Below are positions 1 to 57,630 of a DNA stretch of 57,630 nucleotides, one piece after another. How positions within the stretch are numbered: the first letter of the stretch is position 1; each line of letters opens with the position of its first letter. The notes beneath the pieces were generated by a model. That model was not told the DNA's origin, ran no database searches, and saw only the letters and a program-made list of their open reading frames with translations. The DNA is from Levilactobacillus humaensis (GTDB taxonomy: Bacteria > Bacillota > Bacilli > Lactobacillales > Lactobacillaceae), in assembly GCF_024345185.1 (NCBI RefSeq), contig NZ_BROB01000014.1, positions 1 to 57,630 of the forward strand, written 5' to 3'. The translations under genes and the position numbers were made by a program.

Positions 1-780
1 TGGATTCATCACAAGAAGACACCTTGGGAACAACAAGAAGAACTTCTCAAGCAGAAAATACTCGCGTATTTTGAAAAGCATCGTCAAAGAATCGGTGCCA
101 GAAAAATGAAGCTTTATCTTGAACACGATGAGTCAATCTCCTTCTATGTCTCACTCAAACGAGTTAAACGGCTTATGACGGTCCTTCATCTCAAATGTCA
201 GAGTCGAGTGAAGAAACATCATCGAGTAAAACAAGCGGAGCAAGAGCTTCGAGATAATGTATTAAATCAGCAATTTGATAAAACAACCGGACCAAATCAA
301 ATCTGGTTGTCAGATTCTACTGAGGTGCACTATGGAGTTAATGGTGAGTTTAAAGCACGGCTGTGTGGCGTCCTAGATCTGCATGGCAGATATCTCATAG
401 CACATAGTCTGAGTACGACTGAGACTAGTGAAGCTATGATTCAAACCTTCAATCAAGCTTTTCAAAAATCTAGCGAGATACACCCGATGGTTCATACTGA
501 CCGTGGGTCAGCATTTACTTCAAAAGCTTTCAATAATTTGATGACTGAGCACGGAGTGATCAGAAGCATGTCACGTCCAGGAACACCATATGATAATGCG
601 CCAATGGAGCGTTGGTGGAATGAATTCAAATTAAACTGGTTAGATAGTCATCCAATGCCAAAGACGAGGGAAGAGTTAGTGAAACTGATTGAAGCCGGCA
701 TTTACTACTTCAACTATATTGATCGAACAGCACAAAGAAACGGCTCCACCGCGAATGAATACCGCGATGAGGCCGCTTAA
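1..780 (+). CDS. IS3-family transposase (OrfB), 5' truncated by window edge
   Basis: The reading frame is open from base 1 (starting WIHHKKTPW) to the stop at 778-780, so the start lies outside the window; the ATG at 106 is internal. It has the rve-type integrase core: first Asp in WLSDSTEV, second Asp in HTDRGSAF, and the Glu in DNAPMERWWNEFK, i.e. an intact DDE triad. IS3 elements make this OrfB domain as an OrfAB fusion by -1 frameshifting; the OrfA part is not visible here. The stop is followed after about 50 bases by a likely terminal repeat (see 808-833). Nothing in the visible part looks broken, so the element may be active. It marks an accessory edge next to two other oddities (967-1395 and 1533-1616). 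Confidence 0.93.
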   Translation, partial: WIHHKKTPWEQQEELLKQKILAYFEKHRQRIGARKMKLYLEHDESISFYVSLKRVKRLMTVLHLKCQSRVKKHHRVKQAEQELRDNVLNQQFDKTTGPNQIWLSDSTEVHYGVNGEFKARLCGVLDLHGRYLIAHSLSTTETSEAMIQTFNQAFQKSSEIHPMVHTDRGSAFTSKAFNNLMTEHGVIRSMSRPGTPYDNAPMERWWNEFKLNWLDSHPMPKTREELVKLIEAGIYYFNYIDRTAQRNGSTANEYRDEAA

Positions 781-807
781 GTAACACTAAAAATTATATT
801 ATTTCAA

Positions 808-833
808 CTGTCAACTTGACAGGGACTAGTACA
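808..833. repeat. Probable right terminal inverted repeat of the IS3 element
   Basis: The stretch beginning ctgtcaacttgacaggg and ending in tagtaca lies just after the transposase stop and ends in CA, as IS3-family right ends do. The partner left end is outside the window, so the repeat cannot be confirmed by pairing. The inner TGTCAACTTGACA is itself a short palindrome. Confidence 0.5.
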
Positions 834-897
834 TCACTGTGATCAAGCTACCTTTTTTATTAGGCTTTTAGGTCCAGTTGCGTACACTAAAGGCATA

Positions 898-946
898 AGA
901 AAACTGTTGCTAGTCATCAAGAAGTAATCTTGATGACTAGCAACAG
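898..946 (-). terminator. Rho-independent terminator of the 142-residue hypothetical gene
   Basis: A perfect 19-bp stem (904-922 with 928-946) closes a 5-nt loop (AGTAA). On the minus strand it is followed by TTTTCTTA. It sits about 20 bases past the stop of the gene at 967-1395. The stem is unusually long and perfect for a terminator. Confidence 0.75.
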
Positions 947-966
947 CTAGTTTAGAACCTTATTTT

Positions 967-1395
967 CTACCAGTTAATTTGAGCTTCTGAATTCATGCCC
1001 TGATAAATTTTAATCGTGCTTTCCATATAACTCTGTAAGTCAGTTGTACTGGACACAAGACTGCCATAGAACTGCTTGACTAAGAACATGCCAATTAACG
1101 AAAGGATTTCATCAGTTGTCAGGTCTTTTCCCTTAGCGTAAACCTCGCCGCTACCTGTGTCGACACCAACTTCAAGCGTTCTTGTATGCCCGAACTGCTC
1201 GACAGTGGGGCCATCAGCATGTGTTTTTTCAAGCGCACTCCCAATGTTACTAACTTTTGTTTGCGTCTTAGTCAGAAAGTTGCAATATGACATTCCTAGC
1301 ATAGCCAGCGAAACGTCGTCTTGCACCGGTTGCTTTTTTACCTTAATTTGCATGTCTGGTTCTACTTCAACAATGAAAATGGGTGCCTTTGTCAT
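967..1395 (-). CDS. Hypothetical protein, 142 residues
   Basis: Not recognised. The ATG at 1395 is preceded by TAGGAGAAGCT, a good Shine-Dalgarno with short spacing, and the gene has its own strong terminator, so it is very likely real. The product is soluble: no signal peptide or membrane helix. The N-terminal part (MTKAPIFIVEVEPDMQIKVK) looks like beta strands; the C-terminal half (about residues 90-135) looks helical. One Cys near residue 38. It stands alone between an IS3 end and an IS30 remnant, which suggests a gene acquired or retained at an insertion hotspot. No function can be assigned. Confidence 0.75.
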   Translation of the reverse strand: MTKAPIFIVEVEPDMQIKVKKQPVQDDVSLAMLGMSYCNFLTKTQTKVSNIGSALEKTHADGPTVEQFGHTRTLEVGVDTGSGEVYAKGKDLTTDEILSLIGMFLVKQFYGSLVSSTTDLQSYMESTIKIYQGMNSEAQINW

Positions 1396-1849
1396 AGCTT
1401 CTCCTAACTCACTAAAATGATATTTCTAGTGTCTCCCTGACAACGCATTAGACTATGTGGCAAGCAATCTAGCCTTTATAATCAGGGACATTTTTAGATA
1501 CCTTATAAGTTTAATTTCGAACCGACGAATTGTCAAACCGAGGTCAACATTTTATCAAACAAAACTTCTTCAGGGGTACAGTAATCTAGACCCTCTCTCG
1601 GACGGTGATCTAGCTGTCATTGACAGCTCTTAACTTCCTGGTCTGTTCGCGGTTCCAGACTTTTATTTTAGAACCGTAATTGTACCCGCTATGGGTCATT
1701 TTATTCAATTAATGTTGTACTTCAATTGTAAATTTGTCGCCCAGTTCGCCCCGTTTCTTACGACAATGGAAAGTTCCAGGAGAATGACTAGGCAGTCAAA
1801 CGGTTTTCGTTTATAATGGTTAAGATTAAGCATTGAGAGGAGAAGTACG
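1396..1849. other. Intergenic stretch with IS30 debris and the upstream region of the lipid kinase gene
   Basis: No intact gene. It holds the leader of the 142-residue gene, the IS30 transposase tail at 1533-1616, a perfect short palindrome agctgtcaatgacagct (read on the minus strand, near 1612-1628), and around 1712-1740 a string (tgttgtacttcaattgtaa) that resembles the ends of lactobacillar IS30-type elements. A TATAAT at 1812-1817, without a convincing -35, and the ribosome site GAGAGGAGA near 1835-1843 belong to the gene at 1850. Confidence 0.55.
1533..1616 (-). pseudogene. C-terminal remnant of an IS30-family transposase
   Basis: On the minus strand this reads HRPREGLDYCTPEEVLFD followed by KMLTSV and a stop. 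That is the characteristic end of IS30 transposases (the N-x-RPR-x-x-L-x-x-TPxExxF signature). Upstream of this short stretch all three frames carry stops, so only about 27 codons remain recognisable. The catalytic DDE core is absent. The identification rests on the RPRxGLxYxTPEEV pattern alone. Confidence 0.65.
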
Positions 1850-2809
1850 GTGAGTGTCCAGTTCTATATCATCCTAAATGAACACGCGGGTAGTGGCCAC
1901 GCCAAAGAGGTCTGGCCAGCTATCAAACAACAACTCGACGCCGCTGCGGTCTCCTACGAAGTGGCTGTTTCGGAGTACCCGAATCACGCCGTGCTGCTGA
2001 GTGAACAATTTGCAAAACAGTTGCCGGATACCCCTCATCAAGATTGGGTCGTCCTTGCGGTCGGTGGTGATGGCACTTTGCATCAAGCCATCAATGGGCT
2101 CACCCGTTTACCCCGACATTATCGGATTCCGGTGGCGTACATCCCAATCGGTTCGGGAAACGACTTCGCCAGAGGCGTCGGCATGGCCCTTGATTGGCAA
2201 ACGGCGCTGAAACAAGTTATTCAGTGTACCCATACCACCGATATTGACATCGGCAGTTATGATGAAACTATCAAGCAGGAACGTGGCGTCTTTACCAACA
2301 ATCTGGGGATCGGCTTCGATGCCGCCATTATCTCCCAGGCCAACCAATCTAAGGCGAAGGTCTGGCTGAACAAGCATCACCTGGGTTCCCTTTCTTACCT
2401 GGCTTCGGCACTGAGTGTCTATTACAACCAGACGGGGTTCACCCTGACGGTACACGTTGGTAACCAACGTGATATTTACCCGAATGCCTTCCTGGTGACG
2501 ACCACCAACCATCCCTACTTTGGCGGTGGCGTGGGTATCGCCCCAGGCGCCACGGTTCACGACCACAAGCTTCATCTGGTCGTCATTGAGAAACCGAATT
2601 TCTTTAAATTGATCTGGTTAGCCCTGCGGCTCGTATTTAAGCGTCATTTGACATCTAAGGCCGTTCACTACTATCAGGCATCCAATGTCCACCTCACTGT
2701 TCCATCCATCGAATACGGCCAATTAGACGGCGAGGAGATGGGGGGACGCTTCTTCGACGTTTACGTCGGTGTCACACAGTACCCCTTCTGGTTTGATATT
2801 ACCATCTAA
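1850..2809 (+). CDS. Diacylglycerol kinase / YegS-BmrU-family lipid kinase
   Basis: A 319-residue member of the DAGK catalytic family, which phosphorylates diacylglycerol or related lipids using ATP at the inner face of the membrane. Visible signatures: the N-terminal NEHAGSGHA (variant of NPxAG), the nucleotide-binding loop AVGGDGTLHQAING at about residues 66-79, and IPIGSGNDFARG at about 98-109, followed by the C-terminal beta domain with LDGE near residue 294. Length is normal for the family. GTG start at 1850 with GAGAGGAGA upstream; a TATAAT lies at 1812. It is a monocistronic plus-strand gene closed by the terminator at 2821. Which lipid it uses cannot be told; DgkB recycling of diacylglycerol from lipoteichoic acid synthesis is one possibility. 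Confidence 0.9.
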   Translation: MSVQFYIILNEHAGSGHAKEVWPAIKQQLDAAAVSYEVAVSEYPNHAVLLSEQFAKQLPDTPHQDWVVLAVGGDGTLHQAINGLTRLPRHYRIPVAYIPIGSGNDFARGVGMALDWQTALKQVIQCTHTTDIDIGSYDETIKQERGVFTNNLGIGFDAAIISQANQSKAKVWLNKHHLGSLSYLASALSVYYNQTGFTLTVHVGNQRDIYPNAFLVTTTNHPYFGGGVGIAPGATVHDHKLHLVVIEKPNFFKLIWLALRLVFKRHLTSKAVHYYQASNVHLTVPSIEYGQLDGEEMGGRFFDVYVGVTQYPFWFDITI

Positions 2810-2820
2810 CGAAAACAACG

Positions 2821-2856
2821 AAAAAAGGTCAGGACATGATGTCCTGGCCTTTTTTC
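2821..2856 (+). terminator. Terminator of the lipid kinase gene
   Basis: GGTCAGGACA pairs with TGTCCTGGCC around a 3-nt loop (one G-U pair), flanked by AAAAAA on the left and TTTTTT on the right. The flanks allow use from both sides, so it may also serve the minus-strand gene ending at 2884. Confidence 0.9.
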
Positions 2857-2883
2857 GTGGCTATCTAACCATTATTTGTTTGT

Positions 2884-3090
2884 TTAATCTTCCGAAGCAG
2901 CCATTGCTTCCAGAATCATGTCCAGCTGAGCGCATTTATCTGACAACGAGGTCATTTCTTCACCATAATGGGGTTCAATTCGTACGGTGTCCTCACTGTG
3001 ACGAATGCTCTCCGATTCCTTCCGTTTTAATGTCGCCAACTGGTTGTTAGCTTGACGATATTCTTCCAGAATCTCTACTCGATTACTCAT
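2884..3090 (-). CDS. Small hypothetical protein, 68 residues, probable coiled coil
   Basis: Product begins MSNRVEILEEYRQANNQ. AAAGGAG lies ten bases before the ATG at 3090, so translation is plausible. The sequence is charged, rich in Glu, Lys and Ser, with heptad-like Leu/Ile spacing at both ends and no membrane segment or signal peptide. It lies alone between the lipid kinase terminator and the secreted hydrolase. No function can be assigned. Confidence 0.65.
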   Translation of the reverse strand: MSNRVEILEEYRQANNQLATLKRKESESIRHSEDTVRIEPHYGEEMTSLSDKCAQLDMILEAMAASED

Positions 3091-3251
3091 CCTTCAACAA
3101 CTCCTTTAACCAACTATAGAATTTTTTTAACACGTCTATAAATGACTAAAAGGAATCATACCACTTGCCTGTCGATTTGTTAACGATTTTCTTAACTTTT
3201 GTTCACGAAAAGGTAAAACTGGCTAAAAGGCCGGCAATTGGTCGCAACAGT

Positions 3252-4625
3252 CTACTTCAATGTCCCAGCAAATGATGGCATAAAGTACTTGCTAATCTGT
3301 TGAACCTTCACGTTGTCCCCTGGTTCAGGTGCGGCAACGAATTGGTTATTCCCTAAGTAGATCGCATCGTGATACGTTGCCCCAGAATTACCCCAGAAGA
3401 GGATATCCCCAGGCTTAGCAGTTCCCACGGAGTGCTTCGTGACGAAGGCTTCTTGAGAAACCGTGTTATGTGGCAAGTTCACGCCTAATGCGTTCTTGTA
3501 AACGTAAGCGACTAATCCAGAACAGTCCATTCCACTAAGTGAGGATCCACCCCAAACGTATGGAATATTAGCAGAGGCTAACTTCAAAGCTAACCCAGTT
3601 ACGGAACCACTAGATAAGTTCGCGTTGGTCGTGGCACTCGATGATGAAGACGAAGTCGTCGTAGTCGTCGACTGACTAGCCTGTGAGGCCTGCTTCTTAA
3701 CGGCTGATTGCGTGGTCGTCTTGATTCGCTTGGTCTGGCTGGTTGCCGTCGCATTCTGGCTACCAGTCTGCGTGGTCTGTTGCGTTTGGCTGGCACTAGC
3801 TGGCTGGCTCACGCTACTTTGTTGACTCGTCTGGCTTTGTTGTTGGCTAGACTGTGCCTGTTGAACCTGACTGGAACTTGATTGGCTCACACTAGACTGG
3901 CTAGCAACGCTGGACGATGCCTGGCTAGTCTGTGAGTAACTACTTTGACTAGCAGACGATTGTGCGGATTGTGAGACTGGTGTCGTTTCAGCCACTGCTG
4001 CGCGCGTATGCTTTTCGGTGCTAGCACTAGACGAACTCGTCGAGACCGTACTTGAAGATGATTGGCTGACACTAGCTGCTTGTTGCTTCTGCTGCTTAGC
4101 AGCTGCGGCCTGTTGTTCGGCAACGATCTGAGCCTGAACGGCGTTGGCCTTAGCGGTACTCTGACTCTGTTGTGTCGTTGCGGTCGATGACGTTGTGGAC
4201 GCACTAGTGGTACTAGTGGCCTTAGCAGCTCCCGTAGGTAACGTTAATTGCTGACCAACACTCAGCATATCCCCAGACAAGTGGTTGGCAGCTTGCAACT
4301 GCGCCACGGAAACATGGTAGGCTTGGGCGAGATCCCATAACGTATCGCCAGACTTAACCGTAATTGTTTGCTTGCTCTGTGAGGACTTAACTTGTAATTT
4401 CTGACCGACAAAAATCATGTCTGTTGAACTGTCAATTGAATTTTGCTTTTCGAGATCTTGAATGGAAACGCCTAACTTTTGTGAAAGCGCCCAAACGGTG
4501 TCCCCGGACTTAACTTGAACGGTATCCGCATTTGCAGTAATGGTGGCACCTGCTGCTAATGCCCCAATGGCACTAACGACGCCAACAACTGCTTTGGTTT
4601 TTCGTTGTCCTGTACTCATCTTCAC
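3252..4625 (-). CDS. Secreted peptidoglycan hydrolase, 2x LysM + Ser/Gln-rich linker + NlpC/P60
   Basis: Signal peptide at the N terminus (basic start, then AVVGVVSAIGALAAGATI, cleavage near ANA-DT). Two LysM domains follow, VKSGDTVWALSQKLGVS (about 40-82) and VKSGDTLWDLAQAYHVS (about 92-132), which bind peptidoglycan glycans. A long Ser/Gln/Thr/Ala-rich linker with QSS and SSS runs fills about 133-345. The C-terminal NlpC/P60 papain-like endopeptidase shows the catalytic Cys in GMDCSGLVAYVY and the His in YHDAIYLGN, and should cut gamma-D-Glu-diamino-acid bonds of stem peptides outside the cell. The longest frame begins with GTG at 4631, but AAAGGA fits best with the GTG at 4625 (7-nt spacing); an ATG at 4619 is another choice. 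Likely role: daughter-cell separation and wall turnover. Confidence 0.92.
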   Translation of the reverse strand: MKMSTGQRKTKAVVGVVSAIGALAAGATITANADTVQVKSGDTVWALSQKLGVSIQDLEKQNSIDSSTDMIFVGQKLQVKSSQSKQTITVKSGDTLWDLAQAYHVSVAQLQAANHLSGDMLSVGQQLTLPTGAAKATSTTSASTTSSTATTQQSQSTAKANAVQAQIVAEQQAAAAKQQKQQAASVSQSSSSTVSTSSSSASTEKHTRAAVAETTPVSQSAQSSASQSSYSQTSQASSSVASQSSVSQSSSSQVQQAQSSQQQSQTSQQSSVSQPASASQTQQTTQTGSQNATATSQTKRIKTTTQSAVKKQASQASQSTTTTTSSSSSSATTNANLSSGSVTGLALKLASANIPYVWGGSSLSGMDCSGLVAYVYKNALGVNLPHNTVSQEAFVTKHSVGTAKPGDILFWGNSGATYHDAIYLGNNQFVAAPEPGDNVKVQQISKYFMPSFAGTLK

Positions 4626-5047
4626 CAACACGTCCTTTTATGACTTTAGATTTTCAAAGCTTGTGAACCCAACCCGCCGAAAATGAAGCAGGTGGTGTTC
4701 GTTCATAGTAAATACGAATCACAAATTAATATTACCACACGTTTTCCCAGTTCCTTGTGAATAATTAAGAATTTCATAACTAGTTTTACTCATTGAACTG
4801 ACGTTCCCTAATTCGTTAATCAATCGCTAAGCGATCGCTGAAAGCCTTGATACCATGGTGAAAAGCGGTTACATTTGTCGAACTCACGTTCATTTTCATT
4901 AGCGAACTATCTTGCTTAAAATGATTGGTAATGCATAAACTTTCGTATTCTGATTTCAGTTGCAGCCTACAAGTTCCCGTTGAAGACGCTTTCTGTAAGT
5001 TACAATCGTTCCGTTTTGCCTAAAGATTGTGAAATTTAAATTTGGAC
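4626..5047. other. Long upstream region of the LysM-NlpC gene
   Basis: No gene seen in about 420 bases. AT-rich, with the palindrome AGCGATCGCT at 4830-4839. The length suggests an extended promoter or leader for the hydrolase gene, as is common for wall hydrolases under envelope-stress control, but I could not pick out a trustworthy -35/-10 pair or a response-regulator repeat. Confidence 0.4.
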
Positions 5048-5076
5048 ACAAAAAACGGGAGAAATTCTCCCGTTAA
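5048..5076 (-). terminator. Terminator of the DUF1002 gene
   Basis: AACGGGAG (5054-5061) pairs perfectly with CTCCCGTT (5067-5074) around a 5-nt loop; on the minus strand the stem is followed by TTTTT. Confidence 0.88.
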
Positions 5077-5094
5077 TTTGTTATCTCACCAATC

Positions 5095-6120
5095 TTACGC
5101 GTTTCCACCAAAGATGCCGCTGAAGAATGAAACCACTTTATGCCAAATCTGGACAAAGAAATTTTCGGCTTTTTGGGCGTCCGCACTGTTGGCAAAGTCC
5201 TTCACGCTAGCCATTTTATTCCCAATACTATTGGCTAAGTTATCAGCCACATTCGTCACGTTTTTAATATAAGTCTTACTGGTTGAAACTGGGGCTGATT
5301 GAACCTTACTCAGAGCAACCGCAATATTAGTAATCTGCGTTGAACTGGTTTGGTCCGCAATGCCCTTCTTAGCCAGGGCCTTCTGTAGCATCGCCTCGAT
5401 ATCCGCCTTAGTGGCAAGATCGTTACCATCCTGACGCTGCTTGGCCAGGTCAGACGAGACATCCCCAACCGCTGACATCAACTTACCAGGATACTTGTTA
5501 TCCTTGCTGTTACTATCAATGGCTGGTTGCGTTGCATCTAGCACACCATTAGCTGCCTGAGTATTTTCGGCATTCAAGGTTAAGCCATCCGCTGCCAGGG
5601 CCTTATAAACCCCAGTCAGGGCCGATTCACCAGAAACTGTCTTGTCGGCAGTAACGGTGATAATCACGTCCTTCACCCCGGCCATCGTAGCAACCATGGC
5701 ATATTGTTGTGAGGTCACTTCGGTAATATTGTTCTGACCATCATAGTCGGCAATGTTGACCTTAACGCCACTGCCTGGGTCGGCAGGAGCTAGTGAAACG
5801 GAACTAATCATACTAGCGTCCGTCGTTCCGGCCGAATTCAGGTACTGCGCATAGTCGCTCCCATTAACCGTGAGTTCAGAATAGTTGGATTTGGCCCCTA
5901 AGGCTTCACCCACCTTGCTCTTGTCCTCACTGGCTAAACCAGCGCCATAAACCACGTAGGCCTTTGATAAGGCCTTGGTCTGAACGGTACTGCCACTCGA
6001 AGCTGAAGAACTGCTAGCGTCCGTCGTGTCCGCATGAACTGCGAGCGTCCGACCACCGAAACCGATTCCCAGTCCCAGCGTTGCCACCGTCAGACCAATT
6101 AATAAACGTTTTAACTTCAT
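5095..6120 (-). CDS. Secreted DUF1002-family protein
   Basis: 341 residues with a clear signal peptide (MKLKRLLIGLTVATLGLGIG, cleavage probably near AVHA-DTTDA), a short Ser-rich stretch (about 36-50) and then the DUF1002 region, beginning around AYVVYGAGLASEDKSKVGEALG and extending through most of the protein. The family is known from Firmicutes as an exported domain of unknown function. No catalytic residues are known for it. The end (FFVQIWHKVVSFFSGIFGGNA) is amphipathic and may contact the membrane. ATG at 6120 preceded by GAGAGG. Single-gene unit with its own terminator, between two NlpC/P60 hydrolase genes, so an envelope role is a reasonable guess. Confidence 0.85.
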   Translation of the reverse strand: MKLKRLLIGLTVATLGLGIGFGGRTLAVHADTTDASSSSASSGSTVQTKALSKAYVVYGAGLASEDKSKVGEALGAKSNYSELTVNGSDYAQYLNSAGTTDASMISSVSLAPADPGSGVKVNIADYDGQNNITEVTSQQYAMVATMAGVKDVIITVTADKTVSGESALTGVYKALAADGLTLNAENTQAANGVLDATQPAIDSNSKDNKYPGKLMSAVGDVSSDLAKQRQDGNDLATKADIEAMLQKALAKKGIADQTSSTQITNIAVALSKVQSAPVSTSKTYIKNVTNVADNLANSIGNKMASVKDFANSADAQKAENFFVQIWHKVVSFFSGIFGGNA

Positions 6121-6232
6121 TAGTTTGCCTCTCTTCTCACTTGATTGACTTCCCTGTGACCTCAGTATATCACGGTCCAGAGCAGTCTTGACGAAACACC
6201 CATGAGCTTAGAGAATTCTTCAAATATCGCGT

Positions 6233-7126
6233 TTATTGCCAGAAACGCCGTGCACCCGCATATTCTGGGGCTAATTTTGATTCCGCCATCTTAATCTTCT
6301 GAACTGGTTCTCCCGGCTTGGGCGCATGCAAGAGACAACCCGATCCCGCGTAGAGCCCGACATGATGAATTTCACCAGTCCCATGGTTCTTAGCAAAGAA
6401 CACTAGATCGCCGGCCGTCAGTTCTTCCGGCGCCACTGGATAACCATTGGCGAACTGGTCACTGGCATCGCGCGGAATGGTGTAACCCAACACACGATGT
6501 AAACTGTAAATTAATCCGGAGCAGTCAAATCCTGCTGGTGTCAGCCCGCCCCACAGGTATGGCGTGCCTAGAAATTGTTCGGCCAAGGAAAGGATCCGAC
6601 TCCCGTCATTCACCCCACTCACGCCAATCTTGGCGGCACTAGCGGCAATCTTTCCTGCCCCCAGTGGTGTCAACACGTCAATCCATTGTGCATCTTGACC
6701 AGTTGTTGTGAGAATGGTTCCCATTGGCAATTCTAAACGGGCTTGCTCGTCAGGCCCCAACAGTGTCGTACTTGGCTGAACCAAGCGCACTGTCGTCGTG
6801 GGATAATCCAACTCGGCATCGCTTTCGGTCAACTGTGAGAGCGGAATCCAACCGGGATAGCCGCGACGTTCCAACCGATTAGGCTGGCGGGTCACAAAAA
6901 CCTTTGCCCAGCCCTCGACCTGCTGATCCAGAACAACGCGGTCATTAAACAGGGCTTCGGTTACGAGCGCCTCGTCATCCGACAAACGCTGCAAATCCGC
7001 AGGTTTACGGGTGGCCAACCAGGTCGTCAGATCTCCTGATTTAAGATATGCCTGATCACTCTTACCAACTGCCTTGGGTGATGACCATATCAACGCCGTC
7101 GGCACCTTGATCCGTCTAATTTCCAT
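6233..7126 (-). CDS. NlpC/P60 family peptidase, gamma-D-glutamyl-diamino-acid endopeptidase type
   Basis: 297 residues without a signal peptide. The N-terminal about 170 residues look like two bacterial SH3-type domains (WAKVFV...GYPGWIPLSQL, then GPDEQARLELPMGTIL). The NlpC/P60 domain follows: GTPYLWGGLTPAGFDCSGL carries the catalytic Cys (about residue 202), EIHHVGLYAG the His, and HAPKPGEPV the third polar residue. This layout matches YkfC-like dipeptidyl-peptidase VI enzymes, which in related bacteria cut L-Ala-gamma-D-Glu from diamino acids of muropeptides inside the cell. Together with murQ about 5 kb upstream this points to wall recycling (inference). GGAGG lies nine bases before the ATG at 7126. 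Confidence 0.88.
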   Translation of the reverse strand: MEIRRIKVPTALIWSSPKAVGKSDQAYLKSGDLTTWLATRKPADLQRLSDDEALVTEALFNDRVVLDQQVEGWAKVFVTRQPNRLERRGYPGWIPLSQLTESDAELDYPTTTVRLVQPSTTLLGPDEQARLELPMGTILTTTGQDAQWIDVLTPLGAGKIAASAAKIGVSGVNDGSRILSLAEQFLGTPYLWGGLTPAGFDCSGLIYSLHRVLGYTIPRDASDQFANGYPVAPEELTAGDLVFFAKNHGTGEIHHVGLYAGSGCLLHAPKPGEPVQKIKMAESKLAPEYAGARRFWQ

Positions 7127-7197
7127 TAAAAACCGCCTCCAGTTTCTTTACCCCCAATATACCAATAAATCGGCTAACTTACTAGGCCCGCCCCAAT

Positions 7198-7236
7198 GAA
7201 AAAGACCGAGTTAGCTGCGGAAGGCTAACCCGGTCA
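7198..7236 (-). terminator. Terminator of the transketolase gene
   Basis: Minus-strand stem GACCGGGTTAGC with GCTAACTCGGTC (one G-U/T mismatch-like pair), followed by TTTTT. It lies about 20 bases after the tkt stop. Confidence 0.88.
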
Positions 7237-7254
7237 AGAGGACAACACGTGAAA

Positions 7255-9273
7255 TTATTTAAGTTGCAGGTAGGCTTGAACGACCTTATCCGTCGTAAAG
7301 CCAGCCATGGCAATGACTTCTTCGCCCTTACCACTGGCCCCAAAATCATTCTGTGTCAGCGCAACCCCATCGAGACCAACGAACTGATACCAGCTGGATC
7401 CACTGGCCATTTCGATCGCCACTCGACGACGAAGCTTCATTGGCAAGACAGATTCTTGGTAATCATGACTCTGGTCATTGAAGGCTTCGAAACTTGGAAT
7501 CGAAACGACACGAACGTCGTGACCCAACTCTGCCAAGCGTTCCTGGGCGCTCAAGGCCAATTGGACTTCGGAACCAGAGGCCATCAGGATCCCTTCAGCC
7601 TCATCCTTAGCATCACGAACCACGTAGCCACCCTGGTTAACGCCAGTGTGAACCTTGGCTGCTGGCAATGGTAAGGTTGGCAAGGCTTGACGCGTCAGCA
7701 CCAAGGCCACCGGATGATCTGTTGTTTCAAGTGCGGCCTCCCAAGCAGCAGCTGTTTCATTACCATCGGCTGGCCGGAAAACGGTCAGGTTAGGAATGGA
7801 ACGCAAGGCCGCCAACTGTTCCACAGGTTCATGAGTTGGACCGTCTTCACCAACTGCCAGAGAATCATGCGTGAAGACGTAGATTACTGGCAATTGTTGA
7901 ATGGCAGCTAACCGCAGGGCTGGCTTCATGTAATCCGAAAAGACGAAGAATGTTGACCCATAAACGCGCGTCCCACCATGTAACGCAATTCCGTTCATGG
8001 CAGCCGCCTCGGCAAATTCTCGGACCCCAAACCAGAGATTACGACCCTGGCGATTGGTTGGACTGAACCGTTCCTCGTCGGCCACCGCCGTCTTGTTGGA
8101 GCTAAACAGGTCGGCAGACCCACCCCACAAGTTTGGGCAAGACTTACTCAACTGTTGTAGAACCTGTGATCCGCTGGCCCGCGTAGCCAAGGCATCCTTC
8201 TTGTAATACGTTGGCACGTTGTCGGCATAATTGTCGGGAAGCGTTTGACTGACTCCCTGAGCAAATTGACGTGACAATTTGGGTTCGGCCTTAGAGTACT
8301 GCGCAATTAAGCTGGACCATGACTGATGATTTGCCCAGCCACGCGCCTTAATCGTACTCATGAAGCGTTCCGTAACGGCTTCGGGTACCGTGAAAGGATC
8401 TTCGTTCCAGTGGTAGAAATCGCGGGTTGCCACGAGCTCGTCATCACTGAGGGGTGCCCCGTGAACCTTGTTTGTCCCAGCCTTAGGGCTCCCGGCCCCA
8501 ATCTGTGTCTTTACTTCAATCAAAGTTGGGCCGCCCGCGTTTTGCTTAGCGGATCGAATGGCCGCATCAATTGCCTCAAGGTCGTTACCGTCCTCGACAC
8601 GCGAGTAATTCCAACCGTAACTTTGGAAACGTTCGCCAACGTTGTCGTGGCTGGCGTTGGTCAGTGGACCATCCAATGAAATATCATTTGAATCATATAA
8701 AACGATCAAGCGATTCAATTGAAGTTGCCCGGCTAAACTCGCAGATTCAGCCGCAACCCCTTCTAGTAAGTCCCCATCACCACAGAGGGCATAAGTATAG
8801 TGGTCAACCACGTCGTAATCGGGACGATTGTAAACACCACGTAAATGACTCTCGGCAATGGCCATCCCAACAGCCATCCCAATCCCCTGACCCAGTGGAC
8901 CCGTAGTGGCATCAACACCAGGCGTCACCCCATATTCAGGATGTCCAGGGGTCTTGCTCCCTAACTGGCGGAAGCTCATCAGGTCTTCTCGCGTAATCGC
9001 AAAACCACTCAGGTGAAGTAAACTGTAGAGCATGGCTGACCCATGACCGGCGGATAAGACGAAACGGTCGCGGTTGAACCATTGTGGAAACGAAGGATCA
9101 ACGCGCAAGTGCCGTGAAAACAGCACGTAGGCCATTGGGGCGGCGCCCAAGGGCAACCCTGGATGCCCAGAGTGAGCCCGAGAAATCATATCCATACTTA
9201 ACATCCGGACGGCCGTAACCGCTTGGGTGTCCACATCATCAAATTTAATTGGTGCCGATTGTTCATTCAACAT
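7255..9273 (-). CDS. tkt: Transketolase
   Basis: 672 residues, full family length. Moves a two-carbon unit between sugar phosphates in the pentose-phosphate network, with thiamine diphosphate and Mg as cofactors, in the cytoplasm. Seen: SRAHSGHPGLPLGAAPM near the start, the ThDP/Mg motif GDGDLLEGVAAESASLAG at about 157-174, THDSLAVGEDGPTHEPVEQL in the pyrimidine-binding domain at about 470-489, and a complete C-terminal domain (EGILMASGSEVQLAL). ATG at 9273 after GTGAGGTT. It has a good sigma-A promoter (9375-9403) and its own terminator, hence a monocistronic unit. The rbsK gene lies just upstream, so ribose 5-phosphate from ribokinase could feed this enzyme. Confidence 0.97.
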   Translation of the reverse strand: MLNEQSAPIKFDDVDTQAVTAVRMLSMDMISRAHSGHPGLPLGAAPMAYVLFSRHLRVDPSFPQWFNRDRFVLSAGHGSAMLYSLLHLSGFAITREDLMSFRQLGSKTPGHPEYGVTPGVDATTGPLGQGIGMAVGMAIAESHLRGVYNRPDYDVVDHYTYALCGDGDLLEGVAAESASLAGQLQLNRLIVLYDSNDISLDGPLTNASHDNVGERFQSYGWNYSRVEDGNDLEAIDAAIRSAKQNAGGPTLIEVKTQIGAGSPKAGTNKVHGAPLSDDELVATRDFYHWNEDPFTVPEAVTERFMSTIKARGWANHQSWSSLIAQYSKAEPKLSRQFAQGVSQTLPDNYADNVPTYYKKDALATRASGSQVLQQLSKSCPNLWGGSADLFSSNKTAVADEERFSPTNRQGRNLWFGVREFAEAAAMNGIALHGGTRVYGSTFFVFSDYMKPALRLAAIQQLPVIYVFTHDSLAVGEDGPTHEPVEQLAALRSIPNLTVFRPADGNETAAAWEAALETTDHPVALVLTRQALPTLPLPAAKVHTGVNQGGYVVRDAKDEAEGILMASGSEVQLALSAQERLAELGHDVRVVSIPSFEAFNDQSHDYQESVLPMKLRRRVAIEMASGSSWYQFVGLDGVALTQNDFGASGKGEEVIAMAGFTTDKVVQAYLQLK

Positions 9274-9374
9274 TTGTTAATTAACCTCACTTTAGTCAAC
9301 CGGACAGACCACGGTCGACGGAAATTTATAGATTGGTGTCCAAAACACGTCAGGAAATCTTCCCGACTTTCATA

Positions 9375-9403
9375 ACTATACCAATTCATCAGATATAATG
9401 CAA
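9375..9403 (-). promoter_or_regulatory. Sigma-A-type promoter of tkt
   Basis: On the minus strand TTGCAT, 17 bases, TATAGT, about 100 bases before the tkt start. The rest of the 9274-9508 gap is AT-rich and shows no gene. Confidence 0.65.
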
Positions 9404-9508
9404 CCATCTTGCAGAGAGTTATCCTAGCGAGGTTTATAATTAATATAATCTTTAATATTCAGATAGACCGCTTTGATGATGTTGCAACCGGTTGTCTTTT
9501 CTGGCCAT

Positions 9509-9550
9509 AAAAAAACGATCCATTTCCAACCAAATTGGAAAGGATCGTTT
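9509..9550 (-). terminator. Terminator of the ribokinase gene
   Basis: Minus-strand AAACGATCC...TTTCCAA pairs with TTGGAAA...GGATCGTTT over about 16 bp with a small bulge, followed by a run of seven T. Confidence 0.9.
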
Positions 9551-9577
9551 AACTTACAAATTAGTTTTCAGGACACC

Positions 9578-10495
9578 CTACTTGCTGGCTTCGATCACTT
9601 GATCGTAGGTTGGGATTGAAGGCATAGCCCCTAATCCTTGAACCGTCAATGAGCTGGCACGTTGTGCGAAGACCAAGGCCGTTTCAATATTACTCAGGTC
9701 CGGCTTCAATTGTGAGCTCAAGGCACCAATGAAGGTGTCACCGGCAGCGGTCGTGTCAACGGCCTTAACCTTGAAGGCTGGCACGAAGCCGGAAGCCTTT
9801 TCGGTAGCATAGTAGGCACCTTTACTACCAACCGTGATAATCAAGTTCTTAACACCCATTTCACGGAATTTCTTAGCGTTGGCGTCCATTGAAGCCACAT
9901 CAGTGACTTCAATACCCGTCAAGTCGGCACTTTCGGTTTCGTTAGGCACAACCAAATCGGTGTAAGTCAACAGTTCTGGACTGATCTCAGCGGCTGGTGC
10001 TGGGTTCAAGATCGTTGTCACACCATGCTTCTTAGCCACCTTAAAAGCGGTTAAAGCAGCAGCTTGTGGTGTTTCGAACTGTGTGATCAAGAAATCTTCG
10101 TTCGCAATGTCATCTTCATCGGCCAACACTTCTTTTTCTTCGATCTGTTGGTTGGAACCGCCGTAAACCAAGATACTGTTTTGACCAGCTTCATCCAAGA
10201 GAATGAATGCAGACCCGGTTCCGACAGTTTGATCTGTCACGATAGCACTGGTGTCAATGTCATCATTTTGCAGAGATTCAACCATGAAACGACCAGCATC
10301 GTCGTTTCCGACCTTACCGATAAACCGCGTTTTGGCACCGGCACGTGCAGCTGCGACGGCTTGGTTAGCACCCTTACCACCAGCGGCACTACTCTTGTTT
10401 TCAGTTGACAAAGTTTCACCGGGTAACGGCATGCGAGGTACCCGTAAAGTTGTATCCACGTTGAGACTTCCAAGAACAGTTACTTTGTTTGCCAT
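9578..10495 (-). CDS. rbsK: Ribokinase
   Basis: 305 residues from the ATG at 10495, which has AAGGAG upstream; the longer frame from 10564 adds 23 residues without a ribosome site and overlaps the operator. PfkB-type sugar kinase that makes D-ribose 5-phosphate from ribose and ATP in the cytoplasm. Seen: GSLNVDTTLRVPRMPLPGET (sugar-binding start), GGKGANQAVAAARAG (substrate motif), and DTTAAGDTFIGAL near the end with the catalytic Asp and anion hole. The LacI-family gene upstream and the perfect palindrome at 10529-10542 indicate repression relieved by ribose or its phosphate. No ribose transporter gene is adjacent. Confidence 0.95.
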   Translation of the reverse strand: MANKVTVLGSLNVDTTLRVPRMPLPGETLSTENKSSAAGGKGANQAVAAARAGAKTRFIGKVGNDDAGRFMVESLQNDDIDTSAIVTDQTVGTGSAFILLDEAGQNSILVYGGSNQQIEEKEVLADEDDIANEDFLITQFETPQAAALTAFKVAKKHGVTTILNPAPAAEISPELLTYTDLVVPNETESADLTGIEVTDVASMDANAKKFREMGVKNLIITVGSKGAYYATEKASGFVPAFKVKAVDTTAAGDTFIGALSSQLKPDLSNIETALVFAQRASSLTVQGLGAMPSIPTYDQVIEASK

Positions 10496-10528
10496 AATTA
10501 AATTCCACTCCTTAACCAAATTCCGTTC

Positions 10529-10542
10529 GTAAAACGTTTTAC
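10529..10542. promoter_or_regulatory. LacI-family operator in the rbsK leader
   Basis: GTAAAACGTTTTAC, a perfect 14-bp palindrome with the central CG typical of LacI/RbsR sites. It lies 34 bases before the rbsK start and downstream of the predicted promoter, i.e. in a roadblock position. The regulator encoded directly upstream is the obvious candidate, although CcpA binds related sites. Confidence 0.75.
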
Positions 10543-10581
10543 TCACTACCGACACGCGCGGCAATTTGTTTTCTTATCACT

Positions 10582-10610
10582 AGCGTATCATTTTTCGAAA
10601 GGGCTTACAA
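10582..10610 (-). promoter_or_regulatory. Possible promoter of rbsK
   Basis: Minus strand TTGTAA, 17 bases, TACGCT. The match is moderate; the position between the lacI-family stop and the operator makes sense. Confidence 0.4.
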
Positions 10611-10627
10611 GTCCCAATTGTGAAAAG

Positions 10628-11638
10628 TTAAGACGAAGCGGGCCCGGTACTCTCACGTTGTTTTAGATCCACCGGTAACTCCACGGCTTGCGGGGCTTGC
10701 CGGCTGTTTTGGATGCGGTTAATCAGGAGCATGGTCGCCTGGCGCCCCATCGTCACCACTGGTTGGTGAACGGTACTGAGTTTCGGGACGATATACTCAT
10801 CAAAGTCGATATCATCGTACCCCATCACTGAAACATCCTCTGGAACCCGTTTACCCTCTTCGTGGAGCCCTCGAATCAGCCCCATTGCCGTTTCGTCGTT
10901 AATCGCAAAGACTGCCGTGGCGGAAAGTGCCAGGACCTTAGCGGACGCCTGGTAACCCCCGAGCTTAGACATCGACGACAAGATAATCGACTCGTTCGGT
11001 AAGTCCACGCCATCTTGGGCGAGACGATCCTTGAATCCGGCTAACCGAATCCGTAAGTTTTCAGTGGCATGTTCCGGCATGACGACCGCAATCTTACGGT
11101 GTCCCAGTGACAGCAGATGTTCCGCCGCCAACCGACCACCATGATCCTCGTCGATGCGGACCCGATCCATACTTGGCCCCCCGTTCTGATCAATCAGGAG
11201 GTACGGAATCCCATTCTTTTTCAAAATATTATCAATGGCTTCCGCCGTAATGGACGCACTGGCAATGATTAACCCGTCGACTGCCCGCTTAATCAATTCC
11301 TGCAGGTAGTAACTTTCCAAATCTTCGTCATGGTCTGCTCCGAAAATCAACGGAATAAACCGTCGTTCACGGCTCGCCGACTGGACGCCGCGGATGAACA
11401 TGCTAAAGAATGGGTTTCCCAGGTTGGGCACCAGCACCCCAATCGTCTGGGCAGACTTCATGATGAGGTTACGTGCGTTGAAATCGGGCACGTAGCCCAA
11501 TTCTTCTTGCAAGTGGTGCACACGGCGCCGGGTCTCCAGGCTAAACCGTTCGCCCTTACCATTTAAAATTTGTGAAACTGTGGTGACTGATACCCCAGCG
11601 GCTTCCGCGAGGTCTCGAATCGTTACTTTCCGTGTCAT
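10628..11638 (-). CDS. LacI-family transcriptional regulator, probably of ribose use (RbsR-like)
   Basis: 336 residues from the ATG at 11638; GGAGGG lies five bases before it, so the GTG at 11650 is not the start. N-terminal helix-turn-helix TIRDLAEAAGVSVTTVSQIL (about 4-23), hinge region with N-x-x-ARNLI around 52-56, then the periplasmic-binding-protein-like effector domain (TIGVLVPNLGNPFFSMFIRG; DGLIIASASIT; VFAINDETAMG; SVMGYDDIDF). It lies directly upstream of rbsK, whose leader carries a perfect palindrome of LacI type. Ribose or a phosphate derivative as the effector is inferred from this context only. Confidence 0.92.
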   Translation of the reverse strand: MTRKVTIRDLAEAAGVSVTTVSQILNGKGERFSLETRRRVHHLQEELGYVPDFNARNLIMKSAQTIGVLVPNLGNPFFSMFIRGVQSASRERRFIPLIFGADHDEDLESYYLQELIKRAVDGLIIASASITAEAIDNILKKNGIPYLLIDQNGGPSMDRVRIDEDHGGRLAAEHLLSLGHRKIAVVMPEHATENLRIRLAGFKDRLAQDGVDLPNESIILSSMSKLGGYQASAKVLALSATAVFAINDETAMGLIRGLHEEGKRVPEDVSVMGYDDIDFDEYIVPKLSTVHQPVVTMGRQATMLLINRIQNSRQAPQAVELPVDLKQRESTGPASS

Positions 11639-11765
11639 AGCACCCTCCACACCGTCTAGATATCCTCAAGGTTTCCCGTTTCAGTTTCATCTAGCATTTA
11701 ACTCTAAAACCACTAGCGACTGGCCGTGCGTTTGGCACAGTAGCCCCTAATGGCTAGAAGACAAG

Positions 11766-12677
11766 TTAATCTTGCTGACTATCGTTTAACTTAACCGCTT
11801 GTGAAACGTGACCGTTGGTGGCACCCAACAGTGCCTTGGCCTCAGCAATCGTGCCCTTGGTTTCGATTAAGACAATCGCCAAGGGAACGTTATTGCCAGC
11901 ACGGTCTAAGGCACGTTCGGCAGCCAAGGTTGACGTCTGAGTAGCCTCGGCAATGATCTTCTTGGCCCGCTCAAAGGTCTTCCCATTTGATGGGACCACG
12001 TTAATCATCAGGTTCTGATAAACCTTCCCAGATTTAACCATAATGCCCGTGGACAACATGTTCAAGACCATTTTTTCAGCGGTCCCGGCCTTTAACAAAG
12101 TGGCCCCAGTAATGACTTCTGGTCCCACAACTGGGGTGATTGGATAGTCGGCAAGATTGGCCAACGGACTGTCCTCAATACACGAGAACCCAATACCCAA
12201 AGCACCCTGATCCTGAGCAAATTGTAAGGCACTCACCGTGTATGGCGTTTGCCCCGATGCGGCACTGGCAATCACCACATCTTTAGGTCCCAGGTTAACT
12301 GCCGCCAAATCATCCTGCGCCAGTTCCGGTGAATCTTCAACCGCTTGAATGGTATGGGTCAACGCCTCGGTGCCCCCGGCAATCAAGCCAAAGGTTTGCT
12401 CGGCCGTCAAACCATAGGTTGGTTGTAACTCCGTCGCGTCAATAACCCCTAATCGACCTGACGTTCCGGCACCGACATAAATCAATCGGCCACCATCGTC
12501 GAACTTAGGGAATGCGGCATCAATCGCCGCGGCAATTTCAGGTAATTGTTTTTGTACCGCACGCGCCACTCGGTGGTCCTCGCGATTAATGGTTGCCACC
12601 ATTTCCAAAGTCGATTCCCGATCAATATGGGTCGAGCGGTGATTTCGTTGTTCCGTGAGCAAGTCATCAAAATGCAT
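11766..12677 (-). CDS. murQ: N-acetylmuramic acid 6-phosphate etherase
   Basis: 303 residues. Cleaves the lactyl ether of MurNAc 6-phosphate to give GlcNAc 6-phosphate and D-lactate, a cytoplasmic step in peptidoglycan recycling. Seen: SIS-domain sugar-phosphate motif YVGAGTSGRLGVIDATELQ at about 66-84, with the Glu of ATELQPTYG equivalent to the catalytic acid, and SAASGQTPYTVSAL later. Start at the ATG 12677, eight bases after GGAGG; the upstream TTG at 12692 overlaps the ribosome site. A 17-base palindrome (12708-12724) between promoter and start looks like an operator. No MurNAc-PTS gene or murR is beside it; the substrate-binding lipoprotein upstream could supply muropeptides (inference). 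Confidence 0.94.
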   Translation of the reverse strand: MHFDDLLTEQRNHRSTHIDRESTLEMVATINREDHRVARAVQKQLPEIAAAIDAAFPKFDDGGRLIYVGAGTSGRLGVIDATELQPTYGLTAEQTFGLIAGGTEALTHTIQAVEDSPELAQDDLAAVNLGPKDVVIASAASGQTPYTVSALQFAQDQGALGIGFSCIEDSPLANLADYPITPVVGPEVITGATLLKAGTAEKMVLNMLSTGIMVKSGKVYQNLMINVVPSNGKTFERAKKIIAEATQTSTLAAERALDRAGNNVPLAIVLIETKGTIAEAKALLGATNGHVSQAVKLNDSQQD

Positions 12678-12707
12678 CGTGTAGACCTCCAACTTTCACT
12701 ATGTATG

Positions 12708-12724
12708 GCGAATAATGTATTCGC
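12708..12724. promoter_or_regulatory. Operator-like palindrome before murQ
   Basis: GCGAATAATGTATTCGC: two perfect 7-base arms around a 3-base centre, about 20 bases downstream of the predicted -10 box and 30 bases before the murQ start. The position fits repression by blocking transcription. The regulator is not in the window's neighbourhood; RpiR/MurR or GntR types are candidates. Confidence 0.6.
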
Positions 12725-12744
12725 TTTCATGATTACTATGTTAG

Positions 12745-12772
12745 GTATAACATGTTTTCCAGATAATTTCAA
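12745..12772 (-). promoter_or_regulatory. Possible promoter of murQ
   Basis: Minus strand TTGAAA, 16 bases, TTATAC. It lies after the terminator of the oppA-type gene, so murQ is a separate transcription unit. Confidence 0.5.
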
Positions 12773-12811
12773 CGACCATTTCAATTCCCCCTGATTTTGA
12801 CTTGATTTTAC

Positions 12812-12840
12812 AAAAAAAGCCCGGGAAAATTTCTCGGACT
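12812..12840 (-). terminator. Terminator of the peptide-binding lipoprotein gene
   Basis: Minus strand AGTCCGAGAAA pairs with TTTTCCCGGGCT with one mismatch, followed by seven T. Confidence 0.8.
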
Positions 12841-12875
12841 TTCAATCATTCAACTTTCTTTCATGTCACTCGTTT

Positions 12876-14522
12876 TTATTGTTCAACTTTCATCCATTGA
12901 TAACCACGACTCATACCGGCTGGATTCCAAACATAACCAGAAACCTTGGTGTTCCACATTTCAACAGTTGCGGGTTGATAAAGTGGAATAACCCCTTGTT
13001 GGGCCATCAAGCGTTTCTCGGCGTGCACCAGATCTTGGTAACGTGCCTCAGGCTGATTGGCATCCTGATTTTCAGAGCGCTTCAAATCGTTGTCATATGT
13101 GGCATCTGAGAACCCACCATTGTTGTTGGTGTTCCCTGTTTGCATCAATGACAGGAAGTTAATTGGGTCCGCAAAGTCGGCTCCCCAGTTCGTCAGGACC
13201 AGGTCAAAGTCACCGGCAGCCGAACGGCTCAGCCGGGTCTTGTAAGGCAACGTGCGAATACTAATCTTTACATTTGGCACCTTCTGTAATTCGGCCTGAA
13301 TGTATTGGGCCACCGTCTTACTTACTGAGGTATCGTCGGTCATCAGGCTGAGGTCCAACGTTGACGTCTTGCTCTCCTTCAAGCCAGCTTTCATCAGGCT
13401 CTTGGCCTGCTTCAGATCGTAGGCCACGCCAGACTTCACGTAAGCATCCTTAGCGAAGTCTGTCTTGGTCTTGGGGTTACGACTCAGATTGTTCGAAACA
13501 AACCCTTGAGGGGCCTGTGAACCATCCCGTAGAACCTTCTTGGCCAATTGTTGCTTGTTGACGGCCAAGGACAACGCCCGACGAACCTTAACGTTCTTCA
13601 GGGCCTTCACCCGCTTCTGGTTCATCTGCATGTAGTACATGGTACCCCCAACGAAGGTCTTCATTTCGGGGCTATTCTTCATGTTGGCGACCTGCGTCCC
13701 ATCCAGCGTTGTCGCATCTAGTTCATGCTTCTGGTAGAGACTCAGTCCGGTTGAAGGATCGGCCACCACTTGGAACTTCATCTGTTGCAAGGTGATTTGC
13801 TTTTTATCCCAGAAATGGCGGTTCTTCACCAAGGTCCAGTTCTGATCGGTCCCCTGCCACTTGGTCATGGTAAATGGGCCATCATAGGCCGTCTTTTCGC
13901 TACCATGTCCGTAGTCCTTGCCATACTTTTCAACCACGCTTTGTTCTTGTGGGAAGAAGGTTGGAAAGGCCAGTAGTAGCTTGAAGTAAGCCACGGGTTT
14001 GCTCAGGGTAACTTGTAGTTGATACTTGCCCGTTGCCTTAACGCCCAACTGACTTGGCGCTAATTTGCCACTTTGAACCTGGTCATAGTTCTTGATCCCG
14101 GCCATCAGGTAGGCGTATTCGGCCGCCGTCTTGGGATTAACCGTCCGTTGCCAGGAATAGACAAAGTCCTTGGCCGTCACACGGCTACCGTCGTTCCAAC
14201 GGTTATTGTGTCGCAAATCAAAGGTATACTGCGTCCCATCCTTGCTGACCGTGGTCTTCGTTGCCATGGCGTTAATGACCTTTTCATTCTTACCGAGACG
14301 ATACAGCCCCTCTTGCGTATGGTACAGCTGTGTCAAACTCGTCGAATCCGAGGCCTTTGACACGTCCAACGTGGTCACTTCTGACTTGGTTGCCAACTTC
14401 ACAACCTGTTTGCTAGCCAGCTTCCCCGTTGACTTGGATGACGATGACTGGCCACAAGCGCTGAGTGCGCCAACCATAACCATCGTCAGGCCAATTAAGG
14501 CCACAATTCTTTTACCCTTCAA
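12876..14522 (-). CDS. OppA-type peptide ABC transporter substrate-binding lipoprotein
   Basis: 548 residues. Lipoprotein signal with lipobox LSAC (Cys about residue 23), a Ser-rich spacer, then the family-5 solute-binding fold: LTQLYHTQEGLYRLGKNE, the signature region DGTQYTFDLRHNNRWNDGSRVTAKDFVYSW, and SLAVNKQQLAKKVL. It would sit on the outer face of the membrane and capture oligopeptides for an Opp/Dpp permease; no permease or ATPase genes lie next to it, so it is an orphan receptor. The GTG at 14534 is too close to GAGGAG; the TTG at 14522 (about 11 bases spacing) is preferred. Position beside murQ raises the possibility of muropeptide binding as in MppA, which the sequence cannot decide. 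Confidence 0.92.
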   Translation of the reverse strand: MKGKRIVALIGLTMVMVGALSACGQSSSSKSTGKLASKQVVKLATKSEVTTLDVSKASDSTSLTQLYHTQEGLYRLGKNEKVINAMATKTTVSKDGTQYTFDLRHNNRWNDGSRVTAKDFVYSWQRTVNPKTAAEYAYLMAGIKNYDQVQSGKLAPSQLGVKATGKYQLQVTLSKPVAYFKLLLAFPTFFPQEQSVVEKYGKDYGHGSEKTAYDGPFTMTKWQGTDQNWTLVKNRHFWDKKQITLQQMKFQVVADPSTGLSLYQKHELDATTLDGTQVANMKNSPEMKTFVGGTMYYMQMNQKRVKALKNVKVRRALSLAVNKQQLAKKVLRDGSQAPQGFVSNNLSRNPKTKTDFAKDAYVKSGVAYDLKQAKSLMKAGLKESKTSTLDLSLMTDDTSVSKTVAQYIQAELQKVPNVKISIRTLPYKTRLSRSAAGDFDLVLTNWGADFADPINFLSLMQTGNTNNNGGFSDATYDNDLKRSENQDANQPEARYQDLVHAEKRLMAQQGVIPLYQPATVEMWNTKVSGYVWNPAGMSRGYQWMKVEQ

Positions 14523-14574
14523 AATCTTGGTCACTCCTCAATATTTAATAAAACTGCTAAATCCCGGATCATCA

Positions 14575-14607
14575 CAAAATAAGAACCATCACCAGAGTGA
14601 CGGTTCT
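14575..14607 (-). terminator. Terminator of the prs-like gene
   Basis: AGAACCATCAC (14582-14592) pairs with GTGACGGTTCT (14597-14607) with one G-U-type pair, loop of four; minus-strand tail TTATTTTG. Confidence 0.82.
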
Positions 14608-14633
14608 CGTCCTAACTCACTATCGTTTAAGTT

Positions 14634-15605
14634 CTAGGGAACCCGGTGAAATAAGGAATCGACCGGTTCCTGATGGTAAATCAAGTCGATGGCTTGACCA
14701 AACAGGTCGCCAACCGACAAGATCACAAATTTATCACTTTGTTTCTCTGCTGGCAACTGAATCGAATCGGTGAAGACCACTTTCTTCAATGAAGAGGCGT
14801 TAATCCGTTTCACAGCATCACCAGACAGCACAGCATGGGTCGCACAGGCGTAAACGTCTGCCGCTCCAGCAGCCATGAGGGCTTCTGCCGAGACGGTAAT
14901 CCGCAAGGCAGTGTCAATAATGTCGTCGACCAGGATGGCGTGTTTGCCACGAACGTCCCCAATCACGGCATCCGGATGAGCCGCATTTTCAGTATCCGTC
15001 CGGTTATCAATAATGGCAATCGGGGCACCCAATAATTCCGCTAACCGCCGAGCGCGACTGACACCAGCGTGATCCGGGGCCACGACAACGATGTCCTCAT
15101 CAACGAGATCTGGACTTTTTTCAAAGTAACTCGTCAATAGGTGATCACTCTGCAAGTGGTCAACGGGAATATCGAAGAAACCTTGTAGTTGCGCCGCATG
15201 AAGATCTAGGGCAATCACACGATCGACCCCATCCATTTGGAGCAGTGACGCAATTAATTTTGCGGTAATTGGTTCACGTGAACGGGCCTTGCGGTCGGCA
15301 CGTGAATAACCGTAATACGGGATGACAACGTTAATCTTAGCGGCACTTGCTCGGCGAGCAGCATCCACCATGATTAAGAGTTCCATCAGATTGGTGTTCA
15401 CCGGATCTGAGACGGATTGAATAATAAAGAGCTTATCGCCCCGAATACTTTCGTCGATACTAATCTGGATTTCACCATCGCTAAAGTGTTTGATCGTTGC
15501 TTTACCGAGCGTTACGCCAGCGGCCTTCGCAATCTTTTCAGCGAGTGGCCGGTTAGAGTTCAACGCAAAGACTTTCATTTTTCCAGCTTCGACATGTTCT
15601 GCCAT
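14634..15605 (-). CDS. Ribose-phosphate pyrophosphokinase paralogue (PRPP synthetase family) with altered PRPP loop
   Basis: 323 residues, the normal length for class I PRPP synthetase, which makes PRPP from ribose 5-phosphate and ATP. Seen: [17 protein letters not shown] near the start, the intact catalytic flexible loop [17 protein letters not shown] (about 103-119) and [17 protein letters not shown]. The ribose-5-phosphate/PRPP loop, normally DDIIDTAGTI, reads [10 protein letters not shown], and ATHAVLSG replaces the usual CTHPVLSG. These changes suggest a second, diverged or regulatory copy (many lactobacilli have two prs genes) rather than the main enzyme; activity is uncertain. ATG at 15605 with GGGAGG six bases before it. 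Monocistronic with its own terminator. Confidence 0.88.
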
Positions 15606-15700
15606 AACAGCCTCCCAGTGGGTTCACCACAATTCGTTTATATTTTACTGCCTATATTATCGCAATCTTTTTCCGTAAACGCAACGCTTAAGCCAGACTT

Positions 15701-18235
15701 TTAGGGCTTTGCCATAAATTGTTGCGGGGTCACACCAGCCATCCCAATCATCGGATCGACCTGACGACCCGTAATCATGGCAAATGTTAACCGGTTTGAC
15801 GCCGGTTGTGTCTCCTCTGTCGATGAGGTTTCCGGTGTCGCCGTTGGCTCAGCTGTCGCAACCGGCTCATCGGCCTTTTCAGTCTCTGCAGCCTGTGGTT
15901 CCACTGCTGCACTGGAGGCTGGCGTTTGCACATGTTCACCATCCGGATCCAAGACCGTCGCGATCCGCTCACTCAACGTGGTGTGCCGGTTCACCGAGAG
16001 ATTCGTCACACAGGTTTCAAAGGCCTGCGGCTCTCCCAGTAAAATCAGCATATCGGCGGCCCGGGTCACGGCCGTATACAACAGATTGCGCTGAAGCATG
16101 CGGTTATACTGGGCGACCATAGGTAAGATCACCATCTTAAATTCAGACCCTTGGGCCTTATGAATCGACATACAATAGGCCAACGTCAGTCGATTCCAAT
16201 CGTTACGCGCGTAAGTCACTTCCGTCTGTTCGAAGGCAATCGTGAGTTGATCTGACTTGACCTTACTGTGCTTGTCACTCGCCAAATCAATCCCGGTAAT
16301 GGTCCCGATATCGCCATTAAAGACGTTGTTTTCGGGACTGTTCACCAGGTGCAACACCTTATCTCCAATTCGAAACTGCTGCTGGCGAAATTCGACCTGC
16401 TTCTGCCGTTCCGACTTACGGGGATTCAAGATGTCCTGAAGCACCACGTTCAACCGATCGATCCCGGCCGCTCCCCGATACATCGGGGCGAGGACTTGAA
16501 TGTCACTGGCCGTGAAGCCCTTAGCGTGGGCCTTGGCAACGATCTGGTCGATGACCCCTTCCACTTGGTTCGTGCGACAGGCGATGAACGACCGGTCCTT
16601 TTGGTTCTGCGTAAAGTCTGCCGGTAACCGTCCGTCCTTGATGGCATGGGCCAACGGAATAATCGACGACCCATCCCCCTGTCGGTAAATGGTATCCAGT
16701 TGAATCTTTTTCAATTGTTGACTGGCTAACAGGTCGTGGAAAACCTGACCGGGCCCCACCGAAGGCAGTTGGTCCTTATCACCGACGAAAATGACCTGCA
16801 TCCCCACGGGCACCGCCCGTAGGAGGGTTTTCATCAGGTAGACGTCAACCATCGACACCTCGTCGACAATCAAGAGTCCTCCCTCGAGATCCTTCGTTGC
16901 CGCGGCATCCAGATCGGCCTCGCGACCCGTCAATCCCAGTAGCCGGTGAATCGTACTGGCCGGTAGCCCGGTGGCTTCGCTCATCCGCTTAGCTGCCCGG
17001 CCAGTCGGCGCCGCCAATAGAATTGGAAACGGCCGATCCTTATACTCATTAATATCTAAAGAATAGTCATTGAGCCGGGCATACAGCTGAACCAGACCCC
17101 GAATAATCGTGGTTTTCCCGGTTCCGGGTCCCCCGGTTAGCAGTAGAATCTTCGCCTGCACAGCCGCCGCCAGAGCTGCCGTTTGCGACTCATCATAGAC
17201 AATGTCCAACTGCTTCTCTACAATTCGAATCTGCTTGGCAATGCTCTTCTCATCATACTCGTGTTGTGGGGTGTCCGCTTGAAGCAGTCGCTGCAAATGC
17301 TCAGCAACCTGCCATTCCGCATCGTACAGAGCCTTGAGATAAATGCGTTGGTCATCGCCCACGACCTTCTGTTGCTTGGCCAACTCTAAGAGCTGATCCG
17401 CCAAGGTTTGCGGGTTCAACCGCACGTTACGCGAATTCTCTAATAGACTCAACGCCTGATTCAACAGCGGTTTTGCCGTGGTAAAGGTATCCCCATTAGC
17501 CACGGACAAGTCCGTCAGCGTCTGAAGGAGACCCGCCTGCAAGCGTTCTGGACGATCGGCCGCATAACCCAACTGCGTGGCGATCTGGTCGGCTCGTTTG
17601 AAACTGACTCCGGTAATCTCTTCGGCCAACTGGTAGGGATTCTCATGAATTACATCGAGGGTTTTTTCTTGGTAACGGTTATAGATGGCCGCCGCCAGGG
17701 TACTCCCGAAACCATAGCTATTGAGACCGATGATAATTTGTTCCATCCCATTATTCGTTTGCAGTTGGCTCACCAGTGTGGCCACGATCTTCGGTGACAA
17801 TTTCAAGGGGGCCAACACGTTACTATCGTCTAAAATAAGTTCGATCGCGTTGGTTCCCAGGGCATCCACAATCTTCTCGGCCGTCTTCTTCCCTAAGCCT
17901 GGGAAGTCTGGGCCACTAAGATAGGCGACCACCCCACTACGGGAAGTTGGCGTTTCATTCTGATAATTATCCGCCTGAAATTGAACCCCGTACTTGGGAT
18001 GTTCGACCCGCTTGCCGGTAAAACGATAGGTCACATCGTCTTTGATGTCGGCGAAGTTACCCGTCACCACGATTTCATCCTCGTGCCAATCCAGACTGGT
18101 CTCTGAAACCTTCACCAACATGACCTTGTAAAAACTGTCCTGACTAGTGAAGAAAATGGCGCTGACGGTGCCCACCACATAGTCGGCCTGCGTTCCCTGG
18201 TCGCCCGCTAGTAGATCCATTGATTCGGTGGTCAT
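15701..18235 (-). CDS. recD2: RecD2-type ATP-dependent DNA helicase
   Basis: 844 residues. A superfamily-1B 5'-3' helicase found without RecB/RecC in Firmicutes, acting in DNA repair and replication-fork maintenance. Order: N-terminal OB-like domain (GTVSAIFFTSQDSFYKVML; LSGPDFPGLGKKTAEKIVDALG with tandem helix-hairpin-helix motifs at about 110-215), Walker A GGPGTGKTTIIRG at about residue 370, GRAAKRMSEATG, Walker B LIVDEVSMVDVYLM, VGDKDQLPSVGPG, and the C-terminal motif ANVA-like LAYCMSIHKAQGSEFKMV. The last about 90 residues carry a Glu/Ala/Thr/Pro-rich low-complexity stretch. AAGGAGG precedes the ATG at 18235. It ends an operon of phosphatase, TPR protein and recD2 with gaps of 8 and 18 bases. 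Confidence 0.95.
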   Translation of the reverse strand: MTTESMDLLAGDQGTQADYVVGTVSAIFFTSQDSFYKVMLVKVSETSLDWHEDEIVVTGNFADIKDDVTYRFTGKRVEHPKYGVQFQADNYQNETPTSRSGVVAYLSGPDFPGLGKKTAEKIVDALGTNAIELILDDSNVLAPLKLSPKIVATLVSQLQTNNGMEQIIIGLNSYGFGSTLAAAIYNRYQEKTLDVIHENPYQLAEEITGVSFKRADQIATQLGYAADRPERLQAGLLQTLTDLSVANGDTFTTAKPLLNQALSLLENSRNVRLNPQTLADQLLELAKQQKVVGDDQRIYLKALYDAEWQVAEHLQRLLQADTPQHEYDEKSIAKQIRIVEKQLDIVYDESQTAALAAAVQAKILLLTGGPGTGKTTIIRGLVQLYARLNDYSLDINEYKDRPFPILLAAPTGRAAKRMSEATGLPASTIHRLLGLTGREADLDAAATKDLEGGLLIVDEVSMVDVYLMKTLLRAVPVGMQVIFVGDKDQLPSVGPGQVFHDLLASQQLKKIQLDTIYRQGDGSSIIPLAHAIKDGRLPADFTQNQKDRSFIACRTNQVEGVIDQIVAKAHAKGFTASDIQVLAPMYRGAAGIDRLNVVLQDILNPRKSERQKQVEFRQQQFRIGDKVLHLVNSPENNVFNGDIGTITGIDLASDKHSKVKSDQLTIAFEQTEVTYARNDWNRLTLAYCMSIHKAQGSEFKMVILPMVAQYNRMLQRNLLYTAVTRAADMLILLGEPQAFETCVTNLSVNRHTTLSERIATVLDPDGEHVQTPASSAAVEPQAAETEKADEPVATAEPTATPETSSTEETQPASNRLTFAMITGRQVDPMIGMAGVTPQQFMAKP

Positions 18236-18253
18236 GCTGTCAGCCTCCTTACG

Positions 18254-18949
18254 CTACTTGTCCTTGTCTTGATCCGTTCCCCGTTGGGTTTGAACGAATC
18301 GTTCAATATCAGCCAGCCGTTGCTGCCCTTTTTCATAATAGGTGGGATCTTCTCGTTTGGCCTGATCAAAGTAAGCTTGGTAAGGTTCACCTTGAACCAT
18401 GGCAACGAGGCCACGGTCAAAGTTGGCCCGACCACTATCAGGGACGATCGCTAACAACTGGTCATAGTACGTGGCAGCCTGGGCCATATTCCCCAGCGCC
18501 AACAGGTTCTCAGCCACGAGTTGGAGCGTCGCCGCATCCTGGGGCTGACTGGCGAGCGCCGTCAAGGCAAAGACCAGGGCCCGCTTGTGATCGCCACTCG
18601 CCATGTAGCTCTGAGCCAACATCAAATAACCGGCTCCCTTGAGCTGTTGACCCAACTGATCAAACTGCGCAATCGCCTTAGGATATTCCTGAGCAGCGTA
18701 ATAGACGTTACCCAAGCCATAATGGAGTTTTTCGACTGTTTCTGGCTGCGTCGCAAATAAACCCAACGCCTTCATGAGTAGCTCTTCGGCCTGATCAAAC
18801 GAATTCAGATCAACTAAGACCGTTGCTAATTCATAATAGGCATCGGCATCCCCGGGGTGACCGTCAATGTGTTGAACCAATTTGTGAACCATTTGTTCTG
18901 AACGTTCTTTTTTTAGGTCACGTTCCCGACCTTGCTTTTTTTCAGTCAT
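18254..18949 (-). CDS. Tetratricopeptide-repeat protein
   Basis: 231 residues, cytoplasmic. A basic, charged head (MTEKKQGRERDLKKERSEQ) is followed by about five TPR units: DADAYYELATVLVDLNSFDQAEELL, LHYGLGNVYYAAQEYPKAIAQF, GYLMLAQSYMASGDHKRALVF, ATLQLVAENLLALGNMAQAATYY and ANFDRGLVAMVQGEPYQAYF. TPR arrays act as protein-binding scaffolds; the partner is unknown. The gene lies directly before recD2 and behind a phosphatase gene, an arrangement I recall from other lactobacilli, so a link to RecD2 is possible. AGGTGG precedes the ATG at 18949. Confidence 0.9.
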   Translation of the reverse strand: MTEKKQGRERDLKKERSEQMVHKLVQHIDGHPGDADAYYELATVLVDLNSFDQAEELLMKALGLFATQPETVEKLHYGLGNVYYAAQEYPKAIAQFDQLGQQLKGAGYLMLAQSYMASGDHKRALVFALTALASQPQDAATLQLVAENLLALGNMAQAATYYDQLLAIVPDSGRANFDRGLVAMVQGEPYQAYFDQAKREDPTYYEKGQQRLADIERFVQTQRGTDQDKDK

Positions 18950-18957
18950 ACTGCCAC

Positions 18958-19617
18958 CTAAATCGTATCCGTTGGCGTAGCTTCCGCCGTCAGAAAACTT
19001 GTATTGTTCCAGTCCAATAACTTAAAGGTTTGACCATCATCCGTGGTTTCCAAGATTGTTAGACTGGTATTCCGTAACCCACCGCGTTTCCTTAAATCCG
19101 CGATCGGTGTGCCTAGTAAAGCATTGATTTCCGCATTCAGGGCCGCGCCGTGGCTCACGACCAAGACGTTGGCTTGTGGATCATCGTTGGCCGCAACAAT
19201 CCGGCGAATTGCCGGCGTCATGCGAGCAATGACTTCTTCAAAAGTCTCGCCGCCGATCCGATCGGTGCGATACTGGTCGGGATGCTCGTGAAAGGCCGCA
19301 AGTTCCTCTGGAAATTGTTGTTGGGCGTCCGTAAAGGCCATCCCTTCAAGCTTTCCCAGATGAAATTCCTCTAGCTGACTCAGCAAGGTCAACGGCACCC
19401 GTTGGTGGGCCGCCTTAATCACGCGCTGCGCGGTAACCCGTGCCCGTTTAATCGGGCTGGCGTAGGCGTGCTGAAAGGCGACAGGACGCAGGTAACGTCC
19501 CACCTGAATCATTTGCTGGTAACTTGCCGTTAACAGCTCAGAATCGCCACCAGCGCCCTGAAACCGGCCCTCCAGATTCCATTGGGTCTTCCCATGTCGC
19601 ACGAAGTATAATTTCAA
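18958..19617 (-). CDS. Histidine phosphatase family protein (phosphoglycerate-mutase-like)
   Basis: 219 residues from the TTG at 19617, giving the usual MKLYFVRHGKTQWN start; GTGAGG lies eight bases before it. The longer frame begins with GTG at 19632. Visible: the phospho-accepting RHGKT motif at residues 7-11, the second Arg in SPIKRARVTAQ, the acid in LEEFHLGKLEGM and the second His in VLVVSHGAALNAEI. All catalytic positions are present, so it is an active phosphatase or mutase; the substrate (sugar phosphate, or the alpha-ribazole or phosphoglycerate type) cannot be told. First gene of a unit with the TPR gene and recD2. Confidence 0.9.
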   Translation of the reverse strand: MKLYFVRHGKTQWNLEGRFQGAGGDSELLTASYQQMIQVGRYLRPVAFQHAYASPIKRARVTAQRVIKAAHQRVPLTLLSQLEEFHLGKLEGMAFTDAQQQFPEELAAFHEHPDQYRTDRIGGETFEEVIARMTPAIRRIVAANDDPQANVLVVSHGAALNAEINALLGTPIADLRKRGGLRNTSLTILETTDDGQTFKLLDWNNTSFLTAEATPTDTI

Positions 19618-19836
19618 ACCTTGGTGCCTCACTTTCTCTGATCATATGCCTTATTTTTGTAAAAATGCTGATTAATCGTGTCAGTTGGTCGAGCCGAAAG
19701 CCTTGGCGACCCTAACCGAACACCGTTATCGTACCGGTGACTGACAGACTTCCCAGTCACTGGCACACACAGGTTCTATTATGCCAGTTTTCACGGAATT
19801 TTCAAAGACGTAACCCTGCGAAAATCGCACCAAATC

Positions 19837-19872
19837 AAAAGAACCCCAACCATCGTTGCGATGACGGGGATC
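19837..19872 (-). terminator. Terminator of mnmA
   Basis: Minus strand ATCCCCGTCATCG pairs with CGATGGTTGGGGTT around CAA, with two imperfect pairs, followed by CTTTTGA. Confidence 0.72.
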
Positions 19873-19882
19873 CTTCTAGAAA

Positions 19883-21079
<1,197 letters not shown>

Positions 21080-21162
21080 CTAGTTTACCTATTTTATCCG
21101 ACGATTGCAAGCCTGGCGTATCTTTTCATAAGTCCCACCATTTTGACTGGCCTAAATCGCAT

Positions 21163-21198
21163 AAAAATTGACGTCCCCAGCGAATGGGAACGTCAATT
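21163..21198 (-). terminator. Terminator after the DUF1831 gene
   Basis: AATTGACGT pairs with ACGTCAATT around an imperfect GC-rich inner part, followed on the minus strand by TTTTTATG. It separates mnmA from the desulfurase-DUF1831 pair. Confidence 0.8.
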
Positions 21199-21207
21199 AT
21201 CATGGCT

Positions 21208-21552
21208 TTACGCCTTTTTTTGTAAAATTTCACGATCCAATAAGTTCTGGATAATGAAGTGATACTGTTCGACGTTACCCTCGGCATGGATACCCTTGAA
21301 AATGTTAACCCGGGCATTACCGGAAGCATTGGTTGTCGACATCTTGAACCCAGTCAGGTCCTTTGACACAACGACCTTAAGCATTTGATTTTTGTTGTAG
21401 GGTGAGGTTGGATCAACCGACCGTTCCAACGTGTAGTTACCTGCGTTAGAAACCTGGAAGCCCACATCCTTTAAGGCATAGGCCTTGATGTTGGGATGTA
21501 ATTCATAGACATCCGTATCCCCATCAACTTGCATTTCCTTCTTAAATAACAT
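21208..21552 (-). CDS. DUF1831-family protein
   Basis: 114 residues, cytoplasmic, beginning MLFKKEMQVDGDTDVYELHP. It matches the DUF1831 family of lactobacilli as I remember it; the function is unknown. The protein is predicted mixed alpha/beta and contains no cysteine, so it cannot itself carry a persulfide. It starts one base after the stop of the cysteine desulfurase gene, so translational coupling is likely, and mnmA follows downstream. A role as an accessory to the desulfurase or to thiolation is inferred from context. Confidence 0.85.
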   Translation of the reverse strand: MLFKKEMQVDGDTDVYELHPNIKAYALKDVGFQVSNAGNYTLERSVDPTSPYNKNQMLKVVVSKDLTGFKMSTTNASGNARVNIFKGIHAEGNVEQYHFIIQNLLDREILQKKA

Positions 21553-21553
21553 G

Positions 21554-22750
21554 TTACTTCACCTCGTTCTTTGAAAGTCGCTTGACGATGGCACTGACGT
21601 TTTCGATAAAGGCGTCAATGTCTGCACTCGTCGTTTGTGATCCAAAGGATAACCGAATGGATTCGGCAATCCGTGGGCTGTCCGCACCAAACATGGCGGT
21701 CAGCACGTGTGAGGGTTCGATTGAACCCGCCGTGCAGGCTGAGCCCCCAGAAACGGCAATCCCCGCCAAGTCTAGGTTAGTCTGCATGACATAAGTGGAG
21801 ATGCCCTTAATCCAAATGTTTAGGACATGTTCCAGGTTCTCGCCTTCGAGTGATCCGTTAATGGCAAAGTCCACGCCATTGGCGGTTAATCCCGCCACGA
21901 CCTGGTCCTTAAAGCCATGAAAACGGGCCCGCTTCTCGGCCTTAGCGTCAGCCGTTAACAACTTGGCAGCCGTAGCCATCCCCGCAATAGCTGGAACATT
22001 CTCGGTACCGGCCCGACGCTTCTCTTCTTGGTCCCCACCCTTGATCAGGCTGGGGAAGTTAATCCCTTCGCGCTTGTAAAGGAAACCAATCATCTTAGGC
22101 CCATTAATCTTGTGAGCCGACGTCGACAACAGATCAATATGATCACGTTGCACGTCGATGTCCAGTGACCCATAGGCCTGAACGGCATCGGTATGGAACC
22201 AGGCTTGGTGGTCCTTTAAGATCTCACCGATCTCATGAATCGGCATCCGACTTCCAACCTCATTGTTCCCCATCATGATGGTCACAAGAATTGTGTCATC
22301 ACGCAGGGCCGCCTTGAAGTCATCCAAACTGATCCGACCGTGCTCATCGACGGGCAGATAGGTCACGTCAAAGCCTTGTTCCTCCAACGCATGCAGAGGT
22401 TTCAAAATTGCCTCGTGTTCGATAGCCGTGGTAATGATGTGCTTTCCCAGGCTCTGACGGGCAATGGCCGTTTGCGTCACAGCGGTGTTGTCACTCTCAC
22501 TCCCACCACTGGTGAAGATGATCTCTTCATCGCTGGCAGCATTGATGCTGTTGGCGATGACCTGACGACTGTTTTCCATTACGGTGTGCGCTTGCCGACC
22601 TAAACCATACAGGGTCGACGCGTTCCCGTAAACATTCGCCATCTTATCAACCATCTCATTTAAAACTTCCGGCGCCATCGGTGTGGTGGCGGCGTTGTCC
22701 AGGTAGATTTCCCGGACGGCATTACTGTTATCAATGTGAATCTCTTGCAC
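21554..22750 (-). CDS. Cysteine desulfurase (NifS/IscS-like)
   Basis: 398 residues. PLP enzyme that removes sulfur from cysteine as an enzyme-bound persulfide. Seen: EIYLDNAATTPMAPEV near the start, EHEAILKPL with the His near residue 115, the PLP-binding Lys in TSAHKINGPKMIGFLY (about 215), and the active-site Cys in SGGSACTAGSIEPSHVL (about 336). The GTG at 22750 has AGGAGG eight bases before it. Its neighbours DUF1831 and mnmA suggest it is the dedicated sulfur donor for tRNA thiolation, comparable to YrvO, rather than the SUF desulfurase. Confidence 0.94.
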   Translation of the reverse strand: MQEIHIDNSNAVREIYLDNAATTPMAPEVLNEMVDKMANVYGNASTLYGLGRQAHTVMENSRQVIANSINAASDEEIIFTSGGSESDNTAVTQTAIARQSLGKHIITTAIEHEAILKPLHALEEQGFDVTYLPVDEHGRISLDDFKAALRDDTILVTIMMGNNEVGSRMPIHEIGEILKDHQAWFHTDAVQAYGSLDIDVQRDHIDLLSTSAHKINGPKMIGFLYKREGINFPSLIKGGDQEEKRRAGTENVPAIAGMATAAKLLTADAKAEKRARFHGFKDQVVAGLTANGVDFAINGSLEGENLEHVLNIWIKGISTYVMQTNLDLAGIAVSGGSACTAGSIEPSHVLTAMFGADSPRIAESIRLSFGSQTTSADIDAFIENVSAIVKRLSKNEVK

Positions 22751-22775
22751 CCTAAAAACCTCCTGAAGGGCCAGG

Positions 22776-23468
22776 TTAGTTCTGTGCGGCTAACAAGGCC
22801 AGTAACATTTGTGCGGAACGGTGGCCCGCATCAATAATAAAATCATCAAAGTTAACACCGGAATCATTGTCGGCATTGTCAGACATGGCGCGAACAACGA
22901 CGTAAGGCACGTCAAATTGGTGAGCCACTTGGCCCACTGCGGCGCCTTCCATTTCACCGGATAAGGCGTCCGGGAAGTGACCCATGATGGCCTTAATCGT
23001 CTCGGGGCTGTTTAAGAATTGGTCACCGGAAACGATCAGACCCAGCTTGGTCTTTAAGCCCGTATCGGCAGCGGCCGCCACGATCTTTTCGCCCCATTCT
23101 TTCGACGCTTCGAACCGAGCTGGTTGTTGCGGTAATTGGCCATATTCATAGCCAAAGGCCCGAGCATCGGCATCATGGTAAGCCGTTTCGGTGGAAACCA
23201 CCACGTACCCAATGTTCAAGTCGGGAGCCAAGGCCCCAGCCGAACCAGAATTGATCACGAGATCAACGTTGAATTGGGTAATCAGTAAGGCCGTCGTTAA
23301 ACCAGCTTCGACTTTACCAATCCCAGAACGAACCAAGACCACGGACTGACCGCTGATCTGGCCTTCATAGAACTCTAAACCGTGAATGTCGGTTGTTTTG
23401 GCATCTGACAAAGCCTCGTGTAGTTCCTTAATTTCTTCTTCCATGGCGCAAATAATTCCGAATGTCAT
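22776..23468 (-). CDS. mtnN: 5'-methylthioadenosine/S-adenosylhomocysteine nucleosidase
   Basis: 230 residues, the family's usual size. Hydrolyses MTA and SAH to adenine and the thioribose, part of methyl-cycle recycling and, with LuxS, AI-2 formation. Seen: GIICAMEEEIKEL with the catalytic Glu at residue 11, GDQFLNSPETI, the ribose-binding MEGAAVGQVAH and the general-acid Asp in VRAMSDNAD near 205. AAGGAGTGG precedes the ATG at 23468. It sits in a run csp-NUDIX-103 aa-mtnN-desulfurase with short gaps. Confidence 0.96.
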   Translation of the reverse strand: MTFGIICAMEEEIKELHEALSDAKTTDIHGLEFYEGQISGQSVVLVRSGIGKVEAGLTTALLITQFNVDLVINSGSAGALAPDLNIGYVVVSTETAYHDADARAFGYEYGQLPQQPARFEASKEWGEKIVAAAADTGLKTKLGLIVSGDQFLNSPETIKAIMGHFPDALSGEMEGAAVGQVAHQFDVPYVVVRAMSDNADNDSGVNFDDFIIDAGHRSAQMLLALLAAQN

Positions 23469-23495
23469 GTGGTGTTCTCCACTCCTTAATCTAGT

Positions 23496-23807
23496 TTACA
23501 AAAAGAATAAAATCCCATAAACCACCAAAATTAACAGAACGAGCCAAAAAATTGCCCAGTTCAAGCGTCGACCCAAGCGTTTCTGCTTGTCGTCGACCGG
23601 TTTGACGCGCTGGGCCATGTCCGGTTCTTCAGGGTCGTCATCGCTAGGATTGCCATGCTGCCGGGCATAGTTTCGCTCGACTTGAACCCGCTTGCGATCC
23701 CGTTCCTGAAAGTCCTTTTCAGCTTGTTCCTGTTCTCGGCGGTAGTCCGCCCGAGTTTTCGGACGGTCATCAGGGTCTTGCCAGTCATTTGAAGGCACTG
23801 CTGTCAC
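23496..23807 (-). CDS. Tail-anchored membrane protein of unknown function, 103 residues
   Basis: Charged, mostly hydrophilic body (about 1-78, rich in Asp, Arg, Glu, Lys; likely helical around RREQEQAEKDFQERDRKR) followed by one membrane helix, WAIFWLVLLILVVYGILFFL, at the very end. This suggests a protein held in the membrane by its tail with the body in the cytoplasm. GTG start at 23807 directly after the NUDIX stop, so it is probably translated by coupling; the ribosome site is weak. Not recognised by family. Confidence 0.8.
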   Translation of the reverse strand: MTAVPSNDWQDPDDRPKTRADYRREQEQAEKDFQERDRKRVQVERNYARQHGNPSDDDPEEPDMAQRVKPVDDKQKRLGRRLNWAIFWLVLLILVVYGILFFL

Positions 23808-24350
23808 CTACTTTTGTAACAGCCAGTAATAAATGGCCGTAATTGTTTTGGCATCGTTAATTTCACCACTAGCCACCATGGCCTGGGCTTCATCTTTCGA
23901 TACGGTCAACAGTTCCAAGTTTTCCCCTTGGTCCCGGGGTAATTCGGTCGTGACGGGCTTAAGATCAGTCGCTAAAAAGAGGGTCATGTATTCATCAGAA
24001 AAGCCCACACTGGAATAAAAGCCAGTGATCTTTTCTAGATGACCCGGTTGATAACGGATCTCTTCATTGAGTTCTCGCATGACCGCGTGTTCCACGTTAT
24101 CGGCATCTCGGCTATCAAGTTTTCCTGCCGGGATTTCCAAGGTGGCCGCCGCGATCGGTGCCCGCCATTGCCGTTCTAAAATCATCTTGTTGTCCGCTGT
24201 CAGGGCCAAAATGCCCACAGCACCAGCATGACGAACGATTTCTCTAGTCGCCATATCGCCATTAGGCAGGCGGACCTGTTGCCGTTCTAACTTCACGATC
24301 ACACCGTCATATAAGTCCTCGGTGGATTCAACGTGTTCTTCTAAGTCCAT
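23808..24350 (-). CDS. NUDIX hydrolase, ADP-ribose pyrophosphatase type
   Basis: 180 residues. Family members cleave ADP-ribose or similar nucleoside diphosphate sugars to AMP and a sugar phosphate with Mg. The NUDIX box is visible as GKLDSRDADNVEHAVMREL continuing NEEI (about 97-119), preceded by AAATLEIPA, which is typical of ADP-ribose enzymes. The Gly after the EE pair is replaced by Ile, a modest departure. AGGAGG lies before the ATG at 24350, one base after the cold-shock gene's stop. Confidence 0.9.
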   Translation of the reverse strand: MDLEEHVESTEDLYDGVIVKLERQQVRLPNGDMATREIVRHAGAVGILALTADNKMILERQWRAPIAAATLEIPAGKLDSRDADNVEHAVMRELNEEIRYQPGHLEKITGFYSSVGFSDEYMTLFLATDLKPVTTELPRDQGENLELLTVSKDEAQAMVASGEINDAKTITAIYYWLLQK

Positions 24351-24351
24351 G

Positions 24352-24576
24352 TTAAGCCTCCTCAGCGCTCCCCGTAACCACGGGGGTCACTTTGGCTGCT
24401 TGTGGGCCACGACTTCCTTGGACGATGACAAATTGAACGGTTTGGCCCTCTTCCAATTTACGGAAGCCTTCGCCAATAATTGCCGTGTAATAAACAAAGA
24501 TGTCACCATCGGCAGGCGTGGTAATAAAGCCAAAGCCGCGTTGTTCACTATAACTCTTTACTTTTCCGGTTAACAT
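24352..24576 (-). CDS. Cold-shock-domain protein with unusual RNA-binding residues
   Basis: 74 residues from the ATG at 24576 (GGGAGGG upstream); the longer frame to 24630 runs through the promoter and is not the protein start. Single cold-shock domain: MLTGKVKSYSEQRGFGFI and DGDIFVYYTAI, then RKLEEGQTVQFVIVQGSRGPQAAKV. The usual KWF after the first strand is KSY, and the RNP2 motif VFVHFSAI is IFVYYTAI, so two of the aromatic/His positions that stack on nucleic acid are changed while RNP1 (RGFGFI) is kept. It heads the run with NUDIX and mtnN genes. Function as a nucleic-acid chaperone is likely but its specificity may differ. Confidence 0.93.
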   Translation of the reverse strand: MLTGKVKSYSEQRGFGFITTPADGDIFVYYTAIIGEGFRKLEEGQTVQFVIVQGSRGPQAAKVTPVVTGSAEEA

Positions 24577-24601
24577 GGTATCCCTCCCATACATAGCACA
24601 A

Positions 24602-24630
24602 ATTATACTCGCTTGCCCGCCCCACCGCAA
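24602..24630 (-). promoter_or_regulatory. Promoter of the cold-shock gene cluster
   Basis: Minus strand TTGCGG, 17 bases, TATAAT, giving a short leader of about 20 bases before the start at 24576. It is just downstream of the ileS terminator in genome order, so it drives the csp-NUDIX-mtnN run. Confidence 0.6.
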
Positions 24631-24656
24631 ACAATGGTTCTTGACCGGCCGCGATC

Positions 24657-24698
24657 CAAAAAACTCCCAGTCCCGACCAAGGTCGAAACAGGGAGTTC
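24657..24698 (-). terminator. Terminator of ileS
   Basis: Minus strand AACTCCCTG pairs with CTGGGAGTT, with an inner GACCTTGGTC hairpin, followed by TTTTTT. Confidence 0.88.
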
Positions 24699-24710
24699 AA
24701 AAATTAACGA

Positions 24711-27521
24711 TTACTTTTCTTCAAAACCTTCAGTTGCCGTTTCAGGGTAATTAGCCCGAACGATAGCGGCACACCGGGCACAGAAGTGTGGGTAGTCTGA
24801 ATCACTGCCAACATCTTCCTTGGTCAGACGACAACGGTCACAAACCTCGCCGGCAGCGGCGGTCACCTTCACGGCCATGTGGTCGAAGGTTAAGGCGTCG
24901 GCTGGGGCTTGGTCCAGCTTAGCAACGTCTAAGCCAGAAACCAGCAGAATTTGTTGAACGTCAATGTTTAACTTGTCCAACGTGTTGCGCGTCTCGTCAT
25001 CGATGTAGAGATCCAAGTGGGCTTCAGCAGCCTTCCCGATCAGCTTGGCGTCACGTGCTTCTTCCAACGCCTTCAGCACATGGCTCCGCAACGTCATGAA
25101 GGTGTCCCAGGCAGAAACGCCATCGGCCTTGATTTCGTTAACATCGTCCATATCCATCACAACCGGCATTTCAGCTAACTGAACGAATTCTTCGGGTTCC
25201 TTTAAGAAGCCCCAGATTTCTTCGGCCGTGTGAGGCAGGATTGGCGTGATCAACTTGGTTAAGGTCACAGCAATCTGGTAGAAGACCGTTTGCATTGAGC
25301 GACGAGCGGCACTGTCTTCGGCTTCGATATACAGGATATCTTTGGCGAAGTCGAGGTAGAAGGCTGACAGATCACTGACGACGAAGTTGATGAGTTCCTT
25401 GTAAATGTTCAAGAAGTCATAACTTTCGTAGTGGTCACGAACGCTCTTGGTAAAGGCGTTCAACCGGTATAACATGTGGCGGTCAACAGCCATCAATTGG
25501 TCGAAAGCCACGCCGTTCGTTTCAGGATCGAAGTCACTGGTGTTGGCCAACAGGTAACGCATCGTGTTCCGCAGCTTCTTGTAGCTGTCGGAAATCTTCA
25601 CGAAGGATTCCGTTGAGACCCGGACATCGGCAGAGGTATCCACGGAGGTTACCCAGAGACGAACGATGTCGGCCCCCATCTTCTTGATGATTTCATCCGG
25701 TGCGATCGTGTTCCCAATAGACTTGGACATCTTGTGACCATCCTTGTCCAAGGTGAACCCTTGGGAAACGACCTGCTTGTATGGTGCCTTGCCGGTCGCG
25801 GCAACACTGGCAATCAGACTGGAGTTGAACCAACCACGATATTGGTCGGAACCTTCCAGATACAGATCAGCTGGGAATTTGAGGTAGTCCCGTTCGGCCA
25901 GAACCCCTTGGTGTGACGAACCAGAGTCGAACCAGACGTCCATGATGTCGGTTTCCTTGGTGAATTCACCATTTGGTGAGTGTTCACTTGTGAAGCCTTC
26001 TGGCAGGAGATCCTTGGCGTCGCGCTTGAACCAGATGTTCGAGCCATACTTGCCAAAGAGATCAGCCACGTGGTTGACCGTTTCTGGTGTGATGATCGCT
26101 TCGCCATCTTCACCGTAGAAGATTGGCAATGGCACACCCCAGACCCGTTGACGGGAGATGACCCAGTCGCCACGGTCCTTGATCATGTTTTCCAGACGAC
26201 GCTTACCCCAATCAGGTTGGAAGCTAACATCCTTTAAGCTGTCCAAGATTTCATCACGAATCTTGTCCACGGAAGCGAACCACTGTGGCGTTGCCCGGAA
26301 GATGACCGGCTTCTTTGTCCGCCAGTCAAATGGGTAACTGTGTTCGTAAGGCATGTAGTTCAGTAAGGCCTTGTTTTCCTTCAGCTTGTCGAGGGCAATC
26401 TTGTTTGCATCTTCATAAAAGACGCCATCGAAGTCCTCACCGGCTTCAGCGGTCATATACCCTTGGTCGTTAACGGGAACGAGCACAGGTAAGTTGTAGA
26501 GCTTACCCACGTTAAAGTCATCTTCCCCTAAACCTGGGGCCGTATGAACCAAGCCAGTCCCGGTTTCAGTCGTTACGAAGTCCCCTAACATCACAACCAG
26601 CTTACGATCGCTGATGAATGGATGTTGGGCAATGATGTTGTCCATGTCTTGACCCATGACGGTCTTCAAGACCTTGACGTCTTCCCAACCAAAACGTTCG
26701 GCGTTTTCGGCAACCAGGTCACTGGCCAGAACGAACTTGCGGTCTTCCCCAGCGGGTTGAACCACCGCATATTCGATACCGGCATCGATGGTGATCCCTT
26801 CGGAACCGGGAATCGTCCAAGGCGTCGTCGTCCAAACGACGAGGTAAGTATCGTCATCTAGGACGCCCTTACCGTCAACGACCTTTTCACCATAAAAGGC
26901 GGAAGGTGACGTCACGTCGTGGTATTCCACTTCGGCTTCAGCCATGGCAGATTCGGATGACCATGACCAGTACACGGGCTTCTTGCCCTTGTAGATCAGG
27001 CCGCGTTTGGCGAATTCACCGAAGACCCGCACTTCAGCGGCTTCGAATTCTGGATTCAACGTCAAGTATGGATTGTCCCATTCAGCAGCAACCCCTAAAC
27101 GCTTGAAACCATCGCGTTGTAAGTCAACTTGCTTCAAGGCGTACTCGCGACAAAGGTCACGGAATTCGGCAGTCGACATCTTCTTCCGGTCGTAACCGGC
27201 CTTCGTCAATTGTTGTTCAATTGGTAAACCATGGGTATCCCAACCGGGAACGTAAGGGGCCCGGAAGCCACTCATGGACTTGTAACGAACAATGATATCC
27301 TTAGAGATCTTGTTCATGGCATGACCCATATGGATTGGGCCATTGGCGTATGGTGGACCATCGTGCAGAATAAACGTTGGCTTCCCCTCGTTTAATTTCT
27401 GACGGGCTTCATAAATCTTGTTTTCGGCCCAGGCTTTTTGCCGGTCAACTTCTTTGACCGGTAAATTACCGCGCATTTTAAACTTGGTTTTACCCAAGTT
27501 CAACGTGTCTTTCACTCGCAT
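24711..27521 (-). CDS. ileS: Isoleucyl-tRNA synthetase
   Basis: 936 residues, full length. Charges tRNA-Ile; class I fold. Seen: HIGH-type motif [16 protein letters not shown] at about 54-69, the CP1 editing domain ([20 protein letters not shown] and [17 protein letters not shown] with its editing Asp), KMSKS in [12 protein letters not shown] at about 596-607, and a C-terminal zinc site CDRCR...CARC. AAAGGAGG precedes the ATG at 27521. Expression is controlled by the T-box leader upstream. It follows divIVA at the end of the dcw cluster, the usual order in lactobacilli. Confidence 0.98.
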
Positions 27522-27562
27522 ACCGTCATTTCCTCCTTTAAATCATTTCTCACGGTTGGTGA

Positions 27563-27603
27563 ACCGGTGAGCTCAAGCCTGTCACTGGCCTCAGCTCACC
27601 GGT
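27563..27603 (-). promoter_or_regulatory. Second leader hairpin between the T-box terminator and ileS
   Basis: ACCGGTGAGCT (27563-27573) pairs perfectly with AGCTCACCGGT (27593-27603) over 11 bp; the 19-base loop holds a further small stem. There is no T tract, so it is not a terminator. It would remain as a 5' structure on the read-through mRNA. Confidence 0.65.
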
Positions 27604-27639
27604 CAACCCCTTGCCGTGACCACTCAAACTTTCATGACA

Positions 27640-27865
27640 AACAAAAAACGACCCTGCCCAAAAGGGACGAGATCGTTCGTGGTACCACCCAAATTTCAGA
27701 AGACAAACACCGTTGCCTTCCCTCAGCGTGCCGTATCGGGGCAAACCGCCGTCGCTTACTCAAGGTTCAGCCACGGAACTTGGAGAATGATACCGTCTAA
27801 AAGAGCGGGTGTCGGCCTCTCACCATCGCCGACTCGCTAAAACCATCCGATTAGACTGCTTATTT
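27640..27865 (-). promoter_or_regulatory. T-box riboswitch controlling ileS
   Basis: On the minus strand the highly conserved T-box sequence TGGGTGGTACCACG lies at 27678-27691, followed by a terminator (27643-27677) whose left arm overlaps the antiterminator and which ends in TTTTTT. A candidate Ile specifier ATC at 27789-27791 lies in the predicted stem I. Uncharged tRNA-Ile is expected to pair with the specifier and with TGG of the T-box bulge and prevent termination. The exact 5' end is not resolved. Confidence 0.9.
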
Positions 27866-27881
27866 CTCTGTCATTTTTTAT

Positions 27882-28583
27882 TTACTTTTGGTCGTAATGT
27901 TCCTGATCGTTATCTGGGAAAATCACAACGGTTTCCCCCTGATCAGTGTCCGTATCGGTAACGGGGGCTTCCTGAACGGGAGCTTCTTCCGTTGCTTGCG
28001 GTGCAGTTGAGTTTACGCCCTGAGTTGCCCCATTGTCAAGTCGATCGCCGACGACCTTCTTGATCTCTTCGTAGCTCGACATTGACCCTTCCTTAAGCAA
28101 GCTGTCCCAGTCGTTGGACTTCACAACTTCCAACTGACTTTCCAGCATCACCTGAAGACGTTGCCGGAAGACCCGGGTGCTCTTCTTCAAGTCATCGGTC
28201 TCCACGGCTAACTTCTTAGCGCGCTTAGAGGCCTCCGTCATGATTTGATTACCCTTGTTGGTTGCTTCTGAAACGATGTCGGAGCTTTGCTTCTGAGCTT
28301 CGCGAATAATAATCTCGGATTCTTTTTGTGAGTTGGCCTTAACCTTGTCCGCGGCCTCCTGCGCAACCAGAATGGATTGATTTAAGGAATCTTTCAAGTC
28401 GTTAAAGTACTTGAGTTTGCCATTGGCAGAGTCGAGTTGTTCCTCTAATTCCTTGTTGTGATTCAACGTAATTTGGTAATCCTTGATGATCTGATCCAAG
28501 AAATCATTGACCTCATCAACGTTGTAACCACGCATCTTCGTACCGAATTCTTTATTATGAATGTCTAATGGACTTAATACCAT
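27882..28583 (-). CDS. divIVA: Cell-division protein DivIVA
   Basis: 233 residues. Membrane-curvature-sensing scaffold that recruits pole and septum proteins. N-terminal signature MVLSPLDIHNKEFGTKMRGYNVDEVNDFLDQII (membrane-binding loop and first coil), then a long coiled coil to about 165, and an acidic Gln/Glu/Asp-rich tail of about 60 residues that ends in HYDQK. GGAGGG lies before the ATG at 28583. Last division gene of the dcw cluster, after ylmH. Confidence 0.96.
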   Translation of the reverse strand: MVLSPLDIHNKEFGTKMRGYNVDEVNDFLDQIIKDYQITLNHNKELEEQLDSANGKLKYFNDLKDSLNQSILVAQEAADKVKANSQKESEIIIREAQKQSSDIVSEATNKGNQIMTEASKRAKKLAVETDDLKKSTRVFRQRLQVMLESQLEVVKSNDWDSLLKEGSMSSYEEIKKVVGDRLDNGATQGVNSTAPQATEEAPVQEAPVTDTDTDQGETVVIFPDNDQEHYDQK

Positions 28584-28602
28584 CTTATTGTTCCCTCCGC
28601 AT

Positions 28603-29382
28603 CTATTTCTTCAGCACCGCTAGGGTGACCCGAATCTTTTCTTTCTTGGTTTTCCCGGCAACTTCATCCAAGCGCACCCGACCAAAGCCCCGTACGGACA
28701 CGATATCCGCGACATCGAGTTCATAATCTGGTTTAGTCGTTTCCGCCCAGTTAACCCGGACGTGGTCCGCCTCAATCAGTTCCTTCGCCCGATGACGGGA
28801 GAGGTGGAATCCGGTTCCAACAATATTGTCCAACCGTAAGGAGGACAGGGTTGCTGATTCGGACTCCCACTCGTTCAGTGGCGCAATCAACTCGTTAAAG
28901 TCAGCCGGCGTCAGTCGCGCTTTCACCCGACCGATGTGATCCACCTGACCCACAAGATAATCCATCATGGACTTCTCCGTTACCACTTGCCAGACTTGGC
29001 CATCCGTTAAGATGTCACCAAGAATTTCACGTTCAATTCCGGCACCTAACAAGGTCCCTAAAATCTGACTGTGATGCAGCGTGGCAAACTTGACCGGGTA
29101 ATCGACCCGCAATAGGCGCAATTCAAAATCGGCCTCGGTGGGTTCGAAATAGTCGGGAAAGAACAGGGCCCGTCGCATCTCTGCATGCTCATGGCCACCG
29201 CGGAACTGAACCTTAACATCCGCTCGGCGGGCTAAGGTGGTGGCAATGTACACCTGACGAGGATTCAAGAAATGGGTGAGAACCGGGCGATACTCGTCCG
29301 CAACCTGTTGTAACCATTCGCCAATGGCGTCAATGAACGGCGCCTCATCCGGCCGAAAGTGTTGCGTTATATTCTCATCCAC
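28603..29382 (-). CDS. ylmH: YlmH-type S4-domain RNA-binding protein
   Basis: 259 residues. N-terminal region of the YlmH family (AEMRRALFFPDYFEP near 63-77) and a C-terminal S4 domain at about 180-250 (LRLDNIVGTGFHLSRHRAKELIEADHVRVN) that binds structured RNA. In Bacillus the homologue acts in ribosome-associated quality control; its site in the dcw cluster is conserved in Firmicutes. GTG start at 29382 with AGGAGG seven bases before it. Confidence 0.93.
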   Translation of the reverse strand: MDENITQHFRPDEAPFIDAIGEWLQQVADEYRPVLTHFLNPRQVYIATTLARRADVKVQFRGGHEHAEMRRALFFPDYFEPTEADFELRLLRVDYPVKFATLHHSQILGTLLGAGIEREILGDILTDGQVWQVVTEKSMMDYLVGQVDHIGRVKARLTPADFNELIAPLNEWESESATLSSLRLDNIVGTGFHLSRHRAKELIEADHVRVNWAETTKPDYELDVADIVSVRGFGRVRLDEVAGKTKKEKIRVTLAVLKK

Positions 29383-29407
29383 AGCTTCCCCTCCTCACTT
29401 AATGAGC

Positions 29408-29689
29408 TTATAACATCATTCTGAATAACATGATTTCAACCGCACGTAACCCGTATTGAACCAAGGTTAACACGATGATCCCCACAACTGGACCGAAGCC
29501 CAAGGGTCCCACCGACGCAAAGTTGAAGTAGCTTAAAAATGGTTCTACTAGGCGTGTAATGACCTGGCCCAATTTAGATTGATAGGCACCAGGCAACCAG
29601 CTGAGTAGCGCATACACCACGATTAGGAGTATGTACGCCCGCACCAGCCAGTCTAACGCCGTAAAGATCAAGCTTACGATCGACAGCAC
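29408..29689 (-). CDS. yggT: YggT-family membrane protein (YlmG)
   Basis: 93 residues with two membrane segments (about 5-30 and 60-90) flanking the conserved LLSWLPGAYQSKLGQVI region. Required in related proteins for normal division or nucleoid placement; precise role unknown. GTG start at 29689; AAAGGAG lies seven bases upstream. Lies between sepF and ylmH, 12 and 25 bases away. Confidence 0.93.
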   Translation of the reverse strand: MLSIVSLIFTALDWLVRAYILLIVVYALLSWLPGAYQSKLGQVITRLVEPFLSYFNFASVGPLGFGPVVGIIVLTLVQYGLRAVEIMLFRMML

Positions 29690-29701
29690 AACATCGCTCC
29701 T

Positions 29702-30133
29702 TTATGGTTTGAACTGATTTCCAAGGTTAGCTGCCACATCCCCGCTGACTTCGAAATTATGCGGGGTGCACAGAAAGATCTGTTCACCCACCCGCTTGAT
29801 TTCGCCGCCGACGGCATAGGCAGTTCCGTTTAGAAAGTCAACGATCCGCTGTGCTTGGGCTTCATCTACCCTTGCAAAATTGACGATAACCGCGTCGCCA
29901 GCTGTGAGTTGCTTAGCAATCGACTTGGCATCGGAATAAATTCGTGGCTCGCAGATCGCAATATGACTCGAATTAGGTTTTGCAGACCGCATAGCGACCA
30001 CCTTTCGACTATCAACCGGCCGTGTTTGGGCAGTTGGTTTCGGCTTAACTACGGGAGTTGTCGATTCCTGATAGTCTTCGTCATAATCATCGTCCATTCC
30101 GAAAAACTTACTGAGACTAAACTTTTCCGCCAT
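29702..30133 (-). CDS. sepF: Cell-division protein SepF
   Basis: 143 residues. N-terminal amphipathic membrane-binding helix region ([20 protein letters not shown]), a variable acidic/Pro linker, then the conserved C-terminal domain ([17 protein letters not shown] ... [20 protein letters not shown]) that binds the FtsZ tail and bundles filaments. GAGGAG precedes the ATG at 30133. Directly downstream of ftsZ. Confidence 0.96.
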
Positions 30134-30168
30134 GGTTGGCCACTCCTCTCACAACGAATTTTTACTGA

Positions 30169-31422
30169 CTACTTCCGCCGACGCTTGAAGAATGGCGGCG
30201 TGTCCTCTCCCCGATTACCATCATCATCGTTGGCATCGTCAGAGCTTGGATTGAAGATGTTGAAGTCGGGCTTGTCGACCCCAGCAAATTCATCATGACT
30301 CTGGGTAGAACGCTTAGGTTCTGGACGGTGGGCTGGTTCACGAATGTCCCAGTTACCGAATGGATCTTGTTCGTTTTCTTTCGTTGGTTGGCTCTGTTGG
30401 TCGTTAGACCCCTTTTGTTCGCTACGACGGGCAACGCGACTGTGAGAAGCTTCGCGTTCCTCACGCTTCTTGTCGATCCCGGTAGCAATCACCGTAACCC
30501 GAACTTCATCGCCAAGTTCTTCGTCAATTGACGTCCCGAAGATGATGTTCACGTCACTGGTAGCAGCATCCGACACGATCTGTGAAGCTGCTTGAGCCTC
30601 AAACAGAGACAAGTCGGGACCACCCGTGATGTTCAACAGAACTTGTTCGGCACCGTCGATGGAGACTTCCAACAATGGTGACGAGATGGCCTTCTTAGTG
30701 GCATCTTCCGTGCGGTTTTCACCACTAGCGGAACCGATACCCATTAAGGCAGACCCTTGATCTTTCATAACCGTCTTCACATCGGCAAAGTCCAAGTTCA
30801 CATAACCAGGACTCGTGATCAAGTCGGAAATCCCTTGAACCCCTTGACGTAAGACGTTGTCGGCTTCTTGGAAGGCTTCCATCATTGGGGTCTTCTTGTC
30901 GACAATCTCTAACAGACGGTTGTTAGCCAGAATGATTAACGTGTCGACGTTTTCCTTCATGGCTGCGACCCCTTCGGCCGCAAAGCGGGCACGACGAGGG
31001 CCTTCGAAGCTAAATGGCCGCGTCACAACGCCGACCGTTAAGGCCCCGTTGTCCTTGGCAATCTTAGCCACGATTGGGGCGGCACCGTTACCGGTACCCC
31101 CACCCATTCCGGCAGTGACGAAGACCATGTCGGCCCCTTGAAGGGCTTCCGTGATCTGTTCTTCACTTTCTTCGGCAGCCTTGGCCCCAACTTCGGGGTT
31201 GGCACCGGCACCCAGACCCTTGGTTAATTTCGGCCCGAGTTGGATTTTAGTTTCAGCTTTGGAAGCTTCCAAAGCCTGAACGTCAGTGTTAGCAACGATA
31301 AATTCGACACCTTTAACATCTTCAGTGATCATTCGGTTAACGGCGTTGTTACCACCGCCACCGACCCCGATAACTTTAATGTTAGCGCCATGATTTTGAG
31401 CAGAATCTAGTGAGTATTCCAT
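30169..31422 (-). CDS. ftsZ: Cell-division protein FtsZ
   Basis: 417 residues from the ATG at 31422; GGAGG lies eleven bases before it and inside the longer frame beginning at 31440. Tubulin-like GTPase that forms the Z-ring. Seen: [17 protein letters not shown], the GTP-binding [18 protein letters not shown] (tubulin signature) at about 104-121, and the T7 loop [12 protein letters not shown] hydrophilic, Gln/Glu/Asp-rich linker of about 90 residues precedes the C-terminal conserved peptide [11 protein letters not shown] that binds FtsA, SepF and EzrA. Confidence 0.98.
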
Positions 31423-31446
31423 GTTTATCTTTTCCTCCATCTCGCG

Positions 31447-32775
31447 TTAGTCAAAGAAGTCGCTGAAGAACTTCCGGAACCCTTCGCCCCTTTTTTTCTT
31501 CACTTTCGGTTTTGCCTTTGGACGCGGTGCCGATTGGGTCGAAACGTCGTTGGCTGTATCTTCCACAGCCTCGCGTTGTCGAATCTCATCGGTCTCGTCA
31601 GCGAGTTGGGTCGAGCCTGTTAAAGCGCTCTTAATAAGTAAGTCAATCTCACTGAGACCCCCAAAGTATTTCACTAATGCCAAAGCTAAGGTAAATGATG
31701 GGTGACGCAATCCCATTTGATCTGGGATGTAGACACGCACGTTGGTGCCAAATTCGGCCGTAGCTAAATCTGTAATCCCAGGCAGTGCGGCAACCCCACC
31801 GGTCAGGATAATCCCACCAGGTAATTCTAACGCCTGAACCTTATCCAGATTCGTGCGTAGACGCTGGAAGACTTGGTCCAACCGGGCTTCGATAATCTCC
31901 GCCAAATACTTCTCAGAGATCGGCGTCGGTTGACTCTGACCCACGACGTCGACAGGGAACTCGTCTTCATCGCTAGCCTGACTTGAATCGGCGTAACCAT
32001 AGTCACGCTTCAACTTCTCGGCACTGTCGATCGAGGTATTCAAGACCACGGAGATATCCTTGGTGATGAATTGGCCCCCTTCTTGGTCAACGTCAATGTA
32101 CTTTAATTGGTGGTCGTGAATGACAGCGGCAGTCGCTTGGCCGCCACCCAAATCGATCAGGACGGTCCCAAAGTCTTGTTCACCATCATTCATAACCATC
32201 ATGCCTTGGGCCATCGGATTGATAACGGTGCCCCGAACGTGTAAGCCAGCCTGTTCGACTGCTTTACGCGTATTGTGCATGATCGTCTTCGGTCCCGTAA
32301 ACAGGGTGCCGTGGAGCTCGAGACGAACCCCAACCATCCCACGCGGATCCTTGATGCCATCGAAGCCGTCGACCACAAACTCATCGGCAAGGACTTCAAC
32401 CACTTCACGTTCCGGTGGCAGGCTCTGAATGAGTGCGGCCCCCGCCACACTCCGAACATCCCGACCGGTAATCTCCCGGGATTGATCGTCAATGGCAATC
32501 ATCCCGCTACATGGTTCAATTTTTAACATATTTGCGGGAATTCCCACAATCACATCATGAATCTCGATGCTGGCCTTCTCTTCGGCTTGTCGAATGGCCC
32601 GCTGAATTGCTTCAGCAGCCTTGTCAATATCGACGATAACGCCGCGACTGACACCATTCGAACGTTCATTTCCCACACCAATAACGTTCATTTGCCCTTT
32701 AACATTCTCAGCAACAATGACTTTTATTGAGGTGGTTCCTATATCGAGACCAACGTACATCCCTGAATTATCCAT
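31447..32775 (-). CDS. ftsA: Cell-division protein FtsA
   Basis: 442 residues. Actin-like ATPase that tethers FtsZ to the membrane. Seen: YVGLDIGTTSIKVIVAE (phosphate 1), DLGGGQATAAVI (phosphate 2, about 207), GGIILTGGVAALPGI (adenosine), and the C-terminal amphipathic helix RGEGFRKFFSDFFD that inserts in the membrane. TAGGAGG precedes the ATG at 32775. ftsZ starts 25 bases downstream. A gap of about 140 bases to divIB holds an inverted repeat (see 32825-32879). Confidence 0.97.
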   Translation of the reverse strand: MDNSGMYVGLDIGTTSIKVIVAENVKGQMNVIGVGNERSNGVSRGVIVDIDKAAEAIQRAIRQAEEKASIEIHDVIVGIPANMLKIEPCSGMIAIDDQSREITGRDVRSVAGAALIQSLPPEREVVEVLADEFVVDGFDGIKDPRGMVGVRLELHGTLFTGPKTIMHNTRKAVEQAGLHVRGTVINPMAQGMMVMNDGEQDFGTVLIDLGGGQATAAVIHDHQLKYIDVDQEGGQFITKDISVVLNTSIDSAEKLKRDYGYADSSQASDEDEFPVDVVGQSQPTPISEKYLAEIIEARLDQVFQRLRTNLDKVQALELPGGIILTGGVAALPGITDLATAEFGTNVRVYIPDQMGLRHPSFTLALALVKYFGGLSEIDLLIKSALTGSTQLADETDEIRQREAVEDTANDVSTQSAPRPKAKPKVKKKRGEGFRKFFSDFFD

Positions 32776-32824
32776 AGAAAAAGGAACCTCCTAAGTTAAT
32801 CTACTATCAACACTGCATGAATTC

Positions 32825-32879
32825 GCTTTTTCCCCTAATTATTTTTCAGTTTACCACATTTACTAGGGGTTGAAAAAGC
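32825..32879. repeat. Inverted repeat between divIB and ftsA
   Basis: GCTTTTTCCCCTA on the left pairs with TAGGGGTTGAAAAAGC on the right with a small bulge, around a loop of about 26 bases. In the direction of transcription it is not followed by a T tract. It could be a processing or attenuation structure or part of a promoter for ftsA-ftsZ. Confidence 0.4.
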
Positions 32880-32916
32880 CTTATTGACGCTTTTTCGTCA
32901 CTGCAATCAAAATGAA

Positions 32917-33774
32917 TTATTTCTTGAAGGGATATGAGTACGCCCCGACTTCCAAATTGACAACACCTTTTTGTTTCATCTTCGCCGCAATCCCTGGATA
33001 GTACGCCATTTTTTTCGCGAAAGACGGGATACTTGCGTAGACTTCATTCCCATCATTCATGAATAAATGAACCCGGTTCGGATTGTCCTTCGTGGGTGCC
33101 GCCTGAATTTCACTGATGCTGCGTTTAATTTCGGCATCTAGGCGCGCATACTGCAAGATCATCCGATGCAGGGTTTTCGCCTGCTTAAATTTACTGTAAA
33201 CCGGGGTGCCACTCTTCGGCTGGGAGACAGATTGTTCGCTCACCACGCCGTTTTCGAGGATCTCATCGTACTTGCTTCCCCGCATCACGTAGCCCGCCGT
33301 GTCATATTCAACGATGGCGATCGTCGCATGATTGGGTTGGCGAAAGGTAATTTTAGCTTGCTTGATTCGTGAATTTCGTTTCGGGGCCTGACGCTCAAAT
33401 GACGCCGTGTGTCCGAATAACGAATAGATGGATGCCCCAGAACGAACCTGAACGGCATCCTCAACCTCTCTGGCCGTCAGTGCATGCGCACCGGTAACCG
33501 TCACTTTTTGAAAGTGGCTTAGTGGACAGAGCAGGTAAATCATAACCAAGATGACCGCCGTGAAGCTGGTCAAGAGAATGGTCAATCGCCGAACTAACTT
33601 ACGGTTTCGTTGATGTTTTAACCGTGGTAATTTATCGCCAATGCGCTTGGCCTGGTGAATCCAGTTCGGCGTCCGGCGCTGCTTTTTCTTGGCGGCCGCC
33701 TGAAGCTGGTAATCTTCCCACGGGGTCAACGACTGTTGTTGCTTTTCATCATGCCGGTTAAGGCGAAACTTCAT
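32917..33774 (-). CDS. divIB: Cell-division protein DivIB (FtsQ)
   Basis: 285 residues. Basic cytoplasmic head (about 1-65), one membrane helix (LTILLTSFTAVILVMIYLLC), then the POTRA domain starting FQKVTVTGAHALTAREVEDAV and the beta domain with VVSEQ and IPSFAKKMAYYPGI. Part of the DivIB-DivIC-FtsL complex that activates septal wall synthesis. GGGAGG precedes the ATG at 33774. It follows murG by 39 bases. Confidence 0.95.
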   Translation of the reverse strand: MKFRLNRHDEKQQQSLTPWEDYQLQAAAKKKQRRTPNWIHQAKRIGDKLPRLKHQRNRKLVRRLTILLTSFTAVILVMIYLLCPLSHFQKVTVTGAHALTAREVEDAVQVRSGASIYSLFGHTASFERQAPKRNSRIKQAKITFRQPNHATIAIVEYDTAGYVMRGSKYDEILENGVVSEQSVSQPKSGTPVYSKFKQAKTLHRMILQYARLDAEIKRSISEIQAAPTKDNPNRVHLFMNDGNEVYASIPSFAKKMAYYPGIAAKMKQKGVVNLEVGAYSYPFKK

Positions 33775-33813
33775 GGCTGGTCACCTCCCGCTTCATGAAA
33801 TAAAATCGGCTAG

Positions 33814-34908
33814 CTAGTTGCGCTTGAGGGCTAGCACCACATCCAAGACGCGGTCGGCGGCATCAGGTACGCCCAACTGCTTGGATGCCTGGGCCATGTC
33901 CTGACGCAGTGCATCGTCATTCATCAATTGATCGGCCTTGGCAACTAGGGTTTCTCCGGTCAAGTCAGCTTCTTTGATGATTTCAGCGGCTCCCACGTTA
34001 ACCAAGGACTGGGCGTTCTTGGTTTGGTGGTCCGCCGTGACATACGGACTAGGAATCAGAATTGAAGGAATCCCGTCCGCCGTAATTTCAGCCAGGCTAG
34101 TTGCCCCGGCACGACCAACAATGGCCGCCACCTTTGGCAAAACCTCTGGCATGTTAGGAATGTAAGGCTTCACGACGACGTTGTCATTGAGCGTCACATC
34201 TTTTAACTGGTCCATGACGCCATCATAACGCTTCTGCCCCGTAACGAAGACCACTTGGTAGTCGCGTTGATTGAAAGCAGGAATGGCTGCCACCGTAGCG
34301 GCGTTAATCTTCAAGGCCCCTTGAGAGCCCCCGAAGACTAATAAGGTTGGCCGATTATCCTGCAAATGGTATTCCGACCAACTGAAGTGGCTAACCACCT
34401 CGGCAGCTTCCTGCGCCCGGGGATTCCCGGTCTTGACCATCTTATTGGCTGGTAACTGATCGACAGCCGCGTCAAAGACGTAGGCGATCCGGTCAACGTA
34501 ACGACTCAGAAAACGGTTGGTAATTCCAACCACACTGTTTTGTTCATGAATCATCGTGGGAATATGTAGACGACTCGCGGCATAGACCACGGCACCGGAA
34601 ACGTAACCCCCGGTACCGACCACGACGTCGGGCTTGAACTCCCGAATCATCTTCTTGGTCTCGTGGACACTCTTCAAGAACAGGTAAACCGTCTTGAAGT
34701 TTTCAAATGAAAGCGACCGTTTGAACCCTTGGATCTTAGTTGACTTGAAGGGAATTCCCTTGGCCGGCACGATGGAACTTTCCAGTCCCCGTTCAGACCC
34801 CACGTAGAGGACCTCTGCATCAGGGTCACGCTTCTTTAAGGCTTTGATTAGGGCGAGTGCCGGGTAGATATGACCCCCGGTCCCCCCACCAGATACAATT
34901 AATCGCAT
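33814..34908 (-). CDS. murG: UDP-GlcNAc:lipid I GlcNAc transferase
   Basis: 364 residues. Makes lipid II at the inner membrane face. Seen: the glycine-rich loop [15 protein letters not shown] at about 6-20, [29 protein letters not shown], the second loop [12 protein letters not shown], and [20 protein letters not shown] binding UDP-GlcNAc. AGGAGG precedes the ATG at 34908, one base after the murD stop. Confidence 0.98.
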
Positions 34909-34909
34909 G

Positions 34910-36289
34910 TTATTTTTCCTCCTGCTTACCCGTCAACTGTTCAACGGCTTTGATAAACCGGTCCCCCCGAACCTCGAAGTTCGGGTATTGATCCCAGCTT
35001 GCGTTCGCCGGTGAGAGTAAGACGATATCTCCCGGTTCGCTAAGTTCATAGGCCAATGGGACGGCCGTTTCAACGTTCTCGGTTAAGCGAATCGTTGGAA
35101 TTCCCGCCTGTTTAGCTGTATCTTCCAGTAATTTAGCCGTCTGGCCAAAGAGGATGATCGCTTTCACGTGGTCCTTGAAGGATGGCACCATCTTCTCAAA
35201 GGTGTAGCCCCGATCGAGGCCACCAGCTAGGAGCACTACGGGGGCCTTGAAGCCCTTCAAGGCCATCTCAGTTGCTTCCATGTCGGTTGCCTTGGAGTCG
35301 TTGTAATACTGCCGACCCTCGGCCTCTAACACGAACTGGGTCCGATGCCGAACCCCACCGAAGCTCTTGAGAACACTGACAATAGCGGCCGTGCTGACCC
35401 CCTTAATCTTGGCAACCGCGATAGCTGCCAGGGCATTCTCGACGTTGTGATCGCCGGGAACCTTGATGTCGGCCGCGGCCATGATCTTTTCACCGCGGAA
35501 ATACAAGACACCCTCACGCTCGTAAGCCCCATCTTCAGACTGATCTTGCCGCGTGAACGGCACCACCTTGGCGGCTGAATGGGTGCTTAATTCTCGCCAT
35601 TCTGGATTGTCAAAGTTGACCACGAAGTAATCGTCGGCCGTTTGGTTGGCCGTAATCTTCATTTTGGCGGCGACGTAGTTAGCTCGCGTCTTGTGATAAT
35701 CCAAGTGATTGGAGAAGATGTTCGTCAAAACGGCGATATGGGGGTGAAATTCGGTCGTCCCCACCAACATGAAGCTAGAGACTTCGAGAACCAACGTATC
35801 CTCAGCTGTCAGTTTTTGAGCCACCATGCTAGCTGGTACGCCGATGTTACCGGCGTAGCGGGCATGGCCGGCCTGCCGATCATGTTCCAACATCTTTTGA
35901 ATCATTGTCGTCGTGGTGGTTTTCCCGTTACTCCCGGTCACCGCGACCAACTCAGCATCTGCTACTTCGCCTGTCAGTTCCATTTCAGTGATAATCGGCA
36001 GCTTGAGCTCTAAAGCTTTCTTGACGATTGGCACATCGTAAGAGATGCCAGGATTCTTCACCATAAGGTCGTAGCCGGCGTCTAAGAGGTCTGGGGTCTG
36101 TGACCCTAAGATGACCTTAAACCCCGCTTGTTCGAGCTCCTGAGCGTCTTTATTCTGCTCTAATGGCTGAACATCACTCACCGTGACCACGGCACCCAAT
36201 CGTTTTAGTAATTTAGCTGCATTGGTTCCACTCTTTGCGAGTCCCAGAACCAAGACCTTCTTACCCTCATATCGCTTAATCTGCTTCAT
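34910..36289 (-). CDS. murD: UDP-MurNAc-L-Ala:D-Glu ligase
   Basis: 459 residues. Adds D-glutamate to UDP-MurNAc-L-alanine. Seen: [16 protein letters not shown] (UDP domain), [18 protein letters not shown] (ATP loop, about 116), [17 protein letters not shown], and [19 protein letters not shown] with [21 protein letters not shown]. Downstream it is coupled to murG. A terminator-like hairpin separates it from mraY (36329-36363). Confidence 0.98.
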
Positions 36290-36328
36290 AACTCCGTTCG
36301 CTCTCCATTTCTTTCTTATACCTGATAT

Positions 36329-36363
36329 AAAAAAGCTAGCTTGACTCTAACGAGCAAGCTAGC
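36329..36363 (-). terminator. Terminator-type hairpin inside the dcw cluster, between mraY and murD
   Basis: GCTAGCTTG (36335-36343) pairs perfectly with CAAGCTAGC (36355-36363) around an 11-base loop; on the minus strand it is followed directly by TTTTTT. It has all features of an intrinsic terminator although essential genes continue downstream. Confidence 0.85.
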
Positions 36364-36380
36364 CCATTAGTCTTCAGTCG

Positions 36381-37352
36381 TTAGTTTGCTAACATGACCC
36401 AAACACCACTAACTGCGGTAACTAATCCAATTCCCCAGAAGGTAAAATCAATCTTCCATTCGCTCCACCCCAACATTTCGAAGTGATGATGAATGGGACT
36501 CATGAGGAAAATTCGCTTACCTGTTAGTTTGAATGAGGCCACTTGCAAAATAACACTCGCCGTCTCAATCACAAAGACCAACCCGATCCACAACAGGGAT
36601 AATTCGTGGTGTAACAGGATGGCAACTGCCGCTAAGGCACCGCCTAAGGCCAAAGATCCCGTATCTCCCATAAATATCTTAGCTGGCTTGTGATTAAAGA
36701 TGAGAAAACCGAGAAGACCGCCGACTACGGCGAAACAAAAAATCGCAATGTTTAATTGATGTTGTTGGAAGGCCACGACCCCATAGGCCGCAAAGGCAAT
36801 GCTAGCCAACCCACTCACCAAGCCATCCAGACCATCAGAGAGGTTCACCGCATTGGAGAAACCAACCAACCATACAATAATAAAGAGCGCATACCAACCG
36901 CTCATCGTCCAATCCCCGAATCCGGGAACGTGGAGCGCCATTGGTAACTGTTCATGGGTGTAAACCCAGAACAAAATGAGGGCCCCAACAATCTGGCCGA
37001 GCATTTTCTGCCAAGCCTTGAGTCCTTCATTTTGACGATGGAACAACTTGATACTGTCATCCCAGGCACCTAAGCCCCCATACAATACGAGGATAAATAA
37101 CAAAATCCACGTGGTTGGTAAGACGTGGTGCGGCTGGACTATCCAGCTCGTTGCCAGGGTCATGACCACAATCGCAATCATGTAGAGCAACCCACCCATG
37201 GTTGGCGTCCCGGACTTCTTTTCGTGCCAGCTCGGGCCCTCTTCACGAATCATTTGGCCTTCATGCCGGGCACGGAAGTAACGAATTAAAGCGGGCATAA
37301 ATGCCACGGTAATTAGAAAACTACCCACCAGGGGTAACAAAATAGTCATCAT
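36381..37352 (-). CDS. mraY: Phospho-MurNAc-pentapeptide transferase
   Basis: About 323 residues with ten membrane segments; makes lipid I on undecaprenyl phosphate. Seen: [19 protein letters not shown] near the start, [19 protein letters not shown] with catalytic Asp residues (about 170), [20 protein letters not shown], and the HHH motif in [17 protein letters not shown]. The longest frame begins with TTG at 37364, too near the GAGG; two consecutive ATG codons at 37352 and 37349 are better, the first being chosen here. Confidence 0.96.
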
Positions 37353-37373
37353 TGTTCCAATCAATCCTCATTC

Positions 37374-39536
37374 TCATTTATTTTGGCGTAAAGTGACCGC
37401 TAACGTGGCGCCAGACCCCACCGTGGTACCTGCCTTGATACTCTGCTTGGTGACGTACCCGTCGCCAGTCACGTTCAGCTTTAAGCCTTCAATCTGTGCT
37501 AATTTTACCACATCACCCTTCGACCAGCCGGTCAAACTTGGCAGAGCGACAGTACCGCCCGTCTTGATGAAGACCCGTTGATCCCGGTATAACGTGGTTC
37601 CAGCCGTTACTGACTGTTTTTGAACTTTTTGTCCAGTGCCCAGAGTTGTGACGGTCGCCCCAGCCTTGGTTAGGGCCTGGGTTGCGCTCGCTACCGATTG
37701 TCCGGTAACCGATGGCATCTTGTTTTCCTTCGCATTCGTGGTCTCGGTATCCTCTTGTAAGGCCCGAGCCATCACAGGTTTCATGATGGAAGCCAATAGC
37801 TGAGTCGCCGTTTTGCTCCCCAGATGCGGTTGCTTCATTGTGATATACATGACGTACTTCGGATGACTCGCCGGCACCATGGCAGCTACGGAATACAGGT
37901 AGTTGTCATCCCCGGAGAGATACCCGGACTTCCCAGAACTGACTTGTGCTGTCCCCGTCTTGACGGCAACCCGTTCCCCACTCATTTTGTAGTCGGCTCC
38001 AATACCGTACTTCTTATAAACGACATCTTCCATGTGTTTCCGAACGGATTTCGCCGTCGACGCGGAGATAGGATTGGATACAGCCTGTGGTCCATAAGCC
38101 TTGACCGTCTTGTTGGTGTTAGGATCGACGACCTTACTGATCACGTAAGGCTTCATCATCTTACCATCATTGCTGACGGCACTAAGCGCCTGCATCATTT
38201 GGAAGACCGTGACCTGAATCCCTTGACCAAACGCGGTATCGGCCTGTTCAATTGGTCGTTGAAAGGCGATACTCCCGGTCAATTCACCTGGCAGTCCTGA
38301 CTTGGTACTCTTCAAGAAGTGGAATCGGTCGATGTACTTCTTCCACGTCTTGTGACCCATCTGTTGTTCCAAATGGGCCATGGCAACGTTACTGGAAACA
38401 GCAAACCCCTTGTTATAGGTGATCGTCCCCCAGCCCGCCGTATTCCAGTCAGGCACAACTTGATTTCCAATGGTGTATTTACCAGATTGATACGTGGCAT
38501 TGCCGTTGTAATTCCCACTGTCGATCGATGATGCCAGCGTGAAAATTTTCATAGTTGATCCGGGTTCGTAGGCATCTTGAACCAATGTGTTCCGCCAGAC
38601 CTTGTCGAGCCCTTTCTTGGTCGTCGCGTTAAATGTTGGCCGCTGAGTCGCCGCTAAAATGGCCCCAGTCTTGGCGTTCATGAGGACAGCATTCATCGAG
38701 TTGGCCTTGACCTGTCCCTGAACCTGGCTCATCTCAGTTTCCAGAAGCGTCTGCAACCGGGTATCCAGCGTCGTATAGACGTTATCCCCATTCTTGGCCT
38801 TCTTAGCCTTCTGCTTAGTCCCTGGCAACTGATAACCGTACATATCTTTTTTAATCTTCTGGGACCCATTTGTTCCCGTTAATTCCTTGTTGAAAGCTTG
38901 CTCCAGGCCCATCGACCCCGTGAGTGTTGTTTGTCCGGCCTTATTTGTCTGCGCCTGAGCCAAACCAATCAGATGAGAGGCAAAGACCCCATTGGGATAT
39001 AGGCGAGACTCCTGTTGAATGAAGTTCACCCCACTGAGATGTTTGGCCTGAATCTTTTGCTTGGTCGTCAACGAAATATTCTGACCCGCCGTCCCAAATT
39101 CAACTTGGAACGGATGCCCGGAACTCGGATTCAATGTTGCCAAGGCTTTCTTCCGACTGATCGGTAGATACTTGGCGAGCACGTCAGCCACTTTTTCCTT
39201 ATTGGTCACATAGAGTTTCTGGCCATCGACACTCTTCTGTCGTTTGTCCAGCACCACATAGAGGGAGTACACACTCGTATCCTCAGCGATCGCTTGGCCG
39301 TTGGCATCGTATATCGTTCCCCGTCTAGCCTTCAGCGTTTCATTAGCTGTATAGAGCTTCTGAGCTGAGGTACTGAGGTTCACGTTTTGAACCTTTTTCC
39401 CAATGGAGATATACGAAAAGCGACCAACGATCAAGATAAACACACCAAGGAAAAGGCAAAAAAGAAAAATACCGAAACTCTTCCGATTTCTGCGCGGATG
39501 CTTATTTGTCATTTGTCGCTTTTGAGAATCATTCAT
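37374..39536 (-). CDS. ftsI: Septal penicillin-binding protein with PASTA domains (FtsI / PBP2x type)
   Basis: 720 residues. Class B PBP, a septal transpeptidase. Short cytoplasmic head, one membrane helix (FGIFLFCLFLGVFILIVGRF), dimerisation domain with RRGTIYDANGQAIAEDTSVYS, transpeptidase with the active-site Ser in YEPGSTMKIFTLAS (SxxK, about 310), SSNVAM (SxN) and VAVKTGTAQV (KTG). Two PASTA domains close the protein (MPSVTGQSVASATQALTKAG and LPSLTGWSKGDVVKLAQIEG), as in streptococcal PBP2x. The ATG shares one base with the ftsL stop, so translation is coupled. Confidence 0.95.
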   Translation of the reverse strand: MNDSQKRQMTNKHPRRNRKSFGIFLFCLFLGVFILIVGRFSYISIGKKVQNVNLSTSAQKLYTANETLKARRGTIYDANGQAIAEDTSVYSLYVVLDKRQKSVDGQKLYVTNKEKVADVLAKYLPISRKKALATLNPSSGHPFQVEFGTAGQNISLTTKQKIQAKHLSGVNFIQQESRLYPNGVFASHLIGLAQAQTNKAGQTTLTGSMGLEQAFNKELTGTNGSQKIKKDMYGYQLPGTKQKAKKAKNGDNVYTTLDTRLQTLLETEMSQVQGQVKANSMNAVLMNAKTGAILAATQRPTFNATTKKGLDKVWRNTLVQDAYEPGSTMKIFTLASSIDSGNYNGNATYQSGKYTIGNQVVPDWNTAGWGTITYNKGFAVSSNVAMAHLEQQMGHKTWKKYIDRFHFLKSTKSGLPGELTGSIAFQRPIEQADTAFGQGIQVTVFQMMQALSAVSNDGKMMKPYVISKVVDPNTNKTVKAYGPQAVSNPISASTAKSVRKHMEDVVYKKYGIGADYKMSGERVAVKTGTAQVSSGKSGYLSGDDNYLYSVAAMVPASHPKYVMYITMKQPHLGSKTATQLLASIMKPVMARALQEDTETTNAKENKMPSVTGQSVASATQALTKAGATVTTLGTGQKVQKQSVTAGTTLYRDQRVFIKTGGTVALPSLTGWSKGDVVKLAQIEGLKLNVTGDGYVTKQSIKAGTTVGSGATLAVTLRQNK

Positions 39537-39931
39537 TATTTGTTAACATTCCTTATTCTGTCATTTTCCAAGGTCAAGCCTTGCTTTTTGGCAATTTTAT
39601 CAAGCCGGCTACGACTCTGCAACTCATTTATTTCTTGTTGCGCGTTGGTATTGCGATTTTGATACGTCGTGACAGAATTATTGATACTTTGAAGGTCGTG
39701 AACGGTATTGGACATCGCGATTTTAGTGGATACAACACTTACCATTAGTAAGGCCAAAACCAGGCCACAAACGGTCATTAAACACTTTTCAAATTTGGAG
39801 AATGGCAGGCGTTTGCCCGACGGTGTGGGATCACTGACGGGTTGAGCCTGTCGTTGAGGTTGTTCTATGTTGGGGCGTTGTTGGGGTTCGGCTGTGAGAG
39901 GAACCGCTTCAGCTAAGTTATTTTGCGCCAT
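39536..39931 (-). CDS. ftsL: Cell-division protein FtsL
   Basis: 131 residues. Pro/Gln-rich cytoplasmic head of about 45 residues, one membrane helix (CLMTVCGLVLALLMVSVVS), then an extracellular coiled coil (VHDLQSINNSVTTYQNRNTNAQQEI) ending LTLENDRIRNVNK. Binds DivIB and DivIC and recruits the septal PBP. Identification rests on topology and position between rsmH and the PBP gene. AGGAAG precedes the ATG at 39931. Confidence 0.93.
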   Translation of the reverse strand: MAQNNLAEAVPLTAEPQQRPNIEQPQRQAQPVSDPTPSGKRLPFSKFEKCLMTVCGLVLALLMVSVVSTKIAMSNTVHDLQSINNSVTTYQNRNTNAQQEINELQSRSRLDKIAKKQGLTLENDRIRNVNK

Positions 39932-39973
39932 AATTGATCATCTTCCTATGTCAATATTTAGTGATTGTATAAA

Positions 39974-40918
39974 CTACTTAATTTTTTCTAAAATTCGTAA
40001 TTTTGCACTGTGGGCACGATGGTTAGCCGCCAATTCTTCCTCAGAAGGTAAAATCGGCTTGCGGTTAACCAACTTGTAATCTGGCTGCAAGTTGTCGGGA
40101 ATTACCGGAATTCCGTGGGGGAGTTCTGGCAATGAGGACTGTTCGCGGAACATGGTCTTCACCAACCGGTCTTCAAGCGACTGGAAGGTAATGGCACTGA
40201 TACGACCATGGAGCGCTACTAATCCGACAGCTTGTTCGAGTGAATCCTCCAAGGCCCCTAATTCGTCGTTGACAGCGATTCGGATGGCTTGGAAGACCTT
40301 CTTGGCGGGATGGCCCCCGTGACGACGTGCCGCCGCGGGAATCCCTTCCTTGATGATGTCGACCAACTGCCCAGTCGTGTCGATTGGGGCCTCTGCCCGA
40401 TGCCGTTCAATGGCTCTAGCAATCGGTTTGGCAAACTTCTCTTCACCGTATCGGTGGAAGATCCGCATCAAGTCATTGAACTTCCATTCGTTAACCACGA
40501 TCCAAGCGGTAAGTTCTGCACTCTGGTCCATGCGCATGTCCAGTGGCGCATCATGCTGGTAGCTGAAACCGCGGTCAGCCTCGTCAAACTGTGGTGAGGA
40601 AACCCCTAAGTCATAGAGAATGCCATCGACTTCGGTCACGCCCCGAGCATTTAACTCGGCCTTAATGTCACGGAAATTACTCTTAATAAACGTTAGATTC
40701 CCACTGTCGAGATATTTTTTAAGGTGTTCTTGATTGTATGTAATTGCGGTCTGGTCCTGATCGAACGCGTATAAGTGACCTGTCGTCAACTGCTCCAGAA
40801 TGCGTTGGCTATGACCGCCGCCGCCGAGAGTGCAGTCAACATAGATTCCCGTTGGCTTAATGGCTAAACCAGCCACCGCTTCCTTGAGCAGTACCGTTAC
40901 ATGATGAAAGTCTTCCAT
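39974..40918 (-). CDS. rsmH: 16S rRNA (cytosine-1402 N4) methyltransferase
   Basis: 314 residues from the ATG at 40918 (GAGGAG seven bases before), giving [15 protein letters not shown]; the GTG at 40924 lies in the ribosome site. SAM-dependent N4 methylation of C1402 in the ribosomal P site. Seen: [16 protein letters not shown] (SAM motif), [33 protein letters not shown] and [18 protein letters not shown]. Second gene of the dcw cluster. Confidence 0.97.
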
Positions 40919-40939
40919 AAACACTCTCCTCTCCTTTAG

Positions 40940-41371
40940 CTACATGCCGAAATCAATCAGATTTTCGGCGATATCATCGAAGTCTTCTTCGGCAGCGGCA
41001 GAGAAAGTCTCCCACCGTTCCTGACTCCAAATTTCAAAACGATTAGCCACACCCACAATGACACATTGTTTAGCCAATGCGGCATGGTCTCGTAACGATT
41101 TTGGTAAGTTAATTCGGCCTTGTTTGTCGAGCTCACATTCAGTCGCCGCGGAGTAGAAGAACCGGACAAAGGCCCGGGCATCCTTACGGTTCACTGGCAA
41201 GGCTTTCAATTTCTCTTGTAATGCCGACCACTCGGTCATTGGATAGCCGAATAAACAACCATCCATCCCCCGGGTAACCACGAATTGTTCCCCAAGTTGG
41301 TCGCGAAATTTAGCGGGAATAATAAGTCTGCCCTTGGCATCAATTGAATGCTCGAATTCACCCATGAACAT
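40940..41371 (-). CDS. mraZ: Transcriptional regulator MraZ
   Basis: 143 residues from the ATG at 41371 (AGGGGG eight bases before), giving the typical [16 protein letters not shown] start; the ATG at 41377 overlaps the ribosome site. Two AbrB-like half domains, each with the DxxGR signature: [16 protein letters not shown] and [19 protein letters not shown]. Forms rings that bind repeated boxes before its own gene and regulates the dcw cluster. Three such boxes lie upstream (41408-41432). Confidence 0.97.
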
Positions 41372-41407
41372 GACCATTACCCCCTATTTGTAACTATTGT
41401 CAAGTTT

Positions 41408-41432
41408 ACCACACCCCCCCACTTTCTACCAC
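41408..41432 (-). promoter_or_regulatory. Three-box MraZ operator upstream of mraZ
   Basis: On the minus strand GTGGT, GTGGG and GTGGT occur at 41432-41428, 41422-41418 and 41412-41408: three boxes with exactly 10-nt periodicity and 5-nt spacers. Known MraZ operators are direct repeats of TGGG-type boxes with 5-nt spacers before mraZ, which matches. The 35 bases after them carry a TTGACA too close to the start to use, so the -10/-35 pair of the dcw promoter is not settled. Confidence 0.7.
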
Positions 41433-41467
41433 AACGTTTCCGAATTTTTATAAATTTCCCCACTTGC

Positions 41468-41506
41468 ACCAAAAAAGCCACGGCGAACACTTGTTCACCG
41501 TGGCTG
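41468..41506 (-). terminator. Terminator of the DUF3397 gene, upstream of mraZ
   Basis: Minus strand AGCCACGGTGAACA pairs with TGTTCGCCGTGGCT (one G-U-type pair; 13-14 bp) and is followed by TTTTTT. It separates DUF3397 from the dcw promoter. Confidence 0.92.
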
Positions 41507-41573
41507 AAAGCCCTTTACCAAGACCCTAAAAAACTGGGTTCTTAGTCAAGTTTATTTATATTTATGCATAAAA

Positions 41574-41927
41574 TTAGCTAATGGCTAACAGGAAACAAAC
41601 CATAAACCCTAGCAACCAATATAAGTCGGTTAATCGCCAGAAAGTTTTAAAGAACGTCGGGTAGATAATTTCGTGGTCCTGAACGGCTTGAATGATGGTG
41701 ACCAAGATACCAATCGCCATCCAACCAATGACCAACCAGGGGAGCACAACGCCCGCCCCATGCGGGATCAGTGCCAAGGCACAGAACAAGAATAGCGGTG
41801 CCATGAGATCCCAGACACTCAAGCCTGTCGGCCAACGGTGTCCGAGCAATCGTTTCACCCCACGAAAAATGATGTAGCCAATGACCAGTATGACCAGTTT
41901 TCCGGCTGGTGACGCCCAAAACGACAT
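41574..41927 (-). CDS. DUF3397-family membrane protein
   Basis: 117 residues from the ATG at 41927; the longer frame to 41978 adds 17 residues and skips the ribosome site GGGGGGAAG. Four likely membrane segments: LVILVIGYIIFRG, LMAPLFLFCALALIP, VVLPWLVIGWMAIGILVTII and LYWLLGFMVCFLLAIS. The family is found in lactobacilli beside mraZ; its function is unknown. A strong promoter (42009-42037) and the terminator at 41468 make it a single-gene unit. Confidence 0.88.
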   Translation of the reverse strand: MSFWASPAGKLVILVIGYIIFRGVKRLLGHRWPTGLSVWDLMAPLFLFCALALIPHGAGVVLPWLVIGWMAIGILVTIIQAVQDHEIIYPTFFKTFWRLTDLYWLLGFMVCFLLAIS

Positions 41928-42008
41928 GCAACTTCCCCCCACGACTTCTGTTCTAATCGTATCGCTGACGCTACCCAAGGCAGGTGTGCACCGGCGACTC
42001 TTCGTTAT

Positions 42009-42037
42009 ATTATAGGGATTTCCACCATCAGTTGCAA
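42009..42037 (-). promoter_or_regulatory. Promoter of the DUF3397 gene
   Basis: Minus strand TTGCAA, 17 bases, TATAAT: near-consensus. It lies back to back with the plus-strand promoter at 42079. Confidence 0.75.
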
Positions 42038-42078
42038 TTCACTTTTATAACAACTCGTTGACAACTTTGCCGCGACTG

Positions 42079-42107
42079 TTGCATTTCACCCCCACCCACG
42101 GTAAACT
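42079..42107 (+). promoter_or_regulatory. Promoter of the 40-codon membrane protein gene
   Basis: TTGCAT, 17 bases, TAAACT, about 40 bases before the start codon at 42148. Confidence 0.6.
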
Positions 42108-42147
42108 AATTGAGTAAATTGGGACGCAAAGAGGTGGCTATTCGCGC

Positions 42148-42270
42148 ATGGAAAAGAAAAAGAAATCAACATTTCAAAAAATTACCAACGTTTTCGTTTG
42201 GATCATGATTATCGCAACTATCGGCTCCTTAGTCTTCGGGGCAATTGCATCCCTCGGCTGGATGGGCTAA
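42148..42270 (+). CDS. 40-residue membrane miniprotein, DUF4044 type
   Basis: Short gene between the divergent DUF3397 gene and the convergent ftsK. ATG at 42148 follows AAAGAGGTGG; stop TAA at 42268. The product starts MEKKKKSTFQKITNVFVWIM and goes on with a single hydrophobic helix (IIATIGSLVFGAIASLGW), i.e. a basic head and one membrane span. This matches the DUF4044 family of tiny lactobacillar proteins as I remember it. It has its own promoter and terminator, which argues for a real gene. Function unknown; its position beside the dcw cluster suggests an envelope role. Confidence 0.85.
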   Translation: MEKKKKSTFQKITNVFVWIMIIATIGSLVFGAIASLGWMG

Positions 42271-42276
42271 TCATGT

Positions 42277-42309
42277 CGCTACCTTTGTTCGCAGGGTAGC
42301 GTTTTTTTA
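42277..42309 (+). terminator. Terminator of the 40-codon gene
   Basis: CGCTACC and GGGTAGCG pair around a loop of about ten bases, followed by seven T. Confidence 0.85.
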
Positions 42310-42356
42310 TGCTGGTATTTACCAAGCTCACTTAACAAACAAACTGACGCTAACTT

Positions 42357-42411
42357 AAAATACCGTCATCAGAAATCGGAATGACTTCGATTTCTGATGA
42401 CGGTATTTTTT
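42357..42411. terminator. Bidirectional terminator with a perfect 22-bp stem
   Basis: AAAATACCGTCATCAGAAAT(CG) at 42357-42378 pairs without mismatch with 42388-42409 around a 9-base loop; A-run on the left and T-run on the right. It lies six bases from the ftsK stop and serves ftsK on the minus strand and any read-through from the plus-strand gene. Confidence 0.9.
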
Positions 42412-42416
42412 AATTT

Positions 42417-44738
42417 CTATTCATTGGGATCAGGCTTATCCGGTTGCTTGTAAACCTGGCGGGGCTTGCTCCCCTCCTGAGGTCCAATATACCCGCGCTG
42501 CTCCAGATCATCCATGATCCGAGCCGCCCGATTGTAACCAATCCGGAACCGACGTTGCAACAGCGACGTGCTAGCCTTCTGTTGATCTACCACGAAAGCC
42601 AAGGCATCGTCAAACAGGTCGTCATCGCTGTCACCAGCTTCCTCCTGTTTGAGTTCCTCATCGGTCACCATCATGTCTTCATCATATTCCGCCGTCTGTT
42701 GCTGCTTGATGAAGTCCACAACGTTCGCCACGTCCTCGTCGGGGATAAACGCCCCCTGGACACGGACCGGTGAATTGGCATCGACGGGTTGATAGAGCAT
42801 ATCTCCCCGACCCAACAGCTTTTCAGCACCGTTAGTATCGAGAATTGTTCGTGAGTCAATCCCACTGGAAACCGCAAAGGCAATCCGAGACGGCACGTTA
42901 GCCTTAATCAATCCGGTAATGACATCGACAGATGGCCGTTGCGTCGCCAAGATCATGTGAACCCCGGCGGCCCGTCCCATCTGGGCGAGTCGGATGATGG
43001 CATCTTCAACTTCGTTTGACACCGTCATCATCAGATCGGCTAATTCGTCCACGACGACTACGATATACGGTAACGTTGGCCGAGCTTGATCATCTTGGGC
43101 ATTGGCCTTGCGAACGAAGGCATTGTACCCGGAGATCTTGCGTTGACCGAACTGGGAGAACAACTCATAACGCCGTTCCATTTCCGCCACGACCTTGTGT
43201 AGCGCCCGAGCGGCCTTCTTCGGCTCTGAAACCACTGGTGTCAATAAATGGGGAATCCCATTGTAGACACTCAGTTCGACCTTCTTGGGGTCAATTAGCA
43301 TCAACTTCACTTGGTCTGGCCGGGCATTCATCAACATACTGGTAATAATGCCATTGATGGCCACGGACTTCCCACTACCGGTTGCCCCAGCAATCAGCAA
43401 GTGTGGCATCTTGGTGAGGTCCATCGTGACAACCTCTCCCGTCACATTGCGCCCTAATGGCACTTCTAGTGGTTTGTTCGGATGAGCCGGTTGAGCCTCG
43501 ACCACATCACGAAAGGCAACGGTCGAGACTTCCTTATTGGGCACTTCAATCCCAATCAAGGACTTCCCAGGGATTGGTGCTTGGATCCGAATGCCCTTTG
43601 CCGCTAAGGCCAGGGCCAGATCATCGGCCAAGTTCACGATCCGAGAGACCTTCACCCCAATGGCGGGATGGAGTTCATATTCTGTCACCGATGGCCCCAG
43701 ACTGACGTTCTTAACCTCGGCATCGACACCAAAACTATCGAGTGTCTGTTTTAAAATCTTGGTATTAGCATCGATCGCATTGACCTCATCCGTTTGGTCG
43801 GTCGGTGGGACCTGTTTCAACAGATCCGCTGTTGGTAATTTGTAATTGGGATCAACCGGTGTCCCGCTCGTTAAGTCAGGCGCCACGTCAGGCGTTGACT
43901 CCTCCTCGACCGGTTTGGTCTGAGGCTTAGTCGTCGGTCGGTCATTGGCCACCGTGATATGATAGCTCGGTTCTTCTTTTGGCTGGGGCTTCGGTTCGGG
44001 CAGATCCTTTTTCTCGGGGTCGACGATGGCCGTCGGTTGTGGTTGCGGCTTTCGTGCCCGCTCTTGATGCTTCTGCTTAGCCGCCGCACCCCCACGTTTA
44101 AGGGCTTGACCACTGGCATGCATCCCCTTAGACAGCCAACTCCAGGCCGTACTCGTCCAGCGCTGTAGGTCGGCAAAGGGAATCTGGAAGAACACGATAA
44201 CCCCACCCGCCATGATGATCCAAGCGGCAACTTGTGCCCCCACTAACGCGATTAACCACGCCACGACGCTCAGTTCCAGGGCCCCAATCACCCCGCCACC
44301 GAGCTGACTCGTCAGCCCACCAGTAAAGAGATCGGCTAGCCCAGCGTGCCAGATCGTTGAGAGAAACTGGGCATGCTGATTGACCGTCACAAAGTGCGTC
44401 GCGGTAATCCACAGTAACCAGCCGGCGTAGACCAGGCCGCCGCCCCACAGATAGTGACGTTTAATGTGCGGCCAAGTTCCGGTAATTAACAAGGCTGCAC
44501 CTAAGGCTCCCAGAACAACCAACCCAAATTGGTAGCTGTCCCCCAGGAACAAGCGAACCAAATTAGCACAAAGGATTCCTAGCAGCCCGAGATGAAAGAG
44601 CCCCAGGGCCACCAGTGCGATTAATATGAGGCCAATGACGTTACTGGTGTAAGGGAACGGCTGGTGACTGGTACGTCGCCGTTTAGTTGGACGCCGTTTG
44701 GTAGGCTTGCGGCGCGTTGTTTTTCGTTTGGTCGCCAA
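42417..44738 (-). CDS. ftsK: DNA translocase FtsK/SpoIIIE
   Basis: 773 residues from the TTG at 44738; AAAGGAGG lies seven bases before it, inside the longer frame from 44756. Septal DNA pump that clears chromosomes from the closing septum. Basic head, four membrane segments (about 30-190), a Pro/Glu/Lys-rich linker, the alpha/beta motor with Walker [18 protein letters not shown] at about 450 and Walker [15 protein letters not shown], and the C-terminal gamma winged helix ([29 protein letters not shown]) that reads KOPS/SRS-type DNA. Follows trmL by 23 bases and ends at a strong terminator. Confidence 0.97.
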
Positions 44739-44761
44739 AGAACGGCCTCCTTTCAATCCAA

Positions 44762-45274
44762 TTATTTCAGCTTATCGTGCGGATATTGGTGGACCCGCTC
44801 CAATCCTGGGAAGCTCTGCTGACGCAAGACTTCATAGATGACAATGGCGGCCGAGTTCGATAGGTTCAGTGCGCGAATATGACTGTCATCTTGTGGAATT
44901 CGAATACATTTCTCCATGTTTTTCCGCATAAAGGGTTCGGGTAACCCCGTTGTTTCCTTCCCAAAAAGGAAGTAATGATCGTTGTCATTAAGTTGGTAAT
45001 CGGGATCCGTATAGTCCTGATCTGCAAACTTTGACACTAAGTAGAGCTGGGACAGATCCGGAATCGAATCCATAAAGGCTGGCAAGTTCTCGTGATACCG
45101 AACATCCACCTTATCCCAGTAGTCGAGGCCGGCGCGCTTCAAGTGGGCGTCGTCCACGGAAAACCCCAAAGGCTTGATTAAATCTAAAATAGTATCGGTT
45201 CCCGCACAGGTCCGGGCGATGTTCCCTGTATTAGCCGGAAACAATGGTTCGAATAAGGCAATATGATTCGTCAT
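44762..45274 (-). CDS. trmL: tRNA (cytidine/uridine-34 2'-O)-methyltransferase
   Basis: 170 residues from the ATG at 45274, which follows GGAGAAGAGAG; the longer frame to 45358 crosses the promoter. SPOUT-family (knotted) methyltransferase acting on the wobble base of Leu tRNAs. Seen: [20 protein letters not shown] at the start, [18 protein letters not shown], and the SAM knot [12 protein letters not shown] with [19 protein letters not shown]. Forms a unit with ftsK. Confidence 0.94.
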
Positions 45275-45347
45275 AACTCTCTTCTCCGTTCTGCTGGTTA
45301 AGTCTGTCTTCCGATTTGCGAGACAATTTTCCTCGCACCGTCTCATT

Positions 45348-45377
45348 ATTATAGTCACGTCTGACGCGCTTTGACAA
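45348..45377 (-). promoter_or_regulatory. Promoter of trmL-ftsK
   Basis: Minus strand TTGTCA, 18 bases, TATAAT. The spacer holds the imperfect palindrome GTCAGACGTGAC. It supports the shorter trmL start at 45274. Confidence 0.7.
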
Positions 45378-45466
45378 GGGACGATCCCGACTATTTTAGG
45401 GTTGCGTACGCCCAGCTCAACCGGAAAATTCTACGAATTTCACGGACCTAACATCCCCTGTCATAG

Positions 45467-45507
45467 AAAAAAGCAGTTCCTCGGTGTTGAAACGGCGAGG
45501 GGCTGCT
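45467..45507 (-). terminator. Terminator of the rlmA-type gene
   Basis: Minus strand AGCAGCCCCTCG pairs with CGAGGAACTGCT with two imperfect pairs, followed by TTTTT. Confidence 0.82.
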
Positions 45508-45634
45508 TTAGTGAAGTGCAACTTGTCAGCCACCAACAGTGAGCCACTGATGTCGACTGCCAAACGATTTCTCATGTTCAATATAACACCGCTTTGTGAG
45601 CCGTGCAAGCGCCCTGCTCCAGGCACAATGCCCG

Positions 45635-46492
45635 TTATTCAGCGGTTTTCTGCGCGATCAGCAAGGTGACATCAACGGTAATACTATCGAACGGATTGGC
45701 TTGGATAGCAGCCAAGCGTTCCGGCGTCGCGCCCCAGTGCATCGGGGTCATCACGGTTAAATCACTAAACAAGGCCGTAGATACTGGGAATTGGTAGCGA
45801 ATCCGTTTTGACGTCGCATTAGGATAATGTTGTTCGAAGAGGCGCAAGACTTTCCCATTGTCGTAGGTGGCGTGCGCACTCCCTGCTGGGAAGATACTGT
45901 GACGCAACTCAATCAGGTAATCTGAATTGGGAATCACCTTTAGCAGTTGCCCACCCGGTGCCAGTACCCGATTGAATTCCTGATAGGCCGAGGGTGAAAA
46001 CAGATCGAGAACCGTCGTAAAGGCCCCATCACTAAAGGGCATCTTGGCTAGATCGGCGACACAGAAGAAGGCCGAGCTGGCTAATTGTGTCCCCAGGTTA
46101 ATCCCGGCCTTCGAGAGGTCAAATCCAATGGCCGTGTCTCGTTGACCACGCTGGGCCAACACATCGGCTAGCGGCGTGCCTTCCCCACAACCAACATCGA
46201 GAATGGTCTGGGGTGTAGCGGGCATATTCGCAGCGAACGCCTGGGTAATTCCGGCAAAGAGTCCTGCCTGTAGCAAGCGGCGGCGAGCGGCTAACATGTC
46301 GTTGTCATATTCGCTAGCGACCGAACGCTGCATGAAGTACAGGGTTCCCTTTTTAGAGAGGTCCACGCGATGCCCATTCGGACATACGAGACTGTGGCCA
46401 TCAACCGCATCATATGGCGTCAGACAGACCGGGCACCGAAACAGACCCGTATTCGCGGTTAGAAAGGCCGCCGCCTCATCAATTTTCTTCAT
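45635..46492 (-). CDS. 23S rRNA (guanine N1) methyltransferase, RlmA family
   Basis: 285 residues from the ATG at 46492 (AAGGAAG upstream); the longer frame adds 30 residues inside the preceding gene. N-terminal zinc site: FRCPVCLTPYD ... LVCPNGHRVDLSKKGTLYFM (about 18-52). SAM domain with TILDVGCGEGTPLADVL (about 95) and a C-terminal domain with SALFSDLTVMTPMHWGAT. RlmA(I)/(II) enzymes methylate G745 or G748 of 23S rRNA; the latter (TlrB) influences macrolide response. The subtype cannot be told. Overlaps the end of the AI-2E gene by 14 bases. Confidence 0.9.
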   Translation of the reverse strand: MKKIDEAAAFLTANTGLFRCPVCLTPYDAVDGHSLVCPNGHRVDLSKKGTLYFMQRSVASEYDNDMLAARRRLLQAGLFAGITQAFAANMPATPQTILDVGCGEGTPLADVLAQRGQRDTAIGFDLSKAGINLGTQLASSAFFCVADLAKMPFSDGAFTTVLDLFSPSAYQEFNRVLAPGGQLLKVIPNSDYLIELRHSIFPAGSAHATYDNGKVLRLFEQHYPNATSKRIRYQFPVSTALFSDLTVMTPMHWGATPERLAAIQANPFDSITVDVTLLIAQKTAE

Positions 46493-47660
46493 CTGAATTT
46501 GCTTCCTTTTCCGTGACTGGCGGGACTTCAACGTATCCGCCTGCAAAATTTTGATACCAGTGGAACCCTTCCGTAGCCACAACGCGGATCACGGCATAGC
46601 CTGGGATTCCCAGAACCACTCCGAGGACCCCAAAGGCCTTCCCGGCGAGCAACAGGATAAAGATAATGGTTAGTGGGTGAATCTTTAAGGAGCTCCCCAA
46701 TACCAGTGGTGAGATGAATCGACCTTCAACGGTTTGTTCCACCACAAAGACAATCAGCACCTTAACCAACATCCAAGGTGACATGAATGCCGCCACCACG
46801 ACCGCGGGAATCATGGCCAGAAACGATCCGAGATACGGAACCAGATTCAAGACCCCTGCCATAATTCCAAGTAATAGCGCAAACTTCAACCCGACGATTA
46901 GAAAACCCACATAGAATAGTACGGCCACAAAGAAGGCCACGATTAATTGTCCGCGAACATAGTTACTAACCTGACGATTCATTTCCACCAACAAATGTTT
47001 GGTCGTCTTCCGGTACTTGATCGGTAAAATCTTGACCAAGTGATCTGGTAACTGGTGGCCATCTCGTAGGAGATAAAAGAGGATAAACGGTGCGGTCACA
47101 ATGGCGACAACGACCGAGGCCACCCGACTCACAATACTCCCAACTGATGAAAAGGTCGTCTTTGCTAAGCTCGAGGCCGCCGTGGAGGAGCTATCCGAAA
47201 GCTGTTGATTGAACTGATCCAGCTGTGACTTTAGCCCACTTAGTCGGTCATCCTGAAGCCACAGTGACACGGTCCCGGACACTTGGCGCCAATAGTGTGG
47301 CCATTCCGTAATCAGGGTCGTCAATTGTTTCTGCACCATAGGAATCAAGCTACCGATTCCCCAGACTAGCAGCACAGCTACAATCACAAACAACCCCGTG
47401 ATTGTCCAAGTTCGACCAATCCCCCGTTTTTCCAGTCGATCCACCACCGGATTCAACAGGTAGAAGCAGACGCCCGCAATGATAACGGGCAGTCCCACGA
47501 TCTGCCAGACTAAAACGATGGGTGTTGCGAGCCATGGGACTTTACTTAGGACTAACAAAATGAGTAAAATGAGGAGCGTGATTGTTAATCCAGAGACCAG
47601 GCGGTTATTAACCACCCAGTTCCAGAACCACGACCGATTTTTATGAGACTCTGTCTTCAA
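46479..47660 (-). CDS. AI-2E-family transporter (PerM/TqsA-like)
   Basis: 393 residues from the TTG at 47660 (GGAAG seven bases before); the longer frame to 47705 lies in the promoter region. Seven or eight membrane segments: two near the start (TITLLILLILLVLSKV; IVGLPVIIAGVCFYLLNPVV), one near LFVIVAVLLVWGIGSLIP, a soluble section with ITEWPHYWRQVSG, then VVAIVTAPFILFYLLRDG, LIVAFFVAVLFYVGFLIVG, LLGIMAGVLNLVPYLGSF and IFILLLAGKAFGVLGVVLGI. The PYLGS motif is typical. Substrates vary in the family (autoinducer-2, Na+/H+); none can be assigned. Confidence 0.92.
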   Translation of the reverse strand: MKTESHKNRSWFWNWVVNNRLVSGLTITLLILLILLVLSKVPWLATPIVLVWQIVGLPVIIAGVCFYLLNPVVDRLEKRGIGRTWTITGLFVIVAVLLVWGIGSLIPMVQKQLTTLITEWPHYWRQVSGTVSLWLQDDRLSGLKSQLDQFNQQLSDSSSTAASSLAKTTFSSVGSIVSRVASVVVAIVTAPFILFYLLRDGHQLPDHLVKILPIKYRKTTKHLLVEMNRQVSNYVRGQLIVAFFVAVLFYVGFLIVGLKFALLLGIMAGVLNLVPYLGSFLAMIPAVVVAAFMSPWMLVKVLIVFVVEQTVEGRFISPLVLGSSLKIHPLTIIFILLLAGKAFGVLGVVLGIPGYAVIRVVATEGFHWYQNFAGGYVEVPPVTEKEANSDEEN

Positions 47661-47664
47661 AGGC

Positions 47665-47696
47665 TTCACTTCCGTTATTAAAGTGGGTATATTGTA
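47665..47696. promoter_or_regulatory. Overlapping divergent promoters of cutC and the AI-2E gene
   Basis: On the plus strand TTCACT, 17 bases, TATATT could drive cutC. On the minus strand TACAAT at 47696-47691 could be the -10 box of the AI-2E gene, with a poor -35. The two overlap in the same 30 bases. Confidence 0.4.
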
Positions 47697-47739
47697 CCAT
47701 ACCACGGAGACCGGTGACGACTCTTGAAGAGAGAAAGGA

Positions 47740-48372
47740 ATGAGACATTTGCGAATTATTGAACCATTATTGGAAAACTATGCTGACCTACCCAACGCCA
47801 TTGAGGCAGGTGCCAAGCGCATCGCCCTCGCCGACAACCTTGCTGTCGGTGGCACGACTATCAGTAAGGGCGTCATGGGAGAAGCCGTCCGCTACGCCCA
47901 TGAACACCAAGTCACCCTCGACGTCTTAATCGCCCCTAGAGGCGGTCACAGCCCTTATAACGATGTCGAAATCAAGATGATGGAGGCCGACCTGCTCGAG
48001 GCACAACAACTTGGCGTCGACGGTGCCATCTTTGGCGCCCTAACCACCCAGCATACGTTGGATGTCGAGGCTCTCAGCCTTCTCATCGCCGCAGCCGGTG
48101 GCATGACCATTACGTTCAGTACGGCCTTCGATGACATCCGGCCCCAAGACCGAGGAACCGCCGTTGATTGGCTTAGTAGCCAGGGCTTTGACTATGTCCT
48201 GAGTACCGGCGCTGCCAGTGATGACCGGTTGGCCGACTGGACCGCCACCAAGCGGCTCTTAGACTCCGTTAACTTGACGCTGGTTGCCAGCGGTCTCACA
48301 GCCCAAGAAATTGAACCCGTTGCTAAGGAACTTGGCACAAACTTCTTCTTTGGCACCGACGTCCTCAAGTAA
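47740..48372 (+). CDS. cutC: CutC-family copper-homeostasis protein
   Basis: 210 residues, cytoplasmic TIM-barrel family named for copper tolerance though the biochemical role is unsettled. Seen: AGAKRIALADNLAVGGTTIS (usual form RIELCDNLAVGGTTPS; the Cys is replaced by Ala), LIAPRGGHSPYNDVEIKMM, and TFSTAFDDI where the family normally has FHRAFD. The lost Cys and His positions are copper-ligand candidates in other members, so metal binding may be weak. The ATG at 47740 is directly behind AAAGGA; a TTG at 47749 would have better spacing. Single plus-strand gene with a terminator. Confidence 0.88.
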   Translation: MRHLRIIEPLLENYADLPNAIEAGAKRIALADNLAVGGTTISKGVMGEAVRYAHEHQVTLDVLIAPRGGHSPYNDVEIKMMEADLLEAQQLGVDGAIFGALTTQHTLDVEALSLLIAAAGGMTITFSTAFDDIRPQDRGTAVDWLSSQGFDYVLSTGAASDDRLADWTATKRLLDSVNLTLVASGLTAQEIEPVAKELGTNFFFGTDVLK

Positions 48373-48384
48373 AATTTTCTAAAC

Positions 48385-48428
48385 GAAAGGCTCCCCACGT
48401 CTGTAAATGACGTGAGGAGCCTTTTCTT
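48385..48428. terminator. Terminator shared by cutC and the glycosyltransferase operon
   Basis: AAAGGCTCC-CCACGTC pairs with GACGTG-AGGAGCCTTTT around about seven bases; A-rich left side, CTTTTCTT on the right. It closes cutC and could close the convergent operon, which ends at 48524. Confidence 0.78.
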
Positions 48429-48523
48429 GTGAACCCCTTGGCCGTTAATCCGAGCCGTCGAAACCGCATTTTCAACGACCGCCGTTAACCCCCAATCAAC
48501 CCAAATGTTCACTGCCCACAGTC

Positions 48524-50023
48524 TTAATCGGCCAAGTCAGCCAGCAACGCCTGCCACTTCTGACGAGTTGCTGTGGCCGAGTAGTCATTGGCACGTTTGA
48601 GACTGTTTTTCATATAACGACGCTGGCGTTTCGGATCTTTTAAGTAATCACGAACCTTCCAGTATAGAAGATCTTGGTTGTTCCGCTCGACGAGGTTTCC
48701 GTTCTCACCGTCGATCACCATCTCATTTGGTCCATACCGAATATCATAACTGATGACTGGCACCCCAAAACTTAGGGCTTCGAGAGTCGTCAGTGAGAAA
48801 CCTTCCTCGACACTCGTGACCATTTCTAATGACGCCTGCTCGTACTCAGCCGTCAGATCAGGTAGATAGCCTCTGAAGAAGACATTTTTTTCCAAATGAT
48901 GTTCCGTCACGTAGTCGCGGAGACGCTGTTCCTCGACTCTGCTACCGAACCCAAAGAGATGTAACTCAACGTCTGGAAATTCATCGACAAGTCGACCCAC
49001 GACTTGGACCTGTTCCATCACTTGTTTTTCTGGTGAGAGCCGCGCAACCCCAATGATTCGGTGAGGCTGCTTCTTTCGCAAATTAACCCGTTGCTTCGTG
49101 GTATAGCCGACTGGAATCACCACAATTGGCGGTAATTCTGGGAACCGTTCCCGCAGGTCGGTTCGCTGTAATTCGGTTGAAACCACTATTCGGTCAAACA
49201 GTTGCGGATGCTCCAAGACGTATCGATAGGTCCCCTTCAGTGGGCCTTCAATCACGTTGGCTTGGTCACGCGCATGCGTACTGTGGAAGACCGCGCATAC
49301 GGTCACATCTGGCCGTGTGTCCCCAAAGGCTGGGGCTAGAGGCCCGTTCTTGTCACTGAAGTACACATCCCCCGCCTGATAGAGTTCGTTGAAGAAGAAC
49401 GTCTGAAGCTCACGTTCCGTATCAAAGAACCACTGCTGGCCGCGATAATCATTCAGAATAATCTGATGTAACTTCGGTTCGCCTGGGTCGTTGGTGTAAT
49501 ACTTTTCCATTTTGACGTGTCCCTCGGTATCCAGGTACACCTCATTCTGAACTTTTTGATTGTCATGCAGGTAACTTACCCGGCTCAGGAAGCCCCGGTT
49601 ATCGTAATGTTCCCGCTTAACCTTCATCCGTTTTGCATCGAAATAGTTCAGATAAACTAACTGTTTCAACGATTCATCTCTAAAGTGCGCATACATCAGG
49701 AAACGGCCCTCAGTGGTAAAGACCCGCACGTCTGGGGCCGAAGCCACCTTTTGAATCCGGTAATGGCACGTCTCTTCCCAATATTTGCACCAGTCAATCG
49801 CCTTAACGGGCACACTCACCGTGTCCTGAAAGTAGTCGTAGAGGCTAAAACAGTCGGGACCAATGCCAAAGCGTTCGGCATTAGCGTGAATGCCAGGATT
49901 GTATCGCGTATAGACACATTTAGCCGGAAGGTTAGCCGCCTTAAAGAGTTTCAAGCGGTTAACTTGGCCTTGTTCAATCCCCGTTAACTTTGCGTTAAAA
50001 TACACCGCAACAAAGTAGTTCAT
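48524..50023 (-). CDS. Glycosyltransferase, SdgA/SdgB-like (SD-repeat protein glycosylation)
   Basis: 499 residues, cytoplasmic. N-terminal about 300 residues form the long beta-sheet add-on seen in GtfA/SdgA/TagE-type enzymes; the start MNYFVAVYFNAKLTGIEQG resembles staphylococcal SdgA/SdgB as I recall them (motif LTGIEKA). GT-B C-terminal domain: IIGVARLSPEKQ (about 333, sugar-nucleotide phosphate contacts) and EEGFSLTTLEAL with the E-x7-E pair (about 415-424), followed by VPVISYDIRYGPNEMV. Likely transfers GlcNAc or another sugar from a UDP-sugar to Ser in SD repeats. AGGAGG before the ATG at 50023; two bases from its upstream paralogue. Last gene of the operon. Confidence 0.88.
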   Translation of the reverse strand: MNYFVAVYFNAKLTGIEQGQVNRLKLFKAANLPAKCVYTRYNPGIHANAERFGIGPDCFSLYDYFQDTVSVPVKAIDWCKYWEETCHYRIQKVASAPDVRVFTTEGRFLMYAHFRDESLKQLVYLNYFDAKRMKVKREHYDNRGFLSRVSYLHDNQKVQNEVYLDTEGHVKMEKYYTNDPGEPKLHQIILNDYRGQQWFFDTERELQTFFFNELYQAGDVYFSDKNGPLAPAFGDTRPDVTVCAVFHSTHARDQANVIEGPLKGTYRYVLEHPQLFDRIVVSTELQRTDLRERFPELPPIVVIPVGYTTKQRVNLRKKQPHRIIGVARLSPEKQVMEQVQVVGRLVDEFPDVELHLFGFGSRVEEQRLRDYVTEHHLEKNVFFRGYLPDLTAEYEQASLEMVTSVEEGFSLTTLEALSFGVPVISYDIRYGPNEMVIDGENGNLVERNNQDLLYWKVRDYLKDPKRQRRYMKNSLKRANDYSATATRQKWQALLADLAD

Positions 50024-50025
50024 GC

Positions 50026-51576
50026 TTAGGCCTCCTCAGCCACGGCGCGTTGGTTCTGCGTCTGGTGATCAAAGTAGTCCAGCAGAATTTGCCATTTAGC
50101 AAAGACCGCATCTTCTGAATAACGTTGTGCATTCTGATAAGCCGCCGCACTAAAGGCAGCCAACCGATCCTGATCACCCAGTAAGGCAATCATATCGTCA
50201 GCTAGCCCTTGAACATCGCCATCGGTCGTCAATAGACCACTCTCGCCATTGGCAATGATGTCGCTAGGCCCATACTTCACGTCGTTGGCAATCATTGGCA
50301 CCCCATGTGACTGGGCTTCCAGTAACATCAGCGAGAAGCCTTCGGCACGACTCGGCAATAGACCCAGCTGAGCACGGTCATAGACTGAGGCGATGTCGTG
50401 GGTGTAGCCCTTGAACGAAATCACATCACTCAAGCCACTGTCGGCTACCTGTTGCTTAAAGGCCTTCTCGACATCACCGTTAGCGTAACCCCAGAGCTCA
50501 AGCCGAGCATCCGGAAACTTCTCGTGGACCTGGGCAAAGGCTTGAATCGAATGATTCTGTTGCTTTTCTGGCGCCAAACGGGCAACGTGAACCACCAGGT
50601 GCTTCTGCCGCTTGCTGAATGGTTCTTGTGGGGCTGCCATCCGTTCATCCGTGACATAACCGACTGGAATCGTAAACGCTGGAATATCGGTGCCGAAGCG
50701 ATCGGCCACGTCTTGAGATTGTTCCGGTGTGGCAGAGATCACGGCATCCCACTTGTGCCAGTTCATTAAGGCATTTTGATAGTTGTTGTTAAGTGGTGAG
50801 TGAATCATATCGGTTGGATCGGCCACGTGGTCATTGTGCAGGTGTAAAACCTTGAAGGCTGGCGTCTGCATGTTGAAGAGCGCCCAGTCACATTCAACGG
50901 TCCGGTCACAGATGTAGACGTTGGTTTCTCCATTGACGTTCAATTCATCATAGAAGAAACGTGTCAGGCCATTCATCCCATTAAAGGTCCGACTACTGCC
51001 ATCCCCATAATTCAAGACGCGCCTGGAAAGATGTTCCTTGCCGGCATGATCAATGAGATGACACTTCTCAATGTGTACCAAGCCATCTGGTCCAAAGTAT
51101 TGTTCCTGGACGATCTTACCGTCCCAATCGAAGAGCTGTTCCAAACATTTGAAGCCTCGGGTATCCCACCAAACCATCTTGAGCGTCCGCCCATTCACAT
51201 CAAAGTACTGGATGTTGCTAATCTCATCTTCAGTACCTTTTCGCAGGTAAATAATCATAAGCATCTTCCCTTGCGAGAACACCTGAAGTTGATTGTCCTT
51301 CTTGGTACTGGTGGTGTTGCGTGGTAATGAAAAGTCGTTGAGCGTCAGTGGCTTGGTGGCCACCTCTTGGCTCCCACAGAAGAATTCAAATAGGTTCACG
51401 AAATTCTCGCGTGGAATACCAGCCTGTTTCAAAATATTAGTCAGGTCCATTGAGAAAATCCGTGTCACAATCTTGGCTGGAATACCATTTTTACGGAAGA
51501 GATGGAGTCGGTTAATTTCCGCGTGTTCAATCCCTGATTTTGAGTACTGCATGTTGTCATTTAAGAAATAATACAT
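50026..51576 (-). CDS. Glycosyltransferase paralogue 2 of the SD-repeat locus
   Basis: 516 residues, same layout as its two neighbours. N-terminal start MYYFLNDNMQYSKSGIEHAE, a beta-rich region with repeated DxxG turns (IQYFDVNGRTLKMVWWDTRG, DWDGKIVQEQYFGPDGL), and the GT-B catalytic half: HLHNDH near 254, IPVGYVTDE, LVVHVARLAPEKQ, and EGFSLMLLEAQ with the full E-x7-E pair, then YGPSDIIANGESGLL. All catalytic positions expected of a retaining family-4-type enzyme are present. GGGAGG before the ATG at 51576; 15 bases from the third paralogue. A sugar acceptor of Ser or a first sugar is inferred from the locus. Confidence 0.88.
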   Translation of the reverse strand: MYYFLNDNMQYSKSGIEHAEINRLHLFRKNGIPAKIVTRIFSMDLTNILKQAGIPRENFVNLFEFFCGSQEVATKPLTLNDFSLPRNTTSTKKDNQLQVFSQGKMLMIIYLRKGTEDEISNIQYFDVNGRTLKMVWWDTRGFKCLEQLFDWDGKIVQEQYFGPDGLVHIEKCHLIDHAGKEHLSRRVLNYGDGSSRTFNGMNGLTRFFYDELNVNGETNVYICDRTVECDWALFNMQTPAFKVLHLHNDHVADPTDMIHSPLNNNYQNALMNWHKWDAVISATPEQSQDVADRFGTDIPAFTIPVGYVTDERMAAPQEPFSKRQKHLVVHVARLAPEKQQNHSIQAFAQVHEKFPDARLELWGYANGDVEKAFKQQVADSGLSDVISFKGYTHDIASVYDRAQLGLLPSRAEGFSLMLLEAQSHGVPMIANDVKYGPSDIIANGESGLLTTDGDVQGLADDMIALLGDQDRLAAFSAAAYQNAQRYSEDAVFAKWQILLDYFDHQTQNQRAVAEEA

Positions 51577-51591
51577 GAGGCGTCCTCCCTT

Positions 51592-53106
51592 CTATGCCTG
51601 TAAGAAACGCTGCCAACGGTTCCAGACCCGACGTTGCGTCCAGGTCGCATTGGCTGTCTGATAAGCGGCGTGACTCATGGTCTGAAGCGTCTTCGGGTTG
51701 CTGAAGAGTTCGGTAACGTGTTCAGCCATTGCCAGTGAATTTCCGCGGTCAACCAAGTAACCGTTATCGCCATCCACAATCAGATCCTTTGGACCGTAAT
51801 TGAATGGGTAGCTAACGACTGGAATCCCATGGCTCATTGCCTCAAGCATTCCCATTGGCCCACCGTCAGCGATCGACATGTTGACGAGGACTTGATAAGT
51901 ATCGTATTTCTGGGTCAGCTCTGGAGCGTAGTCCTTGAAGGTCACATTGTGTTCAAGATGAAGTTCGCCGACCAGACTCACCATCTTTTTCTGATAGTCA
52001 TGGTCACCATAACCATAGAGGTCAAACGTCGCCCCGGGAACCCGATCATGAACTAACGCAAACATCCGTAAGAGCTGATCAATCTGCTTGTCCTGGGCAA
52101 TCCGTCCAACGTATAGCAAGCTGTTCGCCCGACGTTCAGTCGGCACAACTTCATCGCTACCATCCTTGGCCAATGGTGCCATCGTAACCGCTGGCATATC
52201 AAAGACATTGGCTTCTGGGAAACGTGTCCGCAAGTGCTCTGCCTGCTGTTCAGTCCCTGTAATGAAGCCATCAAAGTGCCGGAAGTGGTCAAAGGCCGGC
52301 TTCAAGAAGCCATCTAGGTCACCATGAAGCGGATCATCTGGTGTGACCGCGTGATTGATTGGCAGGTAAATGTATTTCCGTGACCCATCATCTAAGTTGA
52401 GTAGTGGTCGTACCCCAGTACCAGGACGATCGCTAATAAAGGTCGTTGCCCCAGCATCTTGCTTGCTAAGTTCTGCCAGGAAGAATTCAAATAAGTCATC
52501 TTGATTCTGGAAGAAGCGGTCACCTTGACCTTGATAATCTTTCAGAATTACCCGCGACACCATCGGATTGCCGTTCGTATCGGGCACACTATAAATTTCC
52601 AGTGCCGTCTGACCGGCTGGCGTGTAGTAACGTTCTAAGACCAACTTGCCATTCTGACCAAAGTACTGGGTGGCTGAACGGAACCCCCGCCAGTCCCACA
52701 GATCCGTTTCGATTAAATTGCCCTGATTGTCCGCATGTTCATGATAGAACACCCGACCAATGGTTCCCGGGATGAATCCCACTCGTCCGAGATTGTCATC
52801 ACCGTTGAGCACTTGACTGAAGTTGGCCCCCACAACCACTTCGGTTTCTACTGGCAGGCGTAAATCATCAGTTCGCATAACTGTCGTTGGCACGTTTGTC
52901 GCCTGTTGGAAGAAGTCAAACATGTTCACCACTTCATCATCTGCGAGTCCAAAGGTGGTCAATGTTCGATGCAACAACCGATCATAAATCTTTGTCACAA
53001 TCTTGGCGGGTTCCTGGTAATGATTAAACAGTTTCACGCGGTTCATTGCGGTATGTTCCACACTTGAATTTTTTTGCAAAATGTATTCGTTAATAAAATA
53101 ATACAC
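51592..53106 (-). CDS. Glycosyltransferase paralogue 3, with Asp in place of the first Glu of E-x7-E
   Basis: 504 residues from the GTG at 53106 (GAGG eight bases before), giving MYYFINEYILQKNSSVEHTA, aligned with its paralogues; the GTG at 53115 adds only three residues and lacks a ribosome site. Same N-terminal beta region (TDLWDWRGFRSATQYFGQNG). In the GT-B half LLYVGRIAQDKQ keeps Arg and Lys, but the E-x7-E site reads DGGPMGMLE, so the first acid is Asp. It may be a weak enzyme, have other specificity, or act as a partner subunit the way GtfB supports GtfA. Third gene of the operon. Confidence 0.87.
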   Translation of the reverse strand: MYYFINEYILQKNSSVEHTAMNRVKLFNHYQEPAKIVTKIYDRLLHRTLTTFGLADDEVVNMFDFFQQATNVPTTVMRTDDLRLPVETEVVVGANFSQVLNGDDNLGRVGFIPGTIGRVFYHEHADNQGNLIETDLWDWRGFRSATQYFGQNGKLVLERYYTPAGQTALEIYSVPDTNGNPMVSRVILKDYQGQGDRFFQNQDDLFEFFLAELSKQDAGATTFISDRPGTGVRPLLNLDDGSRKYIYLPINHAVTPDDPLHGDLDGFLKPAFDHFRHFDGFITGTEQQAEHLRTRFPEANVFDMPAVTMAPLAKDGSDEVVPTERRANSLLYVGRIAQDKQIDQLLRMFALVHDRVPGATFDLYGYGDHDYQKKMVSLVGELHLEHNVTFKDYAPELTQKYDTYQVLVNMSIADGGPMGMLEAMSHGIPVVSYPFNYGPKDLIVDGDNGYLVDRGNSLAMAEHVTELFSNPKTLQTMSHAAYQTANATWTQRRVWNRWQRFLQA

Positions 53107-53142
53107 GACTGCCACCTCATTCTTTTCGACTAATTATCCCCG

Positions 53143-53346
53143 TTACTCTTCCCAGGGATACTTACCTTCATCATTTTTTTCTGTGTGTTTCATCATGTAT
53201 TCCGTCCGTTCATCCATTCGTTTGCGGGTCTTCCGCTTATTTGCGGATCGGAAAACCAACACCACGATTCCTAAAACAATATAAATGGATAACCGTAGAA
53301 AGAACTGAATCTTCTTATAGGCAAAGATACTGGTTAACGTTAGCAT
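53143..53346 (-). CDS. Single-pass membrane miniprotein, 67 residues
   Basis: Start ATG at 53346 after AAAGGAG. Helix FLRLSIYIVLGIVVLVF spans the membrane (about 16-32); a strongly basic patch follows (RSANKRKTRKRMDERTE), placing the C-terminal part in the cytoplasm, and the end is acidic (KNDEGKYPWEE). It lies in the middle of the glycosylation operon, 15 bases after the 546-residue gene and 36 bases before the next start. Not recognised. Possible roles: anchor for the glycosyltransferases at the membrane or a link to the secretion channel (inference). Confidence 0.8.
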   Translation of the reverse strand: MLTLTSIFAYKKIQFFLRLSIYIVLGIVVLVFRSANKRKTRKRMDERTEYMMKHTEKNDEGKYPWEE

Positions 53347-53361
53347 GCAAGTGGCTCCTTT

Positions 53362-55002
53362 CTAATACTTATAGTCATAGTAACTAATCAATCCTGATAA
53401 GAAATGTTCACAATCATCGATCCGTGTTCGGAAGTGGTCATTGCGGGCATAGAAGCCACCGACCAATTTGGCTGGATGGTAGAAGTACATTGCCACCTCA
53501 GGGAGGAAACTTCCAGCCAACAGCTCATACTCAGCCCGGTACTGCCAAACGGAGCGAAGAGCGGCCACGTCATAAGGAGCCAACAAGTCACCGTTACCAG
53601 TCGCTTGAATGGTATCCGTCATCTTGACAGCTGCCGTCAGTAACTCTAAACGCGTCGGATAAGGCATCAATTTGTGCTCGATGTTGTCCAAATCTTCAAA
53701 AGCATTCTTCAGCCCCATCACCATATAATCACGGTTATTACCGAAGATTGCTAAGGCATCGTTGACGGCATAAGCAATCCAGTGGTCATGGTTCTTACCA
53801 TAGTCGTGAGCCACCATGAAGTCCAAAGTTTCCTGAATCAAGGTCTTCACGTGCTCATCCTGTGTCAGGGCATACAGCCGTGACATGGCGAAAACAATTT
53901 CACCTTCATAATAAATGACTCGGAAGGCATCCTTAGCACTCAAGTCCGATCGTAACACATGATTGAATCGGCCATCTGGCTGGCGAAAGGCTTCGATTCC
54001 TCTAAAGGCCTGCATCGCTTGTTTTTCGAATCGGTCTTCATGAGTGACTTCTTGGTACTTGCACAGTGCCAGAATTAACATTGCCTGTGCCCCAAGTTTC
54101 AACTCGGCCTCGCCCTCTTTAGGCTGTTCCACGACGAATAACGCATCGTTTTTTACCATTGTCAGATGTTCCAGCCCCCATTTGAGTGCATGCTTAGCTT
54201 GCTTGAGGTCCTCGGAACGCTTGGTAAACGTAATCGCTTCCAATAAAGCATAAATCGAAGAGAAGTGCCGGACACTATTGTAGTTGCTTAAGACTCGCTT
54301 GAGGCTTGGAAAGTATCCATAAATGAACTGACCATCGTCTTTTATCTGATTTTTCAGGTAGGTTTCACCTAACCCTAAATAATCTGCCAGTTCTTGCTTG
54401 GGTTCCACTAATTGACGAACACCCAGTAACTGCGGGTGATTGTCTTCTAGCCGCCAGACCCGATTGCCATCGGTGAACACGCCGCTGGTTGCGAAGGTCC
54501 AGACAGTGTCGCCAGCCTGGATATCAACGTCGACCTTACCATTGCGTTTCATGAGATATTCCGCAATTGCCGAATAATTTACAGTAGCTTTGGCGGTTGT
54601 TTTCCCGACTTTATAGTCTTGAGCAGGTTCAAAGAACTCATGACCGTTAATTTCCATTTCTAGGAGTGCCGTTTGGAAATCCTTGTCAAAGCTGACTCCC
54701 CGCCGCCAAAAATTGCCACGGGTAATCTTAGCCACATCCGTCGTAAATTTTTCTCGACTAATTTGCTGGATAGAGTGAACGGTTTCTACCCTGATCCAGG
54801 ATGACGCTACCGCCTTAGTGAGAAGATGTTCAACCTGAACCCAGGCCTTCTTAAACGACTCTTCATGGACCACCGTTACGGCCGCACGATGTCTTTTATC
54901 GGAAATTGAAACCACCAACGTTGACTGTCCTGTCACCTGGTTTTGAAGATTACCCCGGTTAATTAGTTCCGCTTTCAAACGCTTAATTAACGCCTTTTTC
55001 AT
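53362..55002 (-). CDS. Two-part protein of unknown function in the SD-repeat locus, probable alpha/alpha-barrel C-terminal half
   Basis: 546 residues, no signal peptide or membrane helix, so probably cytoplasmic. Residues 1-200 are a mixed alpha/beta domain (MKKALIKRLKAELINRGNLQ ... TRGNFWRRGVSFDKDFQTAL) that I do not recognise. Residues about 225-546 are almost all helices in pairs with Trp, Tyr and Gly/Asn turns (FIYGYFPSLKR; RQPDGRFNHVL; FRVIYYEGEIVFAMSRLYAL; DHWIAYAVNDALAIFG), the pattern of alpha/alpha toroids such as glycoside hydrolases or epimerases. YYEGE with acidic residues could be an active site. First gene of the operon behind the SD-repeat gene. A role in trimming or modifying the attached sugar is a guess. 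Confidence 0.8.
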   Translation of the reverse strand: MKKALIKRLKAELINRGNLQNQVTGQSTLVVSISDKRHRAAVTVVHEESFKKAWVQVEHLLTKAVASSWIRVETVHSIQQISREKFTTDVAKITRGNFWRRGVSFDKDFQTALLEMEINGHEFFEPAQDYKVGKTTAKATVNYSAIAEYLMKRNGKVDVDIQAGDTVWTFATSGVFTDGNRVWRLEDNHPQLLGVRQLVEPKQELADYLGLGETYLKNQIKDDGQFIYGYFPSLKRVLSNYNSVRHFSSIYALLEAITFTKRSEDLKQAKHALKWGLEHLTMVKNDALFVVEQPKEGEAELKLGAQAMLILALCKYQEVTHEDRFEKQAMQAFRGIEAFRQPDGRFNHVLRSDLSAKDAFRVIYYEGEIVFAMSRLYALTQDEHVKTLIQETLDFMVAHDYGKNHDHWIAYAVNDALAIFGNNRDYMVMGLKNAFEDLDNIEHKLMPYPTRLELLTAAVKMTDTIQATGNGDLLAPYDVAALRSVWQYRAEYELLAGSFLPEVAMYFYHPAKLVGGFYARNDHFRTRIDDCEHFLSGLISYYDYKY

Positions 55003-55143
55003 CTAATTTCACGCCCCCATAAATCCTTAGTGTTTTACGAGAAAGCCCAATAGAAAATTAGTTTATCTAAATCTCATTCACTATAAACTAATGATACTAT
55101 TTCTTTCGCGTATTGTCGATTAATAGCCTCGACTTATGTAAGA

Positions 55144-55169
55144 ATCCTCACAGTTTGACCTGTGAGGAT
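55144..55169 (-). terminator. Hairpin after the SD-repeat gene
   Basis: ATCCTCACAG (55144-55153) pairs perfectly with CTGTGAGGAT (55160-55169) around six bases. The following minus-strand bases TTCTTAC are only moderately T-rich, so it may be a leaky terminator that lets some transcription into the operon. Confidence 0.65.
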
Positions 55170-55211
55170 CCGGTCATGTAACGTCGCCGTTACACTTTGT
55201 ACATTGTGTTA

Positions 55212-57630
55212 CTAAACCGTGTGATCGTCATCACTGTTATTTTGACCGTGCTTGCGACCGAAGAACCACCATGAACCACCTGTTGCGGCAGCAATCGCTG
55301 CAACAATTGCCCCCCAGAGCGTGGTGTGATTGTCTTCATTGTTATCAGGAGTCGTCGAAGCTGCATCAGCAGAGTTTCCAGAATTCTTGACATTACTATC
55401 ACTGCCATTACTATTCTTGGAATCCTCTGACTTGCTTTGCTTGTCAGAATCATCCTGACTCGCATCATCCGAAGTACCGGTTGTCCCAGCTGCCGTTAAG
55501 TCGACTGGCGTTGCTTGGCCTTGAACCGCATCGCCTGAGTAACCTAAGGTAGTTGCCGTGCCACCTGCAGTGCCCGAAACATTAGTACCAGAACCAGTGC
55601 CATTGTTTGAACCACCGTTTGTGTCACTACCGTTACCAGTGCCAGAACCAGAGCCAGAGCCTGAGCCTGAGCCACCGTTTCCGCCGTTTCCATTATTTCC
55701 GCCGTCTCCAGCATTCCCATCAGAATCACTATCTGAGTCGGTATTACCATCGGAATCGCTGTCGCTATCCGTATTGCCGTCAGAGTCTGAATCGGAGTCA
55801 CTGTCGGAGTCTGAATCACTGTCGGAATCAGAGTCACTGTCGGAGTCTGAATCACTGTCGGAATCTGAATCACTATCGGAGTCCGAATCACTGTCAGAAT
55901 CGGAGTCACTGTCAGAATCAGAGTCACTGTCGGAATCAGAGTCACTGTCGGAATCGGAGTCACTGTCGCTGTCCGAATCACTGTCTGAGTCTGAGTCACT
56001 ATCTGAGTCCGAGTCACTGTCGGAGTCAGAATCACTGTCGCTATCTGAGTCACTGTCGGAATCGGAGTCACTATCGCTATCCGAGTCACTGTCGGAATCT
56101 GAGTCGCTATCTGAATCTGAGTCGCTATCCGAGTCAGAATCACTGTCGGAATCCGAATCACTATCGGAGTCAGAGTCACTGTCGGAGTCAGAATCACTGT
56201 CGGAGTCAGAGTCACTGTCGGAGTCAGAATCACTATCTGAGTCTGAGTCACTGTCGGAATCAGAGTCACTGTCGGAGTCTGAATCACTGTCGGAGTCCGA
56301 ATCACTGTCGGAGTCTGAATCACTGTCGGAGTCTGAATCACTGTCGGAGTCTGAATCACTGTCGGAGTCTGAATCACTGTCGGAATCTGAGTCTGAATCG
56401 GAATCGGAATCACTGTCGCTATCCGAATCACTGTCGGAGTCCGAGTCACTGTCGGAATCTGAGTCGCTGTCCGAATCGGAATCACTATCTGAATCAGAAT
56501 CACTGTCGGAATCTGAGTCGCTGTCCGAATCGGAATCACTATCTGAATCAGAATCACTGTCTGAATCTGAGTCGCTGTCGGAGTCTGAGTCTGAATCGGA
56601 ATCACTGTCGCTATCGGAGTCTGAGTCACTGTCTGAATCTGAGTCACTGTCGGAGTCTGAGTCACTATCGGAGTCCGAATCACTGTCAGAATCGGAGTCA
56701 CTGTCGCTATCCGAATCACTATCTGAGTCCGAGTCACTATCGGAGTCTGAATCACTGTCTGAGTCCGAGTCACTGTCGGAGTCTGAATCACTATCGGAAT
56801 CGGAGTCGCTGTCGGAGTCGGAATCGCTATCGCTGTCCGAATCACTGTCGGAGTCTGAGTCACTGTCGGAGTCTGAGTCGCTGTCCGAATCACTGTCGCT
56901 ATCGGAATCACTATCTGAGTCCGAATCGCTGTCTGAGTCTGAGTCACTGTCGGAATCAGAGTCACTATCGGAGTCCGAATCACTATCTGAATCAGAATCA
57001 CTGTCGGAATCTGAGTCGCTGTCTGAGTCTGAGTCGCTATCTGAATCCGAATCACTGTCGGAATCTGAGTCGCTGTCTGAGTCTGAGTCGCTATCTGAAT
57101 CCGAGTCACTGTCGGAGTCCGAATCACTGTCGCTATCGGAGTCCGAATCGCTGTCCGAATCACTGTCGGAATCAGAATCGCTATCGGAGTCTGAATCACT
57201 ATCTGAATCGGAGTCGCTGTCTGAGTCTGAATCACTGTCGGAATCCGAATCACTGTCGGAATCTGAGTCACTATCGGAGTCTGAATCACTGTCGGAGTCT
57301 GAATCACTATCGGAATCCGAGTCACTGTCGGAATCCGAGTCACTGTCGGAGTCTGAATCACTATCGGAGTCTGAGTCACTGTCGGAATCCGAGTCGCTAT
57401 CTGAGTCAGAGTCACTGTCAGAATCAGAGTCACTGTCTGAGTCTGAGTCACTGTCGGAATCAGAATCACTGTCGGAGTCCGAATCACTATCGGAGTCTGA
57501 GTCACTGTCGGAGTCTGAATCACTGTCGGAATCCGAGTCACTGTCGGAGTCGGAATCACTGTCGGAATCTGAATCACTGTCGGAATCTGAATCACTGTCG
57601 GAATCCGAATCGCTATCAGAGTCGGAATCA
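55212..57630 (-). CDS. Giant serine-aspartate repeat surface protein, C-terminal part (5' end outside window)
   Basis: The frame is open from the window's right edge to the TAG at 55212-55214; about 805 codons are visible and the N terminus with the expected signal peptide and binding domains is missing. In order: at least about 617 codons of Ser-Asp dipeptide (see repeat), a short [18 protein letters not shown] bridge, a Gly/Asn/Ser/Thr-rich segment with [11 protein letters not shown], a linker ([20 protein letters not shown] ... [13 protein letters not shown]), then a hydrophobic span [20 protein letters not shown] with FFGRKHG and an acidic end DDDHTV. The end looks like a cell-wall sorting tail, yet no LPXTG is present upstream of it. 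The SD stalk is a likely target for the glycosyltransferases downstream. Confidence 0.92.
55779..57630 (-). repeat. SD-repeat tract built from 18-nt modules
   Basis: About 1.85 kb of GAY-Ser codons without a visible break, continuing past the window edge. Ser codons alternate so that the module is GAYTCNGAYTCNGAYAGY: for example GATTCAGACTCCGACAGT. AGT/AGC mostly recurs every third Ser, with occasional 12-nt and 24-nt variants where two AGY codons come close or three TCN codons follow each other. This is the module described for staphylococcal clf/sdr genes. TCN use rotates between TCA, TCC, TCG and TCT, which lowers exact identity between modules. Confidence 0.93.

Follow-up and report, generated by a model that had tools for sequence, protein, structure and literature searches.

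What does a tightly packed operon encoding three apparent glycosyltransferases (GTs) and two proteins of no obvious family do beside the gene for a giant surface protein with a serine-aspartate (SD) stalk? SD stalks are standard parts of staphylococcal adhesins, for which GlcNAc transferases are known. The window analysed here, a stretch of 57,630 nucleotides from Levilactobacillus humaensis (NZ_BROB01000014.1), carries such a locus on its minus strand, and an earlier note, made from the letters alone, had read it as a complete-looking and undescribed lactobacillar module for glycosylating SD-repeat adhesins. The genes it listed are all present (the SD-protein gene, an unnamed protein here called U546, a miniprotein and GT1 to GT3), and the pairing of an SD stalk with GTs of the SdgA/SdgB type stands; the novelty of the GT part, the count of three enzymes and the view of the extra proteins as lactobacillar glycosylation parts are not supported.

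The SD-protein gene (55212-57630, minus strand) encodes the C-terminal 805 amino acids of the surface protein. It is not complete, as its frame runs open into the contig end and its N-terminus lies on a separate contig (G000:C15:3444-5543). The stalk itself is borne out by 308 SD dipeptides in unbroken succession in this fragment, which also holds a G/S/N-rich region and a C-terminal membrane segment but no LPXTG motif. The N-terminus on the other contig is 94% identical to that of a relative's protein (L033), on which the KxYKxGKxW signal peptide of serine-rich repeat protein (SRRP) substrates was recognised at 30.2 bits against a cut-off of 18. Downstream, 209 bases separate the SD gene from U546, and from U546 to GT3 the gaps shrink to 15, 27, 15 and 2 bases. 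The intergenic RNA folds into two strong hairpins 3' of the SD gene (55125-55200, minus strand; -30.5 kcal/mol, z -5.2, 0/200 shuffles equally stable), read as a terminator or an mRNA end; on this basis the operon may be transcribed as a unit of its own. A scan for T-run terminators returned none at these hairpins, and a promoter scan of 48350-55300 gave chance-level results (7 found vs 7.9 expected).

For GT1 (51592-53115), GT2 (50026-51576) and GT3 (48524-50023), all GT-B proteins on the minus strand, SdgA/SdgB is the best-scoring family and structure over the full length, as the earlier note's comparison with protein glycosyltransferases had suggested. The best SdgA/SdgB model scores (NCBIfam) are 215, 272 and 515 bits, respectively, and all three miss the curated cut-off of 800 bits (NF047880/NF047881), so they are named Sdg-like rather than SdgA or SdgB; scores to the GtfA model are lower still, at 113-144 bits. 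Among structures SdgB ranks first for each (159-417 bits vs 84-94 for TarM), and GT3, the closest to SdgB, aligns with it nearly end to end. A TagE/TarM origin of the GTs was rejected on these scores. The residues of the UDP-GlcNAc site checked were SdgB His246, Arg329, Lys334, Glu406 and Glu414, and GT2 and GT3 keep all five. GT1 differs from SdgB by His246 to Pro, Glu406 to Asp and Gly15 to Ser, and the sugar-site His and Glu are missing in 17/17 copies of GT1. As it lacks these two residues, GT1 is probably a degenerate, non-catalytic partner, and the locus would hold fewer than three working enzymes.

U546 (53362-55002, minus strand), previously described as a two-part protein, is one intact open reading frame of 546 amino acids; two parts do appear in its predicted structure, an N-terminal part (residues 1-196) and an alpha/alpha toroid (residues 197-546). 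The window's own protein has no match in Pfam, NCBIfam or PDB sequence families, a PDB sequence-profile search matched nothing, and family searches detected no GT domain in it; many relatives nonetheless carry the annotation poly(glycerol-phosphate) alpha-glucosyltransferase. Kinship of the N-terminal part with GT proteins found no support (hhalign probability 0.1%). In fold searches, which took in residues 197-546, the model resembles a sugar-epimerase-type toroid, and its nearest folds are enzymes. The modelled toroid is that of the AGE superfamily of 2-epimerases (PF07221), to which the sequence match was not significant (1/36 members, E 0.097); an hhalign comparison with 2-epimerases, for which the 11 template proteins included some fragments, gave a weak alignment that was out of register. 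Across 36 diverse members of the family, 48 positions are invariant, among them a number of toroid residues of the types His, Glu and Asp, and many invariant Arg, Lys and His residues are suited to binding a polyanion. Some of these members match named families weakly, judged by E-value rather than by family cut-off: GH127 (6, best 1.2e-6), C5-epimerase C-terminus (5), GH88, pectate lyase and GH76 (3 each) and LanC-like (2), together with, in a second family search, YceG (12, best 1.4e-5), LanM and EpiA (2 each); cellobiose 2-epimerase is also matched by some. The window's own U546 shows none of these matches. The miniprotein (53143-53346, minus strand; 67 amino acids) has a hydrophobic N-terminal half, a basic linker and a C-terminal GKYPWE motif; it is predicted as one long helix (pTM 0.41), and a membrane role for it would be a guess from sequence.

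The company that U546 keeps in other genomes is more telling. It was found in 22/301 Lactobacillaceae genomes, and among 23 loci taken from the other 21 genomes (L032-L054, two of the loci being halves of one genome) GT neighbours and an Asp-dipeptide stalk each occur at 21; given this recurrence with the same neighbours, the arrangement is not chance. The SD-repeat model matches 15 of the 301 genomes, all within the 22 with U546, so that the co-occurrence with SD/TD stalks for which the earlier note had proposed a survey is indeed seen in Lactobacillaceae. Two broader collections extend the pattern: set A, the best 80 of 345 U546 relatives, including 32 Lactobacillaceae loci, and set B, 28 U546 loci from a class survey. 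An (X-Asp)n stalk, with X mostly Ser, Ala, Thr or Gly, lies near U546 at 62/80 loci in set A and 24/28 in set B, vs 0/12 controls; the fetched stretches held no stalk at 18 loci of set A (partly through contig edges) and four of set B. The search for partners used queries for Sdg-type GT-B proteins, Mur ligases and PGA_cap, and 'no partner' means none of these. In set A, GT-B neighbours accompany 27/36 Ser/Thr stalks and 0/26 others, from which U546 tracks aspartate rather than serine; this pairing is weaker in set B, with a GT at 3/7 Ser/Thr stalks and 1/17 others (L163, a weak GT at 49 bits).

The pairing of U546 with Asp-dipeptide stalks reaches from Lactobacillaceae to Listeria, Pseudomonas and Agrobacterium. 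Where U546 occurs in Listeria, Bacillus, Virgibacillus, Shouchella and Vagococcus, the neighbouring stalk is of the Ala-Asp type and no Sdg-type GT was found close by; the Ala-Asp stalks near U546 relatives hold almost no Ser or Thr. The YPWE motif of the miniprotein occurs with Ala-Asp stalks too, and the view of the two extra proteins as lactobacillar glycosylation parts is thus not supported. Comparison of these neighbourhoods shows U546 to go with (X-Asp)n stalks generally, whatever X, and, within Lactobacillales, the miniprotein to do likewise. At the 28 proteobacterial loci of set A, U546 is fused to a Mur-ligase domain in 17, to a GT-B domain in three and to a methyltransferase in one (L107); a reading of these long proteins as GT fusions is wrong for most. 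The environmental species Pseudomonas spelaei (L116) has a fusion of U546 with a MurF-like domain. Of 40 class-survey genomes with a match to the SdrC model, a U546 match accompanies it in 22 and is absent in the other 18; some of the latter match the SdrC model outside the SD repeat, and seven belong to what we take to be Staphylococcaceae.

As a whole, the locus is best explained as one that makes a glycosylated SD-stalk surface protein and finishes it before export, an explanation we regard as fairly probable. By homology, GT3 and GT2 would work in the cytoplasm, drawing on UDP donors to place GlcNAc-type sugars on the serines of the stalk, with GT1 as a degenerate partner that may hold or position the acceptor. 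The toroid groove of U546 might take up the polyanionic stalk and act on, or present, its aspartates before export, whilst the miniprotein would hold U546 at the membrane close to the export site. Stalk type would select the tailoring enzyme: Ser/Thr stalks would go with a GT, Ala stalks in many cases with a MurF-like carboxylate ligase, and a methyltransferase would serve in rare cases. Counting against this explanation, the modelled toroid might do no more than bind, stalks can occur without U546 (18/40 SdrC-model genomes), some U546 copies have no stalk in the fetched stretches (18/80; 4/28) and the partner rule of set B is weak. A bolder proposal, put forward tentatively and at less than even chances, is that U546 and the YPWE miniprotein form an unrecognised, widespread system modifying aspartate itself in (X-Asp)n stalks, a new post-translational modification, with interchangeable second enzymes, be they MurF-like ligases (perhaps forming amides on the Asp side chain), GTs or a methyltransferase, and the lactobacillar SD locus as the version that adds serine O-glycosylation.

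It is conceivable, to much the same degree as the bolder proposal, that U546 has no chemistry of its own and is a pure chaperone or adaptor: by binding the (X-Asp)n chain it would maintain an unfolded state fit for export, and it would recruit the tailoring enzyme that happens to be present. Its swapping of partners, its C-terminal fusions to unrelated enzymes, its invariant basic residues and the position of the window's protein outside all named enzyme families searched fit such a role; the 48 invariant positions, however, seem to exceed the needs of a charged groove, and the nearest folds of the model are enzymes. That U546 instead supplies or edits sugars for the glycosylation pathway, for example as a GlcNAc 2-epimerase, appears improbable: the epimerase-type toroid, the weak matches of some members to cellobiose 2-epimerase, C5-epimerase and GH127 and the GTs in the same operon invite this reading, but the Ala-Asp stalks of five genera without an Sdg-type GT nearby and the fusions to Mur ligases and a methyltransferase speak against it. 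Least credible, to the point of being very improbable, is an operon of TagE/TarM type that glycosylates wall teichoic acid with the SD gene as a chance neighbour. TarM structures are recognisable relatives of the GTs and the glucosyltransferase annotation of many U546 relatives points the same way, yet SdgB lies far above TarM for GT3 (417 vs 86 bits), stalk and U546 occur together across genera and phyla, and the window's U546 has no GT domain. As TarM is the poorer match for GT3, the closer resemblance to teichoic-acid enzymes that the earlier note named as grounds for abandoning its reading does not apply.

The occurrence of U546 with Asp-dipeptide stalks in distant bacteria points to a shared, apparently unstudied step in the building of long surface stalks. 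The Ala-Asp repeat offers almost no hydroxyl for O-glycosylation, and what happens to stalk aspartates becomes a testable question, for which food lactobacilli would be harmless hosts. The GT part is already known in outline, and the association of U546 is the unexpected part; in searches of open-access full text, judged by titles and the starts of abstracts, no paper was recognised as a description of U546, of the miniprotein with its YPWE motif or of the tie to Mur ligases.

Among known systems, the locus resembles SdgA/SdgB of staphylococci in that an SD stalk gene adjoins paralogous GT-B enzymes and the substrate-site residues recur in GT2 and GT3, and differs in its third, degenerate GT, U546 and the miniprotein, the non-LPXTG membrane tail and scores below 800 bits. 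The L. plantarum protein lp_1303a, which is membrane-anchored, carries hundreds of SD repeats and has three putative GTs encoded next to it, was noted in a 2011 review that suggested its glycosylation (PMC3271238), so 'undescribed' does not hold for the GT part; the likeness of SD protein and three GTs is one of description, not gene by gene, and the passage on lp_1303a does not mention U546, the miniprotein or other Asp stalks (PMC3271238). The U546 operon is present in an L. plantarum genome (L082). In Listeria monocytogenes, the LPXTG protein Lmo1799 has 226 Ala-Asp repeats (PMC8687577). In the L. monocytogenes locus L141, a U546 relative is immediately preceded, on its upstream side, by the gene for an LPXTG Ala-Asp-stalk protein. 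We take this stalk protein to be Lmo1799; its stalk, unlike that of the window, is almost without Ser, and the 17 features annotated in the region include neither a GT nor a Mur ligase. AGE superfamily epimerases such as cellobiose 2-epimerase share the toroid, whereas the window's protein has no sequence-family membership, carries an extra N-terminal part and neighbours stalk genes. An accessory Sec system was rejected, as the earlier note's failure to see one had implied, with no SecY2 over cut-off in the organism's own genome (best match 191 bits, under 249.6; 9/14 control genomes likewise show below-cut-off matches), and the GTs are nearer SdgA/SdgB than GtfA. What is shared with the SRRP systems, in which GtfA and its chaperone-like partner GtfB carry out cytosolic O-glycosylation (PMC5796085), is the KxYKxGKxW signal peptide and, as proposed here, cytosolic O-glycosylation by a GT working with a partner.

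The locus occupies the minus strand of the window (48524-57630) and comprises, in order of transcription, the terminal portion (55212-57630) of a giant SD-repeat surface protein, a 546-amino-acid protein termed U546, as are its relatives elsewhere (53362-55002), a 67-amino-acid miniprotein (53143-53346) and three GT-B paralogues, GT1 (51592-53115), GT2 (50026-51576) and GT3 (48524-50023). An earlier note called this locus complete-looking; however, the window is the entire contig C14 of its genome, and the SD gene runs off the contig end within the repeat, its N-terminus being found on contig C15. The window portion carries 308 SD dipeptides without interruption, encoded by mixed Ser and Asp codons, which suggests selection at the protein level. 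At its C-terminus the protein ends in a membrane segment that lacks LPXTG, and two strong hairpins lie between the gene and U546. One kind of stalk comes with two anchoring modes: the non-LPXTG membrane tail conserved at the end of Levilactobacillus SD proteins (window 55212-55350; loci L033, L034, L037) versus LPQTNE, in which relatives in L046, L048 and L051 terminate.

Across bacteria, U546 keeps company with Asp-dipeptide repeats, here called stalks and counted where a locus held at least 10 consecutive xD dipeptides. Among the best 80 of 345 U546-encoding stretches from a scan of genome contigs (set A, 32 of them Lactobacillaceae), 62 had a stalk, at most 563 bases from U546 in 48 cases and up to 6.2 kb away in the remainder. 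A class survey found U546 in 30/398 genomes; its 32 matches, two of them in one locus, gave 28 loci once the window and two broken fragments were removed (set B, overlapping set A by at least one genome, the Vagococcus of L090 and L146). A stalk was present in 24 of these, every one within 520 bases of U546, and in 0/12 control stretches taken 200-300 kb off in set-B genomes. The stalk gene lay upstream on the same strand in 52/62 (set A) and 23/24 (set B) cases, and the pooled X residues of the (X-Asp)n repeats were nearly all Ser, Ala, Thr or Gly.

A minority of U546 copies have no stalk in reach. Among the 18 stalk-less loci of set A, L097 and L122 have AD repeats at the extreme edge of the stretch and several reach contig edges; 17 more stretches from nine genomes with such loci held stalks only beside two further U546 copies, and an Asp-dipeptide stalk was absent from the stretches around U546 in L068, L111, L126, L127, L129, L131, L135, L164 and L168. 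Conversely, SD stalks outside Lactobacillaceae do not require U546, because of the 40 genomes (of 398 in the class survey) matching the SdrC model, a profile for SD-repeat proteins, 18 gave no U546 match and 22 gave one; seven of the 18 belong to family f14, which we take to be Staphylococcaceae, and some of the 18 match solely outside the SD repeat.

Within Lactobacillaceae, U546 occurs in 22/301 genomes and 3/40 genera (Levilactobacillus, Lactiplantibacillus and Paucilactobacillus, from matching named records). The co-occurrence of operon and SD genes that the earlier note proposed to survey is borne out here, all 15 SdrC-positive genomes falling within the 22, through matches to the SD repeat of the model and with at most two candidates scored per genome, a search that Thr-Asp and Ala-Asp stalks would escape. 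Five of the seven remaining genomes have Thr-Asp stalks (G227, G071, G149, G172, G287) and one an Ala/Ser-Asp stalk (G127); in the last (G084) U546 is broken and no stalk was found. Thr-Asp, not Ser-Asp, predominates in the stalks of several Lactiplantibacillus genomes beside the same operon (L041-L046, L048; genus g38). In Levilactobacillus brevis ATCC 14869 (L054/L089), U546 is interrupted by stops and GT3 survives as a remnant, with the GT1 and GT2 frames full-length; the locus yielded no stalk, and U546 and stalk seem to have been lost together. Two Lactobacillaceae genomes carry extra SD-repeat matches on separate contigs (G053:C5, G243:C5).

All three glycosyltransferases have the staphylococcal SD-repeat enzymes SdgA/SdgB as best NCBIfam match (GT1 215, GT2 272, GT3 515 bits) and, as none reaches the 800-bit cut-offs of those models, are termed Sdg-like. 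The best solved structure is SdgB in each case (159, 189 and 417 bits), with Gtf1/GtfA and the teichoic-acid enzyme TarM behind, so that the closer teichoic-acid (TagE-type) match named earlier as grounds for refutation did not materialise. Of the UDP/GlcNAc site residues listed for SdgB by its structure paper, PMC8561734 (His246, Arg329, Lys334, Glu406, Glu414), all five are kept in GT2 (17/17 rows) and GT3 (9/9 rows); in GT1, His246 is replaced by Pro and Glu406 by Asp or Asn in 17/17 rows, and Lys334 by Arg in 10 of the same rows. By analogy with the GtfA/GtfB pair, one member of which is a chaperone according to a passage of a review (PMC5796085), GT1 is probably a non-catalytic partner.

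The enzymes accompanying U546 vary with the stalk. In set A, a GT-B neighbour or fusion accompanies 27/36 Ser/Thr stalks versus 0/26 Ala/other stalks (Fisher 3e-10); when each genus is entered once per state, two Bacillus species and a Lactobacillus counting as genera, the counts are 6, 4, 0 and 16 (p 9e-4), or 3, 2, 0 and 15 with Lactobacillaceae excluded (p 0.009). Nine Ser/Thr stalks have no GT-B, and at three of them (L091-L093) U546 is enlarged, the added part being a GT-A domain in L093, the one scanned. The trend is weaker in set B, with a GT at 3/7 Ser/Thr-majority stalks and 1/17 others (L163, just 49 bits). Partners were sought as GT-B, Mur-ligase and PGA_cap matches: Mur ligases, fused or within 6.5 kb, occur in 32/80 set-A loci, GT-B likewise in 32/80, and none of the three in 18/80, L091-L093 included. 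The four Mur-ligase partners tested are MurF-like by NCBIfam, under its cut-off. Ala-Asp stalks accompany a Mur ligase fused to U546 in Pseudomonas (L116) and in Agrobacterium, there adjoining a BapA-type adhesin and type I secretion genes, and a Mur ligase in Enterococcus (L099); on staphylococcal plasmids a Mur ligase, its frame fragmented in L137, goes with stalks of mixed Ala/Ser-Asp type. Listeria and some Bacillus relatives have an Ala-Asp stalk and U546, with neither GT-B nor Mur ligase found, and one Methylobacter copy of U546 (L107, 9905-13243), next to a mixed Ala/Ser-Asp stalk, carries a fused methyltransferase. U546 proteins exceed 2000 amino acids in L101 (9908-16102) and L123, the former with one PGA_cap and two Mur-ligase units in an arrangement reminiscent of poly-gamma-glutamate synthesis.

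Gene content, GT family relations, the altered GT1 site and the co-occurrence of U546 with Asp-dipeptide stalks that differ in X, each established at sequence level, frame a possible mechanism. GT2 and GT3 would place a GlcNAc-type sugar on SD serines in the cytosol, with GT1 as partner, and U546 would bind the Asp chain, then modify or present it. The main argument for Asp chemistry on the stalk is indirect: MurF-like ligases couple amines with carboxylates, and in an Ala-Asp stalk no repeated residue other than Asp offers a carboxylate. Public annotation often labels U546 relatives poly(glycerol-phosphate) alpha-glucosyltransferase (hits H68-H82); the families matched by the U546 part in 36 members included no GT family, and the label is probably a misnaming. 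The miniprotein would act as a membrane tether. As a phmmer query it matched 28/32 Lactobacillaceae and 0/48 other set-A loci; its C-terminal GxYPWE motif recurs in small membrane-type proteins adjoining U546 in Enterococcus and Vagococcus, and in total in 40/108 U546 loci versus 0/29 control or extension stretches. Judged from gene neighbourhoods, the miniprotein is not bound to glycosylation, because GxYPWE proteins also stand alongside Ala-Asp stalks (L090, L099, L102, L119).

The system had been put forward as undescribed, which for its glycosyltransferases does not hold: L. plantarum lp_1303a, whose SD repeats number in the hundreds and which adjoins three putative glycosyltransferases, already appears in a 2011 review (PMC3271238). 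Listeria Lmo1799 is likewise on record, in PMC8687577, as having 226 Ala-Asp repeats. In the open-access literature searched, judged from titles and abstract openings, neither U546 nor the YPWE miniprotein nor the partner switch came up, and U546 may be something new. The locus itself is a variant form of Sdg glycosylation, and new as such.
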